Shown piece after piece: positions 1 to 64,000 of a DNA stretch of 64,000 nt (within the stretch, counting starts at the first letter, position 1; each line of letters starts with the position of its first letter). The DNA lies in the NCBI RefSeq assembly GCF_001999905.1, contig NZ_CP019640.1, forward strand, positions 1,468,001-1,532,000, written 5' to 3'. The DNA comes from Planococcus lenghuensis. GTDB taxonomy: Bacteria > Bacillota > Bacilli > Bacillales_A > Planococcaceae. A program made the position numbers and the translations under genes. The notes beneath the pieces are model-generated. The model did not search any database. It was not told the origin of the DNA and saw only the letters and a program-made list of their open reading frames with translations.

Positions 1-370
1 CCGGCGGGCAGAGGAATTGGCAGCGGCGTCCGGTGCCATTCCGCTGTCGATTGCTGAAGCCGAAGAGCAGCTCGGGGCAATGGCCGCTGTCATCAACACC
101 ACTTCGGCCGGTCTGCAGGACGATACGGTTCCGCTCAAGCTCACCGGTTTGGCGCCGGGCACGCTTGTGTCGGACATTATCTACAATCCGCTGGAGACAC
201 CTCTGCTGAAGCAAGCCGCCGACCAGGGCGGCCGGGTGCAGAACGGTGTGGTCATGTTCGTTCACCAAGGAGCCATTGCTTTTGAAGCATGGACCGGCAT
301 CCGGCCGGATACAGAACCGATGATTGAAAAGATTAACAGGAAACTAGGAGGAAGTTATGCTCACAGGTAA
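1..370 (+). CDS. aroE: shikimate dehydrogenase, C-terminal part (5' end outside window)
   Basis: Reduces 3-dehydroshikimate to shikimate with NADPH in the aromatic amino acid pathway (known for the family). About 122 codons are visible, open from the first bases. The fragment is the NADP-binding C-terminal half: a 'VINTTSAGL' stretch and 'DIIYNPLETPLLKQA' followed by 'NGVVMFVHQGAIAFEAWTG' are typical of the AroE C-terminus. The TTG at 17 is an internal leucine codon, not a start. The 3' end overlaps the next gene by 14 bases, so it is the leading gene of the yqe operon seen in Bacillus. Confidence 0.93.
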   Translation, partial: RRAEELAAASGAIPLSIAEAEEQLGAMAAVINTTSAGLQDDTVPLKLTGLAPGTLVSDIIYNPLETPLLKQAADQGGRVQNGVVMFVHQGAIAFEAWTGIRPDTEPMIEKINRKLGGSYAHR

Positions 371-653
371 ACAGAAACGGTTTTTGCGCAGCAAAGCGCA
401 TCATTTAGATCCGATCTTCCAGGTCGGCAAAGGCGGCGTCAGCGAAACAATGCTGAAGCAGCTGGAAGACGTGCTTGAAAAGCGGGAACTGATCAAAGTC
501 AGCATCCTGCAGAACAATGAAGACGACAAGCATGAAGTGGCTGAAGCGCTTGCTGAAGGTACGGGTGCGGAGCTGGTGCAGCTGATCGGCCTTACGGTTG
601 TTCTGTATAAACCGTCCGTTAATAACCGCCAGATCCAATTGCCGAAGAGCTGA
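357..653 (+). CDS. yhbY: ribosome assembly RNA-binding protein YhbY (YqeI), CRM domain
   Basis: A 98-residue single CRM-domain protein of the usual family length. 'MLTGKQKRFLRSKAHHLDP' at the N-terminus and the GxxG-type 'VGKGGVSE' loop near residue 23 are hallmarks. The family binds pre-50S ribosomal particles. The start is ATG 357 with AGGAGG at 347-352, inside the end of aroE. The stop codon TGA overlaps the nadD start by one base, indicating translational coupling. Confidence 0.95.
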   Translation: MLTGKQKRFLRSKAHHLDPIFQVGKGGVSETMLKQLEDVLEKRELIKVSILQNNEDDKHEVAEALAEGTGAELVQLIGLTVVLYKPSVNNRQIQLPKS

Positions 654-1219
654 TGCGAAAAATCGGGGTTCTCGGCGGCACGTTCAATCCGCCGCACATC
701 GGTCATCTGATTATGGCGAATGAAGCGCTGTTCAAACTGGGGCTCGATGAAGTGCGGCTCATGCCGAATGCGGTGGCGCCACATAAGGAAGTGGCAGGTG
801 CGGATGCGGCGCAGCGGCTCGAAATGACCCGGCTCGCTGCTTCTGGCTATCCCGGAATTGAAGTGGAGGCGTTCGAGATTGAAAAAGGCGGCGTTTCCTA
901 CAGCGTTGATACGATGCAGCAATTGACGGACCGGGAACCGGATGCGGTGTTTTATTTTTTGATCGGCGGGGACATGATCGAAGGGCTGACGGACTGGCAC
1001 CGCATTGATGACCTGCTGAAGATCGTCACATTCGCCGGATTTCGGCGTCCTGGCTACAATGAAGAAACGGCCTATCCGGTTACTCTTGTGGACGCACCGG
1101 AACTGAAGCTGTCGTCGACGTTTCTCCGGGAGCGCATCGCTGCCGGCGGGCCGGTAGCTCATCTGATTCCTGATGCGGTCGAACAGTTCATACGGAAGGA
1201 GCATCTTTATGGATCGTAG
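653..1219 (+). CDS. nadD: nicotinate-nucleotide adenylyltransferase
   Basis: Transfers AMP from ATP to nicotinate mononucleotide to make deamido-NAD in NAD synthesis. The 188 residues match the family. The N-terminal 'GGTFNPPHIGH' (residues 8-18) is the nucleotidyltransferase (H/T)xGH motif, and 'SSTFLRERI' near residue 155 is the conserved C-terminal SSTxxR motif. ATG 653 shares a base with the yhbY stop, and the end overlaps yqeK by 11 bases, so it is operonic. Confidence 0.97.
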   Translation: MRKIGVLGGTFNPPHIGHLIMANEALFKLGLDEVRLMPNAVAPHKEVAGADAAQRLEMTRLAASGYPGIEVEAFEIEKGGVSYSVDTMQQLTDREPDAVFYFLIGGDMIEGLTDWHRIDDLLKIVTFAGFRRPGYNEETAYPVTLVDAPELKLSSTFLRERIAAGGPVAHLIPDAVEQFIRKEHLYGS

Positions 1220-1784
1220 TGTCGTTCTGCAGAAAGTGAAAAAGCGCCTGCCCGAGAAACGCTATACGCATGTGCTCGGTGTGATGGCATCGGCCGCCGT
1301 TCTGGCGAAGGAATTCGGCGTGTCGGAAGAAAAGGCGAATCTGGCCGCCATCCTGCACGACGTGGCGAAGTTCTCGGACCGGGATTGGATGCGCAGCATC
1401 ATCATCAAGGAAAACATGGATCCGCGGCTCCTGGATTACCATGCCGAACTTTGGCATGCCCCGGTCGGTGCTTATGTCGCCGGGAAGGAGTTCGGCGTGA
1501 CGGATCCGGATGTGCTGAATGCGATCCGTTATCATACGACGGGCCGGCCGGATATGTCGGATCTGGAAAAAATTATTTATATTGCAGACTTGGTCGAACC
1601 GGGTCGCAAGTTCACAGGCGTTGAGGAGCTCCGGGCGAAGAAACAGGAAGGGCTGGATGAAATGCTGACAGCATGTGTCCGCCATTCGGTCGATTTTTTG
1701 AAATCAAAAGGCGCCGCTGTCTTTCCGGATTCACTGGATTGTTTAAATTATTATACAAATTCTGAGAGGAACGTGATTGAATGA
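1209..1784 (+). CDS. yqeK: YqeK family HD-domain hydrolase (symmetrical Ap4A hydrolase family)
   Basis: HD-superfamily metal-dependent phosphohydrolase, 191 residues. Metal ligands are visible as H21, the H50-D51 pair ('AAILHDVAKF'), 'HAPVGAYVA' and 'IRYHTTG'. Members of the family cleave diadenosine tetraphosphate symmetrically to two ADP. ATG 1209 is chosen because AAGGAG (1197-1202) precedes it at normal spacing and it overlaps nadD; an in-frame start at 1173 lies too far inside nadD. The position between nadD and rsfS is conserved in Bacillales. Confidence 0.93.
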   Translation: MDRSVVLQKVKKRLPEKRYTHVLGVMASAAVLAKEFGVSEEKANLAAILHDVAKFSDRDWMRSIIIKENMDPRLLDYHAELWHAPVGAYVAGKEFGVTDPDVLNAIRYHTTGRPDMSDLEKIIYIADLVEPGRKFTGVEELRAKKQEGLDEMLTACVRHSVDFLKSKGAAVFPDSLDCLNYYTNSERNVIE

Positions 1785-2119
1785 ATAACGAACAATTACT
1801 TCAACTGGTACACGATGCAGCAGACGATAAAAGAGCAGAGGATATTGTCGTGCTGAACATGAAAGGCATCTCATTGCTGGCGGATTATTTCCTCGTAGCG
1901 AGCGGCGGGTCAGATCGGCAGGTTCAGGCAATTGCGCGTGAAGTGATCGATCAGGCAAATGAAAATGACATCACAGTCAGAAGCGTAGAAGGATTCGATG
2001 CTGCCCGCTGGATACTGATTGATCTTGGTGACGTCGTCGCCCATATCTTCCACCGCGATGAGCGGGATTATTACAATATTGAACGCCTGTGGCGGGAAGC
2101 GCCAGTCATCGAAATATGA
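1781..2119 (+). CDS. rsfS: ribosome silencing factor RsfS (YqeL)
   Basis: A 112-residue RsfS/Iojap protein that binds uL14 and blocks 30S-50S joining in slow growth (family knowledge). The sequence shows the conserved 'DIVVLNMKGISLLADYFLVASG' region (split here by family-typical residues), 'FDAARWILIDLGDVVAHIFH' and a tyrosine-rich end 'RDYYNIERLW'. The start overlaps the yqeK stop by 4 bases and the stop overlaps the next ATG (ATGA at 2116-2119). Confidence 0.95.
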   Translation: MNNEQLLQLVHDAADDKRAEDIVVLNMKGISLLADYFLVASGGSDRQVQAIAREVIDQANENDITVRSVEGFDAARWILIDLGDVVAHIFHRDERDYYNIERLWREAPVIEI

Positions 2120-2838
2120 TGTATGGCAAATTTGCCGCTGTGTATGATCGGCTGATGGAAGATGTCCCATATGATTCCTATGCCGAATGGGTCATCCGGT
2201 TCGCTGGCAGAGGGCAATTGCTCGATGTTGCCGGCGGAACCGGTGTGCTGGCGGAAATGCTGGCGGAAATGGGTTTTCAGGTTACAGCGAGCGACCTTTC
2301 CGAGGAAATGCTGGCAGTTGCGGCAGACCGGTTTCAGGCTGGCGGGCATGATATCCCACTGTATTGTCTGTCGATGACCGACCTGGAGGGGCTGTCCGGT
2401 TTTGACGCCGTGACAATCGCTATTGATTCCTTGAATTACCTGCAGACCGAACAGGAAGTCAAAGACACGTTCCGTGAGGCGTTCCGCGCTTTGAATGATG
2501 GCGGCCAACTGTTTTTCGATGTACATTCCGCCCATAAAATGACGACTATTTACCTGGAAGGCCCATTTGTGTATGACGATGAAGACATCGCTTATATCTG
2601 GCATACCGAACCGGGAGATCATGAATTGAGCGTCATTCATGATCTCACCTTTTTTGTCCGGACCGGCGGGCTGTATGAGCGGTTTGAGGAGTCGCACGAA
2701 CAGCGGACTTATCCGCCTGAACAATATGAGGCGTGGCTCCGGGAAGCGGGATTCCAGCATGTCTTTATTACAGCTGATTTCAGCAGTGATGCCCCTGAAG
2801 AAACCAGCGAGCGAATTTTTTTCCGGGCCGTGAAATAG
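2116..2838 (+). CDS. yqeM: class I SAM-dependent methyltransferase, YqeM type
   Basis: About 240 residues, Rossmann-type methyltransferase. Motif I is 'LLDVAGGTGVLAEMLA' near residue 40, followed by 'VTASDLSEEMLAVA' (acidic loop contacting the SAM ribose) and 'FDAVTIAIDSLNYL'. The substrate is unknown; the family sits in the yqe operon of Bacillales and is annotated only generally. Two adjacent ATG codons (2116 and 2119) could serve as the start; 2116 gives the ATGA overlap with rsfS. A GTG at 2089 is open upstream but would run deep into rsfS. Confidence 0.88.
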   Translation: MMYGKFAAVYDRLMEDVPYDSYAEWVIRFAGRGQLLDVAGGTGVLAEMLAEMGFQVTASDLSEEMLAVAADRFQAGGHDIPLYCLSMTDLEGLSGFDAVTIAIDSLNYLQTEQEVKDTFREAFRALNDGGQLFFDVHSAHKMTTIYLEGPFVYDDEDIAYIWHTEPGDHELSVIHDLTFFVRTGGLYERFEESHEQRTYPPEQYEAWLREAGFQHVFITADFSSDAPEETSERIFFRAVK

Positions 2839-2842
2839 TGCT

Positions 2843-2871
2843 TTTCAAGCAGGAAGTAATTGGGGTATAGT
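2843..2871 (+). promoter_or_regulatory. candidate sigma-A promoter of comEA
   Basis: TTTCAA at 2843-2848, a 17-base spacer and TATAGT at 2866-2871, about 40 bases before comEA. I saw no clear ComK box (two AT boxes), so competence control is not evident from the sequence. Confidence 0.5.
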
Positions 2872-2911
2872 GAAGACAGCTTCACTGATTGCTTCCTGAA
2901 GAGAAGAGGGA

Positions 2912-3526
2912 TTGTCCCTGAAAACAACTGATCTTCGAAGCAAAGCAGGCTGGCTGCTGATCCCCGCAGCGGCTGTGTCTGTGCTTTATTTTACTGTTTT
3001 TTCCCCAGCAGAAACCAGCGTGCCGGCCGAATCATTTGCGCCCGCCGCACCACTCCCCCTGGAACAGACCGAACTCCCTGAACCTGAAAATCATTCCATC
3101 ATCATCGAAATCAAAGGACAAGTGGCAAAACCGGGCGTCTATGAACTGCCGGCCGATTCGCGGATCCAGGATGCTGTCCGGCTCGCCGGCGGCTTATTGC
3201 CGGATGCCGAAGACCGGGCGATCAATCTCGCCATGAAAGTGTCAGACGAAATGAGCATCTATGTGCCGGCTTTAGGAGAAGAAGTTGTCGTCCCTGCAAC
3301 GCCAGCTGCAACGGCAGCGGCGGGCACTTCCGGGTCGGTCAATCTGAATACAGCCGACGAGACAGCGCTCATGGAACTTCCGGGCATCGGTCCGTCAAAA
3401 GCTGCGGCTATCATCGCTTACCGGGACGAATCCGGTCCGTTTCAATCCATTGAACAATTGAAAGAAGTAAGCGGTATCGGCGATAAAACATACGAACAGC
3501 TGCAGGATAGCATCACGGTAGATTAA
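2912..3526 (+). CDS. comEA: competence protein ComEA, DNA-binding helix-hairpin-helix protein
   Basis: Membrane-anchored receptor for double-stranded DNA during transformation. Residues about 10-31 form one membrane segment, then a proline/glutamate-rich linker, an SLBB domain ('IEIKGQVAKPGVYELP' onward), an Ala/Thr linker and a C-terminal (HhH)2 domain with 'VNLNTADETALMELPGIG' and 'LKEVSGIGDKTYEQL'. The start is unclear: TTG 2912 is only one base from the purine-rich site at 2902-2910, and CTG 2918 has better spacing. It heads the comE cluster. Confidence 0.93.
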   Translation: MSLKTTDLRSKAGWLLIPAAAVSVLYFTVFSPAETSVPAESFAPAAPLPLEQTELPEPENHSIIIEIKGQVAKPGVYELPADSRIQDAVRLAGGLLPDAEDRAINLAMKVSDEMSIYVPALGEEVVVPATPAATAAAGTSGSVNLNTADETALMELPGIGPSKAAAIIAYRDESGPFQSIEQLKEVSGIGDKTYEQLQDSITVD

Positions 3527-3533
3527 ACAGCGG

Positions 3534-3561
3534 TTGACGGTTTTCTTGCCTCTGCTAAACT
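3534..3561 (+). promoter_or_regulatory. candidate promoter of comEB
   Basis: TTGACG at 3534-3539, 16-base spacer, TAAACT at 3556-3561, 31 bases before the comEB ATG. It could give comEB/comEC expression independent of comEA. Confidence 0.5.
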
Positions 3562-3592
3562 GTTTTTATACCAATCACCAGGAGGCAATCAG

Positions 3593-4153
3593 ATGAAGCG
3601 AATTACATGGGACCAATTTTTCATGGCGCAAAGCCATCTTCTCGCGCTCCGGAGCACCTGCACGCGCCTGTCGGTCGGAGCGACAATCGTCCGGGATCGG
3701 CGCATCATGGCCGGGGGCTATAATGGCTCCATCTCCGGCGGCGATCACTGTACGGATAAAGGCTGTTATGTAATCGATAATCATTGCGTCCGGACCATTC
3801 ATGCAGAAATGAATGCACTCCTGCAATGTGCAAAATATGGCGTGTCGGTAAGTGGTGCTGAAATGTACGTCAGCCACTTTCCGTGCCTCCAATGCACGAA
3901 ATCGATTATCCAGGCGGGCATTTCGACGCTTTACTATGCCAAGGATTACAAAAACCACCCGTACGGCATTGAACTGCTGGAACAGGCCGGTGTGAAGGTG
4001 ATCCAAGTGCCGTTCGACGAGAGCGGTGTCGATTTCCAGAGCGACGAGAAGTCCGCTCTCTATACTGAACTGCTCGGCAAGCTCCGTGAGAAGGGAGAAA
4101 ATGAAGAAACACTGGCCCTTTATGAAGAGCGGGTGAAGACATTATTCGGCTGA
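3593..4153 (+). CDS. comEB: deoxycytidylate (dCMP) deaminase ComEB
   Basis: Zinc-dependent deaminase converting dCMP to dUMP for dTTP synthesis. It lies in the comE cluster but is not needed for transformation in B. subtilis (known). At 186 residues it has the catalytic 'H70-A-E72' in 'HAEMNALLQ' and the zinc 'PCLQC' (C98, C101), plus the upstream 'GGYNGS' substrate loop. AGGAGG (3580-3585) lies before ATG 3593. It is separated from comEA by 66 bases that hold a promoter-like sequence. Confidence 0.96.
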   Translation: MKRITWDQFFMAQSHLLALRSTCTRLSVGATIVRDRRIMAGGYNGSISGGDHCTDKGCYVIDNHCVRTIHAEMNALLQCAKYGVSVSGAEMYVSHFPCLQCTKSIIQAGISTLYYAKDYKNHPYGIELLEQAGVKVIQVPFDESGVDFQSDEKSALYTELLGKLREKGENEETLALYEERVKTLFG

Positions 4154-4170
4154 CAATTACATCAGACCTG

Positions 4171-6447
4171 TTGCTCACAGCAGCGGCAGGAACCGCAGCA
4201 GCGACATATGCGGCACATGAATCACCGGGTTTTCTCGTGTTTCTTGTGCCGCTTTTTGTTTGGCTTTATTGGAAAGGATCTTCAGGCTGGATTCCGCCAC
4301 TGCTGCTTGTGTTTTTGGTGGTATATGCTGTGCAGCTTGACCGGCTGCCGGAGGAAATGAATTACGGGGCGCCGTTTGAAGGACGCCTGGTGTTTGAAGG
4401 GGGCGCTGTCATCGATGGCGATTCCATGCGCGGCTTGGCCCGGATTCAAGACGGTCCGGCCGTCTATGCGACATACCGGCTCAATTCGGCAGCGGAAAAA
4501 GCGTTTTATGAAGACCGGCTTTGCTGTTCAGTGCTGTCAGTAAGCGGCACATTCAGCGTGCCCGACCCGCCTCCGCATCGTTTTGCGTTTGATATGCCGG
4601 CTTACCTGAAACATAATGGCGCCGCTCGTGTGCTGGAATTAAGCGGAGTCCGCGAGGTGGAAGAGAGGAGGGATGCAGCCGGGCTGCTTGCCCGCAAGCG
4701 GCAGGAAGTGGCGCTGCATATTGATCGAGCTTTTCCGGATAGCTTAGAATCAGAAGCGCAAGCCTTATTGATCGGTGAACGCGCCGGTATGTCTCAAGAA
4801 GAAGAGCAGCTGTTCCGGACACTTGGTATTTCCCATTTATATGCCATTTCAGGACTGCATATCGCGATTATGACCGGTATTACGTATTTCTTGCTGATTC
4901 GGCTGCATGTGCGCAAGGAAACGGCCTGGCTCTTGCTTGCAATCGCATTGCCGCTTTATGCGTTTTTGGCCGGCGGCAGCCCGTCTGTCATCCGGGCCGT
5001 CAGCATGGCGGAATTGGTGCTTATACTTCGGCTGGTTGGCACCCGGATCAGCGTGATGCCGGTATTGCTTGCCAGTTTTATCACATTTATCTTGGTAGAC
5101 CCGTATATTATTTACCAGATTGGCTTTCAGCTGTCCTACGGAGCGGTATTCGGCTTGCTGTGTTCCGGTCAGCTGCTTGGGCAGCTTCCGAAATGGCAGG
5201 CGGCATTCGCTATCACAGCGGTTTCACAGCTCGGGCTTTATCCGTTGTTGCTCGTTCATTTTTATGAAGTGTCGTTGTCTGCGTTCGTGGTGAATTTTTT
5301 ATTTGTGCCGCTGTATTCCATTGTCATTGTCCCGGCGAATTTTTTGCTTCTTGGGCTGACTTTGCTGACACAGCCGGCGGCGGATGTGCTGTTCACGGTA
5401 TATGAACCAATGCGGGCGGCCGTCGGTTCCTTTATGGCCATGCTCGCATCTTTGCCGTATCAAATGTGGAATCCGGGAAAGCCGGAAGCCGGGTGGCTGA
5501 TTGTGCTGTTTGGCAGCGTCCTGCTGTTTTTCGTTTCGATTGAAAGGGGGTATCGTCACTGGAAACTTCTCTTTATTTTTGTGCCGGCTCTTGTCTTTAC
5601 CGCAATCCCCTACCTTGATCCATCGCTTCGCGTGTCATTTATCGACGTCGGACAAGGCGACAGTGCATTGATCGAGCTGCCTCATCGGCAAGGCGTCTAT
5701 CTTGTGGACACTGGTGGCGTCGTCCGGTTTGGCGGTGAGGAATTCCAGGAGAGGCATGAACCCTATGAAGTCGGACGCCGGGTGGTTGCTCCTTATCTGA
5801 AAGGGAAAGGGATTTCTGGGATTGATGCGTTGATTTTAAGTCATGCAGATGCTGATCATATTGAAGGAGCGGAAGAAATCCTGTCTCTGTTCCGTGTCGG
5901 TCAGCTGCATGTCTCACCAGGTTCTTTGGAAGCACCTGGCATGGATGTAATCCTTGCGGAAGCGGGGGCGGCGGATGTCCTTGCGATGGGAGATGGGGTC
6001 CGCTGGTCTGCCGGGTCCGCGAGTTTTTCCTATTTGGCGCCTGCAGACGCTGATTATGCGGGAAATGATGATTCCCTCGTGCTTCTGCTGGAGCAGGGAG
6101 CATTTCGTGTATTATTTACGGGAGATATTGAAGAAGATGGGGAAAGAAAAGTAACGCTGCAGCACGGCGACCGGCTGCGGGGAGTCACGGTTCTGAAAAT
6201 CGCGCATCATGGCAGTCAGACATCGAGCACTGCAGCATTCCTTGAAGCTGCTGTGCCTGCGTTCGCTATTATTTCTTCCGGTAAAGACAATCGCTATGGT
6301 CATCCGCATCCCGACGTAGTGGCGAGACTGGAGACGCTTGGCATTCCGATGTTCAATACAGCGGACAGCGGGACGATTGAATTGATGGTCAGAGACGGAA
6401 GTGTCAGGAAAACGACCGTCAGCAAAGAAAACGCCGGACCCCCGTAA
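4171..6447 (+). CDS. comEC: DNA internalization channel protein ComEC/Rec2
   Basis: Polytopic membrane protein for single-strand DNA uptake. At 758 residues it has three parts: an N-terminal soluble OB-like DUF4131 region, a central Competence domain with many hydrophobic segments (from 'LYAISGLHIAIMTG', about residues 225-480), and a C-terminal metallo-beta-lactamase-like domain with 'FIDVGQGDSALIEL' and 'LSHADADHIEG'. 'GDIEEDGE' and 'AHHGSQTSS' complete that fold. The start is tentative: TTG 4171 has no good Shine-Dalgarno site, and the frame is open upstream into comEB. The stop lies in a terminator stem. Confidence 0.95.
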   Translation: MLTAAAGTAAATYAAHESPGFLVFLVPLFVWLYWKGSSGWIPPLLLVFLVVYAVQLDRLPEEMNYGAPFEGRLVFEGGAVIDGDSMRGLARIQDGPAVYATYRLNSAAEKAFYEDRLCCSVLSVSGTFSVPDPPPHRFAFDMPAYLKHNGAARVLELSGVREVEERRDAAGLLARKRQEVALHIDRAFPDSLESEAQALLIGERAGMSQEEEQLFRTLGISHLYAISGLHIAIMTGITYFLLIRLHVRKETAWLLLAIALPLYAFLAGGSPSVIRAVSMAELVLILRLVGTRISVMPVLLASFITFILVDPYIIYQIGFQLSYGAVFGLLCSGQLLGQLPKWQAAFAITAVSQLGLYPLLLVHFYEVSLSAFVVNFLFVPLYSIVIVPANFLLLGLTLLTQPAADVLFTVYEPMRAAVGSFMAMLASLPYQMWNPGKPEAGWLIVLFGSVLLFFVSIERGYRHWKLLFIFVPALVFTAIPYLDPSLRVSFIDVGQGDSALIELPHRQGVYLVDTGGVVRFGGEEFQERHEPYEVGRRVVAPYLKGKGISGIDALILSHADADHIEGAEEILSLFRVGQLHVSPGSLEAPGMDVILAEAGAADVLAMGDGVRWSAGSASFSYLAPADADYAGNDDSLVLLLEQGAFRVLFTGDIEEDGERKVTLQHGDRLRGVTVLKIAHHGSQTSSTAAFLEAAVPAFAIISSGKDNRYGHPHPDVVARLETLGIPMFNTADSGTIELMVRDGSVRKTTVSKENAGPP

Positions 6448-6463
6448 GGGCCCGGCGTTTTTG
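6432..6463. terminator. bidirectional terminator between comEC and yqzM
   Basis: Arms 6432-6441 and 6448-6457 (GGGCCCGGCG on the right, one mismatch) with a short loop, T-run on the + side and matching A-run on the other. It overlaps the comEC stop codon and serves the convergent yqzM. Confidence 0.85.
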
Positions 6464-6466
6464 TGC

Positions 6467-6601
6467 TTATCGTGCGACAACGTCGATAACTGTCGCAATG
6501 ATGAAGATGGCACTGAAGAATACGAAAGACACAACGAAGCCGACTGCAGAGTCGTTGAAGTCATTCCGCTTGGACTGAACATCGCGTTCAAATGGATTCA
6601 T
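6467..6601 (-). CDS. yqzM: YqzM family small membrane protein (44 aa)
   Basis: A 44-codon gene on the minus strand. It starts MNPFERDVQSKRNDF and then has one hydrophobic helix of about 22 residues ('VVSFVFFSAIFIIATVIDVV'). GGAGGGA (6607-6613 on the complement) precedes the ATG at 6601. The same small gene lies between comEC and holA in B. subtilis and is described as affecting competence. It is convergent with comEC, and a TATAAT-like -10 on the minus strand lies at 6627-6632. Confidence 0.88.
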   Translation of the reverse strand: MNPFERDVQSKRNDFNDSAVGFVVSFVFFSAIFIIATVIDVVAR

Positions 6602-6933
6602 AGCTGTCCCTCCTAATTACTTTTCCATTATAAGTGAAGGCACCATGAAAATCTACTTGAAACCGGAACAAACTCGCATGATTAAGTGAAGAGACACCAG
6701 TTTTTGAACATCCCGTGACTAAATCCCTGAATCCGCGGCTGCTGCCAGGCTAAATGAACGTTTGCGGTAGAAGAAGCAGGAAAGTAATAACGCTGTTTGG
6801 AGACATCATTGTTCAGCGGAACATTAGCAGCGGAAGACCGATCTTTTAATTATTTCCATGGCAGCTCTGACGAGGAAAAGAGAGAAGAAAATCTGCGCAG
6901 GATAGCGTATAGTTAAGGAAAAGGGGAGAGACG
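6602..6933. other. intergenic region before holA, no gene seen
   Basis: About 330 bases. It holds the yqzM ribosome site and -10-like box on the minus strand. On the plus strand a weak TATAGT (6908-6913) and the purine-rich site just before holA are visible. No ORF, tRNA or clear hairpin was recognised in the middle part. Confidence 0.6.
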
Positions 6934-7950
6934 ATGATTACATCTGCATGGAAAACAATCAGAAGCGGCAAAGTGGATCCGGTGTACTTGATCGTCGGGA
7001 CAGAAAGCCATTTTGCCGAAAAGACCGTGGAACTGCTGAAAGCGAAACTGGCTGAAGATGGCGAGCTGGAATATTCAACAATCGACTTGGATGAAGTGCC
7101 GGTCGATGCAGTGATCGAAGAAGCGGATACGGTGCCATTCTTCAGCGACCGGAAGTTGATCGTTGCAAGGAATACATCATTTCTGAAAGCGGCAGAGCGC
7201 GGGAAAGAAAAAATCGATCATGATTTCAAAGCGCTCGAACGTTGGCTGGCCGATCCGCCGCTAACAAGTGTGACGGTGTTCATTGCGCCTTACGAAAAGC
7301 TGGATGAACGAAAAAAAGTGACAAAGCTCATGAAGAATCACGCGGTGCTGATCGAAGCGAAAGCGCCGGAAGCAAGAGATCTGGAAGTGTGGGCGGATCA
7401 TGAAGCGAAGTCCCACGGGAAGTCGATTGACAGGGAAGCAGTTCAGAAACTCGTCGAGACAGCAGGAACGAATTTGACGCTCCTGTCTTCAGAGATCGAG
7501 AAAATGGCATTATATCTGGGAGCGGAGCAGGAATGGATCACCGTTCCGCTTGTGGAAGAAATGACGCCGCGGACGCTTGAGCAGGATGCCTTCAAAATGC
7601 TGCAGAGCTATCTGGACGGCGATGTCGCCAACGCATTATCCGTGTATTACGATCTTCTTGAACAAAAAGAGGAACCGGTGGGGCTGACGGCGCTGCTGGC
7701 CTCTCAGATCCGGTTCATGATCCAGGTTTTTTACCTGCTGAAAAAGGGGTATTCTGCTCCGAATATTTCCAAACAGCTGAAAGCCCATCCGTATCGGGTG
7801 AAACTGCTGGCCGAGCGAAAACGGCAATTTTCCGATCAGCAGTTGCTCGCAGTGCTTCGGGATTTGGCTGAAATTGATATGCAGTTGAAAAGTCAGTCAG
7901 GTTCCCGCGAGCGCATTCTGGAATTCTTCCTGATGAAGCGGGCGAATTAG
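6934..7950 (+). CDS. holA: DNA polymerase III subunit delta
   Basis: Clamp-loader delta subunit that opens the beta clamp. The 338 residues match the Bacillus YqeN length. Recognisable parts are 'PVYLIVGTESHFAEKTVELL' (split at the nucleotide-fold start), 'VPFFSDRKLIVARN' (the beta-clamp-contacting region) and the C-terminal collar 'ILEFFLMKRAN'. AAAAGGGGAGAG lies before ATG 6934. The position between comEC/yqzM and rpsT is conserved. Confidence 0.95.
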   Translation: MITSAWKTIRSGKVDPVYLIVGTESHFAEKTVELLKAKLAEDGELEYSTIDLDEVPVDAVIEEADTVPFFSDRKLIVARNTSFLKAAERGKEKIDHDFKALERWLADPPLTSVTVFIAPYEKLDERKKVTKLMKNHAVLIEAKAPEARDLEVWADHEAKSHGKSIDREAVQKLVETAGTNLTLLSSEIEKMALYLGAEQEWITVPLVEEMTPRTLEQDAFKMLQSYLDGDVANALSVYYDLLEQKEEPVGLTALLASQIRFMIQVFYLLKKGYSAPNISKQLKAHPYRVKLLAERKRQFSDQQLLAVLRDLAEIDMQLKSQSGSRERILEFFLMKRAN

Positions 7951-8021
7951 TATCATGCCCCTCATTGTTTGATATGAAAAAGATTCCGGCCGGCTTTTCA
8001 TCCGGTTTTTGAAACAGCAGC

Positions 8022-8054
8022 AAAAAACCGGTCCCCGAAAAGGGAACCGGTTTT
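8022..8054. terminator. bidirectional terminator between holA and rpsT
   Basis: Arms around AACCGGT(CCCC) at 8025-8034 and GGGAACCGGTT at 8042-8052, loop GAAAA, with A-run on the left and T-run on the right, so it can end both convergent transcripts. Confidence 0.85.
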
Positions 8055-8059
8055 CATCA

Positions 8060-8314
8060 TTAGCCCTGAACTTTTTTCATCAGGCTTGATTTTTTGCGTG
8101 CAGCTTTATTTTTGTGGATCAGCCCTTTGTTGGCTGCTTTGTCCAGTTGTTTAATCGCCGCTTTCACTGATTCCTGAACGTTGTCACCGTTATTGGCAAC
8201 CGCCTGGTCAGCCTTTTTCACAGTTGAACGCATTGCGGATTTCAGCTGAATGTTTTGTGCATGCGCTTCTTCGTTCTGGCGTACGCGTTTGATTGCAGAT
8301 TTAATGTTTGGCAT
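8060..8314 (-). CDS. rpsT: 30S ribosomal protein S20 (bS20)
   Basis: 84 residues starting MPNIKSAIKRVRQNEEAH, very Lys/Ala-rich, and ending 'NKAARKKSSLMKKVQG'; this is a clear bS20. ATG at 8314 is supported by GGGAGGTG at 8321-8328 on the complement; the open frame extends upstream to 8380 but without family similarity. In B. subtilis the next genes are gpr and spoIIP; here lepA follows directly in divergent orientation. Confidence 0.97.
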   Translation of the reverse strand: MPNIKSAIKRVRQNEEAHAQNIQLKSAMRSTVKKADQAVANNGDNVQESVKAAIKQLDKAANKGLIHKNKAARKKSSLMKKVQG

Positions 8315-8466
8315 ATCTTTCACCTCCCGGATAAGGAACGAGATATCAGTTCTCATAGCTTTCCTGTCTGTTTGCAACAAGCCTCATTTTAGCAAATCGG
8401 CACACAGAATGCAACACATACACGCAAAGAAGTTTCCCTTGACACGATGGACAGCCGGCGGATGCA

Positions 8467-8495
8467 TTGCCCATTGTTAAGGACACTGGTATAAT
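8467..8495 (+). promoter_or_regulatory. sigma-A promoter of lepA
   Basis: TTGCCC at 8467-8472, 17-base spacer, perfect TATAAT at 8490-8495, followed by AGGAG and ATG 8523. Confidence 0.7.
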
Positions 8496-8522
8496 TCATT
8501 TAGCTTAATTAGGAGTGAACAT

Positions 8523-10355
8523 ATGATGAACAGAGAAGAACGACAGAAACGGCAGGAGAAAATCCGCAATTTCTCCATCATCGCCCATATAGATCACGGC
8601 AAATCGACACTTGCCGACCGGATTCTGGAGCAGACCAAAGCGCTGACGTCCCGGGAGATGAAAGCCCAGCTGCTCGACTCGATGGATTTGGAGCGGGAGC
8701 GCGGCATTACGATAAAACTCAATGCGGTTCAATTGAATTATACAGCGAAAGACGGAGAGACATACACGTTCCACTTGATCGACACGCCGGGTCACGTCGA
8801 CTTCACGTATGAAGTTTCCCGGAGCCTGGCGGCATGTGAAGGCGCCATTCTGGTAGTGGACGCCGCGCAGGGAATTGAAGCCCAAACGCTGGCGAACGTC
8901 TACCTGGCGCTTGATAATGACCTGGAAATCATGCCGGTCATCAATAAAATCGATTTGCCGGCAGCTGACCCTGAACGGGTGCGGCAGGAGATTGAAGATG
9001 TGATCGGACTGGATGCATCGGATGCGGTCCTGGCTTCCGCAAAATCAGGAATCGGCATTGAAGAGATCCTCGAACAGATCGTCGAAAAAATTCCGGCTCC
9101 GCAAGGCGATCCGGAAAAGCCGCTTAAAGCGCTCGTCTTTGATTCGATGTTCGATCCTTATCGGGGTGTGATTGCCTATATCCGGATCGTACAAGGGACG
9201 TTGCGGCCCGGTGACCGGATCAAGATGATGTCAAACGGCAAGGAATTCGATGTAGTTGAAGCGGGAGTCTTTACACCAAAGCCGACGCAGCGGGAAGAAC
9301 TGACCGTCGGTGATGTCGGGTTCCTGACAGCAGCCATCAAAAATGTCGGCGACACGAAAGTCGGCGATACGATCACGCTCGCCAATGACCCGGCTGAAGA
9401 AGCTCTGCCAGGTTACCGCCAGCTGAACCCGATGGTGTTCTGCGGGATGTATCCGATTGACGCGAACCGCTACAACGACATGCGGGATGCGCTGGAGAAA
9501 CTGCAGCTCAACGATGCGGCGCTCCAGTTTGAAGCGGAATCCTCCCAGGCGCTCGGTTTCGGCTACCGCTGCGGCTTCCTCGGTCTGCTCCACATGGAAA
9601 TCATCCAGGAGCGGATCGAACGGGAATTCAACATCGATCTCATCACGACGGCACCGAGCGTTATTTATCACGTCCATATGACGGATGGAGAAGTGCTGAC
9701 GGTCGATAACCCGTCGATGATGCCGGATCCGCAAAAAATCGATCATATTCAGGAACCGTATGTAAAAGCGACGATGATGGTGCCGAACGATTACGTCGGT
9801 CCCGTCATGGAATTATCCCAGGCGAAACGCGGCAATTTCATCAATATGGATTATATCGATACAACCCGTGTCGGCATCGTCTATGAAATTCCGCTGTCAG
9901 AAATCGTCTATGATTTCTTCGACCAGCTGAAGTCCAGCACGAAAGGCTATGCTTCGTTCGATTACGAAATGATCGGTTATAAGGAATCGAAGCTGGCGAA
10001 AATGGATATCTTGCTCAACGCCGAAAAAGTGGATGCCCTCAGTTTCATCGTCCACCGCGACTTCGCTTACGAACGCGGCAAATCGATCGTCGAAAAACTG
10101 AAGACGCTCATTCCGCGCCAGCAGTTCGAAGTGCCGATCCAGGCGGCGATCGGCAATAAAATCATTGCCCGTTCCACGATTTCTGCTATCCGCAAGAACG
10201 TGCTCGCCAAGTGTTATGGCGGTGACATTTCACGGAAACGGAAACTGCTGGACAAACAGAAAGAAGGCAAGAAACGCATGAAGCAAGTCGGCTCTGTGGA
10301 AGTGCCCCAAGAAGCGTTCATGGCCGTCCTGAAAATGGACGATACCTCAAAATAA
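8523..10355 (+). CDS. lepA: elongation factor 4 (LepA), translational GTPase
   Basis: Ribosome-dependent GTPase, 610 residues (family usual length about 600-612). G1 is 'AHIDHGKST' near residue 18, then 'RGITI' (G2), 'DTPGHVDF' (G3) and 'NKIDLP' (G4). Domain II follows, then the LepA-specific C-terminal region with '[20 protein letters not shown]'. It begins [20 protein letters not shown]. Its own promoter is upstream and a terminator follows. Confidence 0.98.
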
Positions 10356-10361
10356 ACCGGG

Positions 10362-10390
10362 AAGGAGGCTGGAATCTGAGCCTCCTTTTC
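10362..10390 (+). terminator. terminator after lepA
   Basis: Arms AAGGAGGCT (10362-10370) and AGCCTCCTT (10379-10387) with an 8-base loop and a short T-run; weak tail, so partial read-through into hemW is possible. Confidence 0.7.
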
Positions 10391-10410
10391 CATTGGAAAG
10401 AAGGATTTTT

Positions 10411-11553
10411 ATGGTGAAAGGATTATATGTCCACATCCCATTCTGCCACCAGATCTGTCATTATTGTGACTTCAATAAAGTGTTTTTCAAAGATCAGCCG
10501 GTTGATGGCTATATTGAAATGCTGGGGGAGGAACTCCGGCAGTGGAAGCAGCAGGGAGCACTCGATGTGCCGCTGGAGACGGTGTTTTTCGGCGGAGGAA
10601 CGCCGACTGCCCTTGAACCGGCGCAGCTTGAGCGGCTTCTGTTCCACATTCATGACAACACAATGCTTGCTGAAAATGTGGAATGGACATCGGAAGCGAA
10701 TCCGGATGAACTGACGCGCGACAAGATGGATGTGCTGTTTGCCGGCGGCGTTAATCGCCTGAGCATGGGCGTCCAATCATTTGACGAAGATCTATTGAAG
10801 CGGCTCGGCCGGACGCATCATAACCGTGATGTTGACCGGGCGATCCATGAAGCTCAGGCGGCGGGGTTCTCAAATATCAGCCTTGACCTGATGTATGGTC
10901 TGCCGGGGCAGTCGATGGCGCAGTGGAAACATACACTGAACCGCGCGTTCGCTTATGACTTGCCGCATTTCTCCGCGTATTCGCTCATCGTTGAACCGAA
11001 AACGGTGTTTTACAACCTGCTCATGAAAGGCAAATTGCAGACACCGGGTGAGGATCTTGAAGCGGATATGTATAAAGTGCTGATGGATGAAATGGCCGCT
11101 CACGGCCTCGAACAATATGAAATCAGCAATTTCGCGAAATCGGGATACCAGTCCCGGCACAACCTGCTGTATTGGAATAATGAAGAGTACATCGGAGCAG
11201 GAGCGGGAGCACACGGCTACGTGAACGGCGTCCGCTACTCGAATCACGGCCCGCTCAAGAAGTACATGACCCCGCTTGGTGAAGGCCGGCAGCCCGTGCT
11301 GAATGAAAACCGGGTCTCCCGGACGGAGAGCATGGAAGAGGAAATGTTCCTTGGCCTCCGGAAAAACGAAGGGGTGTCTGCTGAACGGTTTGAAAAGAAA
11401 TTCGGCACCCCGCTTGCCGATGTCTACGGCGATAAGCTGACGCTGCTGCAGGCGCAGGGCAGTCTGGAGCAGCGGGATGGCTTTATCCGGCTGACGGACC
11501 GCGGCCGATTCGTCGGCAATAACGTATTTGAACAATTCCTGATCGGAGATTGA
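10411..11553 (+). CDS. hemW: radical SAM heme chaperone HemW (coproporphyrinogen oxidase-like)
   Basis: 380 residues. The radical SAM cluster motif CxxxCxxC is 'CHQICHYC' near residue 12-19, followed by 'VFFGGGTPTAL' and 'SMGVQSFDEDLLKRLGR'. HemW proteins bind heme and insert it into haemoproteins; they lack true HemN activity although often annotated as such. ATG 10411 is chosen because GAAAGAAGGA lies just upstream; an alternative at 10393 has no site. It sits between lepA and hrcA as in Bacillus. Confidence 0.93.
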   Translation: MVKGLYVHIPFCHQICHYCDFNKVFFKDQPVDGYIEMLGEELRQWKQQGALDVPLETVFFGGGTPTALEPAQLERLLFHIHDNTMLAENVEWTSEANPDELTRDKMDVLFAGGVNRLSMGVQSFDEDLLKRLGRTHHNRDVDRAIHEAQAAGFSNISLDLMYGLPGQSMAQWKHTLNRAFAYDLPHFSAYSLIVEPKTVFYNLLMKGKLQTPGEDLEADMYKVLMDEMAAHGLEQYEISNFAKSGYQSRHNLLYWNNEEYIGAGAGAHGYVNGVRYSNHGPLKKYMTPLGEGRQPVLNENRVSRTESMEEEMFLGLRKNEGVSAERFEKKFGTPLADVYGDKLTLLQAQGSLEQRDGFIRLTDRGRFVGNNVFEQFLIGD

Positions 11554-11563
11554 ATCATTCCCA

Positions 11564-11592
11564 TTGACGGGCAAAATGAAATTTGGTAATTT
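11564..11592 (+). promoter_or_regulatory. sigma-A promoter of the hrcA heat-shock operon
   Basis: TTGACG at 11564-11569, 17-base spacer, TAATTT at 11587-11592. The CIRCE operator starts 11 bases downstream, so HrcA would block the transcription start region. Confidence 0.8.
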
Positions 11593-11602
11593 AAGTGTAG
11601 TA

Positions 11603-11629
11603 TTAGCACTCGATTGTGATGAGTGCTAA
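11603..11629 (+). promoter_or_regulatory. CIRCE operator (HrcA binding site)
   Basis: Perfect inverted repeat TTAGCACTC (11603-11611), 9-base spacer, GAGTGCTAA (11621-11629), identical to the CIRCE consensus. HrcA, kept active by GroE, represses through this site. Confidence 0.98.
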
Positions 11630-11643
11630 CAGAGGTGATGATC

Positions 11644-12678
11644 ATGTTAACTGAACGGCAGCTGCTCATCCTGAAAGTGATCATTGATGACTACATTGAT
11701 TCAGCGACGCCGGTGGGATCTCGCCATATTTCAAAAAATCCCGATATCGCCTACAGTCCTGCCACCGTCCGGAACGAGATGGCGGACCTGGAAGAGATGG
11801 GCTATATTGAAAAAACCCATACTTCATCCGGTCGTGTGCCGTCTGAAAAAGGATACCGGTACTATGTGGATCACATGCTGACGCCGCGTGCGCTTCCAAA
11901 ACAGGATACGCTTCAGCTTCGGTCAGTGTTTCGTGACCGGCTTACCGAAACCGAGGAAGTCATCCGGCGGTCAGCTATGATGCTGTCAGAACTGACGAAT
12001 TATACGTCGATTCTGCTCGGTCCGGATGTCCGCAAGCATACAGTGCGGAAATTCCAGATTGTGCCTTTGACGAACAGCACGGCTGTTGCGATTATCGTCA
12101 CGGATACCGGCCACGTTGAGAACCGGATCTTTCCGTTGCCTGAAGGCATCAATCCGGCGGATATTGAGAAAATGGTCAATATCCTGAACGATAAGCTGAC
12201 AGGTGTCCCGCTTCATGAGCTGCATATCCGGCTCGAAAAAGAAGCGGCTTCCATCCTTCGCCAGCACCTGGACCGTTACGGTGACCTTGTGTCGACGTTC
12301 CGGGAAACGCTCATCCATCCGCTGGAAGATAAAGTGTTTTACGGCGGCAAGCTCAATATATTGCGGCAGCCGGATTTCCATGATCTGCATAAGATCCGGA
12401 ATCTGATGGATGTCATTGATGAGGCGAATCACCTGCCGCTCATTCTGCCGGTTGGCAGTGAAGGGCTGCATGTGACGATCGGTTCGGAAAACGCACTGGC
12501 CGCTATGGAGGACTGCAGTGTGATTACAGCCTCCTACCGGGTCGGCGAGGAACAGACGGGGCTGATTGCGATTGTCGGTCCGAAACGAATGGATTACAAG
12601 CGGGTTGTGACGCTGCTTGATACGCTGAGCGGCGACCTGACAAGAGAACTGACCCGCATCATTCGCGGTGGAGCTTAA
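11644..12678 (+). CDS. hrcA: heat-inducible transcription repressor HrcA
   Basis: 344 residues. An N-terminal winged helix ('LTERQLLILKVIIDDYIDSA', then 'YSPATVRNEMADLEEMGYI') is followed by the GAF-like and dimerization domains. It represses its own operon through the CIRCE site just upstream. ATG 11644 is chosen: GAGGTGAT (11632-11639) precedes it and it matches family N-termini; a longer frame from TTG 11623 would begin inside the CIRCE element. First gene of hrcA-grpE-dnaK. Confidence 0.97.
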   Translation: MLTERQLLILKVIIDDYIDSATPVGSRHISKNPDIAYSPATVRNEMADLEEMGYIEKTHTSSGRVPSEKGYRYYVDHMLTPRALPKQDTLQLRSVFRDRLTETEEVIRRSAMMLSELTNYTSILLGPDVRKHTVRKFQIVPLTNSTAVAIIVTDTGHVENRIFPLPEGINPADIEKMVNILNDKLTGVPLHELHIRLEKEAASILRQHLDRYGDLVSTFRETLIHPLEDKVFYGGKLNILRQPDFHDLHKIRNLMDVIDEANHLPLILPVGSEGLHVTIGSENALAAMEDCSVITASYRVGEEQTGLIAIVGPKRMDYKRVVTLLDTLSGDLTRELTRIIRGGA

Positions 12679-12693
12679 AGGAGGAGTTATTTG

Positions 12694-13293
12694 ATGGCTG
12701 AACAGACAAATCAGCAGAATGAAAAAGAACAAAAACCAGCTGATACAGAAACAGCGACAGAGCAGGAAACAGCAAACACTGAAACTCCGGAACCGGAAAC
12801 GGAAGAAGTTTCTGGAGTGCAGGCTGAAGACGCCGGCGATTTGCAGTCCGAAGTTGACCGGCTGCAGGAAGAAGTTGAAAACGAACAGAATAAGTACCTG
12901 CGTCTTCTGGCGGACTATGAGAATTTCAAGCGCCGCTCAGTAAAAGACCGGGAAGAAGCGGAGAAGTTCCGCTCAAAAGCGTTATTGTCCGACCTGCTGC
13001 CGGTGCTCGATAATTTTGAACGGGCACTTGCTGCTGAAACGGAAAATGAAAACAATAAATCTCTCCTGAAAGGTGTCCGCATGGTTTACAATACACTGCT
13101 TGAAGCAGTGAAGCGGGAAGGCCTTGAAGAAGTGAAATCGGTCGGTGAGCCGTTCGATCCGAACGTTCACCAGGCGGTCATGCAGGAAAAAGACGATTCA
13201 CAGGAACCGGGCATTGTCCTTCAGGAATTCCAGAAAGGCTATATATTAAAGGGCCGCGTACTGCGTCCGGCAATGGTTAAAGTGAACGAATAA
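12694..13293 (+). CDS. grpE: nucleotide exchange factor GrpE
   Basis: 199 residues. The N-terminal third is a glutamate-rich disordered tail. A long coiled coil follows ('VDRLQEEVENEQNKYLRLLA' onward), then the beta-wing domain with 'VGEPFDPNVHQAVMQE' and 'GYILKGRVLRPAMVKV'. It releases ADP from DnaK. AAAGGAGGAG (12677-12686) favours ATG 12694 over the TTG one codon upstream. 15 bases after hrcA. Confidence 0.97.
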   Translation: MAEQTNQQNEKEQKPADTETATEQETANTETPEPETEEVSGVQAEDAGDLQSEVDRLQEEVENEQNKYLRLLADYENFKRRSVKDREEAEKFRSKALLSDLLPVLDNFERALAAETENENNKSLLKGVRMVYNTLLEAVKREGLEEVKSVGEPFDPNVHQAVMQEKDDSQEPGIVLQEFQKGYILKGRVLRPAMVKVNE

Positions 13294-13300
13294 TCGGTAA

Positions 13301-15148
<1,848 letters not shown>

Positions 15149-15164
15149 GCAGTAGAGGAAAAGT

Positions 15165-15193
15165 CAAAGCGGAAGATGGCGCTTTGGCTTTTT
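15165..15193 (+). terminator. terminator after dnaK
   Basis: Arms CAAAGCG (15165-15171) and CGCTTTG (15180-15186), loop of 8, then GCTTTTTC. Confidence 0.7.
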
Positions 15194-15196
15194 CAC

Positions 15197-15320
15197 TGTC
15201 CAAGCTCCAGCGCCCAGCCCCTCGAGGTCGCTTCGATCCCGCCTGCGATGGCTAAGACGGCCATCACCTGCGGACCCTCCAGCGCTTGTCGGGGCTGAAC
15301 AGGGCGCTTGTGCTTTTCTT
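15197..15320. repeat. palindromic interspersed repeat between dnaK and dnaJ
   Basis: About 124 bases, GC-rich and non-coding. The left part CAAGCTCCAGCGCCCAGCCC and the right part GGGGCTGAACAGGGCGCTTG are imperfect inverted copies (AGCGCCC..AGCCCC pairs with GGGGCT..GGGCGCT); 'CCTGCGATGG' and 'CCATCACCTGCGG' form an inner part. I recognise this 'CCAGCGC...CTTGTCGGGGCTGA' pattern as an interspersed repeat of Bacillaceae/Planococcaceae genomes; copy number here cannot be checked. It separates dnaJ from its usual operon. Confidence 0.7.
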
Positions 15321-15328
15321 ATTGTCTT

Positions 15329-15357
15329 TTGCAACTGTAATTTTTTCCGTGTACAAT
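15329..15357 (+). promoter_or_regulatory. sigma-A promoter of dnaJ
   Basis: TTGCAA at 15329-15334, 17-base spacer, TACAAT at 15352-15357; ATG follows at 15388. No CIRCE site is near it, so dnaJ-prmA-rsmE-mtaB may escape HrcA control in part. Confidence 0.7.
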
Positions 15358-15387
15358 AGCTAATGATTGAAGGCAGGAGTGTGACTT

Positions 15388-16509
15388 ATGGAGAAAAGAG
15401 ATTATTATGAAGTGCTGGGTGTGTCCAAGGATGCATCGAAAGAAGAATTGAAAAAGGCTTACCGGAAGCTGTCAAAGCAGTATCACCCGGATATCAATAA
15501 AGAAGCGGATGCTGCAGATAAATTCAAGGAAATCAAAGACGCTTATGAGACGCTGAGTGATGATCAAAAGCGTGCGCATTATGATCAGTTCGGCCATACA
15601 GACCCGAATCAGGGCTTTGGCGGGGGCGGATTCGGCGGCGCCGAAGGCTTTGGTTTCGAAGACATCTTCAGTACATTTTTCGGCGGCGGCGCCCGGAGAC
15701 GGGATCCGAATGCACCGCGTAAAGGCGAAGACTTGCAATATGTCATGGATATCGATTTCATGGATGCCGTGTTCGGCAAAGATGAAGAGATTGAGATCCC
15801 GAAAGAAGAAACGTGTGAAACCTGTGACGGTTCCGGTGCCAAACCGGGAACGAAACCGCAGCGCTGTCCGCATTGTGAAGGCACCGGCCAGATGAATGTG
15901 ACGCAGGACACTGCTTTCGGCCGGATTGTAAACCGGCGGGTGTGCCATTATTGTGAAGGCACCGGCCAAATCATCAAGGAAAAATGCCCGACTTGCCACG
16001 GCGACGGCCGGGTCGTTAAATATAAAACGATCAAAGTTGTCATTCCGGCAGGCGTGGAAGATGGCCAGCAGCTCCGCGTAACCGGACAGGGCGGCCCCGG
16101 TATCAATGGAGGCCCTGCAGGCGATCTGTATGTCGTATTCCGCGTGAAAGCGCACGATAAGTTCAAACGGGACGGCGATGACATTTATTTGGAACTCCCG
16201 ATCACATTCCCGCAGGCAGCACTCGGAGATGAAGTGGAAGTTCCCACAGTCAGCGGAAAAGTGAAACTGAAAATTCCAGCCGGCACACAAAGCGGTGCCC
16301 GATTCCGTCTTAAAGGCAAAGGCGTGAAAAATGTCCACGGCTATGGCATCGGGGATCAGCATATCATCGTAAAAGTCAAAACACCGACAAAGCTTAGCGA
16401 TAAACAACGGCAGCTGCTCCGTGAGTTCGCGGAGATCAGCGGAGACATTCCGGAAGAACAGGGAAGTTCATTATTCGCGAAAATCCGCCGGACGATTAAA
16501 GGTGAATAA
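15388..16509 (+). CDS. dnaJ: molecular chaperone DnaJ (Hsp40)
   Basis: 373 residues, type I DnaJ. J domain at 1-70 with H33-P34-D35. A Gly/Phe-rich linker follows ('[17 protein letters not shown]'), then four CxxCxGxG zinc repeats ([32 protein letters not shown], about residues 147-208) and the C-terminal client-binding domains. It stimulates the DnaK ATPase. It has its own promoter and is followed 9 bases later by prmA. Confidence 0.98.
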
Positions 16510-16518
16510 AGGAGCGGA

Positions 16519-17466
16519 ATGCCAGTGAAATGGTCAGAACTGTCCATTCATACAACCAATGAAGCAGTGGAGCCGATTTCGAATATTTTGCATGAAGCCG
16601 GTGCCAGCGGAGTTGTCATCGAGGATTCAGAAGAATTGACACGGGAGCATCCGGACCGCTTCGGGGAGATCTATGCCTTGGATCCGGATGAATTCCCGCA
16701 GGAAGGGGTCATCGTCAAAGCTTATTTGCCGGTGACAAGTTTTATCGCGGAAACAATTGAAGGAATCCGGCAGGCCGTCCATCAATTGACGGCATTTGAT
16801 ATCAATACCGGCCGGGCGGAGATCACAGTGAGTGAAGTGCACGAAGAGCAATGGGCGACAGCCTGGAAGAAATATTACCATCCGGTAAAGATTTCCCAGC
16901 GGTTTACGATCGTACCGACATGGGAAGAGTACACACCTGTTGCAAGCGACGAGCTGATCATCGAACTTGATCCCGGCATGGCGTTTGGCACCGGCACACA
17001 TCCGACCACGGTGATGTGTCTGCAGGCGCTTGAGAAAACAGTGAACCCGGGAAATCAGGTCATCGATGTTGGAACCGGGTCCGGTGTGCTGGCAGTCGGC
17101 GCAGCTTTACTGGGTGCAGCACATGTCCATGCACTCGATTTGGATGAAGTCGCAGTGACTGCTGCCCGGGAAAACGTGAAGCTGAACAATACGCACGACC
17201 GGGTGAATGTGGTGCATGGCAATCTGCTGGATACGATTGAGGCGCCAGGAGATGTCGTCATTGCGAACATCCTGGCGGAAGTAATCATCTCGTTCACAGA
17301 CGATGCCCTAACTGCAGTGAAACCGGGGGGATATTATGTGACTTCAGGCATTATCGGCGCTAAAAAAGAGGATGTGAAACAAGCCCTCATCGCTTCAGGC
17401 TTCGTCATTGACGAAGTGATGATGATGGAGGACTGGGTCACGATCATTTCAAAAAAACCGCTTTAA
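16519..17466 (+). CDS. prmA: ribosomal protein L11 methyltransferase
   Basis: 315 residues. Trimethylates uL11. '[15 protein letters not shown]' near residue 150 and the SAM motif '[20 protein letters not shown]' near 180, then '[10 protein letters not shown]' (NxxA-type catalytic-region motif). AAAGGAGCGG lies before ATG 16519. Co-directional with dnaJ and rsmE, as in Bacillus. Confidence 0.97.
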
Positions 17467-17479
17467 CAGGAGGCAGCTG

Positions 17480-18217
17480 ATGCAGCGATATTTTGTGGAA
17501 GGGCCTGTGCCGGCAAACGGAGAAGTCCAGCTGTCAGGAGACGATGCACGCCATATCACCAAAGTGATGCGCGGTGCACCCGGGGACAGGATTATCATCG
17601 TGATGGAAGAAAAGGCCTACGAGGCAGCGGTGGAATCTGTTTCCCCGGAAGTGACAGCTATACTGCAGACAGAAATAACCGCTCAAGTAGAGCTCCCGGT
17701 AAAAGTGACCATTGCCTGCGGTCTGCCGAAGGGCGATAAGCTGGAGCTGATTACGCAGAAAGCGACAGAACTTGGAATGCATGCGCTGCTGCCGATTGAA
17801 GCGGAGCGCTCCATTGTGAAATGGGACGCGTCGAAAGCGGAAAAAAAGACCGGCCGGCTTCGGAAAATCGCGAAAGAAGCGGCGGAACAGTCCCACCGGA
17901 CGCATGTTCCGCACATACATACACCTTGTTCATTCCAGGCGCTTCTGGAGCATATTCCATCATTTGATGCCGTGATTGTCGCATACGAAGATGAAGCCCG
18001 GAGTTCAGACCGGACGCGGTTTGCCGATACAGTGAAAAGATTGTATGATAAAGACTCCATCCTGATGGTTTTTGGACCGGAAGGCGGATTTTCAGAAGCG
18101 GAAGTCAGCAGACTGCGGAGTGCCGGAGCGCTGTTCACATCACTCGGCCCGCGAATCTTGCGAGCGGAAACTGCGCCGCTTTATGCACTGTCCGCATTTT
18201 CCTATGAATATGAATGA
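17480..18217 (+). CDS. rsmE: 16S rRNA (uracil(1498)-N(3))-methyltransferase
   Basis: 245 residues, SPOUT-class enzyme. An N-terminal PUA-like part ('GEVQLSGDDARHITKVMR') is followed by a knotted SAM-binding domain with 'TELGMHALLPIEAERSIVK', 'EQSHRTHVP' and 'MVFGPEGGFSEAEV' near the C-terminus. AACAGGAGGC precedes ATG 17480. The stop region overlaps the small spacing before mtaB. Confidence 0.96.
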   Translation: MQRYFVEGPVPANGEVQLSGDDARHITKVMRGAPGDRIIIVMEEKAYEAAVESVSPEVTAILQTEITAQVELPVKVTIACGLPKGDKLELITQKATELGMHALLPIEAERSIVKWDASKAEKKTGRLRKIAKEAAEQSHRTHVPHIHTPCSFQALLEHIPSFDAVIVAYEDEARSSDRTRFADTVKRLYDKDSILMVFGPEGGFSEAEVSRLRSAGALFTSLGPRILRAETAPLYALSAFSYEYE

Positions 18218-18231
18218 AAGAGGTGACCCGC

Positions 18232-19566
18232 ATGCCAACAGTGGCATTCCATACGCTCGGTTGCAAGGTCAATCATTATGAGACGGAAGCAATCTGGCAG
18301 CTGTTCAAGGAAGAGGGTTATGAACGGTCAGATTTTGAACACCGTTCAGATGTTTATGTCATCAATACATGTACAGTTACAAATACAGGCGATAAGAAAA
18401 GCCGGCAGGTGATCCGGCGTGCCATCCGGAAAAACCCGGATGCTGTCATTTGCGTGACCGGCTGCTACGCCCAGACTTCACCGGCCGAAATCATGGCCAT
18501 TCCAGGTGTCGACATCGTCGTCGGCACGCAGGACCGCCGCAAAATGCTTGGATACATCGAACAGTACAAAAACGAACGCCAGCCGATCAACGGTGTTGGC
18601 AATATCATGAAAAACCGGGTCTACGAGGAACTCGATGTGCCGGCGTTTACCGACCGGACCCGGGCATCTTTGAAAATCCAGGAAGGCTGCAATAATTTCT
18701 GCACCTTCTGTATCATTCCGTGGGCCCGCGGTCTTATGCGTTCCCGGGATCCACAGGAAGTCGTTCGGCAGGCGCAGCAACTCGTGGAGGCCGGATATCT
18801 GGAAATTGTCCTGACCGGCATCCACACAGGCGGTTATGGGGAAGATTTGAAAGATTATAACCTGGCCCAGCTGATCCGTGATATTGAATCGAATGTGACA
18901 GGTCTGAAGCGCCTTCGAATTTCGTCCATTGAAGCGAGCCAGTTAACGGATGAAGTGATCGACGTGCTCCGTGATTCCAACATCGTTGTCCGTCACTTGC
19001 ATATCCCGATCCAGTCCGGTTCTGATACCGTGCTGAAACGGATGCGCAGAAAATACACGATGGAATTCTTCGCTGACCGACTGAACCGGTTGCGTGAAGC
19101 GTTGCCGGATCTTGCCATCACCTCCGATGTCATCGTCGGATTCCCGGGCGAGACGGAAGAAGAATTCATGGATACGTATAATTTCATTCGCGACCACCGT
19201 TTCTCGGAACTGCATGTTTTCCCATATTCCAAGCGCACAGGCACACCGGCCGCCCGCATGGAGGATCAGGTGGATGAAGAAGTGAAAAACGAACGTGTCC
19301 ACCGCCTGATCGGGCTGAACGATCAGCTGGCAAAGGAATATGCATCCCGTTTTGAAGAAGAAGTGCTGGAAATCATTCCGGAAGAAGTCTTCAAGGAAGA
19401 CGCAGACGGCGGCCGACTCGTCGGCTATACGGACAATTACTTGAAAGTGGTTGTGCCGGGTGACGAGTCACTCATCGGGAAGATCGTTAAAGTGAAAATC
19501 ACAAAAGCCGGCTATCCATACAATGAAGGGCAGTTCGTCCGGGTGATGGAAAAACTGAGTGTTTAA
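18232..19566 (+). CDS. mtaB: tRNA t6A37 C2-methylthiotransferase MtaB
   Basis: 444 residues. Makes ms2t6A37 in tRNA. N-terminal UPF0004 domain starts 'TVAFHTLGCKVNHYETEAIW'; the radical SAM CxxxCxxC is in 'EGCNNFCTFCIIPWARG' near residue 150; a TRAM domain forms the C-terminus. ATG 18232 follows AAAGAGGTGA with good spacing; the ATG at 18214 would overlap rsmE and adds non-family residues. No T-run terminator is obvious just after the stop. Confidence 0.95.
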   Translation: MPTVAFHTLGCKVNHYETEAIWQLFKEEGYERSDFEHRSDVYVINTCTVTNTGDKKSRQVIRRAIRKNPDAVICVTGCYAQTSPAEIMAIPGVDIVVGTQDRRKMLGYIEQYKNERQPINGVGNIMKNRVYEELDVPAFTDRTRASLKIQEGCNNFCTFCIIPWARGLMRSRDPQEVVRQAQQLVEAGYLEIVLTGIHTGGYGEDLKDYNLAQLIRDIESNVTGLKRLRISSIEASQLTDEVIDVLRDSNIVVRHLHIPIQSGSDTVLKRMRRKYTMEFFADRLNRLREALPDLAITSDVIVGFPGETEEEFMDTYNFIRDHRFSELHVFPYSKRTGTPAARMEDQVDEEVKNERVHRLIGLNDQLAKEYASRFEEEVLEIIPEEVFKEDADGGRLVGYTDNYLKVVVPGDESLIGKIVKVKITKAGYPYNEGQFVRVMEKLSV

Positions 19567-19635
19567 TTCATAAAAATTGAACTATATATCTTGAACTAAA
19601 GATTCACCACTCGACCGGACGGCATAAAAGGCAAA

Positions 19636-19830
19636 AATGTGAGACGCCTGCGACCAGCTCGGCAAAGGAATTGCCATAGCTGTTTGCGGCGAGTAATCGC
19701 AGGAGCAGTAAGACAGGACAAGCCCCCGCATGCTGGCAGAGGAGGCTTGTCTGTTCGTCTGCGGCAAGCGAGCATTGATGCCGCAAGTGCTGTTGATCAA
19801 AAGTGCTGTTTCTTTAATTTGACTTATACT
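19636..19830 (+). repeat. interspersed repeat, copy A (CGCAGGAGCA family)
   Basis: Non-coding region holding GAGACGCCTGCGA, TTTGCGGCGAG, CGCAGGAGCA and GCAAGCGAGCATTGATGCC modules, ending in a tail 'GCTGTTTCTTTAATTTGACT'. The 3' half closely matches 50905-50975 and the modules recur, inverted, at 29706-29930. An inner hairpin pairs ACAAGCC (around 19718) with GGCTTGT (around 19745). Short open frames here are artefacts. The rest of the 19567-19986 gap shows no gene. Confidence 0.65.
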
Positions 19831-19986
19831 ACATTCTTCTTTTGTGATGAAGCGCGTAGCAGTGACAAGGAATGGTTTTTATCCTCTTTGAGCGATGGAA
19901 GCATCTTATAGGGATTCCTTTCTTCAATTCAATCAATAACGATTAATTTAGTGTGAATATAAGACAACCGATGGAGGTTTTTGGAT

Positions 19987-20655
19987 ATGTCAACTATTGC
20001 ATCAGCAATCGATCATACGCTTCTGAAGCCGGAAGCGACGAAAGAACAGATTGACCAGCTTTGTGCGGAAGCGAAAGAATACACATTCGCTTCGGTCTGT
20101 GTAAATCCCGGCTGGGTGGAGACCGCCTATGCACATTTGAAGGATACACCTGTAAAAGTGTGCACGGTTATCGGTTTTCCGCTCGGCGCTACCACAACTG
20201 AAACAAAAGCCTTTGAAACAAAAGATGCCATTGAAAAAGGTGCCACTGAAGTCGATATGGTTATCAACGTCGGTGCATTGAAAGACGGAGATACCGCCCG
20301 TGTTCAGAAGGATATCGAAGCGGTCGTCAATGCTGCATCCGGAAAAGCGTTGGTGAAAGTGATCATTGAAACAGCGCTGCTGACGGACGAGGAAAAACGC
20401 ACAGCGTCGCAACTGGCCAAAGCAGCAGGGGCGGATTTCGTGAAAACTTCCACCGGCTTTTCCACCGGCGGAGCGACAGTTGAAGACATCCGACTGATGC
20501 GTGAAACTGTGGGTCCGGAGGTGGGTGTGAAGGCTTCCGGTGGTGTCCGGAGCCCTGAGGACGTGCAGAAAATGATGGAAGCAGGGGCGACGCGGATCGG
20601 TGCAAGTTCAGGCGTTGCAATTGTCCAGGGATATTCAAGTGATTCTGCATATTAA
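19987..20655 (+). CDS. deoC: deoxyribose-phosphate aldolase
   Basis: 222 residues. Splits 2-deoxyribose-5-phosphate into glyceraldehyde-3-phosphate and acetaldehyde. '[12 protein letters not shown]' is at the N-terminus; the Schiff-base lysine lies in '[15 protein letters not shown]' near residue 150, and '[13 protein letters not shown]' follows. Start ATG 19987, with GGAGG at 19973-19977. It is placed alone between mtaB and rpsU, without other deo genes nearby. Confidence 0.96.
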
Positions 20656-20669
20656 GCGCAGTTTTCTAG

Positions 20670-20698
20670 TTGACCGGACATTAAAAATAGGGTATACT
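20670..20698 (+). promoter_or_regulatory. sigma-A promoter of rpsU
   Basis: TTGACC at 20670-20675, 17-base spacer, TATACT at 20693-20698. The leader then forms a small hairpin (ACACGG at 20706-20711 pairing with CCGTGT at 20719-20724) before AGGGAGGG. Confidence 0.8.
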
Positions 20699-20757
20699 TT
20701 TTAAGTACACGGAACTTCCCGTGTGTGTAACGTGTGTTCGGAGGGAGGGAAAAAGAG

Positions 20758-20931
20758 ATGTCAAAAACTGTAGTTCGTAAAAACGAATCGATTGAAGATG
20801 CTCTTCGCCGCTTCAAACGCACTGTTTCGAAATCAGGAGCAATGCAAGAGGTAAGAAAGCGTGAGTTCTACGAAAAGCCAAGCGTGAAACGCAAAAAGAA
20901 ATCGGAAGCTGCGCGTAAACGTAAATTCTGA
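20758..20931 (+). CDS. rpsU: 30S ribosomal protein S21 (bS21)
   Basis: 57 residues, strongly basic: '[20 protein letters not shown]' at the start and a Lys/Arg-rich tail '[14 protein letters not shown]'. ATG 20758 follows GGAGGGAGGG; a longer in-frame GTG-type start at 20734 lies inside the leader. In B. subtilis yqeY follows; here the next gene is nfeD. Confidence 0.97.
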
Positions 20932-20990
20932 CTTGTTATTGCCCTGTCACAACTGAAATACCTTACATTAAAATCAAATATGTAAAGATA

Positions 20991-21027
20991 AAACCGGGAT
21001 GCGAAGAAATTCGTTCCCGGTTTTTTG
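20991..21027 (+). terminator. terminator after rpsU
   Basis: Arms AAACCGGGA (20991-20999) and TCCCGGTTT (21014-21022) followed by a T-run. Confidence 0.85.
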
Positions 21028-21063
21028 CGAAAGCATTTGGAATCGTTTTCATTCGAATTGAAA

Positions 21064-21089
21064 TGAAACTTTTTCTCCAGTTATCCGTA
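21064..21089 (+). promoter_or_regulatory. sigma-W type promoter of nfeD-floA
   Basis: TGAAAC at 21064-21069, a 16-base spacer, CGTA at 21086-21089: an exact match to the extracytoplasmic-function sigma-W consensus. The orthologous yqeZ-yqfA-yqfB operon of B. subtilis is in the sigma-W regulon, which supports the call. It lies 33 bases before the nfeD start. Confidence 0.85.
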
Positions 21090-21122
21090 GAATAGCAAGA
21101 ATAGCCACGAGGGAGTGATCAG

Positions 21123-21854
21123 ATGCAGACAGAATGGCTGAGTGGCAGAAACGGGATGGAATCAACAGTGTTGCTGGCAGCGGATCCATCGTTTTGGGAG
21201 CAATTCGCCGCCTTCCTGACCCATCCCATCGTCGTGCCGATTCTGCTGTCGGTTGCAGCGCTTGGGATTCTGATCGAAGCGTATACCCCGGGCATCGGCT
21301 TTCCGGGATTGCTGGGATTCTCAGCTCTTGGACTTTTTTATTATGGTCATTTTACAATGGGAACGGCAGGAGTGCCGTCTATCATTTTCCTGGTCATTGG
21401 CGGTATACTGATCGTAATGGAACTGGTGCTTCCATCGGGAATTGTCGGCGCGATTGGAGCGGCCGCTATACTGGCAAGCGTGCTGACAGCAGGTGACAGC
21501 CTGCTGCAGATGGGGATATCCGTTCTGATTGCCATGGTAATCGCTATAATAGGGGCGGTGATAATAGTGAAGTTGTTCGGAAAGCAGCTGAAGCTCTTCA
21601 GCAGAATTATTTTAAGTGATTCCACCAGCACAGAAGGCGGCTATGTGTCCAACGTGAAACGGGCCGAATTAATCGGCCAGACAGCAAAAACGGTCACTGC
21701 GCTCAGGCCATCCGGCACCGTGCTTTTGGGGGATGAACGGCTTGATGCGGTATCAGATGGCGGTTTCATCGACCGCGGCCGGGATGTGCGGATTTTAAAG
21801 ATGGAAGGCTCCTGGATTGTCGTTCGCGAGCTTGAAAAAGAGGAGGAGCAGTAA
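21123..21854 (+). CDS. NfeD family membrane protein (short form, no protease domain)
   Basis: 243 residues: about four to five hydrophobic helices between residues 25 and 160 and a C-terminal OB-fold domain ('LIGQTAKTVTALRPSGTVLL'). NfeD proteins partner flotillin-like proteins in membrane organisation. The B. subtilis homologue YqeZ is about 430 residues with an N-terminal ClpP-like serine protease region; that region is absent here. Since the sigma-W promoter sits right before this start, the short form looks genuine and not a broken gene. Adjacent to floA with no gap. Confidence 0.9.
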   Translation: MQTEWLSGRNGMESTVLLAADPSFWEQFAAFLTHPIVVPILLSVAALGILIEAYTPGIGFPGLLGFSALGLFYYGHFTMGTAGVPSIIFLVIGGILIVMELVLPSGIVGAIGAAAILASVLTAGDSLLQMGISVLIAMVIAIIGAVIIVKLFGKQLKLFSRIILSDSTSTEGGYVSNVKRAELIGQTAKTVTALRPSGTVLLGDERLDAVSDGGFIDRGRDVRILKMEGSWIVVRELEKEEEQ

Positions 21855-22859
21855 ATGGAAGTGATACTGGGAAGCACAGTTGCAATTATTGCGGTAGTTG
21901 TCGGCGTATTCGTTTTACTGGCAGCGTTTTTCGTGCTTGTGCCGATCACCTTGTGGGTTTCGGCTCTGGCAGCCGGCGTGCGGATCAGCATTTTCACGCT
22001 TGTCGGCATGCGGCTGAGACGGGTCATTCCGTCCCGGGTCGTCAATCCACTGATCAAAGCATCGAAAGCCGGACTGACGTTGACGATCAATCAGCTGGAA
22101 AGCCATTACCTGGCCGGCGGGAACGTGGACCGGGTCGTCAATGCCTTGATTGCAGCACATCGGGCCAATATCGAATTGTCATTTGAGCGGGCGGCCGCCA
22201 TCGATTTGGCTGGCCGGGATGTGCTTGAAGCCGTACAGATGTCCGTTAATCCGAAAGTGATTGAAACCCCGTTTATCGCCGGTGTGGCAATGGATGGAAT
22301 TGAAGTGAAAGCGAAGGCGCGGATCACCGTCCGGGCAAATATTGACCGGCTGGTCGGCGGTGCTGGTGAAGAAACGATTGTTGCGCGGGTCGGTGAAGGG
22401 ATTGTCTCGACTATCGGATCAAGCGTCAATCATAAAAAAGTGCTGGAAAACCCGGATATGATTTCACAGACGGTATTGTCAAAAGGACTTGACTCCGGGA
22501 CAGCATTTGAAATCCTGTCGATTGATATTGCGGATGTGGATATCGGTAAAAACATCGGTGCAGAACTTCAGACAGAGCAGGCGATGGCCGATAAAAACAT
22601 CGCCCAGGCGAAAGCGGAAGAACGTCGGGCCATGGCGGTTGCGGGCGAACAGGAAATGAAAGCCAAGACGCAGGAGATGCGCGCAAATGTTGTGCAGGCG
22701 GAAGCGGAAGTGCCGCTTGCGATGGCCGAAGCTCTCAGGAACGGAAATATCGGCATTATGGATTATGTCAATTACCGGAATGTCCAAGCGGATACAGGTA
22801 TGCGGGATTCCATCGGTAAAATGGGTTCCGGGAAAGAAGAACCGGCCAGAAAGAGCTGA
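21855..22859 (+). CDS. floA: flotillin-like protein FloA
   Basis: 334 residues. An N-terminal membrane segment (residues 4-28) is followed by the SPFH-like domain and a C-terminal coiled coil rich in Ala/Glu ('[20 protein letters not shown]'). It organises functional membrane microdomains. The ATG directly follows the nfeD stop, so the two are translationally linked and share the sigma-W promoter. The length matches B. subtilis YqfA (331). Confidence 0.96.
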
Positions 22860-22889
22860 CTGACCGGATAAGGACAGGAGGCGAAGCCC

Positions 22890-23306
22890 ATGGAAGTGCT
22901 TCTTTTAACGTTGGTGATCATGGCCATCGGCGCTGTGGCGAATTTCGTTAAGCCGGCGGATCAGTCGGACCCGGGCGGAAAAGCCGGTCCGAAAAAACGG
23001 CTTGGTGATTATGCGAAAGACTTCTACGAAGAAGCAAAAAAAGAAGCTGAATCCGGGAAGAAAACGGTGATTGAAACAGCGAAGGAAAAAGCGGTGGCGG
23101 CTACTGAAAAGCAGGCGATTGCCCGGCCCGGCCGCCCTGTCATCGAGCGCCAGACGCGAAGGGAACGGCAGCAGAAAAAACCCGACAGCCAAGCGGTCAA
23201 TAAAGGAGATCTCACAAAGCGGGACCTGTTCCCGCTCGAAGAAGAAGACGTCTTAAAAGGCATTATTCTCGCAGAGATTTTTTCACCGCCAAAATCAAAA
23301 AGATAA
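22890..23306 (+). CDS. hypothetical membrane-anchored protein at the YqfB position
   Basis: 138 residues. One hydrophobic N-terminal helix (residues 2-18), then a strongly charged, Lys/Glu/Arg-rich region with helical propensity and a short conserved-looking end 'DVLKGIILAEIFSPPKSKR'. No catalytic motif is visible. The location after floA matches B. subtilis yqfB, third gene of the sigma-W operon, hence a plausible envelope-stress role by context only. AGGAGG precedes ATG 22890. Confidence 0.75.
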   Translation: MEVLLLTLVIMAIGAVANFVKPADQSDPGGKAGPKKRLGDYAKDFYEEAKKEAESGKKTVIETAKEKAVAATEKQAIARPGRPVIERQTRRERQQKKPDSQAVNKGDLTKRDLFPLEEEDVLKGIILAEIFSPPKSKR

Positions 23307-23309
23307 ATG

Positions 23310-23336
23310 AAAGCCGGCATGGGAGTGCCGGCTTTC
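23310..23336 (+). terminator. terminator after the nfeD-floA operon
   Basis: Arms AAAGCCGGCA (23310-23319) and TGCCGGCTTT (23326-23335), 6-base loop. Confidence 0.75.
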
Positions 23337-23429
23337 TGTGATTACATGCGGGCAGACGCAATCGTTTTACACTGCTTCCCGTTTAATGGTAGAGTGAATA
23401 TAACAATTATGATTCAAGGAGCGTATGAA

Positions 23430-24389
23430 TTGACTGAAAATCAAACACTCGAATTACATGTGAATGACCCGAATGAAGCGGTTCTGCTGCTTGGAATTTC
23501 CGACAGCCATATGACGCTGATTGAAGAGGCATTTAATATACACATTATTACCCGGGGAGAAGTAGTTCGCTTCACGGGAGAAGAAGAAAACAAACAGCTG
23601 GGTAAATACCTGATCGAACAGCTGCTGAAAGTTATCCGAAAAGGAATCAACATCGATCAGCGGGATATTATATCGGCAATTGAGATGGCGAAAGCCGGCA
23701 CGCTGGAATATTTTGCGGAATTGTACGATGAAGAAATCGCCCGCAATACGACCGGAAAAGCAATCCGTGCAAAGACGATTGGCCAGCGCTACTATATCCG
23801 GGGCATCCGCAATCACGATCTTGTCTTCGGAATCGGACCTGCCGGAACAGGGAAAACGTATCTTGCGGTCGTCATGGCTGTCCAGGCACTGAAGAATGGA
23901 CATGTCAAACGGATTATTTTGACCCGTCCGGCTGTGGAAGCTGGCGAAAGTCTCGGTTTTCTGCCAGGAGATCTGAAAGAAAAAGTGGATCCATATCTCC
24001 GGCCGCTTTATGATGCGCTGCATGACGTGTTGGGTGCTGAGCAGACGAACCGGTACATTGAACGCGGAATTATCGAAATTGCCCCGCTTGCTTATATGCG
24101 CGGCCGTACGCTTGATGAAGCATTCATCATACTTGATGAAGCGCAGAATACAACAAAAGCACAAATGAAGATGTTTCTGACCCGGATGGGCTTTGGATCG
24201 AAAATGGTCATCACTGGAGATAAAACTCAGGTTGACTTGCCGAAAGGCGGCGAATCCGGCCTCTTCACTGCAGAAAACATCCTGAAAAATGTCAATGGTG
24301 TATATTTTCAGTACCTCGAGCAAGGAGATGTTGTACGCCATCCGCTCGTTGCACGCATTATCCAGGCATACGACAGCCAGCCTTCTTAA
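23430..24389 (+). CDS. phoH: PhoH-like ATPase
   Basis: 319 residues, exactly the size of B. subtilis PhoH. Walker A is 'GPAGTGKTYLAV', Walker B region 'EAFIILDEAQNTTKAQMKMF', then 'RMGFGSKMVITGDKTQVDLP'. An N-terminal KH-like segment precedes the helicase-like core. The function is probably RNA metabolism; PhoH proteins are predicted ATPase/helicases. TTG 23430 is chosen because AAGGAGCG (23417-23422) precedes it; the frame is open back to 23307, but that would read through the preceding terminator. The spore genes yqfC and yqfD, normally just upstream, are absent. Confidence 0.94.
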   Translation: MTENQTLELHVNDPNEAVLLLGISDSHMTLIEEAFNIHIITRGEVVRFTGEEENKQLGKYLIEQLLKVIRKGINIDQRDIISAIEMAKAGTLEYFAELYDEEIARNTTGKAIRAKTIGQRYYIRGIRNHDLVFGIGPAGTGKTYLAVVMAVQALKNGHVKRIILTRPAVEAGESLGFLPGDLKEKVDPYLRPLYDALHDVLGAEQTNRYIERGIIEIAPLAYMRGRTLDEAFIILDEAQNTTKAQMKMFLTRMGFGSKMVITGDKTQVDLPKGGESGLFTAENILKNVNGVYFQYLEQGDVVRHPLVARIIQAYDSQPS

Positions 24390-24512
24390 GAAGAGCTGGT
24401 TTTCTTTGTGATGCAGCCGTTTGAAATTTGTAATTTTTTGAAATCCCCGTGTTATTTTAAGCTATTCCTTGCTATGATGAAAAGACAATGAGCAAGGGGT
24501 GGCATTTGACGA

Positions 24513-26624
24513 ATGATGAGACAAGTGCAGTCGAAAATGGGATACAGGCGGTTTGCGATGCTGATGAGTGTGCTTATCGGTGCGATGCTGTACGTCTTCT
24601 TCCTGCAGCATGTTACGGAAGAGACGTACGACGTCCAATTGTTCCAGCTCGCGGATGAAACGATCCGGGCTTCAAAGACGGTGGAAGATCCGATCCGTAC
24701 AGAACTCGAACGGCAGCGGGCGGCGGAAGACGTGCCGCAGAGCTATCAATTCCATGAAGAAATTGCCCGAAACCAGTCGACAGTCATTGAATCATTTTTT
24801 ACGTATATTTTAGACATCAAAGAACCGCTGCCAGGGGAGCCGGAGACCAAGGTGAATACATCGGAGACTATGCTGACAGCGCTGCGTGAGCAGCTGCGAA
24901 CCTTGGAGGCCGAGCAGGCTGAACTGAGGCTGACCGACAGCATGTTGCTTGCTCTTCTGGAACAGCCGGAAGCCGTACTTCAGCGGGTGAGCGGTTATTT
25001 GCAGGAGCAGGTGGATACATCGCTGAAGGAGCCGGTCCGGGAAACGGAAGTTCAGGATGTTCAGGACGCAATTGAACAGCGTATTCGGGAAAACAATACG
25101 GTTCCTGCTGCCATTGTGCAGCCGGCTGTGATGATTGGACGAGCCGGCATCATCCCGACTGAGACGGTGGATGAAGAACTGACAGCAGCCCAGCGTGAGC
25201 AGGCACGGCTCAGTGTGGAACCGACCCGCATTCTTCAGGGACAGGTGCTCGTGCAGGATGGCCAGGTGATTGACCGGGAAGTGTACCGCCAACTCGAGCT
25301 TGCCGGTCTGACAGACCAGCAGAACAGCTATGTGCCGCGGCTTGGATTGCTGCTGTTTGTGCTGGTACTTACAGTGCTGCTGATCCTGGCAGTCAGCCGG
25401 ACGGAAAAAGATGAACGGCGAAAAATTGATGCGTTGTTCGTCACGGCCACAGTGCTGCTGCTGACGCTGATCATCATGCAGCTGATCAGTACGGTCGAAG
25501 GTGAATTTGATGTGACAATCGCTTTTTTATTCCCGGCGGCACTTGGCGGTATGATTGCTGTCCTGCTGACAGATGAACGCATTGCTGTTCTCATAACGGC
25601 CGTCACAGCAGCGAGCGCCGGCCTCATGCTGATCAGCAGCTATGCCGGTATGCTCCAGGCCTATATCGTATTGTATGTGCTGTTTGGCGGACTGGCCGGT
25701 ATTTACCTTGTCCGGCCTGAAGACCGGGGAAGCCGGCTGCTGCAAAAGAGCCTGCTCGTATCTGCGGTGAATGTTTTGTTTGTCGGGTTTTATTTACTGG
25801 TGAACCAGAGCCAGCATGGCATTATGGAAGTGGCATATTATATCGGCGCCGCATTTGCATCCGGTCTGCTGTCCGGCGCATTGGCGGTCGGTTTGCTGCC
25901 GCTTTTTGAATCGGCATTCGGGATCCTGTCGACGCTTCGGCTTGTGGAATTGTCGAATCCGAACCATCCCTTACTGCGCAGAATTCTGACAGAAACACCC
26001 GGAACCTATCATCACAGTGTCATGGTTGCCAACCTTGCAGATGCAGCGTGTGAAGAGATCGGGGCGAATGGCCTCCTTGCACGGGTCGGCAGTTATTATC
26101 ATGATATCGGCAAAACGATCCACCCGGTTTTCTTTATCGAGAATCAAGTGAATATGCGGAATCCGCATGATACAATAGAACCCGAAAAAAGCCGGGATAT
26201 TATTCTGGCACATTCACCAGACGGGGCAGCTGTGCTGAAACAGTATAAAATGCCGCAGGAAATCATTGATATTGCAGCACAGCATCACGGAACCAGCTTG
26301 CTGAAATTCTTCTACTTCAAAGCTAAAGAGCAAGACCCGGACGTGAATGAAAAAGACTATCGTTACATCGGCCCGAAACCGCAGACGAAAGAGACGGCGG
26401 TCATTTCTTTAGCGGACAGCGTGGAAGCGGCAGTCCGTTCAATGAAAGAACCGTCACCGGAGAAAATCCGGAATCTGGTGAATGCCATCGTCGAAGATAA
26501 AGTGAAGGACGGGCAGCTCGATGACTGCGATTTGACGCTCCACGAATTGAAGATTGTAAAACGGGTATTCTGTGAGACGCTGAATGGCATATTCCATTCA
26601 CGGATTGAGTACCCCAAAGACTGA
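24513..26624 (+). CDS. pgpH: cyclic-di-AMP phosphodiesterase PgpH (7TM-HD family)
   Basis: 703 residues. One N-terminal helix, a large extracellular 7TMR-HDED region to about residue 270, seven membrane helices (about 275-470) and a cytosolic HD domain with 'TPGTYHHSVMVANLADAACE', 'SYYHDIGK' and 'IDIAAQHHG'. Family enzymes hydrolyse c-di-AMP to pApA. ATG 24513 follows AAGGGGTGG at longer spacing. It precedes ybeY by 18 bases, as in Bacillus (yqfF-yqfG). Confidence 0.95.
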   Translation: MMRQVQSKMGYRRFAMLMSVLIGAMLYVFFLQHVTEETYDVQLFQLADETIRASKTVEDPIRTELERQRAAEDVPQSYQFHEEIARNQSTVIESFFTYILDIKEPLPGEPETKVNTSETMLTALREQLRTLEAEQAELRLTDSMLLALLEQPEAVLQRVSGYLQEQVDTSLKEPVRETEVQDVQDAIEQRIRENNTVPAAIVQPAVMIGRAGIIPTETVDEELTAAQREQARLSVEPTRILQGQVLVQDGQVIDREVYRQLELAGLTDQQNSYVPRLGLLLFVLVLTVLLILAVSRTEKDERRKIDALFVTATVLLLTLIIMQLISTVEGEFDVTIAFLFPAALGGMIAVLLTDERIAVLITAVTAASAGLMLISSYAGMLQAYIVLYVLFGGLAGIYLVRPEDRGSRLLQKSLLVSAVNVLFVGFYLLVNQSQHGIMEVAYYIGAAFASGLLSGALAVGLLPLFESAFGILSTLRLVELSNPNHPLLRRILTETPGTYHHSVMVANLADAACEEIGANGLLARVGSYYHDIGKTIHPVFFIENQVNMRNPHDTIEPEKSRDIILAHSPDGAAVLKQYKMPQEIIDIAAQHHGTSLLKFFYFKAKEQDPDVNEKDYRYIGPKPQTKETAVISLADSVEAAVRSMKEPSPEKIRNLVNAIVEDKVKDGQLDDCDLTLHELKIVKRVFCETLNGIFHSRIEYPKD

Positions 26625-26642
26625 ACCGGCAGGAGGAAGACG

Positions 26643-27125
26643 ATGCTTGAAGTTGATTTGCTGGATGAAACCGGCACAGTTGCCCAGGAGGAGACGGATT
26701 TTATCCAAAAGGTGCTGTTGCATGCCGCCGAGGCGGAAGAGACAGGCGCCGCAGAGGTCTCGGTAACATTGGTGACGAATGAAATGATCCGTACCATCAA
26801 TCGCGAGTACCGGGATAAAGATGCGGCGACAGATGTAATCTCGTTCGCGCTGGAAGAACAAGGAGAAGATGAAGTGATGATTCTTGGCGGCGCGGAAGTG
26901 CGCCATCTGGGCGATATCATCATTTCCACAGAGCGGGCGAAAGAACAGGCAGCTGATTACGGCCATTCGTATGAGCGGGAACTGGGTTTTCTTGCGGTGC
27001 ATGGTTTTCTGCACTTGCTCGGGTACGATCACCTGACTGAACAGGACGAAAAGAAAATGTTCGGCCGGCAGGAAGAAATTCTTGCCTCGCTCGGTCTGCA
27101 GCGTGACGGACATGGACAGGGCTAG
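26643..27125 (+). CDS. ybeY: endoribonuclease YbeY (rRNA maturation)
   Basis: 160 residues. The zinc site is '[16 protein letters not shown]' near residue 120-135 (three histidines), and '[19 protein letters not shown]' (split family block) precedes it. It matures 16S rRNA 3' ends and helps ribosome quality control. AGGAGGAAGACG precedes ATG 26643. The 3' end overlaps dgkA. Confidence 0.97.
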
Positions 27126-27465
27126 GTTCTTCCGTTCGTTCCGTTTCGCTGCAACCGGCATCCGGGCAGCTATCCGGCGGGAGCAGAATATCCGCTTTCA
27201 TTTTCTTGCAGCACTTGCTGTGATTGTGGCCGGTCTCTTGACTGGCCTTTCCTATGGCGAATGGCTGATTATCATCCTCCTGATAGGGGGCATGATTGCG
27301 CTTGAACTGGTCAATACGGCGCTTGAGCGGGCGGTCGATCTGGCTTCCCCCGAATTTCACCCGTTAGCTGGCGAAGCGAAAGATATGGCGGCAGGTGCTG
27401 TTTTGGTTTTTGCCGCTGCAAGTGCTATAATTGGATTACTCATTTTTTTGCCAAAATGGTTTTAA
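27112..27465 (+). CDS. dgkA: undecaprenol/diacylglycerol kinase DgkA family
   Basis: 117 residues, three membrane helices with the family signature '[15 protein letters not shown]' and '[16 protein letters not shown]'. In Gram-positives this family mainly phosphorylates undecaprenol. ATG 27112 is taken; GTG 27103 is equally in frame. Both overlap ybeY, and no strong ribosome site is seen, suggesting coupled translation. Confidence 0.92.
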
Positions 27466-27479
27466 CTACACAGAGGTGA

Positions 27480-28794
<1,315 letters not shown>

Positions 28795-28803
28795 GGTGAT
28801 GCC

Positions 28804-29676
28804 ATGCTGAGCCAACTCGAAGGCATCGTAATCCGCACGCGGCCGTATGGCGAAACGAATAAGATCGTGACGCTGTTCACCCGGGAAGCCGGCAAGATCA
28901 CGTGTATGGCGAGAGGTGCCAAGAAGCCAGCCAGCCGGCTGGCTTCTGTCACACAGCCGTTTACGCACGGCACGTATTCCGTCTATAAAGGAAAAGGGAT
29001 GGGCACGCTGCAGAACGGGGACCGGCTGGAGTCGTTCCGGCACATGCGGGAAGATATTCTTGCGACTGCTTATGTGAGTTATATAACAGAACTGATTGAC
29101 CGGTTGACGGAACAAGATGAGCCGCAGCCGATCATTTATGAAATCCTGTATCAGGCGCTCCGGGCCATCGAAGAAGAGTATGACCCGGAAGCGATTGCGT
29201 TGTTTGTCGAATGGAAGATGCTGCCGGTTGCAGGGCTGACGCCTACGCTACATCAATGCGCAAACTGTGGTGAAACGGAAGGGGAATTCGCGTTTTCCTT
29301 CCAGGAGCTTGGGTTTCTGTGCCACCGCTGCTTCCATGTCGATCCTTACATCATCCGGCTGAGCCCGGCACTCATTAAAGTGATCCGGATGCTGTATTCG
29401 GTGCCGATTGAACGGGTCGGTTCGCTGACGCTGAAAAAGGAATCGAAGCAATTGCTGAAGACCATCATCAGGACTGTTTACGAGGAACAGGCGGGTATAC
29501 GGTTGAAGTCACGCCAGTTTCTTGAACAGCTGGAACGCACACCGGAATTTCTGCCGGTGAAAAAAGCGGCAGTGAAAGAGGCACCGGTAAAAGAAGAGCT
29601 ACCAAAAGAAGAACCGATTGAAGAAATAGCAATTGAAGAAACACCAACAAACGAAAACCCGCCAGAAGACAAATGA
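28804..29676 (+). CDS. recO: DNA repair protein RecO with acidic C-terminal tail
   Basis: 290 residues. The N-terminal OB fold starts 'LEGIVIRTRPYGETNKIVTL'; a zinc-type pair of CxxC motifs lies near 152-176 ('CANCGETEGEF' and 'CHRC'). It loads RecA with RecF/RecR. The usual Bacillus length is about 255; here the last 40 residues are a low-complexity Glu/Pro/Lys repeat ('KEAPVKEELPKEEPIEE'). The last codons and stop lie inside the terminator and inside an 18-base sequence repeated at 32148. Confidence 0.94.
   Translation: MLSQLEGIVIRTRPYGETNKIVTLFTREAGKITCMARGAKKPASRLASVTQPFTHGTYSVYKGKGMGTLQNGDRLESFRHMREDILATAYVSYITELIDRLTEQDEPQPIIYEILYQALRAIEEEYDPEAIALFVEWKMLPVAGLTPTLHQCANCGETEGEFAFSFQELGFLCHRCFHVDPYIIRLSPALIKVIRMLYSVPIERVGSLTLKKESKQLLKTIIRTVYEEQAGIRLKSRQFLEQLERTPEFLPVKKAAVKEAPVKEELPKEEPIEEIAIEETPTNENPPEDK
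29654..29671 (+). repeat. 18-bp direct repeat, left copy
   Basis: AAAACCCGCCAGAAGACA, identical to 32148-32165. The left copy encodes the last residues of RecO. The two copies flank the AT-rich island. Confidence 0.8.
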
Positions 29677-29697
29677 GTCTTCTGCGGGTTTTTTTAT
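29655..29697 (+). terminator. terminator of era-recO
   Basis: Left arm AACCCGCCAGAAGAC (29656-29670) and right arm GTCTTCTGCGGGTT (29677-29690), one bulge, followed by a T-run; it contains the recO stop codon. Confidence 0.85.
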
Positions 29698-29705
29698 TGG
29701 TTGAG

Positions 29706-29930
29706 AAACTTTCTATATTGTCGCTTCGCTGCAAAAACACTCGCTTGCTCCTGCGCCGCTTCGATCTCATGCTCTTTTTAGGTCTTAACCAATCCTGCTC
29801 CTGCGGTTACTCGTCGCAGGCAAAACCGATGCTCCTGCGCCACTTTGTCGGCTCGTCGCAAACAATCAGGCCGAAATTCTTCGTCCTGATTGCTCGCAGG
29901 CGTCTCCTGTTTTCTGCGCTCATAAAATTT
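29706..29930 (-). repeat. interspersed repeat, copy B (CGCAGGAGCA family, inverted)
   Basis: On the minus strand it reads GAGACGCCTGCGAG, TTTGCGACGAG, CGCAGGAGCA, then TGCCTGCGACGAGTAACC, CGCAGGAGCA and finally CGCAGGAGCAAGCGAG. It thus carries the CGCAGGAGCA module three times and shares modules with copies A and C. An inner hairpin pairs CAATCAGG with CCTGATTG (about 29868-29899). Overlapping short frames are not genes. Confidence 0.6.
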
Positions 29931-30088
29931 CATCCCAAAGAATACTATCTGGAAGTGTATTTTACCTGATTATTTTCGAAGAGCAGTGTGGCAGTACAGG
30001 AAAAAAACATTTTTTATAACTACATGCTATAAAGAAGTGCTTTTTCTAGGCGAAGCGGTACTTTCATTCTTGAAAAGCGATGGACACT

Positions 30089-30162
30089 AATCAACAGTTC
30101 GACCGTATTGTTGATTACCAAGCGCACACTTAATGCCTTCCGAAATGGGAAGCTTTTTTGAC
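30089..30162 (+). other. two small hairpins in the island
   Basis: AATCAACA (30089-30096) pairs with TGTTGATT (30109-30116). A second hairpin, CTTCC(GAAAT)GGGAAG followed by six T at about 30138-30159, looks like a rho-independent terminator, but no gene on the plus strand precedes it. The remaining bases 29931-30301 show no gene. Confidence 0.4.
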
Positions 30163-30301
30163 GTTCGCATTTAAGTGAAAGTATTGTAAAAGCACCGCTA
30201 AAAGAGGTGCTAAACGATCTGCTAATTCTACTGCTAAACGGAGTTTAAAATGGGTCTATAACCCCACTGGCATTCCGTATTTCGCGATTTTAATGTGATA
30301 T

Positions 30302-30739
30302 TTAATTTCCTTCGTCAACTAAAGCCAATATTAAATCAAGCAACATATTAGTCATTTCTTCTGAGACTGTATAGATTGTATTTGTATTCTCGATTTCCAT
30401 TAGAGTGCTTCTTTGTCCTTTTTCTCCTATCCATAAATGAAACCCTTGTTCACTACCATCTTTAAATTTAACATTAACATCAAACTCTGGCTCAGCCATA
30501 CTTACTTCCATTTGCTCTTTAACCATATTTGAGAAAATACTTCTTAATGCTTTAATAGTTTTTTCGTCATCATACTCTGCAAAGAACTCTGGATTTATCT
30601 GACCAAAACCATTCGATTTAGAAATACTAACTTTTGTTATTTCTTTATCCATTTTCAATGTATTATCTCCTGATTGGCAACCTATCAAACCGATAGATAA
30701 CAAAATAGATGCGAAAATAAGAAATATAAACCTTTTCAT
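30302..30739 (-). CDS. small lipoprotein, YhfM-like domain
   Basis: 145 residues. Lipoprotein signal peptide with basic start MKRF, hydrophobic core and lipobox L-I-G-C (Cys21), so exported and lipid-anchored. The mature part 'VSISKSNGFGQINPEF', 'DEKTIKALRSIF' and 'GFHLWIGEKGQRSTLMEI', 'TIYTVSEEM' resembles the YhfM-like family of Bacillus lipoproteins (recalled, not searched); function unknown. ATG 30739 follows GGGAGG at 30747-30752 on the complement; a longer frame to 30775 adds nothing. AT-rich codon use unlike its neighbours. Confidence 0.8.
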   Translation of the reverse strand: MKRFIFLIFASILLSIGLIGCQSGDNTLKMDKEITKVSISKSNGFGQINPEFFAEYDDEKTIKALRSIFSNMVKEQMEVSMAEPEFDVNVKFKDGSEQGFHLWIGEKGQRSTLMEIENTNTIYTVSEEMTNMLLDLILALVDEGN

Positions 30740-31075
30740 CTGATAACCTCCCTGAGATATATTTTTCTTATACAAAGGTGACGGACCGAATCCTTTAATT
30801 GTCTCAATAATGTTGGTCTTAATTTATTCCAAAGTTCTTGTTCAACTAAACTGCCTCATTAGTTTAAGGGGATAGTGGTGCTCGTTCAACGGGAGCGGGC
30901 GTTCTAGTTCGAGGAAAGGGAGATTGGTGCCGATGTACGACCGAATAGACAATTAGAATACAATAAAATACAGAAATCCCTTAAACTCAAGATTAATTGG
31001 ATTTAAGAGATTTAAATTTCACTTGATTCTAAAGTTTAATTTTTACATCCTTACTGATAACTGACAGAGTCAACA
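30740..31075. other. intergenic region with a degenerate inverted repeat
   Basis: No gene seen. At about 30835-30920, CTTGTTCAACTAAACTGCC at the left is imperfectly mirrored by GGGCGTTCTAGTTCGAGG at the right, with GTTCAACGGGAGCGGGCG inside. It may be a decayed interspersed repeat. The rest is AT-rich. Confidence 0.4.
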
Positions 31076-31486
31076 TCATTCAATGACCTCTACACTTTCT
31101 GCAAGAATTCCTGGTGGTATTGAATCTTCCATACCCAGGGATACATCATAAACAACTTTAACTTTCATGCCTTTTTTCGGCGGCTCAGTCTCTCCCTCTT
31201 CCACATAGAAGCGGATAGCTTCATTCATGCCAGCAAATTCTAAAACTTCATCCCTTGCCATTTCCATTAAAGCAGTCCGTTCTATGTTAGGGATTACGAG
31301 AATTGTTCCCTCATCATGAGCTTGCACTCCAGTTACATACCCAACAAATTGGGTTAAATTTTCTTCTCGATTCTCATTCGAAAGTTCTTCCTGATTCTCA
31401 CTCGAAAATTCTTCCTGACCCGTCTGACAACCTGCCGTCAACGATGTGAGAAGAAGTGACGATAGAAAAATATTTCTCTTATTCAT
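31076..31486 (-). CDS. small lipoprotein, DUF3221-like
   Basis: 136 residues. Signal peptide MNKRNIFLSSLLLTSLTAGC with lipobox Cys20, then an acidic Glu/Asn repeat linker ('SSENQEELSNENREEN'), then a small beta-rich domain 'FVGYVTGVQAHDEGTILVIP' ending 'GMKVKVVYDVSLGMEDSIPPG'. This order resembles DUF3221 lipoproteins of Bacillus (similarity judged by eye). Function unknown. ATG 31486 follows GAAGGAAGGTG on the complement; GTG 31498 lies within that site. AT-rich like the other island gene. Confidence 0.78.
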   Translation of the reverse strand: MNKRNIFLSSLLLTSLTAGCQTGQEEFSSENQEELSNENREENLTQFVGYVTGVQAHDEGTILVIPNIERTALMEMARDEVLEFAGMNEAIRFYVEEGETEPPKKGMKVKVVYDVSLGMEDSIPPGILAESVEVIE

Positions 31487-31988
31487 GAGTGATGTCACCT
31501 TCCTTCAAAGAATTACATTTCTCCTGCTAAATCGAAATTTAAACCAATAGTAGGGTAAGATGTCCCTTTAAATAAATTGCGAAGTCTTTTCCATTTCCTT
31601 GATGAGTACGTCTTAGAAACAATAATGTTTCAGTTATAAATGTCGAATTTACTTTTAAAGGGAGTTGATGGACTATATATTTTTTAACCTATTATTCCTT
31701 GCTATTACAAAGTTAATAGAGATATATCGCTGTAAAGATTAGAGTGCATATTTTTATGGGTTCTTCTATATTTTTTAGGTAACCATTCGATTCTATTAAT
31801 GAACATCACCCAATGTTCAATTTGAAGAGCAAAGCGTGGAGTCAATACCTAGGCACGTGTGTCATTATTGGTATCTTCCGCAAAAGAGGAGGTAAAAACG
31901 ACCACCATTTCACTTGTAGATTGATGACCGTTTTAAGCTATACTTTCTTGTCTTGCGATAGGACACCATATTCAAAACGATTTTTTTA
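31487..31988. other. AT-rich intergenic region, no gene seen
   Basis: About 500 bases at the end of the island. It holds the ribosome site of the lipoprotein gene. I found no ORF of note, no clear promoter pair and no strong hairpin before the GC-rich element at 31989. Confidence 0.5.
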
Positions 31989-32078
31989 AGCGCCGGCGCG
32001 TCCATGGGCTAGTCGTCGTAATGAGACGGGGATTTTTCCGGCTCATTGCGAAAGACATGCCCAGAGCGGCCGGCGCGT
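31989..32078. ncRNA. GC-rich highly structured element, possible RNA or mobile palindrome
   Basis: In AT-rich surroundings lies a 90-base GC-rich block. Nested pairing: CGCCGGC near 31991 with GCCGGCG near 32069; TGGGC (32005-32009) with GCCCA (32059-32063); GTC with GAC; and CGTAATGAG (32018-32026) with CTCATTGCG (32042-32050, one G-U). All helices are co-linear and make one long interrupted hairpin, followed by GTTTT. It could be a structured RNA, an intrinsic terminator for either strand, or a mobile palindrome. The type is inferred. Confidence 0.4.
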
Positions 32079-32145
32079 TTTATGCATTCATTTGGTTTAT
32101 ATAAGTTGTTGCTGATTCACTCGCTATAAAAGCATCAGAAGTAAC

Positions 32146-32188
32146 TAAAAACCCGCCAGAAGACATGCGGTCTCCGGCGGGTTTTTAG
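32146..32188 (-). terminator. terminator of glyS
   Basis: Minus-strand reading: AAAAACCCGCCGGAGACC, loop, then GTCTTCTGGCGGGTTTTTA. The GCGGG/CCCGC base is perfect, the upper part carries mismatches, and one arm is the right copy of the 18-bp repeat. Confidence 0.8.
32148..32165 (+). repeat. 18-bp direct repeat, right copy
   Basis: Identical to 29654-29671. In the same frame as RecO it reads NPPED, then MRSPAGF and a TAG stop, as if it were a second, alternative 3' end of recO. Confidence 0.75.
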
Positions 32189-32192
32189 TGTT

Positions 32193-33575
32193 TTAGTATT
32201 CCAGGTGTTTGCTGACGTAATCAGCGACATCTGCGATTGGCAGACGTACTTGTTCCATCGAATCGCGGTGACGGATGGTGACTTGGCCGTCTTCCACGGA
32301 ATCGAAGTCATACGTAATGCAGAACGGCGTGCCGATTTCATCCTGGCGGCGGTAACGCTTGCCGATTGACTGGGATTCATCATAGTCCACTGCGAAATGT
32401 TTCGACAGAGTGGCAAACACTTCTTGTGCCTTGTCACCCAGTTTTTTCGACAGCGGCAGCACAGCTGCTTTGATCGGCGCAATCGACGGATGGAAGCGGA
32501 GGACGGTGCGCGAGTCGCCGCCTTCAAGTTCTTCTTCATCATACGCATCAATCAGGAAAGCGAGTGTGACGCGATCGGCGCCAAGTGACGGCTCGATGCA
32601 GTACGGCACATAGCTTTCATTCGTCTCGGGATCCGTGTAGGTGAAGTCATCGCCGGAATGTTCCATGTGACGCTTCAAGTCGAAATCGGTCCGGTCCGCA
32701 ATGCCCCACAGCTCACCCCAGCCGAACGGGAATTTGTATTCAATATCCGTTGTGGCATTCGAGTAATGGGATAATTCATCTTCATCATGGTCCCGGAGGC
32801 GGATGCTGTCTTCTTTGATGCCATGAGCAAGCAGCCAGTCCCGGCAATAATTGCGCCAGTAGCTGAACCATTCCAGGTCATCTTCCGGCTTGCAGAAAAA
32901 TTCAAGTTCCATCTGTTCGAATTCCCGGGTGCGGAATGTGAAGTTCCCCGGCGTGATTTCATTCCGGAAACTCTTACCGATCTGCGCGATACCGAACGGC
33001 AGTTTTTTACGCATCGAGCGCTGCACATTTTTATAATTCACGAAAATACCTTGAGCCGTTTCAGGACGGAGGAAGATTTCGTTTGATGATTCTTCTGTGA
33101 CACCCTGGAACGTTTTGAACATGAGGTTGAACTGGCGGATATCCGTGAAGTCATGTGCGCCGCACACCGGACAGGCGATGTCTTGTTCATCGATCAGTTC
33201 CCGCATCTTGCCGAACGACAGGCCGTCCGCAATGATTTCTTCCCCTTTTTGATTATAGGCATTTTCAATCAGTTTATCGGCACGGAGACGTGTCTTGCAG
33301 TTTTTGCAGTCGATCATCGGGTCGTTGAAATTGCCGACGTGTCCGGAAGCGACCCATGTTTTCGGATTCATCAGGATGGCAGCATCCAGCCCTACATTAT
33401 AAGGGGATTCCTGCACGAATTTTTTCCACCAGGCTTTTTTTACGTTGTTTTTCAGCTCGACGCCGAGCGGACCGTAATCCCATGTGTTGGCAAGTCCGCC
33501 GTAAATATCGGAGCCCGGAAAGACAAATCCCCGATGCTTCGCCAGTGATACGATTGTGTCCATTGATTTTTCCAT
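32193..33575 (-). CDS. glyS: glycyl-tRNA synthetase, single-chain dimeric type
   Basis: 460 residues, class II synthetase of the alpha2 type. '[20 protein letters not shown]' marks the N-terminus; '[11 protein letters not shown]', '[15 protein letters not shown]' and '[21 protein letters not shown]' are the class II motif 2 region, and '[14 protein letters not shown]' is motif 3. B. subtilis uses the unrelated glyQ/glyS tetramer; staphylococci use this form. ATG 33575 follows GGAGG (33583-33587, complement); the open frame to 33656 runs into the T-box leader. Convergent with recO. Confidence 0.97.
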
Positions 33576-33587
33576 AATAAAACCTCC

Positions 33588-33797
33588 AAAAATAAAAATC
33601 GCACCCGCCCACGGACAAATTGTCCGAGGACGAGTGCGTAACACCCGCGGTTCCACCCCGATTGGCTGAAAAAATCAGCCCGCTTGAAACGTGTCAGGCT
33701 CCAGACTGCCGCTTTCCGGCCGGTGCGGGCTTTCACTGTCCCCGCTCGCTTTTTGGTGGCCGTACTTATAGGTCCTTCAATGCCTGTATGAACATGT
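33588..33797 (-). promoter_or_regulatory. glycine T-box riboswitch of glyS
   Basis: The minus-strand leader carries the T-box GGGTGGAACCGCGGG (complement of 33644-33658), an upstream AGTA bulge-type sequence and a GC-rich stem I region. A terminator follows: CGCAC/GTGCG base and a palindromic GGACAAATTGTCC top at about 33613-33625, then TTTTTATTTTT. Uncharged tRNA-Gly would pair with the antiterminator and open glyS transcription. Confidence 0.9.
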
Positions 33798-33803
33798 GCT
33801 ATT

Positions 33804-33832
33804 ATTGTAGCACGGTGCTGTTTTTATCGCAA
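33804..33832 (-). promoter_or_regulatory. sigma-A promoter of glyS
   Basis: On the minus strand TTGCGA (33827-33832), 17-base spacer, TACAAT (33804-33809). Transcription would begin near 33797, just before the T-box. It is back to back with ccpN, whose TATAAT (33849-33854) is on the other strand. Confidence 0.7.
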
Positions 33833-33885
33833 TCAGCCGATTGCTGGTATATAATCAGTTAGATTGAGGAAAACAATTTGAGGCG

Positions 33886-34524
33886 GTGAGTCCGATCGAA
33901 CTCAATAAGCGACAGGAAGAAATACTCCAGATTGTCAAAAATAACGGTCCCATAACGGGTGAGCAGATTGCAGATCGCCTCAGTCTGACCCGGGCGACGC
34001 TTCGGCCGGACTTGGCCATCCTGACAATGGCCGGTTTCCTGGATGCCCGTCCGCGCGTCGGCTATTTTTATGCTGGAAAAAAGTCGGCTCAGGCGCTCGG
34101 GGATACGATGAATAATATGAAGGTTAAGGATTTCCAGTCAATGCCGGTCGTCGTCCGGGAAAGTGTATCTGTGTATGATGCCATTTGCCAGATGTTCCTG
34201 GAAGATGTCGGTACACTTTTTGTTGTCGATGAACAGTCATTGCTGGTCGGCGTGCTGTCCCGGAAAGACCTGCTGCGCACAAGTATCGGCCGCCAGGAAT
34301 TGAACCAGATTCCCGTGCATATCATCATGACCCGCATGCCGAACATTACAACATGCAAGAAAAGTGAATCGCTCATCGAAGTGTCCCGGCGTCTGATCGA
34401 ACAGCAGATCGATGCAGTTCCGGTTGTTGCGGAAGAGCCGGCTGGCCTGCGTGTGACTGGCAGAATTACGAAGACGACGATTACCCGCGCGTTTTTATCC
34501 TTATCTGAAAGCCATGAATTGTGA
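33886..34524 (+). CDS. ccpN: transcriptional repressor CcpN (HTH plus two CBS domains)
   Basis: 212 residues. N-terminal winged helix-turn-helix ('[20 protein letters not shown]') and two CBS domains (about 85-140 and 145-205). In B. subtilis CcpN represses gluconeogenic gapB and pckA in an ATP/ADP-dependent way. GTG 33886 is the first usable start after an in-frame stop at 33865-33867, though its GAGG site is very close. Overlaps the spacing of pdrP, its conserved partner. Confidence 0.93.
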
Positions 34525-34537
34525 GGTGCTTCATACT

Positions 34538-35341
34538 ATGAAACCATTGCGTATCTTTATCGTGTCCGATTCCGTCGGTGAAACCGGGGAGTTGGTGGCC
34601 AAAGCAGCTGTCAGCCAATACATCAATTCCGATCACCATGCCGATCTGAAGCGATTCCCTTATATTGAGACCATTTCCCAGCTGGATAAAATCATTTCAC
34701 TTGCCGTGGAACAGAAAGCGTTCATTGTGTACACACTGGTCTCTCAGGAATTGCGCGCTTACATATCTCGTGAAACGGAACGCGTCCGTGTGCCGTCAGT
34801 CGACCTTATGGGCCCGCTGATGGATAAACTGGAAGCGGAACTCGGCAGTCCGCCGATGCAGGAAGCCGGACTGGTGCGGAAGCTGGATGATGATTACTTT
34901 AAAAAAGTGGAAGCGATCGAGTTTGCCGTCAAATATGATGATGGCCGGGATCCCCGCGGCATCATCCTGGCGGATATCGTACTGGTCGGCGTTTCCCGCA
35001 CATCCAAGACGCCGCTGTCACAGTATTTAGCGCATAAGCGGCTAAAAGTGGCGAATGTGCCGATCGTACCGGAAGTTGCACCGCCGGATGAATTGTTTAC
35101 AGTGAACCCTGACAAATGCTTCGGCCTGATCATTTCTCCTGACAAGCTGAACAATATCCGGAAAGAACGGCTGCTGGCACTTGGGCTCAACGATGATGCC
35201 AATTATGCACAAGTGGACCGCATTCAGGAAGAGATCGCCTATTTTGAAAAAGTTGCCGGCCGGATTGGCTGTGAAGTGATTGACGTGACAAACCGGGCTG
35301 TTGAAGAAACAGCGAACCTTATTCTTGCGAAGCGGAAGTAA
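34538..35341 (+). CDS. pyruvate phosphate dikinase regulatory protein / YqfL family
   Basis: 267 residues of the PdrP/PpsR bifunctional Ser/Thr kinase-phosphorylase family. '[19 protein letters not shown]' opens the protein and '[15 protein letters not shown]' near residue 150 is the P-loop-like motif. Family members switch PPDK or PEP synthase by ADP-dependent phosphorylation; YqfL in B. subtilis modulates CcpN. ATG 34538 follows GTGAGGTGC; the ATG at 34514 inside ccpN has no site. Confidence 0.92.
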
Positions 35342-35342
35342 T

Positions 35343-35383
35343 CAGGCACAAAAACCTGCACATGCGGGTTTTGTGCTTTTTTG
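35343..35383 (+). terminator. terminator after ccpN-pdrP
   Basis: Left GCACAAAAACCTGCA and right GCGGGTTTTGTGC arms around CAT, followed by six T. A TATAAT (35407-35412) downstream may be a weak -10 for dnaG. Confidence 0.8.
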
Positions 35384-35532
35384 TAGAAAATCCGTGAAAA
35401 ATGTTTTATAATGATATATTGCGGCAAACGAATAGAGTAAGGCTTCGTTTGCAACTCTTTTTGCGGAAAAAAAGGATTTTATTCATATATCTCGAATTAA
35501 TTTAAAACAGAAAAATTAAAGATGGTGATGAC

Positions 35533-37344
35533 ATGTCCGGCCGTATCCCGGAAGAAACAGTTGAGCAAGTCCGCACAAGCACGGATATCGTGGATGTGAT
35601 TGGGGAATATGTGCAGCTGACGAAGAAAGGGCGCAATTGGTTTGGGCTCTGCCCGTTCCACGGAGAAAGCACGCCATCTTTTTCTGTCACTTCCGATAAG
35701 CAGATTTTCCACTGCTTCGGATGCGGTGCAGGAGGCAACGTCTTTACATTTCTGATGGATTTGGAGAATTTATCGTTTCAGGAAGCTGTGGTGAAAGTCG
35801 GTGCGCGTGCCGGCATTGAAATCGAGACGGCCGGCGGACAGGATGCCGGGCGACCTGCCAGGAATCAGCCCAACAGCCGGCTTGTGGAAATGCACGAATA
35901 CGCTGCAGAACTGTATCAGCATATCCTCTTGAATGCTGAGCAGGGTGAAGAAGCACTGACCTATTTGGAAAAACGGGGATTTACCCGGGAGATGATCGAA
36001 AAATACCGCATTGGCTGGGCATTACCCGAATGGCATCATTTGACCCGGATGCTTCAGCGCAAAGGCTACACTCTGGATGAATTGGCAGAAAGCGGTCTTG
36101 CGATCCGGAAGGAAGGCGAAGAGGCAGCGTTCGACCGGTTCCGCGGGCGGGTCATGTTCCCGCTGATGGATGAAAACGGCAAAGTCATTGCGTTTTCCGG
36201 CCGGATTCTTGGCACCTCAAAAGAGGAAGCCAAGTACCTGAACAGCCCTGAATCGCCGATCTTCAAAAAAAGTGAAGTGCTCTACAACATTCACCGTGCG
36301 AAAAGTGCAATCCGAAAGACCCGCCGCATCGTCTTATTTGAAGGATTTATGGATGTCATTGCGGCAGGAACAGCGGGTGTGGAAAATGCGGTTGCAACAA
36401 TGGGCACATCGTTGACGGCATCGCATATCCGTGAAATGAAACGCTTTGCCCGGGATGTCACCATTTGTTTTGATGGCGATAATGCGGGCTGGGAAGCAGC
36501 TAAAAAAGCGTCGGTCCTGTTGAATGATGAACAATTCAACGTAGAAGTGGCAGTCCTGCCGGGGGAATTGGATCCGGATGATTATATACGGGAGCATGGG
36601 GAAGAGACTTTCCGGACTCAGATTATCGGAAAGCCACATGCTTTTCTCGCATTTATCATGATGCATGCAAGACGGCATAAGAATTTCCAGTATGAAAACG
36701 ATCTGCTGCAGTATATTCACGAAGTGCTCAAGCTTTTGTCCGGCCGGTCTTCACCGATTGAGCGGGACTTATACATCAAACAGCTTGCACAAGAGACGGG
36801 TCTTTCTGAAGACGCGATTCTCCAGCAATACCGAAAAACCGAAACACGGAGCAGCCGGCGGGAGGCACCGCCGTCTCCGGAAGTGCAGCCAAAACGGAAA
36901 CCGCAGCAGCAGAAAGAAGGCAATTCGCTCAGTCGGGCTGAGCGCCTGCTGTTTGCTCATCTGCTGGCGGATGGAATTGCCATGGAGCGGATCAGCTCGG
37001 AAGAACAGTCCATGCCGTTCATTAGTGAAGAGTATCAGACGCTGTTTGTCTTGCTGTCCGGTTTCCATGAAGAAAACGGACAGAGCGGTTTTCATCAATT
37101 CCTGGAAACGCTCGAGGATCCTGACTTGCGAAAGCTGGTCATGGAAGCGGCAATGGCTGAAAATGATCCTGAATATGCCGAGGCAGAACTGACGGACTGT
37201 TTGCGCCATCTGCAGAAACACCGGATCAAATTGGAAATCCAGCAGAAAATGCAGCAGTCGAAGGAAGCGGAAAAACAGCATGATATCACCAAAGCGCTGC
37301 TGCTTGCACAAGAAGTGATCGCGCTGAGGAAGTCATTAACATAA
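35533..37344 (+). CDS. dnaG: DNA primase
   Basis: 603 residues, same size as B. subtilis DnaG. The CHC2 zinc finger is C40-H43-C61-C64; the RNA polymerase/Toprim domain has '[20 protein letters not shown]' and '[16 protein letters not shown]'; the C-terminal helicase-interaction domain follows a Gln/Lys linker near residue 450. It makes Okazaki primers with DnaB-type helicase. GATGGTGATGAC precedes ATG 35533. It forms the macromolecular synthesis operon with sigA. Confidence 0.97.
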
Positions 37345-37372
37345 TTCCGGTTGTTTAAAGGAGGAAGGCGCA

Positions 37373-38596
37373 ATGCCTGGTAAAGCGGAACGCCCAAATA
37401 AGATTGAAGTAAACACTCCCAAGCAGGGAGCGGATCTTGCAGAACCGAATATGGAAGATGCCAAAAAAGAACTGATTGAACTTGGCAAGAAAGCCGGTGA
37501 ATTGAGCTACGAGCAAATTGCCGAAAAGCTGGCGATTTTTGATATGGAATCTGATCAGGTGGAAGAGTTCATCGATCAGCTGGAAGGGCATGGGATTGAA
37601 TTGGAACGAAAAGCGGACGACGAAGAGCATTTGGACCGGCTGATGAAGCAGACTGAAGATAAATTCGATTTAAATGATCTCAGCGTGCCGCCTGGTGTTA
37701 AAATCAGTGATCCGGTGCGCATGTACCTGAAGGAAATCGGCCGGGTGGATCTCCTGTCAGCCAAAGAAGAAATCAAACTGGCCCAGAGCATCGAAAAAGG
37801 CGTGGCCGCACAAAAGCAGGTTGATGAAGGGGAAGAAGCGACGGAAGAACTGCTGGATCTCATTTATCGCGGAGAATCGGCGAAGAAGAAACTCGCCGAA
37901 GCGAACCTGCGTCTCGTCGTATCGATCGCGAAGCGCTATGTCGGCCGCGGCATGCTGTTCCTTGACCTGATTCAGGAAGGAAACATGGGCCTCATCAAAG
38001 CGGTCGAAAAATTCGACTACTCGAAAGGGTTCAAGTTTAGTACGTATGCCACATGGTGGATCCGTCAGGCAATCACCCGCGCCATCGCTGACCAGGCGCG
38101 GACAATCCGGATTCCGGTGCATATGGTGGAAACGATCAATAAACTGATCCGCGTCCAGCGTCAGCTCCTGCAGGATCTGGGCCGTGAACCCTCACCGGAA
38201 GAAATCGGGGAAGAAATGGACCTGCCGGCAGAGAAAGTGCGCGAAATCCTGAAAATTGCACAGGAACCGGTATCGCTGGAAACGCCGATTGGGGAAGAAG
38301 ATGATTCCCATCTCGGTGACTTCATTGAAGACTCGGATGCGCAGTCGCCATCCGATCATGCAGCTTATGAATTGCTGAAAGAGCAGCTCGAAGACGTGCT
38401 TGATACGCTGACCGACCGGGAAGAGAATGTCCTGCGTCTCCGTTTCGGTCTCGATGATGGCCGCACGCGGACACTCGAGGAAGTCGGAAAAGTATTCGGC
38501 GTCACACGTGAACGCATCCGGCAAATTGAAGCGAAAGCACTCCGCAAGCTGCGTCATCCTTCGCGCAGCAAGCGCCTGAAAGACTTTTTGGACTAA
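37373..38596 (+). CDS. sigA: RNA polymerase primary sigma factor SigA (RpoD)
   Basis: 407 residues, a little longer than B. subtilis SigA (371) because of an extended N-terminus ('[20 protein letters not shown]'). Region 1.1 is short; regions 2.1-2.4 include '[20 protein letters not shown]' and '[18 protein letters not shown]'; region 4.2 is '[20 protein letters not shown]'. AAAGGAGGAAGG precedes ATG 37373. 28 bases after dnaG. A strong terminator follows. Confidence 0.98.
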
Positions 38597-38612
38597 TCAC
38601 AATCAATTCAAT

Positions 38613-38648
38613 CTGCCGCTTTCTCCCATGGGAGAAAGCGGTTTTTTA
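38613..38648 (+). terminator. terminator after dnaG-sigA
   Basis: Perfect arms CCGCTTTCTCCC (38616-38627) and GGGAGAAAGCGG (38630-38641), 2-base centre, then six T. Confidence 0.9.
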
Positions 38649-38753
38649 GTGTCAAAAGATGGGTGGTTCTGTTTTATCCAATGAACATAGTCCTCAGTTC
38701 GAATTTGAACAACGCGCGAAACTTAGGAGAAGCTGCTTTATTTTCATTAAAGG

Positions 38754-38783
38754 TTGAGTTTCTAGCAGTTTAGCCGATATAAT
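38754..38783 (+). promoter_or_regulatory. candidate sigma-A promoter of acyl-CoA dehydrogenase gene
   Basis: TTGAGT at 38754-38759, 18-base spacer, TATAAT at 38778-38783, about 40 bases before the ATG. Confidence 0.65.
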
Positions 38784-38823
38784 AAAATTGAAAGCGCATT
38801 CAAAAACAGGGGGATGGATCCAG

Positions 38824-39963
38824 ATGAATTTTGATTTGACGCAGGAACAGGAAATGATCCGGAAAACAATCCGGGAATTCGCTGATGAAGTGGTGGCGCC
38901 GGGCGCGGTTGAACGGGACCGGACAAAGGAATTTCCGAGAGAGATTTTCCGGCAGCTCGCAGACATGGGGATGATGGGGCTGCCATTCGACGAACAATAT
39001 GGCGGAGCAGGGGCGGACACTACGAGTTTCGCGATTGTCACAGAAGAACTGAGCCGTGCATGTGCGTCTACAGGCATCACTTATTCGGCTCATATTTCAC
39101 TCGGCGGCGCACCGCTGAATCTATTCGGAACAGAAGAACAGAAAGAAAAGTATTTGACACCGATAGCGACCGGGGAATCGTTCGGCGCATTCGGGCTGAC
39201 AGAACCGAACGCTGGCAGTGATGCCGGCGGTACACAGACCCGTGCAATTGAAGACGGCGATGACTGGGTGATCAATGGTTCGAAAGTTTATATCACGAAT
39301 GCCAGTTATGCGAAGCACTTGGCGATCACTGCAATTACCGATATAAAAGACGGACAGAAGGAAATTTCCGCAATCATCGTACCGACGGATGCGGAAGGAT
39401 TTACGGTCATCGACAATTACGAAAAAATGGGACTCAATGCATCGAATACAACTGAACTCGTCCTTGAGAACGTGCGGGTGCCGAAAGAGAACCTGCTTGG
39501 CAAGCGCGGAGAAGGCTTCAAGCAATTCCTCGTTACGCTTGATGGCGGCCGGATCGGCATCGCGGCCATGGCAGTCGGCATCGCCCAAGCTGCATTCAAC
39601 CGGGCGCTGCAGTATTCGAAAGAGCGGAAACAATTCGGCAAGACGTTATTCGAGTTCCAAATCACGCAATTCAAGCTGGCTGATATGGCGATGAAAATCG
39701 AATTGGCGCGCAACATGGTCTACAAAGCGGCCTGGCTGAAAGATGAAGGCCGCCCGTTCACGAAGGAAGCTTCCATGGCGAAATTGTATGCATCAGAAAT
39801 TGCAACTGAAATCGCCAACCAGGCCATCCAAATTCATGGCGGTTACGGCTATATGAAAGAGTATGAAGTGGAGCGTTATCTGCGGGATACGAAATTGCTT
39901 GAAATTGGGGAAGGTACGTCCGAAGTGCAACGCATGGTCATCGCCCGTCAGATCGGCTGCTGA
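38824..39963 (+). CDS. acyl-CoA dehydrogenase (short/medium-chain type)
   Basis: 379 residues, FAD enzyme making the trans-2,3 double bond of acyl-CoA. Signatures are 'GAFGLTEPNAGSDAGGTQTR' (FAD and substrate loop), 'QFGKTLFEFQITQFKLADMA', 'QIHGGYGYMKEYEVERYLRD' and the catalytic-glutamate region 'EIGEGTSEVQRMVIARQI'. The exact acyl chain is unclear; short-chain (butyryl/isobutyryl) is possible. It has its own promoter and no other beta-oxidation gene nearby. ATG 38824 follows AGGGGGATGG. Confidence 0.93.
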   Translation: MNFDLTQEQEMIRKTIREFADEVVAPGAVERDRTKEFPREIFRQLADMGMMGLPFDEQYGGAGADTTSFAIVTEELSRACASTGITYSAHISLGGAPLNLFGTEEQKEKYLTPIATGESFGAFGLTEPNAGSDAGGTQTRAIEDGDDWVINGSKVYITNASYAKHLAITAITDIKDGQKEISAIIVPTDAEGFTVIDNYEKMGLNASNTTELVLENVRVPKENLLGKRGEGFKQFLVTLDGGRIGIAAMAVGIAQAAFNRALQYSKERKQFGKTLFEFQITQFKLADMAMKIELARNMVYKAAWLKDEGRPFTKEASMAKLYASEIATEIANQAIQIHGGYGYMKEYEVERYLRDTKLLEIGEGTSEVQRMVIARQIGC

Positions 39964-40090
39964 GTTCCGCAATTTGTCACAAACCGGCAAAAGTTATCCC
40001 TTACACCTTTTCGTTTTCAGAAGAATGCAGTACAATTAACTACTGTAATGGCTACTTTTTTAGCAGAATGCAGCGAGGGAGGGATAACGT

Positions 40091-40480
40091 TTGAAAAATG
40101 CAGTAATTCCTTATATCTTAATCATGGCTTTTGGGATTGGTCTCATTTTCTTCCTGTCACTTGAAGGTAACAGCAATCAGGAAGAAATCGCAGCTGAAGA
40201 AGAAGGCGGCGAAGAAGTGGTTGAAGAAGGCGAAGGTGCTGGAGAAGGCGAAGGTGCAGCAGCAGGGGATTTTGATCCAGTGGCTGTATATGAAGCAAAC
40301 TGTGCATCTTGTCATGGTGCTAACTTTGAAGGCGGCGTCGGTCCGAATCTGATTACGACTGAACTGCCACCGGAAGAAATTGCGCAAGTGCTGGCTGAAG
40401 GGCGCGGCATCATGCCGGGCGGACTCGTGCCGGAAGAGCATATCGATGCAATGGCGACATGGATCACAGAACTCGAATAG
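40091..40480 (+). CDS. cccA: cytochrome c-550, membrane-anchored
   Basis: 129 residues. N-terminal membrane anchor (residues 5-24), then a 35-residue Glu/Gly-rich linker, then one class I haem domain with C71-A-S-C74-H75 and a likely axial Met108 in 'GIMPGGL'. It transfers electrons outside the membrane, probably to a terminal oxidase. The place after sigA matches B. subtilis cccA. TTG 40091 follows GAGGGAGGG. Confidence 0.94.
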   Translation: MKNAVIPYILIMAFGIGLIFFLSLEGNSNQEEIAAEEEGGEEVVEEGEGAGEGEGAAAGDFDPVAVYEANCASCHGANFEGGVGPNLITTELPPEEIAQVLAEGRGIMPGGLVPEEHIDAMATWITELE

Positions 40481-40483
40481 AAC

Positions 40484-40520
40484 AGGAAACCCTTGGTTCA
40501 CAGCGAACCGGGGGTTTTTT
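40484..40520 (+). terminator. terminator after cccA
   Basis: AAACCCTTGGTTC (40488-40500) with GAACCGGGGGTTT (40504-40516) and a T-run. Confidence 0.8.
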
Positions 40521-40541
40521 CGTCATGATGGAGGGAAAATA

Positions 40542-41264
40542 ATGAATGCACAGCAATTATCAGAGCGCCTTGCCCGTGTCGCTTCGTTCGTTCCGGAAGG
40601 AGCCCGGGTAGCGGATATCGGAAGTGATCACGCCTACTTGCCCTGCTACCTCGTAGCTAACGGCAAAGCTCGTGCGGCTGTTGCCGGGGAAGTGGTCAAA
40701 GGCCCATATGAGTCCGCATGGCATCAGGTGCGCGAGGAAGGGCTGGAGGACCGGATCACTGTCCGGTTAGCGGACGGATTGAGGGCCATTGAACCGGAAG
40801 ACCAAATCGACACGGTCACGATCGCCGGCATGGGCGGTTCCTTGATTCGGTCAATTCTGGAAAACGGCAAGGAAGCGCTGACCGGCGTCAAGACGCTCGT
40901 CCTGCAGTCGAATATCCATGCGCGCACACTGCGGGAATGGGCTGAACAACACAATTGGCGAATCGCAGATGAAGCGATCCTGGAAGAAAACCGCAAAATT
41001 TACGAAGTGCTGGTACTGCAGCCGTCGCAAACTCCTGTGTCATTCACAGCGGAAGAGAAACTGCTCGGTCCGGTGCTCATGAAAGAACGCAGTGACGTAT
41101 TCCGCAGAAAATGGACTGGAGAAATCATGCAATGGCGCCGCGTGCTGCATTCGATGAAAGAAGCGGAAGCTACACCGGAACTGCAGGCAAGGCGCATGCA
41201 ACTTGAAGAGAATATCAGCATGGCAGAAGGAGTGATGAGAGGTGAAGACACCGAACGGATTTGA
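40542..41264 (+). CDS. trmK: tRNA (adenine(22)-N(1))-methyltransferase TrmK
   Basis: 240 residues. SAM motif 'GARVADIGSDHAYLPCYLV' near residue 20, 'VTIAGMGGSLIRSILE' (acidic-glycine motif IV region), and a C-terminal coiled coil ('LQARRMQLEENISMAEGVM'). Methylates A22 of tRNA-Ser/Tyr (known for B. subtilis YqfN). ATG 40542 follows GGAGGGAAA. The end overlaps the next gene by 23 bases. Confidence 0.95.
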   Translation: MNAQQLSERLARVASFVPEGARVADIGSDHAYLPCYLVANGKARAAVAGEVVKGPYESAWHQVREEGLEDRITVRLADGLRAIEPEDQIDTVTIAGMGGSLIRSILENGKEALTGVKTLVLQSNIHARTLREWAEQHNWRIADEAILEENRKIYEVLVLQPSQTPVSFTAEEKLLGPVLMKERSDVFRRKWTGEIMQWRRVLHSMKEAEATPELQARRMQLEENISMAEGVMRGEDTERI

Positions 41265-42345
41265 GATCATTGAGCAATTCGAAAAATGGGCACCAAAACA
41301 CCTGGCACTGGAAGGGGATCCGATTGGACTTCAGATCGGTTCACTCGATAAACCTGTGAACCGGGTGCTCGTGACACTCGATGTCAACGAAGAAGTCGCC
41401 GATGAGGCGATTGAAAAAAAGGCGGAGCTCATTATCTGTCACCATCCGCCGTTATTCCGGCCGCTGAAAACCGTGCGGACCGACCAGCCGCAAGGCGCAT
41501 TGCTGGAGAAGCTGATTAAACATGATATCGCCGTGTATGCGGCGCATACGAACTTGGATGTGGCAGAAGGCGGCGTCAATGATATGTTCGCAGAAGCATT
41601 GGGTCTGACCGATACAAAAGTGTTGGTACCGACATACGAGGAAGAACTTGTAAAGCTCGGCGTGTTTGTGCCGGAAAGTCATGAGGAAGCGCTGCGGGAA
41701 GCGCTCGGTAAGGCCGGAGCAGGGACGATCGGGGATTATGAATACTGCAGTTACACCTTATCGGGCACCGGTCGCTTCCGACCGACAGAAGCGGCACATC
41801 CTTACCTCGGCGAAGCCGGGAAGCTGGAAGTGACCCATGAGTCGAAAATAGAAGTTGTGCTGCGAAAGCATGATACAAACCGGGTCGTGAAGGCGATGAT
41901 CGCTGCTCATCCTTATGAGGAGCCGGCATACGATATCTTTACGCTGGCTAATCGGGAAAAGGAAATGGGACTAGGCCGCGTCGGCATGCTGAAGAACAGC
42001 ATGCTGCTCCGGGAATTCATCGAAATCGTAAAAAAGCAACTGAACGTGCCGGCTGTACGGATAGTGGGCGATCCGGATCAGGAAGTGAAAAAAGTGGCGG
42101 TACTCGGCGGCGACGGCAATAAATACGTCCAGGCGGCAAAATTCGCAGGGGCCGACGTCTATGTGACGGGGGATCTGTATTACCATACAGCCCATGATGC
42201 ACGGGCTTTAGGGCTCGCCGTCATCGATCCCGGACATAACACGGAGAAGATCATGATGAAAGGTGTAGCTGACCGCTTCAATGGCAAATGGGCATGCGAA
42301 TTCATTCCGTCGGACGTAAATACGGAACCGTTCATGTTCAAATAA
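41242..42345 (+). CDS. Nif3-like dinuclear metal center hexameric protein (YqfO)
   Basis: 367 residues. Metal ligands lie in 'ELIICHHPPLFRPL' near residue 60, 'YAAHTNLDVAEGGVND' near 95 and 'AVIDPGHNTEKIMMK' at the C-terminal end (His/Glu). The middle insert (about 130-230) is the CutA-like PII domain of the longer family members. The reaction is unknown; the family is often called GTP cyclohydrolase 1 type 2. GTG 41242 follows AAGGAGTGATGAG. Pairs with trmK as in Bacillus. Confidence 0.93.
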   Translation: MKTPNGFEIIEQFEKWAPKHLALEGDPIGLQIGSLDKPVNRVLVTLDVNEEVADEAIEKKAELIICHHPPLFRPLKTVRTDQPQGALLEKLIKHDIAVYAAHTNLDVAEGGVNDMFAEALGLTDTKVLVPTYEEELVKLGVFVPESHEEALREALGKAGAGTIGDYEYCSYTLSGTGRFRPTEAAHPYLGEAGKLEVTHESKIEVVLRKHDTNRVVKAMIAAHPYEEPAYDIFTLANREKEMGLGRVGMLKNSMLLREFIEIVKKQLNVPAVRIVGDPDQEVKKVAVLGGDGNKYVQAAKFAGADVYVTGDLYYHTAHDARALGLAVIDPGHNTEKIMMKGVADRFNGKWACEFIPSDVNTEPFMFK

Positions 42346-42376
42346 CCGAGGCAGCTTGCCTGATGAAACAACGGAA

Positions 42377-42427
42377 GGGGCTGTCCCGAAAGGTCATGAA
42401 AAATGACCTCGAGGGGCAGCCCCTTTT
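42377..42427 (+). terminator. hairpin terminator in IS left end
   Basis: GGGGCTGTCCC pairs with GGGGCAGCCCC (with an inner AGGTCAT/ATGACCT stem) and is followed by a T-run. It would stop read-through from the nif3-like gene into the transposase. Confidence 0.7.
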
Positions 42428-42444
42428 TTCTATTCGTAAAGAAG

Positions 42445-42570
42445 TAGCTGGGGTTCGGCCCGGCGGACGCTTTCCGCGGGCACGGCTTCAGACGCTTCCC
42501 TCGCTATACTCGGTCCAGGGTCTTCAGCTCGTGCTGATCCCGCAGGAGTCGCCGCCGGCCTTCCCGCTAG
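42445..42570. repeat. GC-rich palindromic-type repeat in IS left region
   Basis: Non-coding block with GGCGGACGCTTTCCGCGGGC, GGGTCTTCAGCTCGTGCTGA and CCCGCAGGAGTCGCCGCCGG. I recognise this as the kind of sequence found scattered in Bacillales genomes and next to IS1182-type elements. Copy number cannot be judged here. Confidence 0.5.
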
Positions 42571-42589
42571 TCAAGTCATCAATGCATAC

Positions 42590-42651
42590 AAAAATCGTCC
42601 GTTTCTGTAAAATGGGAGTTACCACACAACCACTCAGAAAGGACGATTTTT
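42590..42651 (+). promoter_or_regulatory. hairpin over the transposase ribosome site, promoter in loop
   Basis: Left arm AAAAATCGTCC-G-TTTCTG (42590-42607) pairs with CAGAAA-GGACGATTTTT (42635-42651); only one base bulges. The right arm includes the ribosome site AGAAAGGA and ends at the ATG. The loop holds TAAAAT (42608-42613), a possible -10. RNA started in the loop would lack the left arm and leave the site free. Confidence 0.6.
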
Positions 42652-44082
42652 ATGCGCAATCCAACGATTGCTTACACCGATTATACCATGCAACCACCTC
42701 TTCCGTCAGGTGAATTACTTGAACATGAAATCGTAGTCTCCACCCAAGGGCGCCGGCCGGCGCCCGCATTCAAACCGTATGATCCGACCCAGGCCTTATC
42801 CATTCCTGATATTGGCGCCCTGATTCCCGACCATCATGTGGCTCGTGTGGTGGATCAGTTGGTTGAGGCTTTCCCCGATGAGGTGTTGACCGCCTGCTAC
42901 CCTGGCGGGGGGCGACCACCCTTTCACCCGAAACTGATGCTCAAGGTTATTCTCTATGCCTATTCCCGAAAAGTTTATTCCTGCCGGGGCATCGCCACGA
43001 TGCTGCACGAGGATCTTCCGGCGATCTGGCTGGCGGCGATGCAGAAGCCGGATTTCCGGACCATCAACCATTTCCGGAGCGTCCGGATGGGAATGGTCAT
43101 CGATCAGTTATTCGAGTTCACTGTTTTGGAACTTCACCGGCAAGGGTTTGTCGAGTTTGAGAACTACTTCCTGGACGGGACGAAGATGGAAGCGGACGCC
43201 AATAAGTATAGCTTTGTCTTCCGTAAGGCGGTGACGGGGCGGGAAGCGAAACTGAAAATCAGAATCCAGGAAACGCTTCAGGAAATCCAGGAGATTGCCA
43301 AGGCGGAGGGATTGGAACTGGGCCAGCTGGCCGAGGAGCCGGCGGCTGTGGAATTGGCTTCAGTTGCGAACCGGCTGGAAGACCAAGTGGATATCCTGAC
43401 GGATCTCATCGCTGAGGAAAAGCTCGTGGAAAACAGAAAAGGACTCCGCAAACGGCACAGTCTCCTGAAAAAGAAAGTGAAACTGATTCGTGAAAACTTC
43501 ATTCCCCGCCAAGAAACGTATGCGGAACAGCTCGCAATCTGTGGAGAGCGCAACAGCTTCTCGAAGACGGACCCGGATGCCACATTCATGCGGATGAAAG
43601 AAGATCATATGAAGAATGGCCAGCTGAAACCCGGGTACAATATCCAGATGGCGACCGAGAATCAATTCGTGCTGTTCTATACCATTCATCAGCGCCCAGG
43701 AGATGCTCGCTGCCTGATTCCACATCTGGAAGCGCTGCAGGCATCTGCCCTGCCTATGCCGAAGACCATCGTCGCGGATGCCGGCTATGGAAGCGAAGAG
43801 AACTACCTCTACCTGATCGGGGATGAAAAAGAACCGCTTGCCGGCTTCCTGATCCCGTATGGCACCTATCTGAAAGAGCAGACGAAGAAGTTTAAAAACA
43901 ATGAATGGAACGCGAAAAACTGGACGTATGAAGAAGCGGATGACCGATTCATCTGTCCAAACGACCGCCGCGTCGTTTTCAAAAAATATCAGGAGAAGAA
44001 AACATCGAATTCGGACTTATCGCCATGGCGCATAATTTTCGGAAAGTGGCCGGTTTCCTCCGTTCACTTTCCGAAAAAGTAG
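42652..44082 (+). pseudogene. IS1182-family transposase, truncated by internal deletion
   Basis: 476 codons are open, but only the first about 455 are family-like: 'VYSCRGIATMLHEDLPAIWL', 'DFRTINHFR', the first catalytic Asp in 'YFLDGTKMEADANKYSFVF' and the second in 'TIVADAGYGSEENY'. After 'RRVVFKKYQEKKTS' the frame ends in unrelated residues. The next part, with the third catalytic Glu, is missing, and the normal C-terminus continues in another frame from 44004. Hence inactive. Confidence 0.88.
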
Positions 44083-44141
44083 ACTTTAAAAAACAGGGAG
44101 AGAACAACCGATTGGTTATTCTCTCCCTGTTTTTAATTTAG
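44004..44141 (+). pseudogene. C-terminal remnant of the same transposase
   Basis: In the frame +2 relative to the open frame this reads 'IEFGLIAMAHNFRKVAGFL', a typical C-terminal end of IS1182 transposases, and stops at TAG 44139-44141. It joins directly to the truncated part, showing that a deletion removed the segment between them. Confidence 0.85.
44088..44135 (+). terminator. terminator in IS right end
   Basis: AAACAGGGAGAGAA (44090-44104) with TTCTCTCCCTGTTT (44119-44133), flanked by A- and T-runs, so possibly bidirectional. Confidence 0.75.
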
Positions 44142-44201
44142 GGGGGCTTTTTGGACAGCCCCTTCCGGTTTTTCTTTCTGTAATGAGATACGGGATAGCT
44201 A

Positions 44202-45233
44202 TCAATTTCGGAGATCCGGTTTCGTCCGCTTGTCCCGGCTGGTTTTCCAGAAGGCTGCAGCCAATCCGGCAACAGCAAGTACCGGCAGCCATGGCTGCTT
44301 TGTGGCTTGCACATAGAGACTTCTGTGTTTTACCGGGCCTTTATTGGTCCCTTGTTCATGCATGCCGTATCCGGGCTGGTAAAGGGAGTTATCCTCGCCG
44401 GGATCCGAAGGCCGGCTGTCGTGATGGGTGGGATACATCGCCACGGCAAGTACTTTATCCATCAGGCGGGGAGCGAGCATAGATGCAGCGGTTAGGAGTT
44501 TCGCCTGCGTCCCGATGTACATGTCCCGTCTAGGGTGTGCCGCGCAGTGCAGGATGGCATCAGCGACCGCTTCAGGATGATAAAGGTATCCTCTGTGTGC
44601 CGGATGCTTTGGTAAATAATTGACAGCGTGTTCATTGAATGGGGTATCGATCCGGCCGGGGTGGATGAGTGAAACGGATACCGGGACGCGGTCGTTTTCA
44701 AGTTCCGTCCGCAGGCTTTCGGTCCAGCCGTGCACCGCGAATTTGGCAGCTGAATAAATGGACTGCAGGTTAGCGCCTCTGCTCCCGTAGATACTGCCGA
44801 CATTAATCAGGGCACCGGGTTTTCCCGTTCTTTTGAAATAGTTTACTGCTGTCCGCGAACCATGGACGACACCCCAGAAATTCGTATCGATCAGTCGGTG
44901 CATATCTGTAGCCGGTACATCCATTGCTTTGCCGAAGATCGTGATGGCTGCGTTGTTCACCCACGTGTCAAAACCGCCGAACGCGGCGATGGCAGTTTCT
45001 GCAATCCGTTCTGCTGCCCCTTCTTGTCCAACGTCCGCTTTTATCCATTCCGCAGTATGGCCATGGTTTCTCAATTCGTCAATCAGCTGTCGCAACGCGT
45101 CTTCGTTCCTTGAAACGGCTATAATTTTCGCGCCTTTTTCAGCAGCCATCCGGGCAGTGGCGAGGCCGATGCCACTTGTGGCGCCGGTAATGACGATGAC
45201 TTGGTCTTCAACAGCCCTTAATGGAATTTTCAT
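44202..45233 (-). CDS. SDR family oxidoreductase with C-terminal membrane tail
   Basis: 343 residues. Rossmann motif 'VITGATSGIGLATARMAAEKG', 'NNAA', catalytic Ser in 'LINVGSIYGSRGAN' and 'YSAAKFAVHGW' (YxxxK). Classical SDRs are near 250 residues; here about 80 more follow, with a His/Ser-rich polar part and a C-terminal hydrophobic helix ('WLPVLAVAGLAAAFW'), suggesting membrane attachment. Substrate unknown. GGAGG (45241-45247 region, complement) precedes ATG 45233. Not part of the B. subtilis order. Confidence 0.88.
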   Translation of the reverse strand: MKIPLRAVEDQVIVITGATSGIGLATARMAAEKGAKIIAVSRNEDALRQLIDELRNHGHTAEWIKADVGQEGAAERIAETAIAAFGGFDTWVNNAAITIFGKAMDVPATDMHRLIDTNFWGVVHGSRTAVNYFKRTGKPGALINVGSIYGSRGANLQSIYSAAKFAVHGWTESLRTELENDRVPVSVSLIHPGRIDTPFNEHAVNYLPKHPAHRGYLYHPEAVADAILHCAAHPRRDMYIGTQAKLLTAASMLAPRLMDKVLAVAMYPTHHDSRPSDPGEDNSLYQPGYGMHEQGTNKGPVKHRSLYVQATKQPWLPVLAVAGLAAAFWKTSRDKRTKPDLRN

Positions 45234-45311
45234 GCCAGTACCTCCTTAATTGTCTTCAGCCCTTTACCCGGCGTACAATTAAATCAATCACCGAAAGGAA
45301 ATGGAGGCAGA

Positions 45312-45358
45312 GAAAAAGCTGACTCATTTCTGCCTTATGACAGAACTGAATCAGCTTG
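45312..45358 (-). terminator. terminator of ispH
   Basis: On the minus strand AAGCTGATTCA pairs with TGAGTCAGCTT (one mismatch), followed by TTTTCT. Confidence 0.65.
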
Positions 45359-45366
45359 ATTGTGCT

Positions 45367-46344
45367 TTATTTTGCCGGATACGGCTCGATTCGCTTGACC
45401 GGTTTCGGATTTTTGATTTTTGGAAGAATCTTATCCACGGTTACTGTACGTGCCAGGCTGTGGGTAGCCGGATCAGCCGGATCGTACTGATCCAGAAACT
45501 TCAGGATTTCTTTGACGATCGGCGTCGGTGTCGATGCACCGGCGGTCACCGCCACTGTTTCGATTCCCTCGAGCCATTCCAGTTTTAATTGCGACAAGTC
45601 GGTAACGCGGTAAGCAGGTGTACCGGCGATGTCTTGCGATACTTGCGCCAGGCGGTTCGAGTTATTGCTCATCGGATCGCCGACAACAATCAGCAGATCG
45701 GCTTCACCGGCCTGTTCGGCAACGGCTTCCTGCCGGACCTGTGTTGCAAGGCAGATTTCCTTATGCACTTCGGCGTTCGGGTAGCGCTCCTGTAGCCGGG
45801 CCATTAAATTCTTTACGTCCCACTGGCTCATTGTCGTCTGGTTCGTGATAATGATTTTATCTGAATCAATAGCCAAACCTTCTGCATCTTCCAGTGTCTG
45901 GACAAGATGAACTTTGTCTGGAGCGATCCCCATGGCGCCTTCCGGTTCCGGATGGCCTTTTTTGCCGATATAGATGATCTCATAGCCGTTGCCGGTCATT
46001 TCCCGGATCAAATCATGGGTAACCGTGACATCGGGGCACGTCGCATCGATGGAAACAAGGCCTTTCTGGCGGGCCATTTCCCGGACTTGCGGAGAAACGC
46101 CATGTGCAGTAAAGATGACGGTTCCGCTGTCCACTTTACTTAAGATATCTAACCGGTTTTCACCGTCAAGCGTAATGATGCCGTCCTGTTCGAAGGCATC
46201 CGTTACGTGTTTATTGTGTACAATCATGCCGAGAATGTAAATCGGGCGGGGCAAGTTCGGATCGAGGGCGGCATTTTTTGCAATCACCATCGCATCGACA
46301 ACCCCATAACAATAGCCCCTTGGCGAAATTTTCATTACTTTCAC
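45367..46344 (-). CDS. ispH: 4-hydroxy-3-methylbut-2-enyl diphosphate reductase
   Basis: 325 residues; last step of the MEP isoprenoid pathway, giving IPP and DMAPP. The Fe-S cysteines lie in '[10 protein letters not shown]' near residue 12, 'DATCPDV' near 96 and '[13 protein letters not shown]' near 190; 'TAHGVSP' is the conserved His motif. GTG 46344 follows AAAGGAGTG on the complement. The window also has ispG, the preceding enzyme, at 51.6 kb. Confidence 0.97.
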
Positions 46345-46473
46345 TAATCGGCACTCCTTTCAAGAACGATACCTTCATTATAAACGAGACCGGTGGCCAT
46401 TACAAAAGTTCAGACAGAAAAGAACCAACAATTCGTGATACAATAGACAAAGCTAAGGAGGAATAAAATTCCC

Positions 46474-47769
46474 ATGACAACTTTTCAAGACTATACACTC
46501 AAGCCCTTTTTGAAAGAGGCAATCGGCCGGCTAGGATTTACGGAACCGACGCCGATCCAAAAAGAAATGATGCCGCTGATTTTAAAAGGCACAAGCGCCA
46601 TTGGCCAATCCCATACCGGAACCGGCAAGACGCACAGTTTTTTGATTCCCATCTTGCAGCGCATCGATGAAACGCGGGATGAAGTGCAAGCGGTCATCTG
46701 CACACCGACGCGTGAACTCGGCACGCAATTGTTCAACGAATTGCAGAAGCTGACAGAAGGAACGGACATTTCTTCCCGCCTGCTGATCGGCGGGACGGAC
46801 AAGCAGCGGGCGATCGGCAGACTGAAAACGCAGCCGCAAATCGTCATCGGCACACCGGGACGGCTGAAAGACCTGGTCAATGAACAGGCGCTGCTCGTCC
46901 ATAAAGCGGATATCCTTGTTGTTGATGAAGCGGATCTCGCATTCGATATGGGGTTCATCGAAGAAATCGACCAAGTGGCAGGACGCATGCGGGAGAACCT
47001 GGAAATGTACGTCTTTTCCGCAACGATTCCTGAAAAGCTGAAGCCGTTTCTGAAGAAATACATGGAATCGCCGATCCATATTAAAATGGGCGACAAAAAA
47101 CCGGTGGCGGAAGGGCTCGATTTCTATCTCGTGCCGGTGCGCGGCAAGTCGAAAACGAATCGCCTCGTGGAAGTTATGAATGCGATTAATCCGTATTTGG
47201 CCATCATCTTCACGAACACGAAGCAGACGGCGGAATCAGTCGCAAAAGAACTTTCCCAGCAAGGCATCCGGGTGGGCCAGATTCACGGCAACCTGCCGCC
47301 GCGTGAGCGGACGAAAGTCATGAAACAAGTGCGCGATCTGGAATTCCAGTATATCGTCGCCACAGATCTCGCTGCCCGCGGAATCGACATTCCGGGAATC
47401 AGCCATGTCATTAATTATGAAATTCCGGAAGACTTGGAATTCTTCATTCACCGGGTCGGACGAACCGCCCGGGCAGGGATGAAAGGTCTCGCCATCACGC
47501 TTTACAACCCCGAAGACGAAGATGCGCTTGTGCGCGTCGAGAAAATGGGCATTCCATTTGAACAGAAAGACGTGAAAGATGGCGAATTCACCGACCTGAA
47601 AGAGCGCCACAGCCGCAAAAAACGGCCGAAGACACAGAATGAAGCGGATTTGAAAGCTGATTCACTTGTCCGGAAACCGAATAAAGTGAAACCGGGCTAT
47701 AAGAAAAAAATGAGCTACGAAAAAGAACAGATCAAAAAGCGGGAACGCCGCGTTAACCGGAAGAAATAA
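46474..47769 (+). CDS. DEAD-box RNA helicase, CshB-like
   Basis: 431 residues. Q motif region '[11 protein letters not shown]', motif I 'SHTGTGKT', Ia 'PTRELG', II '[13 protein letters not shown]', III 'SATIP', V-VI '[14 protein letters not shown]' and '[10 protein letters not shown]'. A basic C-terminal tail ('[21 protein letters not shown]' split) should bind RNA. Position before nfo equals B. subtilis cshB (yqfR), which acts in cold growth and RNA turnover. AAGGAGGAATAAAA precedes ATG 46474. Confidence 0.95.
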
Positions 47770-47783
47770 AGGAGGACTTTCAG

Positions 47784-48680
47784 TTGCTGTTAGGGTCACA
47801 TGTATCCATGAGCGGAAAGAAAATGCTTCTTGCAGCAAGCGAAGAAGCGGCATCTTACGGTGCATCGACGTTCATGATTTATACAGGAGCGCCGCAGAAC
47901 ACACGGCGCAAACCGATTGAAGAGTTAAATATCGAAGCGGGGCAGGCGCACATGGGGGAAAATGGACTTTCCAATATCATCGTGCATGCACCGTACATCA
48001 TCAATATCGGCAATAGCGTGAAGCCGGAGACGTTCGAACTCGGCGTGGAATTTCTGCAAAAGGAAATCGAACGAACAGCTGCGCTTGGCGCCAAGCAGAT
48101 CGTCCTGCATCCCGGTGCGCATGTCGGTGCAGGCGCGGATGCCGGGATTGCGAAAATCATTGAAGGACTCAATGAAGTTCTGTCCCAGGATTACCCGGTC
48201 AATATCGCACTCGAGACGATGGCCGGCAAGGGGTCGGAAGTGGGCCGCAGTTTCGATGAAATCGCGCGCATTATGGATGGCGTAACGAATAATGAACGCT
48301 TGTCCGTGTGTTTTGACACTTGCCACACACACGACGCGGGTTACGACATCAAGGACGACTTTGATGGCGTGTTGAACGAATTCGATCGCATCGTCGGGAT
48401 CGACCGCCTGCAGGTACTGCACATCAACGACAGCAAAAACATCCGCGGAGCGGCGAAAGACCGCCACGAAAACATCGGATTCGGTGAAATCGGATTTGAT
48501 GCATTGCACAAGATCGTCCATCATCCGGATCTCATGCATGTGCCAAAAATTCTGGAAACGCCGTACGTCGGACCGGATGCCAAGAACAAGCAGGCACCTT
48601 ACCTGCATGAAATCGACATGTTCAGAAATGGTGCCTTCGCGCCGGACAGAATCGACGCACTCAGAACCCCTCAATCATGA
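47784..48680 (+). CDS. nfo: deoxyribonuclease IV (AP endonuclease Nfo)
   Basis: 298 residues, TIM-barrel with three zinc ions. Signatures '[16 protein letters not shown]', '[20 protein letters not shown]', '[16 protein letters not shown]' and '[20 protein letters not shown]'. It cleaves abasic sites in base excision repair. TTG 47784 follows AAAGGAGGAC. 14 bases after the helicase gene, so co-transcribed. Confidence 0.97.
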
Positions 48681-48695
48681 GGGGTTCTTTTTTTG
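48662..48695 (+). terminator. terminator after cshB-nfo
   Basis: Arms AGAACCCCTCA (48663-48673) and TGAGGGGTTCT (48678-48688), followed by T-run; the nfo stop lies in the loop. Confidence 0.9.
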
Positions 48696-48756
48696 GTGCA
48701 GGAGGAAAGCATCAAGGTTGATCGCCGTCCACCGGATGTTCTTCATTTCTAAATCG

Positions 48757-48785
48757 TTTACTTCCCGCGGATTTCGGTCTATACT
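48757..48785 (+). promoter_or_regulatory. sigma-A promoter of the zinc uptake operon
   Basis: TTTACT at 48757-48762, 17-base spacer, TATACT at 48780-48785; the Zur-like operator lies over the start region downstream. Confidence 0.7.
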
Positions 48786-48799
48786 GATAAACGGGTAAA

Positions 48800-48814
48800 T
48801 CGTAATCATTCTGA
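48800..48814 (+). promoter_or_regulatory. Zur box-like operator
   Basis: TCGTAATCATTCTGA differs at two positions from the TCGTAATNATTACGA core of Bacillus Zur boxes. It starts 14 bases after the -10 box, where bound Zur would block transcription when zinc is sufficient. Confidence 0.7.
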
Positions 48815-48833
48815 ATTAGAAAGAGGCGGAAGT

Positions 48834-49598
48834 ATGAGTGCGCCATTAATTGAAATCAAAAACGTCAGCTTCCGTTATGAGCAGACAATTGCATTGGAAG
48901 CGATCAATATGACGGTGGAGGAAGGAGATTTCCTGGCCATTCTCGGCCCGAACGGTTCCGGAAAGTCCACGCTCCTGAAAATTCTCCTCGGTCTGTTAAA
49001 ACCGACAACAGGGGAAGTGAAATTATTCGGGAAAGACACGAAACATTTCAAGGAGCGGGAATGGATCGGCTATGTATCACAGAAATCCAATTCCTTCAAT
49101 TCCGGATTTCCTGCGACGGTGGAGGAAGTGGTGAAAGGCGGCCTGGTTAAAAAAGCGGGACTGTTTCACAGGGTTCCGGCTTCGGCAACTAAGGAAGTTG
49201 ATCGGGCGCTTCGCTCCGTCGGGATGGAAGAGCTCCGCAAGCGGCCAATCGGGGAGTTATCCGGCGGGCAGCAACAGCGGGTATTCATCGCCCGGGCACT
49301 GGTCAGCCGGCCGAAAGTGCTGATTCTCGATGAGCCGACTGTCGGTGTGGATCAGCAGAATGTCCAGGCATTTTACGATATGCTTGACCGGCTCAACCGG
49401 GAAGAAGGAATCACGCTGATCTTGGTGACACATGACGCCGACGTGGTGTCAGACCGGATCAGCCACGTTGCTTGCCTGAACCAGACCATTCATTTCCATG
49501 GATTTAAAAACGAATTGGAGCGGATGAGCGATGAACAACGGGAAGCCTGGTACGGGCATTCCGTGCGCAAAGTACATCACGTCGGAGGCCGGTCATGA
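48834..49598 (+). CDS. znuC: zinc ABC transporter ATP-binding protein
   Basis: 254 residues. Walker A 'GPNGSGKST' (38-46), signature 'LSGGQQQRVFIARAL', Walker B 'LILDEPT', D-loop 'VGVDQ' and H-loop 'THDAD'. Zinc is inferred from the Zur-type regulator in the same operon and the Zur box. A solute-binding protein gene (znuA) is not in the window. GAGGCGGAAGT precedes ATG 48834. The stop overlaps znuB. Confidence 0.93.
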   Translation: MSAPLIEIKNVSFRYEQTIALEAINMTVEEGDFLAILGPNGSGKSTLLKILLGLLKPTTGEVKLFGKDTKHFKEREWIGYVSQKSNSFNSGFPATVEEVVKGGLVKKAGLFHRVPASATKEVDRALRSVGMEELRKRPIGELSGGQQQRVFIARALVSRPKVLILDEPTVGVDQQNVQAFYDMLDRLNREEGITLILVTHDADVVSDRISHVACLNQTIHFHGFKNELERMSDEQREAWYGHSVRKVHHVGGRS

Positions 49599-50449
49599 TC
49601 GAAGCCATACTCACTTATGAATTTTTGCAGAATGCCTTTCTGGCAGGACTGATCATCGGCGTTATCGCCCCGCTGCTTGGTGTGTTCATTGTGGTCCGCC
49701 GGCTGTCGCTCATCGCGGATGCATTGAGCCACGTCACGCTCGCCGGTATCGCCGGCAGCTTGTATTTAAGCCAGAGTGTGGCGGTGCTGGCCGCGTTGAA
49801 TCCGCTTTATCTCGGCATTGCGGCAGCGGTGACCGGGTCCATGCTCATTGAACGGCTCCGCCGACTTTATAAACATTATGAGGAACTTGCAATTCCGATC
49901 ATCTTATCCGGCGGTATCGGCTTTGGCGCGATTTTCATCTCATTGGCGCAGGGGTTTCAGACGGATCTGTTCGGATACTTGTTCGGATCCGTATCAGCGG
50001 TCAGCCGGCAGGACCTTGGAATTGTCGTGGCCATCGCTATCGTAGTCCTTGTTTTCCTCCGGCTGTTCTTTAAGGAATTATTTGTGCTGTCTTTTGATGA
50101 CGAATATGCAAAAGCAAGCGGCCTGCCTGCAAAATGGATTCACTTTTTCTTCATGATCGTCACGGCTCTGGTCATTGCCGGATCGATGCGCATCGTCGGT
50201 ATCCTGCTTGTATCATCTCTTATGACATTGCCGGTCGCCGCAGCGATGCGGATTGCCGGAAGCTTTAAAGGGACGATCATCTGGTCGGCGATTTTCGGCG
50301 AATTTTCTGTGGTTGCCGGTCTCATTGCCGCTTTCTATTTTAATCTGGCACCGGGCGGTACGATCGTGGTGACATCAATTGCTGTGCTGCTGGCGGTTAT
50401 TGCATTAAAAAAACCTGTTCGAATGAAAACCAGAGAGGTGACATCATGA
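49595..50449 (+). CDS. znuB: zinc ABC transporter permease
   Basis: 284 residues with about eight hydrophobic helices, ABC-3 family. Conserved 'GVFIVVRRLSLIADALSHVTLAGIA' (split; cytoplasmic coupling region) and 'GSMRIVGILLVSSLMTLPVAAAM' lie near the ends. Overlaps znuC by 4 bases and zur by 4 bases, so one operon of three genes. Confidence 0.94.
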   Translation: MIEAILTYEFLQNAFLAGLIIGVIAPLLGVFIVVRRLSLIADALSHVTLAGIAGSLYLSQSVAVLAALNPLYLGIAAAVTGSMLIERLRRLYKHYEELAIPIILSGGIGFGAIFISLAQGFQTDLFGYLFGSVSAVSRQDLGIVVAIAIVVLVFLRLFFKELFVLSFDDEYAKASGLPAKWIHFFFMIVTALVIAGSMRIVGILLVSSLMTLPVAAAMRIAGSFKGTIIWSAIFGEFSVVAGLIAAFYFNLAPGGTIVVTSIAVLLAVIALKKPVRMKTREVTS

Positions 50450-50856
50450 ATCTCACGAAAGCCTGGACGATTTTAAAAGATAATGGATTCAAGGAAACGA
50501 AAAAACGGGATGAAATTCTGCAATTATTTGCTTCGGAAGACCGGTACTTAACCGCACGTGATTTGCTCGATGTGTTGCAAAAGGAGTATCCGGGGATGAG
50601 TTATGACACGGTATACCGGAACCTGGCAACATTCGTATCGCTCGGTATTCTGGAAGAGACGGAACTGGACGGTGAACGCCATTTCCGCATGCATTGCGAA
50701 AGCAGCGAGCACCATCATCACTTTATCTGCCGGGATTGCGGCAGAGCCAAAGAAATTCTGCTCTGTCCGATGGACCTGCTGTCGGAAGCGCTGCCCGCTT
50801 ATCAGGTGGACAGTCATAAATTCGAAATTTACGGCGTCTGCCCCGAATGCCAGTAA
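50446..50856 (+). CDS. zur: Fur-family zinc uptake regulator Zur
   Basis: 136 residues. N-terminal winged helix ('RDLLDVLQKEYPGMSYDTVYRNL'-type, split), regulatory His/Glu cluster 'CESSEHHHHFI' and a structural zinc site C95-C98-C132-C135. It represses znu genes at high zinc. Being the last gene of znuC-znuB-zur it would be autoregulated through the Zur box. B. subtilis has the same yceA/znu-zur order near nfo (yqfV). Confidence 0.93.
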   Translation: MNLTKAWTILKDNGFKETKKRDEILQLFASEDRYLTARDLLDVLQKEYPGMSYDTVYRNLATFVSLGILEETELDGERHFRMHCESSEHHHHFICRDCGRAKEILLCPMDLLSEALPAYQVDSHKFEIYGVCPECQ

Positions 50857-50865
50857 AGAGCGGCA

Positions 50866-50975
50866 CGTCCGCGGCAAACGGTTTTAACTGCGACGAGCTT
50901 GCGCAGGAGCAAGCGAGCATTGATGCCTCAAATGCCATTAATTAAAAATGCTGTTTCTTTAGTTCAATTTATATA
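50866..50975 (+). repeat. interspersed repeat, copy C (CGCAGGAGCA family)
   Basis: CTGCGACGAGCTTGCGCAGGAGCAAGCG is present in pieces: CTGCGACGAG (50888 area), then CGCAGGAGCA, AAGCGAGCATTGATGCC and tail GCTGTTTCTTTAGTTCA. The 3' half aligns with copy A at 19766-19830 with few differences. Non-coding, directly after zur. Confidence 0.7.
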
Positions 50976-50979
50976 GCCT

Positions 50980-51018
50980 ATAAAAAAAGCGTGAACGGCC
51001 GAAGCCGTTCACGCTTTT
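50980..51018. terminator. bidirectional terminator between zur and nucleotidase gene
   Basis: Perfect arms AAGCGTGAACGG (50988-50999) and CCGTTCACGCTT (51004-51015), with A-run left and T-run right. It overlaps the minus-strand stop codon at 51009. Confidence 0.9.
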
Positions 51019-51587
51019 TGTTTGATGAATTCTTTTTGGACCCACCGGTCTGCCTCGAGCCAGTTATTGACCCGGATGACGCCATTGGGGGTGGGTTCCT
51101 GATTATAAGGCGTATTGAACAGCAGCACGGGAATATCAAGTTCTTCATGGATATCCACGGCATTATCGTGCTTGTCTTCAAAAAACAAATGCACGCCATG
51201 CTTTTTCGCTGCTTCGATTTTGCGGTGCGAACCGATCAATTCGATATGATCATAATGAATAGCCTGTTCAGCGAACCAGTTTTTAGTCACATCGAACACT
51301 TCTTCACCCCGTGCTGAAATGTAATACAGCTCGTAACGTTCCTTCCAGGCATCGAGAATTTGTTTTGCATAGTCGGAGACAGGGGAAGCCGCATATATTT
51401 TCGGTTCAACTGTCCGGTACCAGCGGTAAAATTCACCCGGCGGAAGGTGGGGAAGAGCCGCCGTCAGATCATATTCCTTAATATCATCAAGTGTCAATTC
51501 GGTATTAAACTGTTCGTTGATGTGCGGAATAAGAGATGTCGGGCTCGTAACAGTTCCGTCGATATCAATTCCGAATCGGTATCTCAT
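51009..51587 (-). CDS. HAD-superfamily 5' nucleotidase-like protein (YqfW type)
   Basis: 192 residues. HAD motif I 'FGIDIDGTVTSP' (D8, D10), motif II 'YYISARG', then 'FFEDKHDNAVDIHEEL' (motif IV acidic pair). Probably acts on deoxynucleoside 5'(3')-monophosphates by family (NT5C), but the substrate is not certain. The order zur-yqfW-ispG matches B. subtilis. ATG 51587 overlaps no other gene; 15 bases lie between it and ispG. Confidence 0.88.
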   Translation of the reverse strand: MRYRFGIDIDGTVTSPTSLIPHINEQFNTELTLDDIKEYDLTAALPHLPPGEFYRWYRTVEPKIYAASPVSDYAKQILDAWKERYELYYISARGEEVFDVTKNWFAEQAIHYDHIELIGSHRKIEAAKKHGVHLFFEDKHDNAVDIHEELDIPVLLFNTPYNQEPTPNGVIRVNNWLEADRWVQKEFIKQKA

Positions 51588-51602
51588 TCAATCACAACCT
51601 GT

Positions 51603-52709
51603 TTATGCATTTTGTTTTTCGAGTTCCTGCTTTTCGAAATACTCTTGTGCGAGCTTGTCGATTTCCACTTTCAGTTCCTCGACCATCGTTTCCTCAGGCA
51701 CTTTACGGACGGTTTTCCCTTTCATGAAGAGCAGGCCTTCTCCGCGTGCGCCGGCAATGCCGATATCCGCTTCGCGGGCTTCACCCGGTCCGTTCACTGC
51801 ACAGCCGAGTACTGCGACTTTCAGCGGCGCTTTGATCGTTGAAATGTATTCTTCGACTTCATTGGCGATTTTGATCAAATCGATTTCGATGCGTCCGCAT
51901 GTCGGGCATGAAATGAGCGTAGCCGCATTGGAGGAAAGGCCGAAAACTTTCAGCAGTTCACGTGCAACTTTCACTTCTTCAACAGGATCTGCACTCAAGG
52001 AAATCCGCATGGTGTTGCCGATGCCCAGGCTAAGAAGCGCGCCGAGACCAGCGGAGCTTTTCACGGTGCCGGAGAACAGCGTACCGGATTCCGTGATTCC
52101 CAAGTGGAGCGGGTAATCAAAAGCCTGTGAAGCTTTTGTATAGGCTTCGATTGCCAGCTCGACATCCGATGCTTTCATGGAAACGATGATGTCATGAAAA
52201 TCAAGATCTTCCAGAATCTTAATGTGATGCAGGGCGCTTTCAACCATGCCGTCAGCTGTCGGGTAGCCGTATTTCTTGATGATATGGCGTTCGAGCGAGC
52301 CGGCATTGACACCGATGCGGATCGGAATGCCTTTTGCTTTCGCTGCGTTGACGACCGCTTCGACTTTTTCACGGCGGCCGATATTGCCCGGATTGATCCG
52401 GATTTTATCCGCGCCATTTTCGATTGCTTTCAACGCCAGTTTATAGTCGAAATGAATATCGACAACCAGCGGGATATTAATGCGTTTTTTGATTTCACCG
52501 ATGGCGTCTGCTGCACGCTCATCCGGACAGGCGACACGGACGACCTGGCAGCCTGCTTCTTCCAGCCGCATGATTTCCGCAACTGTCGCTTCAACATCAT
52601 GGGTTTTCGTCGTTGTCATGCTCTGAATGATGAGTTCGTTGCTGCCTCCGATTGTCAGATCGCCGACTTTGACGGGGCGTGTATTTGAACGGTGAACAAT
52701 TCCACTCAT
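51603..52709 (-). CDS. ispG: 4-hydroxy-3-methylbut-2-en-1-yl diphosphate synthase (IspG)
   Basis: 368 residues. TIM barrel then an Fe-S domain. Cluster cysteines: '[13 protein letters not shown]' near residue 270 and '[10 protein letters not shown]' near 305, followed by a conserved Glu. Uses reduced flavodoxin or ferredoxin to make HMBPP, the substrate of IspH. AAGGAGAGAG (complement) precedes ATG 52709. Confidence 0.97.
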
Positions 52710-52794
52710 GAATAACTCTCTCCTTTTCGGTCAGGTAAAACCGGTACCAGCTTTCATTTTATCAGTCTCAGCTGCTAAATGACAAGAAAACTGG

Positions 52795-53313
52795 CTAGCG
52801 GGAAGCCGGACGGGATGACGGCCGGTTGGGATACCAGCGGGCATCTATCCACAACAGCACGAGTGTTGCCGCCATAACGGCTGCCAGTATCCAGAAGGTC
52901 ACACCAAAGATGGATAGGACTGTGGCAAAAAGTGTCGGACCTGTGGCGGCCAGTGCTGCTGTCCGCCACATATGCCGGTACTCACCTTTTTTCTTGCGGA
53001 TCGCCAGGAAACCAAGCCCGATGAAGGCGAAGATACTGATCCCTGTGAAGTGATAAACCGTTGTGGTAACGAACAGCATGATAAGTCCGAACGGGTACAG
53101 CAGCCAGCCGATATCCGATGTATAGTCGACGAGACCATCCATCCCCAAAGCAGCTTCATCCAGATCGCGGAGCAGTTCGAAAAATGACAGCATTGTCAGA
53201 AGCGCAATAAACAGAAAAACAAACTGCAGGATTTTGCCGACAGGCAGGATGCGGGCGGCCGCTTGCTTTTTCGGCTCCATAAGACTAGCCTTCAGCAACT
53301 GAAACATGTTCAT
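52795..53313 (-). CDS. DUF1189-like membrane protein
   Basis: 172 residues. After a polar start ('MNMFQLLKASLMEPKKQAAA') there are five hydrophobic segments (about residues 26-48, 65-85, 85-110, 118-150), and the C-terminus is basic/serine-rich. The pattern 'GKILQFVFLFIALLTMLSFF' fits DUF1189 proteins found next to ispG in Bacillus (yqgB). Function unknown. ATG 53313 follows AAAGGGAGA on the complement; the upstream frame to 53346 is not used. Confidence 0.7.
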   Translation of the reverse strand: MNMFQLLKASLMEPKKQAAARILPVGKILQFVFLFIALLTMLSFFELLRDLDEAALGMDGLVDYTSDIGWLLYPFGLIMLFVTTTVYHFTGISIFAFIGLGFLAIRKKKGEYRHMWRTAALAATGPTLFATVLSIFGVTFWILAAVMAATLVLLWIDARWYPNRPSSRPASR

Positions 53314-53480
53314 GAAAATCTCCCTTTCCAGCTCTAATCGTACCACTCGCTATCAGTATATAGGAAGAAAACGGATTGTTAAGAGATTGTAAATTTTAAA
53401 TAAAGGTATTTACATTCTCACTGTAAACTCTTCATAATAGACAAGGCATGAAAATGACTATTAGGAGTTGAATTTGCATC

Positions 53481-55112
53481 GTGGAAATAAATTGGCAAGA
53501 AGTACTCTTTGGATTCATCGGAGGTCTCGGGATCTTCCTGTTTTCGATTAAATACATGGGGGATGCGCTTCAGAAAGCGGCGGGTGACCGCTTGCGGAAT
53601 ATACTTGACCGGTTCACGACAAATCCATTTATGGGGGTACTCGTCGGTATTATCGTCACGATCTTGATCCAATCCAGTTCCGGGACGACCGTTATTGTTG
53701 TCGGGCTCGTGAGCGCTGGTTTCATGACGCTCCGGCAGGCAATCGGTGTCATTATGGGCGCCAATATCGGGACGACCGTTACGGCGTTCATTATCGGGAT
53801 TGATTTAGGGGAATACGCACTTCCGATTCTTGCGGTTGGTGCGTTCCTGATCTTCTTTTTCAAGAAGAACAAGATCCAGAATTTAGGTGAAGTCATCTTC
53901 GGCTTCGGCGGTCTGTTCCTCGGTCTTGAACTGATGAGCAACGGTCTGAAGCCACTTCGAGAGCTTCAGGCATTTGTGGATTTGACTGTCGCGATGGCTG
54001 ATATTCCGGTCCTGGGCGTGCTGGCAGGTACGATCTTTACCGTCATCGTTCAAAGCTCGAGCGGGACAATTGCGATTCTGCAGGGACTTTACGACGAAGG
54101 CCTGGTGACGTTGGATGCTGCGTTGCCGGTTTTGTTCGGGGATAACATCGGAACAACAATCACTGCTGTGCTTGCGGCGATCGGCGCATCTGTCGCTGCC
54201 AAACGGGCGGCGGCTGTCCATGTCTTGTTCAACGTGCTGGGATCAGTGATCTTTTTGCTCTTGCTCGTCCCATTCACCGCTTACGTTGAATGGCTCGCTG
54301 TAGTACTTAATTTGGATGAAAAAATGCAAATTGCATTTGCACACGGTTCGTTCAACGTCGTTAATACACTGATCCAATTCCCGCTGGTCGGTCTTTGGGC
54401 GTATCTCGTAACGAAGGTCATTCCGGGTGAGGATGTGACGATTGAGTTTAAAGCAAAACACCTGGATCCGCATTTCATCGAGCAGTCACCGACCATTGCG
54501 CTCGGGCAGGCAAAAGAAGAAGTGCTCCGCATGGGCGAATTCTCCGTGCAGGGACTCCGGGAGACGTATAATTACCTGAAAACGAAAAGCAAAAAGCATG
54601 CGGAAACCGGCTACCAGCTGGAAGATGCAATCAATAATCTGGATCATAAAATCACGGAATACCTGGTCCTGATTTCAGCAGAATCCATTTCGTCTGCTGA
54701 TTCCACCCGGCACACCATGCTGATGGAGACGGTTCGGGACATCGAGCGGATCGGGGATCATTTTGAAAATATTATTGAATTAATCGATTACCAGGAAAAC
54801 AATAAAGTGAATCTTACAGAAGACGCGATGGCGGATCTGGATGAAATGTTCACGCTGACCATCGGTACTGTACAAAAAGCGCTGGAGTCACTGAATACTA
54901 CGAGTCATGAACTGGCAAGAGAAGTGGCTGAACAGGAAGACTTGATTGATAAAATGGAACGCAAATTCCGCAAAAAACACATCAAGCGCCTGAATGAAGG
55001 CCAGTGTACCGGTCAGGCCGGCATTGTGTTCGTCGACATCGTCAGCAACCTGGAACGTGTCGGTGACCACGCCGTTAACATCGCGGAAGCGGTGCTCGGC
55101 AACCGGGCTTAA
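53481..55112 (+). CDS. Na+/phosphate cotransporter family protein with PhoU domain
   Basis: 543 residues. Membrane half (1-310) carries two QSSS repeats, 'IQSSSGTTVIVVGLV' and 'VQSSSGTIAILQGL', typical of NptA/SLC34-type carriers; 'GANIGTTVTAFI' and 'GDNIGTTITAVLAAIG' are the paired inner repeats. C-terminal cytosolic PhoU-like helices (about 345-540, 'DIERIGDHFENI' and 'NLERVGDHAVNIAEA'). Likely phosphate import. GTG 53481 is the start although GGAG lies 13 bases away. Confidence 0.93.
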   Translation: MEINWQEVLFGFIGGLGIFLFSIKYMGDALQKAAGDRLRNILDRFTTNPFMGVLVGIIVTILIQSSSGTTVIVVGLVSAGFMTLRQAIGVIMGANIGTTVTAFIIGIDLGEYALPILAVGAFLIFFFKKNKIQNLGEVIFGFGGLFLGLELMSNGLKPLRELQAFVDLTVAMADIPVLGVLAGTIFTVIVQSSSGTIAILQGLYDEGLVTLDAALPVLFGDNIGTTITAVLAAIGASVAAKRAAAVHVLFNVLGSVIFLLLLVPFTAYVEWLAVVLNLDEKMQIAFAHGSFNVVNTLIQFPLVGLWAYLVTKVIPGEDVTIEFKAKHLDPHFIEQSPTIALGQAKEEVLRMGEFSVQGLRETYNYLKTKSKKHAETGYQLEDAINNLDHKITEYLVLISAESISSADSTRHTMLMETVRDIERIGDHFENIIELIDYQENNKVNLTEDAMADLDEMFTLTIGTVQKALESLNTTSHELAREVAEQEDLIDKMERKFRKKHIKRLNEGQCTGQAGIVFVDIVSNLERVGDHAVNIAEAVLGNRA

Positions 55113-55116
55113 CTGA

Positions 55117-55182
55117 AAAAACCCTTTTCATCATTTTGCTTTTCGGCACAAGGTCGGGCATTATGGTGAAAAGGGCTTTTTG
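55117..55182 (+). terminator. terminator after Na/Pi transporter gene
   Basis: CCCTTTTCATCA (55122-55133) with TGGTGAAAAGGG (55164-55175), 30-base loop, followed by CTTTTTG. Confidence 0.7.
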
Positions 55183-55248
55183 TCTTAAATTTACCGGGAG
55201 CGGATGAGCAAATACTGATCCGGCTCTGTAGTCAGGAGGAGAAGGAAA

Positions 55249-55728
55249 ATGGAAGTCATCGGCTGGACACTCATATGGGTTCTCTTTGTCATCAGTTTCA
55301 TCGGGCTGGTTTATCCGATCATCCCGGCCGTGTTGTTTCTGGCGGGTGGTTTTGTCACATATGGCCTGTTTTTCGGTTTCGCGGAATTGCCATGGTGGTT
55401 CTGGGCAATCGAAATATTATTCGTTGTGCTGCTGTTTGGCGCTGATCTATTGGCCAATGCGCTGAGCGTCAAGCGGTTCGGCGGCTCAAAAGCGGGGCTG
55501 TGGGGAAGTACGATCGGGCTCATCATCGGACCATTCGTGATTCCGGTCGTCGGTATTCTGCTCGGTCCGTTCATCGGCGCCATTGCAGCGGAGCTCATTG
55601 TAAACCGGACGGATCTGAAGCAGTCGGTCCGATCAGGCGTCGGATCCGTTGTCGGATTTTTAACATCGGTCGCAGCAAAAGGAATCATCCAAATTGTTAT
55701 GATTGTGATTTTTTTCGTAGCTGTTTGA
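55249..55728 (+). CDS. DUF456 membrane protein (YqgC type)
   Basis: 159 residues with four to five helices and glycine-rich segments ('GLIIGPFVIPVVGILLGPFIGAI', split). Such DUF456 proteins are found next to sodA in B. subtilis (yqgC). Function unknown. GGAGGAGAAGG precedes ATG 55249; ends 107 bases before sodA. Confidence 0.85.
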   Translation: MEVIGWTLIWVLFVISFIGLVYPIIPAVLFLAGGFVTYGLFFGFAELPWWFWAIEILFVVLLFGADLLANALSVKRFGGSKAGLWGSTIGLIIGPFVIPVVGILLGPFIGAIAAELIVNRTDLKQSVRSGVGSVVGFLTSVAAKGIIQIVMIVIFFVAV

Positions 55729-55835
55729 CGGAAGATGAAGCAAAATGGAAAAGCGCAATCGTATCATTTGAAGCGTTCTGACAATTTTGATACGCTTGGA
55801 AAGTAGAAATTAATGACTCAAGGAGGAATTTGAAC

Positions 55836-56444
55836 ATGGCTTATGAACTACCTGAACTTCCGTATGCGTACGACGCACTGGAACCGCATATCGACAAAGA
55901 AACGATGAACATTCACCACACAAAACACCATCAGGCGTATGTCACGAAAGTGAATGCAGCGCTTGAGGGGCAGGATGAACTGGCATCAAAATCGATCGAA
56001 GACCTGATTGCGGATCTCGGCGCAGTACCGGAAGAAAAACGCACAGCTGTCCGTAATAATGGCGGCGGGCATGCGAACCACTCGCTGTTCTGGCAAGTGC
56101 TTTCTCCAGACGGCGGCGGCAATCCGTCCGGCGCGTTGGCTGATGCGATTGACAGCAAATTCGGCAGCTTTGACAAATTCAAAGAAGAGTTCGAAAATGC
56201 GGCTACAACGCGCTTTGGTTCCGGCTGGGCTTGGCTCATTGTCAAAAACGGCGAGCTTGAAGTCACATCCACACTCAATCAGGATTCTCCTCTGATGGAC
56301 GGCAATACGCCGATCCTTGGCCTTGATGTCTGGGAGCACGCGTATTACCTGAAGTATCAGAACAAGCGTCCTGACTATGTGTCAGCATTCTGGAATGTTG
56401 TAAACTGGGATGAAGTGGCAAAACGTTACGAAGCAGCAAAATAA
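55836..56444 (+). CDS. sodA: manganese superoxide dismutase
   Basis: 202 residues. Metal ligands: H27, a second His in 'GHANHSLFW', Asp and His in '[12 protein letters not shown]'. Cytosolic, removes superoxide. AGGAGG (55821-55826) selects ATG 55836; an in-frame ATG at 55830 adds two residues and lies closer to the site. Neighbour pair sodA-pbpA is as in B. subtilis. Confidence 0.97.
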
Positions 56445-56465
56445 TTTTTTAACACCGAACTTCTG

Positions 56466-56504
56466 CACACACTTTTTCGTCTGAAAAAGTGTGTGTATTT
56501 TTTT
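56466..56504 (+). terminator. terminator after sodA
   Basis: ACACACTTTTTC (56467-56478) with GAAAAAGTGTGT (56483-56494), followed by a T-run. Confidence 0.85.
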
Positions 56505-56559
56505 GTGCCAAATGATATACTAACACGGCAAAGATAAGCAGAAAGGAGCTAACAGCTTC

Positions 56560-58734
56560 ATGAAATCGCCCCAAAACAGGCGGACAGCGCAAGCGGGAGA
56601 GAAAATCAAGTCAGACTCGGCTTTCCGGCTGAGCATTCTCTTTTTTTCCGTCTTCCTGCTGTTTGCCCTGCTGATTTTCCGGCTTGGTTATCTTCAAATC
56701 GTGAAAGGTGAAGACTTCGTACGGGCAATCGAGCGAAGGGAAGAAGTAGCAGTTGATACCGGTGTGCCAAGAGGGCGCATTTTTGACAGTGAAGGCCGGG
56801 TGTTGGTTGATAACCAGCCCTTAAACGCCATTACGTATACAGCAATGCAGTCAACAGGCCGTCAGGAAATGCTGGAAACTGCCAGCAAACTGGCTGCGCT
56901 TATCGATCAGCCGGCAGCGAAAGTGACGCGTCGGGATAAACAGGATTTTTATATTCTCCTTTACCCTGAAAAGGCAAAAGCGCTTGTTCCGGAAGAGCAG
57001 GCAAACGCCATTTGGGCAGGAGAAGGAACCGAAGGGGAAAAACAGCGCCAAGCTGATCAGCTCATGCGTGAAGGGCTGACTGAAGAGGTGCTGGCCGAAC
57101 TGACAGCCGACCAGCTGGAAGTGCTGGCGATATACCGGGAAATGACATCGGGCTATGCACTTTCACCGCAGATTATTAAAAGTGAAGGACTTACCACCGA
57201 GGAATTCGCACAGGTATCTGAACGGCTGGCCGAATTGCCCGGCGTCAGTACAGTGACGGACTGGAGCCGGGAAAAAGCATCGGATCTCACCGTACTTGGC
57301 AGCACGACTTCGCCTGAAGAAGGCATACCAGCGAGCAGTCTCGATTACTTTCTGGCACGCGGCTATTCCAGGAATGACCGCGTCGGCACAAGCTTTCTTG
57401 AACAGCAGTACGAAAGCGTCCTGCAGGGACAGAAATCAGTTGTAAAGAAAGTGACGGACGCCCGGGGATCAGTCGTTGATACCGTAGCTGTAAAAGAAGG
57501 ACAGGCGGGCAAGGACCTGGTACTGTCCATCGACAGCGAACTGCAGAACGAACTTGAACAAATCGTTACTGATAAATTGCTTGAACTGAAAAAAGGTCCT
57601 AATTCTGAATTGTTGCAGGATGCTTACCTCGTGATGATGAATCCGCAGACAGGGGAAGTGCTGTCACTCGTCGGCAAGCGGCTTGGCGAAGACGAAAACG
57701 GGGAACCGACCGTGTATGATTATGCCTTTGGCACGTTCACTTCCGCTTATGAAATGGGATCAGCCGTTAAAGGAGCGATGGTGCTGACCGGCTATAGTGA
57801 AGGCGTGCTTGATGTCGGGGAAGTTCTCATCGACGAACCGATGCAGATCAAGAGCACCGAAAAAATCAGCTCTGTATTCAACCGGAAAATGTTCAACCAG
57901 ATCCCGATGAATGATAAGGAAGCATTGGCCCGGTCGTCGAATATTTACATGGCGAAAATTGCGCTTCGGCTGACCGGCTCTGAATATGTTTACAACCAGG
58001 GGATTCAAGTAATGCCGGAAGATTTCCGGCAACTCCGCAATTCCTTTGCCCAATTCGGGCTTGGTGTTAAAACCGGCATCGACCTGCCGGGTGAGGGAGA
58101 TGGGCTGTCGAATGAAAATGCGACGGGTGGGACCTTGCTGTATCAGGCGATCGGCCAGTTGGATACGTACACGCCGCTGCAGCTTGCTCAGTACATTTCC
58201 ACCATCGCGAATGACGGTTACCGGATGGAGCCGCATGTTGTCAAGGAAATCCGCAGCCCGTCCATTGACGGAGAAAGTCTGGGACCGATTGAAACCGTCA
58301 TTCAGCCAAAAGTGCTGAACCGGATTGACAATACGCCCGAAGAAATCAATCAGGTGAAAGAAGGCATGCGGATGGCGTATACATCCCCTCAGGGCACTGC
58401 AGTCCGTTATTTTGGGGATGCCCCTTATACCGCTGCCGGTAAAACAGGAACTGCCCAAGTCACATATTACGGTGAATCGGGCAACCGGCCATCGCTGACG
58501 TTGACGCATGTCGGCTTTGCGCCATATGAAAATCCGGAAATCGCCTACGCGGTTGTGGTGCCTTATATCACGACGGATTTCGATTATGTCATAGGTGCCA
58601 ACAGCCAAATTGCACGTGCGGCGGTAGATACGTATTTTGAGTTGAAACAGGAAGAGACAGATGAAGGAAGCACGGCAATCAAACCGCCTTACGAACCGGC
58701 AAGCCGGGAGTCAGCGGAGACCACAGCCGAGTGA
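56560..58734 (+). CDS. pbpA: class B penicillin-binding protein 2 (transpeptidase)
   Basis: 724 residues. One N-terminal membrane helix (25-50), then a dimerization domain starting 'AVDTGVPRGRIFDSEGRVL', then the transpeptidase domain with S-A-V-K active-site motif ('EMGSAVKGAM'), S-S-N ('RSSNIYMAK') and K-T-G ('AGKTGTAQVTYY'). Cross-links peptidoglycan; by place (after sodA) it matches B. subtilis pbpA (PBP2a) of cell elongation. AAAGGAGC precedes ATG 56560 by 12 bases. Confidence 0.94.
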   Translation: MKSPQNRRTAQAGEKIKSDSAFRLSILFFSVFLLFALLIFRLGYLQIVKGEDFVRAIERREEVAVDTGVPRGRIFDSEGRVLVDNQPLNAITYTAMQSTGRQEMLETASKLAALIDQPAAKVTRRDKQDFYILLYPEKAKALVPEEQANAIWAGEGTEGEKQRQADQLMREGLTEEVLAELTADQLEVLAIYREMTSGYALSPQIIKSEGLTTEEFAQVSERLAELPGVSTVTDWSREKASDLTVLGSTTSPEEGIPASSLDYFLARGYSRNDRVGTSFLEQQYESVLQGQKSVVKKVTDARGSVVDTVAVKEGQAGKDLVLSIDSELQNELEQIVTDKLLELKKGPNSELLQDAYLVMMNPQTGEVLSLVGKRLGEDENGEPTVYDYAFGTFTSAYEMGSAVKGAMVLTGYSEGVLDVGEVLIDEPMQIKSTEKISSVFNRKMFNQIPMNDKEALARSSNIYMAKIALRLTGSEYVYNQGIQVMPEDFRQLRNSFAQFGLGVKTGIDLPGEGDGLSNENATGGTLLYQAIGQLDTYTPLQLAQYISTIANDGYRMEPHVVKEIRSPSIDGESLGPIETVIQPKVLNRIDNTPEEINQVKEGMRMAYTSPQGTAVRYFGDAPYTAAGKTGTAQVTYYGESGNRPSLTLTHVGFAPYENPEIAYAVVVPYITTDFDYVIGANSQIARAAVDTYFELKQEETDEGSTAIKPPYEPASRESAETTAE

Positions 58735-58771
58735 TCGGTGAAAAATGAAGGAATAGCGGGATTAATGCTGA

Positions 58772-58818
58772 CGGAGCTGCAGCGGGACTTGAATGACAAG
58801 TCCCGCTGCAGCTTTTTT
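58772..58818 (+). terminator. terminator after pbpA
   Basis: Perfect arms AGCTGCAGCGGGACTT (58775-58790) and AAGTCCCGCTGCAGCT (58797-58812), then seven T. Confidence 0.9.
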
Positions 58819-58946
58819 GCCGCCGTTCCTGCCATCGGTGATTTTTTCCGGCCCGGCGGGTTGTTCATGCATTTTTAGGGTATAGCGTAAGATGTGCTAA
58901 ACTGATAATAGCAAACCGGAAACTAGTGTAAGAAGGTGCAGAACAG

Positions 58947-59903
58947 ATGATACGGACAATCGGGGTTACTTATGATAACGAAGTGGAACTGAATGAATCG
59001 ATTGATGAAGTAGATTTTTCCCGCTACCGCTGGTTTTGGACGGATTTTGATCAGCCGACAGACCATGAACTTCAGCATTTGGCGTATACGTTCCAGTTTC
59101 ACCCGCTGGCCATTGAGGATTGCATCCATCGGCTTCAGCGTCCGAAACTGGATTATTATGATGATCATACGTTTTTTGTGACCCATATTGTGCGTGAGGA
59201 AGAAATGGAAATCATCAAAGAAGAACTGGATTTTTTTGTCGGCGATAATTTTGTAGTCACTTTCCATAACTTGCCTTGCACTGAAGTGGCACAGGTATGG
59301 AATCGCCTGCTGGCATACCGGAACCTGGAAAAATGGAATCCCTTTTATGTTTTTTACGAGGTACTGGACAAGATTGTTGATAATTATTTTCCGCTTCTCT
59401 ATAAAATCGAGGACAGTCTTGACAGGATTGAAGACAATACACAGAACAAATCGATGGATCACCTGATGGATGAATTATTCGATACCCGGTATATGCTGCT
59501 GAGCCTGCGGCAGACGATCAACCCGATGCGCGATTTGCTTTACCGGATGCTTAATTCACACCATTTGAACGAAGTGATGGAACGCCGGGAGTATTTCGCG
59601 GACATTTACGACCATTTGATTAAATTATCGGATATGGTGACAGCCAACAGGGAAATGACTTCCGACGTCAGGGACAGCTACCTGTCCCTGAATTCCCATC
59701 AGACGAATAATGTCATGAAAGTTCTGACAATCATTACATCAATCTTCGCGCCGCTTACGTTCATTGTGGGGATTTACGGGATGAATTTTGAATATATACC
59801 TGAACTCGGCTGGCAATACGGCTATTTTCTGACGCTTGGATTCATGGCGGTGATTGCGGTCGTCATGTTCTTGTGGTTCAGAAGACTCGGCTGGTTCAAG
59901 TAG
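58947..59903 (+). CDS. CorA family divalent cation transporter
   Basis: 318 residues. Large cytosolic N-terminal domain rich in Asp/Glu, two C-terminal membrane helices and the CorA signature GMN in 'IVGIYGMNFEYIPELGW'. Pentameric Mg2+ (or Co2+/Zn2+) channel family; the exact ion cannot be read from the sequence. The C-terminal end is a short basic tail ('WFRRLGWFK'). AAGGTGCAGAAC precedes ATG 58947. Downstream rpmG has its own TATAAT. Confidence 0.92.
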   Translation: MIRTIGVTYDNEVELNESIDEVDFSRYRWFWTDFDQPTDHELQHLAYTFQFHPLAIEDCIHRLQRPKLDYYDDHTFFVTHIVREEEMEIIKEELDFFVGDNFVVTFHNLPCTEVAQVWNRLLAYRNLEKWNPFYVFYEVLDKIVDNYFPLLYKIEDSLDRIEDNTQNKSMDHLMDELFDTRYMLLSLRQTINPMRDLLYRMLNSHHLNEVMERREYFADIYDHLIKLSDMVTANREMTSDVRDSYLSLNSHQTNNVMKVLTIITSIFAPLTFIVGIYGMNFEYIPELGWQYGYFLTLGFMAVIAVVMFLWFRRLGWFK

Positions 59904-60049
59904 CTTTTCCGGCATTGGCGACTCCATAAATTTAAGTGGGAAAACTAATTTTGTCAGTGGATTTTTTTCAGTGATATGGTATAATAGGAAAGTCGTATAA
60001 ATACTGCTTATTAATTTGCTTGATCCTATATAGTTGGGGAGGGATACAG

Positions 60050-60199
60050 ATGCGTGTTAACATTACACTTGCATGCACAGAATGTGGAGAACGTAACTAC
60101 CACTCTGTAAAAAATAAACGTAATAACCCTGAGCGTCTCGAGCTGAAAAAGTATTGCCCGCGTGATCAGCAGATGACTGTGCACCGGGAAACAAAGTAA
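60050..60199 (+). CDS. rpmG: 50S ribosomal protein L33 (bL33)
   Basis: 49 residues, begins [17 protein letters not shown] and ends [13 protein letters not shown]9-x-x-C12 and C36 in 'KYCPRD' are zinc-finger-type cysteines of the C+ form. A TATAAT (59980-59985) upstream gives a likely -10, but the -35 is weak. GGGGAGGG precedes ATG 60050. Confidence 0.95.
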
Positions 60200-60202
60200 T
60201 TT

Positions 60203-60237
60203 TTAACCAAAACCTTGGCGGGTTTTGGTTTTTTCTT
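60203..60237 (+). terminator. terminator after rpmG
   Basis: ACCAAAACC (60206-60214) and GGTTTTGGT (60221-60229), 6-base loop, T-run. Confidence 0.85.
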
Positions 60238-60257
60238 TTCGAAAAGGGGAAAATATA

Positions 60258-60830
60258 ATGGACAAAGCTACGTTACGGAAAAAGATGCTGCAGCAGCTGA
60301 AAGAACTTGATCCGGAAATGCGCAGCATTAAAACTGAACAAATTACGGAGCGGCTGTTGACCGATCCCGTCTTCCGGGCTGCCGGGTCTATCGGCATCAC
60401 AGTAGCGGGATTTCCTGAAATTGATACAGCGCCGATTATCCGGCAGGCATGGGCTTCCGGAAAGCGCGTGGCAGCGCCCAAATGCCATCCCGCTTCACGA
60501 AAAATGGACTTTTATGTATTCAGTCACATGAATGAATTGGAGACTGTGTACATGGATCTGAAAGAGCCCAACCCTGCAGTGACCCGCTGGCTCCCGCCGG
60601 ATGACATTGATTTGCTTATCGTCCCGGGCATTGTTTTTTCCCGTTCAGGCTACCGGATCGGTTTTGGCGGGGGATACTACGACCGATTCCTGGCCGGTTA
60701 CGCCAATCCGACCGTGTCACTCGCATTCGATTTTCAACTTTCAGATAACTTCCCTGCTGAATCACATGACATTCCGGTCAGCATGATATACACTGAGAAT
60801 CAACTGATCAGAACGGAGGCGTTCCGTTGA
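60258..60830 (+). CDS. 5-formyltetrahydrofolate cyclo-ligase
   Basis: 190 residues. ATP-dependent conversion of 5-formyl-THF to 5,10-methenyl-THF. 'DKATLRKKMLQQL' (ATP-contact lysine region), 'PKCHP', and the glycine-rich C-terminal loop 'RIGFGGGYYDRFLA' are typical. ATG 60258 follows AAAAGGGGA; the frame from 60225 runs into the rpmG terminator. Corresponds to B. subtilis yqgN. Confidence 0.95.
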   Translation: MDKATLRKKMLQQLKELDPEMRSIKTEQITERLLTDPVFRAAGSIGITVAGFPEIDTAPIIRQAWASGKRVAAPKCHPASRKMDFYVFSHMNELETVYMDLKEPNPAVTRWLPPDDIDLLIVPGIVFSRSGYRIGFGGGYYDRFLAGYANPTVSLAFDFQLSDNFPAESHDIPVSMIYTENQLIRTEAFR

Positions 60831-61018
60831 AGACACTTTATGATGTCATGCAGCTGCTGAAAACATTCGGTGTTTTCATTTATACAGGCGAACGGCAGTC
60901 TGATCTTGATCTGATGGAAGATGAGCTGCGTGATTTATACAGGTCCGGTCTGATTGCACCTGATGTTTTTGCCTCTGCTCTCCTCGTGCTGCGAAATGAA
61001 CGGCACAGTAAAAAGTGA
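60827..61018 (+). CDS. yqgQ: YqgQ family protein
   Basis: 63 residues, mostly helical and acidic ('MKTLYDVMQLLKTFGVFIYT', 'LDLMEDELRDLYRSGLI'). The same small gene lies near yqgN and glcK in Bacillus; proposed nucleic-acid binding, role unknown. TTG 60827 overlaps the preceding stop by 4 bases (TTGA), so translation is coupled. Confidence 0.88.
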   Translation: MKTLYDVMQLLKTFGVFIYTGERQSDLDLMEDELRDLYRSGLIAPDVFASALLVLRNERHSKK

Positions 61019-61122
61019 AGGATTCAAATAGGAATGAAACTTTTTTCTGCTTTATTCGTCTGTACAAGTACGCTTAATATCCAGTAAAAGCAAGTTTATT
61101 TTAAAAGAGGAAGTGCAAAGTA

Positions 61123-63021
61123 ATGAAAGCAAATCAATGGCCGAAGCACACTATACTGGCTGTTGCGATCATCACCACCTGGCTGAAGACGTACCTCGTC
61201 TACAAAACGAGCTTTCACATGAAAATCGAAAATCCGATGCAGGAGCTGATTCTGTTCATCAATCCGCTCAGTTTTCTGCTGGCTGTATACGGTCTATCGC
61301 TGTTTTTCAAGAGCGAGCGCAGCCGAAACCGGTACTTGATATCCGTCAGTGCCCTGCTCGCTGCCGTGCTTTATGGCAACGTGGCTTTTTACCGCTTTTT
61401 CAGTGATTTCGTTACACTGCCGGTCCTGTTTCAGACAAGCAATTTCGGCGACTTGGGCACAAGCGTGACAGAGAGTGTCTTTGTTACAGATATCCTATAT
61501 TTCGCTGATGTGCTGCTGCTGGTCCTTGCAGTTCGCTATCTGAACATAAAAAGTGCTACGGAAGCCTCCCGGTCGCTGTACCGGCGTGCATACTTCGTGC
61601 TGACGGCGGCTGTTCTGTTTTTAAACCTCGGTCTTGCAGAAACAGAGCGTCCACAGCTTCTGACGCGCAGTTTTGACCGGGAAATGCTCGTGAAAAACAT
61701 CGGCACATATAATTACCATTTGTATGATGTTTATATCCAGTCAAAGTCTCAGGCGCAGCGGGCGCTAGCAGACGGTTCGGAACTTGTGGAAGCGAATAAT
61801 TTCGTTCAGGCTACACAGCCGCAGCCGTCACCGAAAATGACCGGTGTTGCTGAGGGACGCAATTTGATCGTGGTGACACTTGAATCGCTTCAGTCATTTG
61901 TCATTGGCAGTGAAATGAAGGATCAGACAGTAACACCTTTCCTGAACAGCCTGACAGAGGATGAGGATACCATTTACTTCCCGAATTTCTATCATCAGAC
62001 AGGGCTCGGGAAAACATCGGATTCTGAATTTCTCCTGGAAAATTCCCTGTATCCGCTCGGAGGCGGTGCTGTGTTTTTCACACATGGCGGTAATACGTAT
62101 AACTCAATGGCGGAGAGCCTCGGAGAAGAAGGTTACTTTACAGCTGTACAGCATGCGAATTCCAAAAGTTTCTGGAATCGGGATTTGATGTATCAGTCAC
62201 TCGGGATCGATAAATTCTATGATGTCGAAAGCTTTACAGTGGAAGAAGGCCAGGCAGTGAACTGGGGGATGAAAGATATCCCATTCCACGAACAGTCGGT
62301 TGCCCAGATGGCAGAGATGCAGCAGCCGTTTTATTCCCGGCTTCTTACGCTGACAAATCACTTCCCGTTTTATCTGGATGAGGAAGATAAATTCATCACG
62401 GAATATGATTCCGGGTCCAGCACGCTGAATCGTTATTTTCAGACTGCCCGTTATCTCGATGAGTCGATCAAGGTGCTGTTTGACGAACTGAAAGAAAAAG
62501 GGCTTTATGAAAACTCGGTCATTGTCATGTACGGTGACCATTACGGGATTTCTGAAAACCATAACGGAGCGATGGCTCAATATCTCGGAAAAGAAGTGAC
62601 GCCGTATGAATCGGCTCAGCTTCAGCGGGTTCCGCTATTTGTTCATATTCCAGGGTACGGGGAAGGCCATGTCGATGAAGAAATCGGCGGACAGATCGAT
62701 CTGCGGCCGACGATCCTGAATCTGCTGGGTGTGGATGCAGAAAAAGACCTGCAGCTCGGTGGTGACTTGTTCTCAGAAGAGCATGAGGAGTTTGTGATCT
62801 TCCGGGATGGACGGTTTGTAACTGAAGACGTCATCTATGCAGGGAACATCTGTTACGATGCGGAGACCGGAGAAGAGACGGACAGTACGCTCTGTGAGCC
62901 GTATATCGACCGGGCATTCGAGGAACTTGGCTATTCTGATTCAGTTATCAACGGCGATCTGCTGCGTTTCTATAACGAAAAGACCGGGCAGTTGATCGAA
63001 CCGGAGAATACCGAAGAATAA
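61123..63021 (+). CDS. LTA synthase family membrane sulfatase-like enzyme
   Basis: 632 residues. Five helices in the first 190 residues, then an extracellular sulfatase-fold domain. Catalytic Thr298 in 'GLGKTSDSEFLLENSLYPL', metal/ligand His in 'HFPFYLDEEDKFI'-region and 'YGDHYGISENHNGAMAQYLG'. Polymerises glycerol phosphate from phosphatidylglycerol (LtaS) or primes it (LtaP/YvgJ). The yqgN-yqgQ neighbourhood matches B. subtilis yqgS, an LtaS paralogue. AAAAGAGGAAG precedes ATG 61123. Confidence 0.93.
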   Translation: MKANQWPKHTILAVAIITTWLKTYLVYKTSFHMKIENPMQELILFINPLSFLLAVYGLSLFFKSERSRNRYLISVSALLAAVLYGNVAFYRFFSDFVTLPVLFQTSNFGDLGTSVTESVFVTDILYFADVLLLVLAVRYLNIKSATEASRSLYRRAYFVLTAAVLFLNLGLAETERPQLLTRSFDREMLVKNIGTYNYHLYDVYIQSKSQAQRALADGSELVEANNFVQATQPQPSPKMTGVAEGRNLIVVTLESLQSFVIGSEMKDQTVTPFLNSLTEDEDTIYFPNFYHQTGLGKTSDSEFLLENSLYPLGGGAVFFTHGGNTYNSMAESLGEEGYFTAVQHANSKSFWNRDLMYQSLGIDKFYDVESFTVEEGQAVNWGMKDIPFHEQSVAQMAEMQQPFYSRLLTLTNHFPFYLDEEDKFITEYDSGSSTLNRYFQTARYLDESIKVLFDELKEKGLYENSVIVMYGDHYGISENHNGAMAQYLGKEVTPYESAQLQRVPLFVHIPGYGEGHVDEEIGGQIDLRPTILNLLGVDAEKDLQLGGDLFSEEHEEFVIFRDGRFVTEDVIYAGNICYDAETGEETDSTLCEPYIDRAFEELGYSDSVINGDLLRFYNEKTGQLIEPENTEE

Positions 63022-63067
63022 AGTGATGTGTTGAGACGGTTGCCTGCGGGTATCCGTCTTTTTGTGC

Positions 63068-63104
63068 ATGCAAAAAGCCGATGCAGGAAGCATCGGCTTT
63101 TAAG
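63068..63104. terminator. bidirectional terminator between ltaS-like and DUF2759 genes
   Basis: AAAAGCCGATGC (63073-63084) and GCATCGGCTTTT (63090-63101), with A-run left and T-run right. Confidence 0.85.
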
Positions 63105-63105
63105 C

Positions 63106-63285
63106 TTAATGAAGGCTTGGCGGATAGCCTTGGAAAATGACAGTGGCTGCTGTAAATGCGCCAAAGATCAGAAACGTCAGCAAGTTAAAAATTAATCCTA
63201 AAAATTCTTTTCGTTTAAACGTCTGAACGACACCGATTGCCGCGAATACGGCAACGAGCCCAAAAATGACCATCAGTAAATTCAA
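63106..63285 (-). CDS. DUF2759-like small membrane protein
   Basis: 59 residues, two hydrophobic helices (about 3-22 and 30-50) separated by 'FKRKEFLG'. Similar to DUF2759 (YqgW) by size and pattern. TTG at 63285 is chosen because GAAGGGAGTG (complement) lies before it; ATG-type starts upstream have no site. Convergent to the preceding gene, divergent from the next. Confidence 0.75.
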   Translation of the reverse strand: MNLLMVIFGLVAVFAAIGVVQTFKRKEFLGLIFNLLTFLIFGAFTAATVIFQGYPPSLH

Positions 63286-63424
63286 GTATGACACTCCCTT
63301 CGACAAGTACGCTGCGTGCAGTTTCATTCTCTTCTATTGTAAAGAATGTCCTGATTTTTGTCGAGTGCCATTCGTGTCATTCTGTTGAACAGTGCTGTGC
63401 TACAATGGGATTGAGGTGATGAAT

Positions 63425-64000
63425 TTGCTGACAATCGACATATTGACGCTCGGGCCTGTCCAGACGAATTGCTATATTGTGGCACACGAAGATGGTAATT
63501 GTCTGATTATCGACCCGGGAGCAGAAAGTGAAAAAATCAAGGCACGGCTTGAAAAAAAGGGCTGGACTCCTCTGGCTGTGCTGCTGACCCATGCCCATTT
63601 TGATCATATCGGTGCAGTCGACGAAATGCGGGAGATGTACGACGTGCCGGTTTACGTGAGTGAACTGGAAAAAGACTGGCTCGGGAAGCCGGGACTGAAC
63701 GGTTCAGGGAAATATCCGATCATCGCCGACATGCGAATCAAGGAAGCTGACTTGCTGATTAGTGGGCGGGAACAGAAACTGGTGATTGGTCCGTTCCAGA
63801 TTCAATTGTTTCATACACCCGGCCATTCACCGGGCAGCATTACATTCGGGTTCCGGGATGCCGGATTCGCAGTGGTTGGTGATACGCTGTTCCGGGGAAG
63901 CATCGGCCGGACAGACCTGGTCGGCGGCAATCACGAGGAACTGATCACCTCCATCCGCAACTCGCTCCTGACATTGCCGGAAGGGACCCGCATCTATCCG
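63425..64000 (+). CDS. MBL-fold hydrolase, YqgX type (3' end outside window)
   Basis: 192 codons seen, open to the window end. Metal ligands H56-x-H58-x-D60-H61 in 'LTHAHFDHIGA', 'FHTPGHSPGSI' and the Asp in 'VVGDTLFRGSIGRTD'. Resembles glyoxalase II-like YqgX of B. subtilis, which acts in bacillithiol-dependent methylglyoxal metabolism only by similarity. TTG 63425 has the better spacing to GAGGTGAT; ATG 63419 in frame touches that site. Confidence 0.9.
   Translation, partial: MLTIDILTLGPVQTNCYIVAHEDGNCLIIDPGAESEKIKARLEKKGWTPLAVLLTHAHFDHIGAVDEMREMYDVPVYVSELEKDWLGKPGLNGSGKYPIIADMRIKEADLLISGREQKLVIGPFQIQLFHTPGHSPGSITFGFRDAGFAVVGDTLFRGSIGRTDLVGGNHEELITSIRNSLLTLPEGTRIYP

Follow-up and report, generated by a model that had tools for sequence, protein, structure and literature searches.

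An AT-rich foreign islet at the recO-glyS junction of Planococcus lenghuensis, plausibly a fragment of a Bacillales cassette array

Integrons hold mostly one-gene cassettes in a single orientation, each gene being followed by a palindromic site, with the recombinase gene reversed relative to the cassettes. In the pdif modules of Acinetobacter plasmids, Xer-type sites surround single genes and are served by the housekeeping recombinases XerC and XerD. Clusters of integron-type sites that have no recombinase are known as CALIN (PMC8618304, in the excerpted text). Insertion at the end of a core gene is exemplified by GI-BM6001.4, a genomic island at the 3' end of guaA with a 15 bp target duplication (PMC10383233, in the excerpted text). 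Here we describe an islet in a 64,000-nucleotide stretch of P. lenghuensis DNA (hereafter the window), located between recO and the convergent gene glyS, which we take to be of the one-subunit type and which is 74-90% identical to the glyS genes of relatives over the matched part. Its features are listed in Table 1.

Table 1. Features at the recO-glyS junction, in window positions; genome-search counts are lower bounds.
Feature	Position	Strand	Basis
recO	28804..29676	+	Pfam RecO_N and RecO_C; reading frame
Left terminator hairpin	29653..29694		fold and alignment; same position in sister species
18-mer, left copy	29654..29671	+	exact match
Native dispersed repeat DNA, left edge	29721..29866		at least 17 matches, at least 10 separate other genomic places
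AT-rich foreign core	29930..31985		35.4% GC
Segment with 80% copy at C1:403732-403866	30088..30223		genome search
lip1, lipoprotein-like, 157 aa	30302..30775	-	ORF; relatives in family genomes
site2-type half element, cassette-type recombination-site-like	30837..30874	-	model R1 match
lip2, lipoprotein-like, 140 aa, DUF3221	31076..31498	-	Pfam match
Segment with 81% copy on contig C2	31881..31966		genome search
Native palindrome-ended repeat, right edge	31987..32081		at least 3 further matches elsewhere in genome
Right terminator hairpin	32144..32189		inverted repeat I4; fold
18-mer, right copy	32148..32165	+	exact match
glyS	32193..33656	-	ORF; convergent with recO

The first-pass annotation had described an island bordered by an identical 18-mer, AAAACCCGCCAGAAGACA, and both copies were recovered exactly at the claimed borders. 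In the genome (4,149,733 bases, four contigs) the 18-mer has two exact copies, none with one or two mismatches and nine with three, and perfect AAACCCGC..GCGGGTTT hairpins occur at just six places, both island-border hairpins included, so the stem is not a common one in this genome and the concern that the 18-mer might simply be a frequent terminator stem was discarded. The annotation had also held a chance perfect pair of 18-mers exactly at the borders to be unlikely. Length alone is not extreme, since the longest exact direct repeats in the window measure 19, 19 and 18 bases, followed by 16, whereas the placement at both borders is. The longest word common to the recO and glyS ends is 18 bases in the window, compared with at most 11 in 27 other intervals longer than 300 bp (two of them from one genome) and at most 12 across 756 cross-species pairs of recO and glyS ends; a recurrent duplication of the terminator at this junction was likewise sought and found absent in the other intervals longer than 300 bp.

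Each 18-mer is the 5' arm of a terminator that works in both directions. On the left this terminator is built from the final codons of recO (N-P-P-E-D-K-stop), and the right hairpin ends 3 bases from the glyS stop codon. What occurs twice is the entire terminator, with the 18-mer as one of its arms, and not a free-standing att site. When aligned, the left and right hairpins score 25.5 against each other and 24.5 and 23.5 against the hairpin of the sister species; the other four genomic stems of this kind align at 8.0 to 15.5, under a lower score ceiling because those pieces are shorter (27-35 bases, as against 42-44 for the hairpins). Judged by alignment, the two border hairpins are homologous to each other. 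A search of positions 28500-33500 for known RNA families gave matches that all lay under the gathering score.

Comparison with related genomes, which the first-pass annotation had proposed, supports an insertion at the junction. In the sister species Indiicoccus explosivorum, recO, one hairpin and glyS follow one another with a gap of 113 bp, and the island is absent. Nevertheless, I. explosivorum is not an exact empty site, because about 95 bp lie 3' of its hairpin, compared with the 3 bp in P. lenghuensis; in terms of an att-type duplication, the duplicate is present, and the empty allele of the sister has one hairpin and a longer spacer. Forty named loci yielded 35 recO-glyS intervals, of which 34 measured 19-994 bp and one 5,478 bp (Lysinibacillus fusiformis), and at none of these 35 junctions were lip1, lip2 or the 18-mer found. 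The outcome named in the first-pass annotation as a refutation, with the island genes at this place in all relatives at normal composition, was not what we saw. Among 25 family genomes, P. lenghuensis included, eight have multi-kb inserts at the junction; the inserts of the relatives mostly carry different genes, and none carries lip1 or lip2. Short gaps are usual in the nearest genera, and several Planococcus relatives have two independent terminators at the junction.

The island core is foreign DNA. Its GC content compares with 50.2% for the window and 44.3% for the lowest other 2,056-bp stretch, confirming the AT-rich center that had been claimed, and in the codon check proposed along with it the two lipoprotein genes showed GC3 values of 24.7% and 32.6%, all 49 other ORFs being higher (lowest 48.6%). 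The repeat DNA said to lie at both edges was also recovered; the matches of the edge repeats and segments come from a genome search in which 40 of 67 candidates were scored, so each count in Table 1 is a minimum. As the first-pass annotation had remarked, no integrase is visible: the 10 core and edge ORFs and the lipoproteins include no integrase or recombinase, the island ORFs searched include no transposase family, and no terminal inverted repeats join the island ends except the terminator arms. The idea that the core contains the remains of an integrase or a transposase was considered and set aside, there being no match to such a family among the stop-to-stop ORFs searched (10 and 8 of 97).

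The two lipoprotein-like ORFs stood up as described. Relatives of lip1 occur in 41 of 121 family genomes (its own counted). The lip2 copy has no relative at E 1e-3 among the 120 other family genomes, which would make it a gene unique to one of 121; this was rejected, because its domain family DUF3221 (31.5 bits in lip2, cut-off 26.4) exceeds the cut-off in 96 of 150 genomes, so that it is only the copy in the window that lacks close relatives. Searches against solved structures gave one weak match (E 0.46) for one lipoprotein and none for the other. A phage origin of the island was also rejected, as PHROGs matches of the island ORFs were weak (the strongest, at E 0.005, involved the N-terminal portion of lip1) and lip1 found no relative in phage records or, in a close-relative search, in viral contigs. 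In the DUF3221 search at the level of the taxonomic order, the family of the window was alone among the matches listed.

A site2-type half element between the two orphan genes lip1 and lip2, on their strand, points to the probable source of the core. It matches the site model R1 at 24.3 bits, with an E-value of 1.9e-6 over the window, and is the sole genome match found by the model (E 1.2e-4, 150 of 1715 candidates scored), as well as the sole match to the site pattern with up to three mismatches allowed. I. explosivorum gave no match to either the model or the pattern, and neither did the g8 genomes, two of which were searched with the model and four with the pattern; the site repeat element has no match in phage records. 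The distance from the half site to the next gene is 62 bp if that gene starts at TTG and 98 bp if it starts at ATG, compared with an array median of 64 bp (quartiles 41 and 123.5), and about 200 bp separate it from the lip2 stop. The islet therefore has a site between co-directed genes with the polarity and spacing of a cassette array, but only half of the element; the second half and its hairpin left no recognizable trace in the window. The terminator 18-mer is unlike the cassette-type site, so that the site leaves the insertion at the junction itself unexplained.

Cassette arrays of this kind are found in other Caryophanaceae, where small orphan genes are typically each followed by a site and the sites point one way (site1, 95 of 96; site2, 111 of 111; 12 regions selected for holding the repeat). 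The ORFs of these regions run with the sites in 115 cases and against them in 28, four of the latter being the recombinase, so that the integron plan of one gene plus one site, all in one direction, has 28 exceptions in 143; in region L187, six ORFs run against the sites and three with them. Across 24 regions containing 175 site2 elements, 138 of these elements are followed by an ORF within 400 bp, and the first such ORF shares the direction of the site in 123 cases; the recombinase gene is reversed to the cassettes in 16 of 16, as in integrons. Left out of this last count were L257-L260, which have no sites for orienting and which, as 4 of 16 regions in one set, contain a recombinase relative but zero or one site. 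The element itself is a couple of short palindromes that often enclose a terminator-like hairpin. In 48 elements RNAalifold detected no base pair common to all, and each half is self-complementary by eye. One array-bearing genome gave at least 150 matches to the site model.

The array recombinase is a XerA-like tyrosine recombinase of 279 aa. Three such proteins score 95.9, 89.5 and 95.9 bits against the integron integrase model TIGR02249 (cut-off 265), which places them outside the IntI family, and the recombinase reaches 220-224 bits against the XerA-type model NF040815 (cut-off 220). At E 1e-60 it was detected in 30 of 121 family genomes and 7 of 19 genera, and in neither the P. lenghuensis genome nor that of its sister. 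Among 24 homologous blocks without the recombinase, the left end lies at a site in 18, the right end in 15 and both in 13, compared with 13% of random ends; these boundaries fit recombination of the sites by the array recombinase. In a larger count of 143 blocks, a site lay within 40 bases of the left end in 90% and of the right end in 69%, compared with 12% for random ends; as the majority of those blocks are the recombinase itself, we do not rely on this count. From the layout and the block boundaries, we infer that the arrays would work like an integron. No description of the array system was found in the open literature searched, which is not proof of novelty. In the excerpts retrieved, short DNA words from this array-directed search fall within primers, the majority of which bear the name Cat or CAT.

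We consider it reasonably probable that the islet is an insert of about 2.4-2.5 kb at the shared terminator, with a core that came by horizontal transfer from a cassette array and is now decaying. Ancestrally, recO and glyS would have converged on one common bidirectional terminator; in the P. lenghuensis lineage about 2.4 kb would then have been inserted there, leaving a terminator on both sides of the island, so that recO and glyS each keep a stop signal. In the donor arrays, to judge from their layout and block boundaries, cassettes of one gene are probably cut out and put in at the sites by the recombinase, and the piece acquired would comprise a cassette end, a site and the next cassette, decaying thereafter without a recombinase. 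That the core is such a captured two-gene piece is a reading we hold with moderate confidence. The best family relative of lip1 (49%) sits in a region with two cassette-type sites on its strand, but sites occur in just one of six regions holding good lip1 relatives, and in a set of 41 loci with relatives of lip1 or DUF3221, a threshold of E 0.1 left 34 without a match to the site model and one of E 0.01 left 37. In genome G102 (L181), a DUF3221 gene (1366-1752) stands directly between a full element (1251-1343) and a following site (1752-1793), both of which share its strand; its product is only 32% identical to lip2. That most lip1 relatives lie outside arrays lends something to the idea that the half site strayed here from a dispersed palindrome, perhaps able to spread by itself as a small repeat, and that the core is an unrelated acquired fragment; the element is, after all, only half present. 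We think this unlikely, given that the genome search turned up a single copy, which points the same way as both genes and lies at the typical distance.

How the insert came to lie between two terminators admits further readings, and here the suggestions of the first-pass annotation (att-like duplication, recombination between terminators, a decayed element) fared unevenly, insertion being supported and a free-standing att site not. After an ordinary insertion, the recO terminator might have been copied, or have converted another sequence, to give the second hairpin, or a crossover between similar terminators might have produced it, which would suit a duplication extending no further than the hairpin and the paired independent terminators of Planococcus relatives; the short words shared by the ends of the 27 other long intervals make this doubtful, though it is the most serious of the alternatives. 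Instead, the recO 3' end could have served as att for an integrative element that encoded a tyrosine recombinase, duplicated an 18 bp core and later lost the recombinase. The identical 18 bp amid otherwise differing hairpin sequence is what a core with foreign arms would give, the recO 3' end is intact, and the duplication at guaA offers a precedent (PMC10383233, excerpt). Yet the 3' arms of the hairpins are homologous too, the core bears marks of a different origin, and the lack of a recombinase among the ORFs searched, the weak PHROGs matches and the lack of lip1 relatives in phage records and, at close range, in viral contigs all count against such an element, so that we judge it improbable. 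Last, the frequency of multi-kb inserts at the junction might suggest an ancestral island that the sister species and Planococcus have since lost, but the different gene content of those inserts, the short gaps of the nearest genera, the foreign composition and the 0 of 35 relatives with the same genes there make this very remote.

If the insertion is read as we prefer, foreign DNA can enter at a terminator that two convergent core genes share, and transcription of both is still stopped. Should the arrays be mobile, Gram-positive Bacillales would hold a cassette-capturing platform that searches with the integron integrase model would miss because its recombinase is XerA-like, and many orphan genes, perhaps some resistance genes, would gain a testable origin. 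To the broader proposition we give even weight: that Bacillales possess their own integron-like system, in which a dedicated recombinase of XerA type acts on a bipartite site that in many cases contains a terminator, that the islet is its fossil in a lineage without the system, and that the system may have supplied the well-known resistance genes cat and dfrK of Gram-positive plasmids.

Set beside the described systems, the islet resembles GI-BM6001.4 (PMC10383233, excerpt) in its short direct repeat at the borders and the intact 3' end of the core gene, but has no integrase, duplicates a terminator and spans just some 2.4 kb. The arrays share with pdif modules the Xer-type sites flanking single genes, but contain a separate recombinase clade of their own in place of the housekeeping enzymes. 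They resemble integrons and CALIN (PMC8618304, excerpt) in cassette orientation, the site after each gene, the reversed recombinase gene and the occurrence of site clusters without a recombinase; in contrast to integrons, the recombinase is XerA-like, its gene often lies between site1 and site2, the site is made of two short palindromes often flanking a terminator-like hairpin, and the hosts are Bacillales.

The recO-glyS junction is variable across the family Caryophanaceae. A scan from recO covered 40 named loci of relatives; glyS was not found in 5, and of the 35 measured intervals, 34 span 19-994 bp and one spans 5,478 bp. The first-pass annotation had looked to an allele with one 18-mer copy and no island (the AT-rich insert between recO and glyS) as support for insertion; the sister species, Indiicoccus explosivorum, has an island-free allele in which the gap is 113 bp and one hairpin stands at the same place. 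Nor are the island genes at this junction in all relatives, as lip1 and lip2 (the lipoprotein-like ORFs of the islet core) and the 18-mer are absent from all 35 loci. Inserts of 4.6 to 11.6 kb occur at the junction in 8 of 25 family genomes, this one among the 25 (glyS was not reached in three, G007, G010, and G017), and these are different inserts with mostly other genes. The Lysinibacillus fusiformis junction likewise holds a multi-kb insert. The longest word common to the recO and glyS ends is 18 bases in the window, 11 or fewer in 27 other intervals longer than 300 bp (one genome supplies two of these), and no more than 12 in 756 cross pairs; among the intervals compared, a long word at both ends was found in the window only.

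Features of the islet and its borders
Feature	Position	Strand	Remark
18-mer, left copy	29654-29671		
18-mer, right copy	32148-32165		
recO terminator	29653-29694		overlaps coding end
Native repeat DNA, left edge	29721-29866		17 matches at 10 separate places elsewhere in genome
AT-rich core	29930-31985		GC 35.4%
lip1	30302-30775	-	lipoprotein-like ORF
site2 match	30837-30874	-	model, E 1.9e-6 in window
lip2	31076-31498	-	lipoprotein-like ORF
Native repeat DNA, right edge	31987-32081		3 matches elsewhere in genome

The core of the islet is foreign. Its GC content compares with 50.2% for the window and 44.3% for the next-lowest stretch of equal length, and the GC3 of lip1 and lip2 is lower than in any of 49 other ORFs, in agreement with the AT-rich centre described in the first-pass annotation; the repeat DNA reported at both edges was also recovered. 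The edge repeats are two native dispersed families, one of which has tandem copies elsewhere in the genome at spacings of 33 and about 42 bases. For lip2, no relatives were found in the other 120 family genomes, though its domain, DUF3221, is common in the family (above cut-off in 96 of 150); lip1 has relatives in 41 of 121 (own genome included). No lip1 relative was found in the sister genome. Relatives of lip1 are also carried on plasmids, two from Niallia and one from Planococcus, the surroundings being viewed for the Planococcus plasmid and for one of the Niallia pair. Neighbours of lip1 relatives at three loci include an RHS/YD-type repeat fragment identified by eye (L102), a CPCC-motif protein by our own reading (L097), and SMI1/KNR4 with other small orphan genes (L144); these settings resemble interbacterial toxin-immunity loci.

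The 18-mer, whose position was confirmed, belongs to a bidirectional terminator, whose 5' arm it forms. It is not a common terminator stem, having exactly two copies in the whole genome, none with 1 or 2 mismatches, and 9 more at 3 mismatches, while a perfect AAACCCGC..GCGGGTTT hairpin is present at six genomic places, two of them the window copies. The left copy overlaps the recO end, where it codes N-P-P-E-D, and the right hairpin ends 3 bases from the glyS stop codon. Most of the folded short intervals have a hairpin that covers the recO stop codon or adjoins it, and hairpins covering it recur in Planococcus and relatives; the I. explosivorum hairpin has the same stem at the same position as the window's left one. 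Alignment scores of 25.5 (left-right), 24.5 (left-sister), and 23.5 (right-sister), versus 8.0 to 15.5 between the window copies and the four remaining such stems in the genome (entered as shorter pieces with a lower score ceiling), show that the two window hairpins are related to each other, with a divergence about equal to that from the sister's. In two other recO-glyS intervals (L074 and L076), the recO and glyS-side terminators have a common short stem, GACCCGCA, perhaps by chance or through a second terminator duplication. As for the joining step at the terminator, the cassette site discussed below bears no resemblance to the 18-mer, and cassette recombination therefore fails to explain it. 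The step may have been an att-type integration, a crossover, or the copying of the terminator.

Positions around 30831-30868 match a 30-40 base repeat found in many family genomes. Its 29-base core (up to 3 mismatches) has one copy in this genome and is present in 14 of 61 genomes, own included; it is absent from the sister and from four genomes of the group containing G008 and G042. In other genomes the DNA around the copies is a cassette array. Twelve array regions were fetched for carrying the repeat and are therefore uninformative on its frequency. In gene orientation, the element (48 full copies) is made up of two short palindromes, site1 (approximately AACTAACGGGTGCTTTAGT) and site2 (approximately AACTAACGGGGCAGTTTAGTT), which are often separated by a hairpin of terminator type and a T run. 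Within a region, 95 of 96 site1 and all 111 site2 copies point one way; 115 ORFs are co-directed with the sites and 28 opposed, including 4 recombinases and 6 of the 9 ORFs in L187. Regions share 24 homologous blocks that leave the recombinase uncovered, some of the pairs lying within one genome: 18 blocks have their left end at a site, 15 their right end, and 13 both, the figure for a random block end being 13%. Run on whole genomes, the model had at least 150 matches in G012, 15 in G019, and none in the sister, G008, or G042. The G012 matches listed are mostly on the plus strand below about 0.66 Mb of contig C1 and on the minus strand from about 0.98 to 1.65 Mb, as if replication-directed. 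Peribacillus plasmids bear arrays with acetyltransferase, DinB, methyltransferase, and hydrolase genes, one having a tyrosine recombinase about 5 kb past the last site.

The site2 match in the islet is the only one found among the 150 of 1715 candidates scored in its genome, the next non-overlapping match in the window having E 0.06. The minus-strand order lip2, site2, lip1 is that of neighbouring cassettes, and site2 lies 62 bp (TTG start) or 98 bp (ATG) from lip1, the array median being 64; the element's first half is missing or unrecognisable. In its region, the best lip1 relative has two sites on its own strand, one of them about 520 bp downstream, while five other regions with lip1 relatives have none; at E 0.01, 3 of 31 lip1-relative loci and 1 of 10 DUF3221 loci have a match. 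In the latter (L181), the DUF3221 gene (1366-1752), only 32% identical to lip2, is immediately flanked by a full element (1251-1343) and the next site (1752-1793), the three sharing one strand. Given the position, order, and spacing of the site, together with these array links, we interpret the core, with moderate confidence, as a fragment captured from a foreign cassette array.

A 38-base site2 query matched at dfrK in ten Staphylococcus and Mammaliicoccus plasmids (84% identity, E 0.01), counted as one case since all carry the same gene. Primers named Cat bear site1- and site2-like words (PMC4403831), and one named CAT bears a site2-like word (PMC2440758). Such words are only suggestive of dfrK and cat having once been cassettes.

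Tyrosine recombinases were searched for in 12 genomes, of which the own, the sister's, and G008 lack arrays, and a type of about 279 aa was found in or beside the arrays. Over 24 array regions its gene runs opposite to the sites in all 16 cases, with site1 41-84 bp past its 3' end in 13 and site2 71-572 bp beyond its 5' end in 10. Fragments counted, it is present in 30 of 121 family genomes and 7 of 19 genera, and was not found in the own or sister genome. The solved structures closest by sequence are an XerC-like protein, XerD, and XerA, and three proteins scored 220-224 bits against the XerA-type model (cut-off 220). A tree of proteins from 42 of 50 loci separates the array recombinase from 20 other hits with support 100/100, a grouping partly built in because the 22 were chosen by likeness to the query. 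Relatives with 65-85% identity at four loci excluded from the 24 regions (L257-L260) have none or one of these sites nearby and perhaps use other site types.

No description of these arrays was found in the open literature, and as most subscription journals and preprints lay outside that scope, we do not claim the system as unknown. The Caryophanaceae loci L182-L193, L246-L256, and L261 hold integron-like arrays in which orphan genes are accompanied by palindromic sites pointing one way, many with the reversed 279-aa XerA-like recombinase. The arrays resemble integrons in their one-way sites and reversed recombinase, but differ in that the three recombinases score only 90-96 bits against the integron-integrase model, for which the cut-off is 265.
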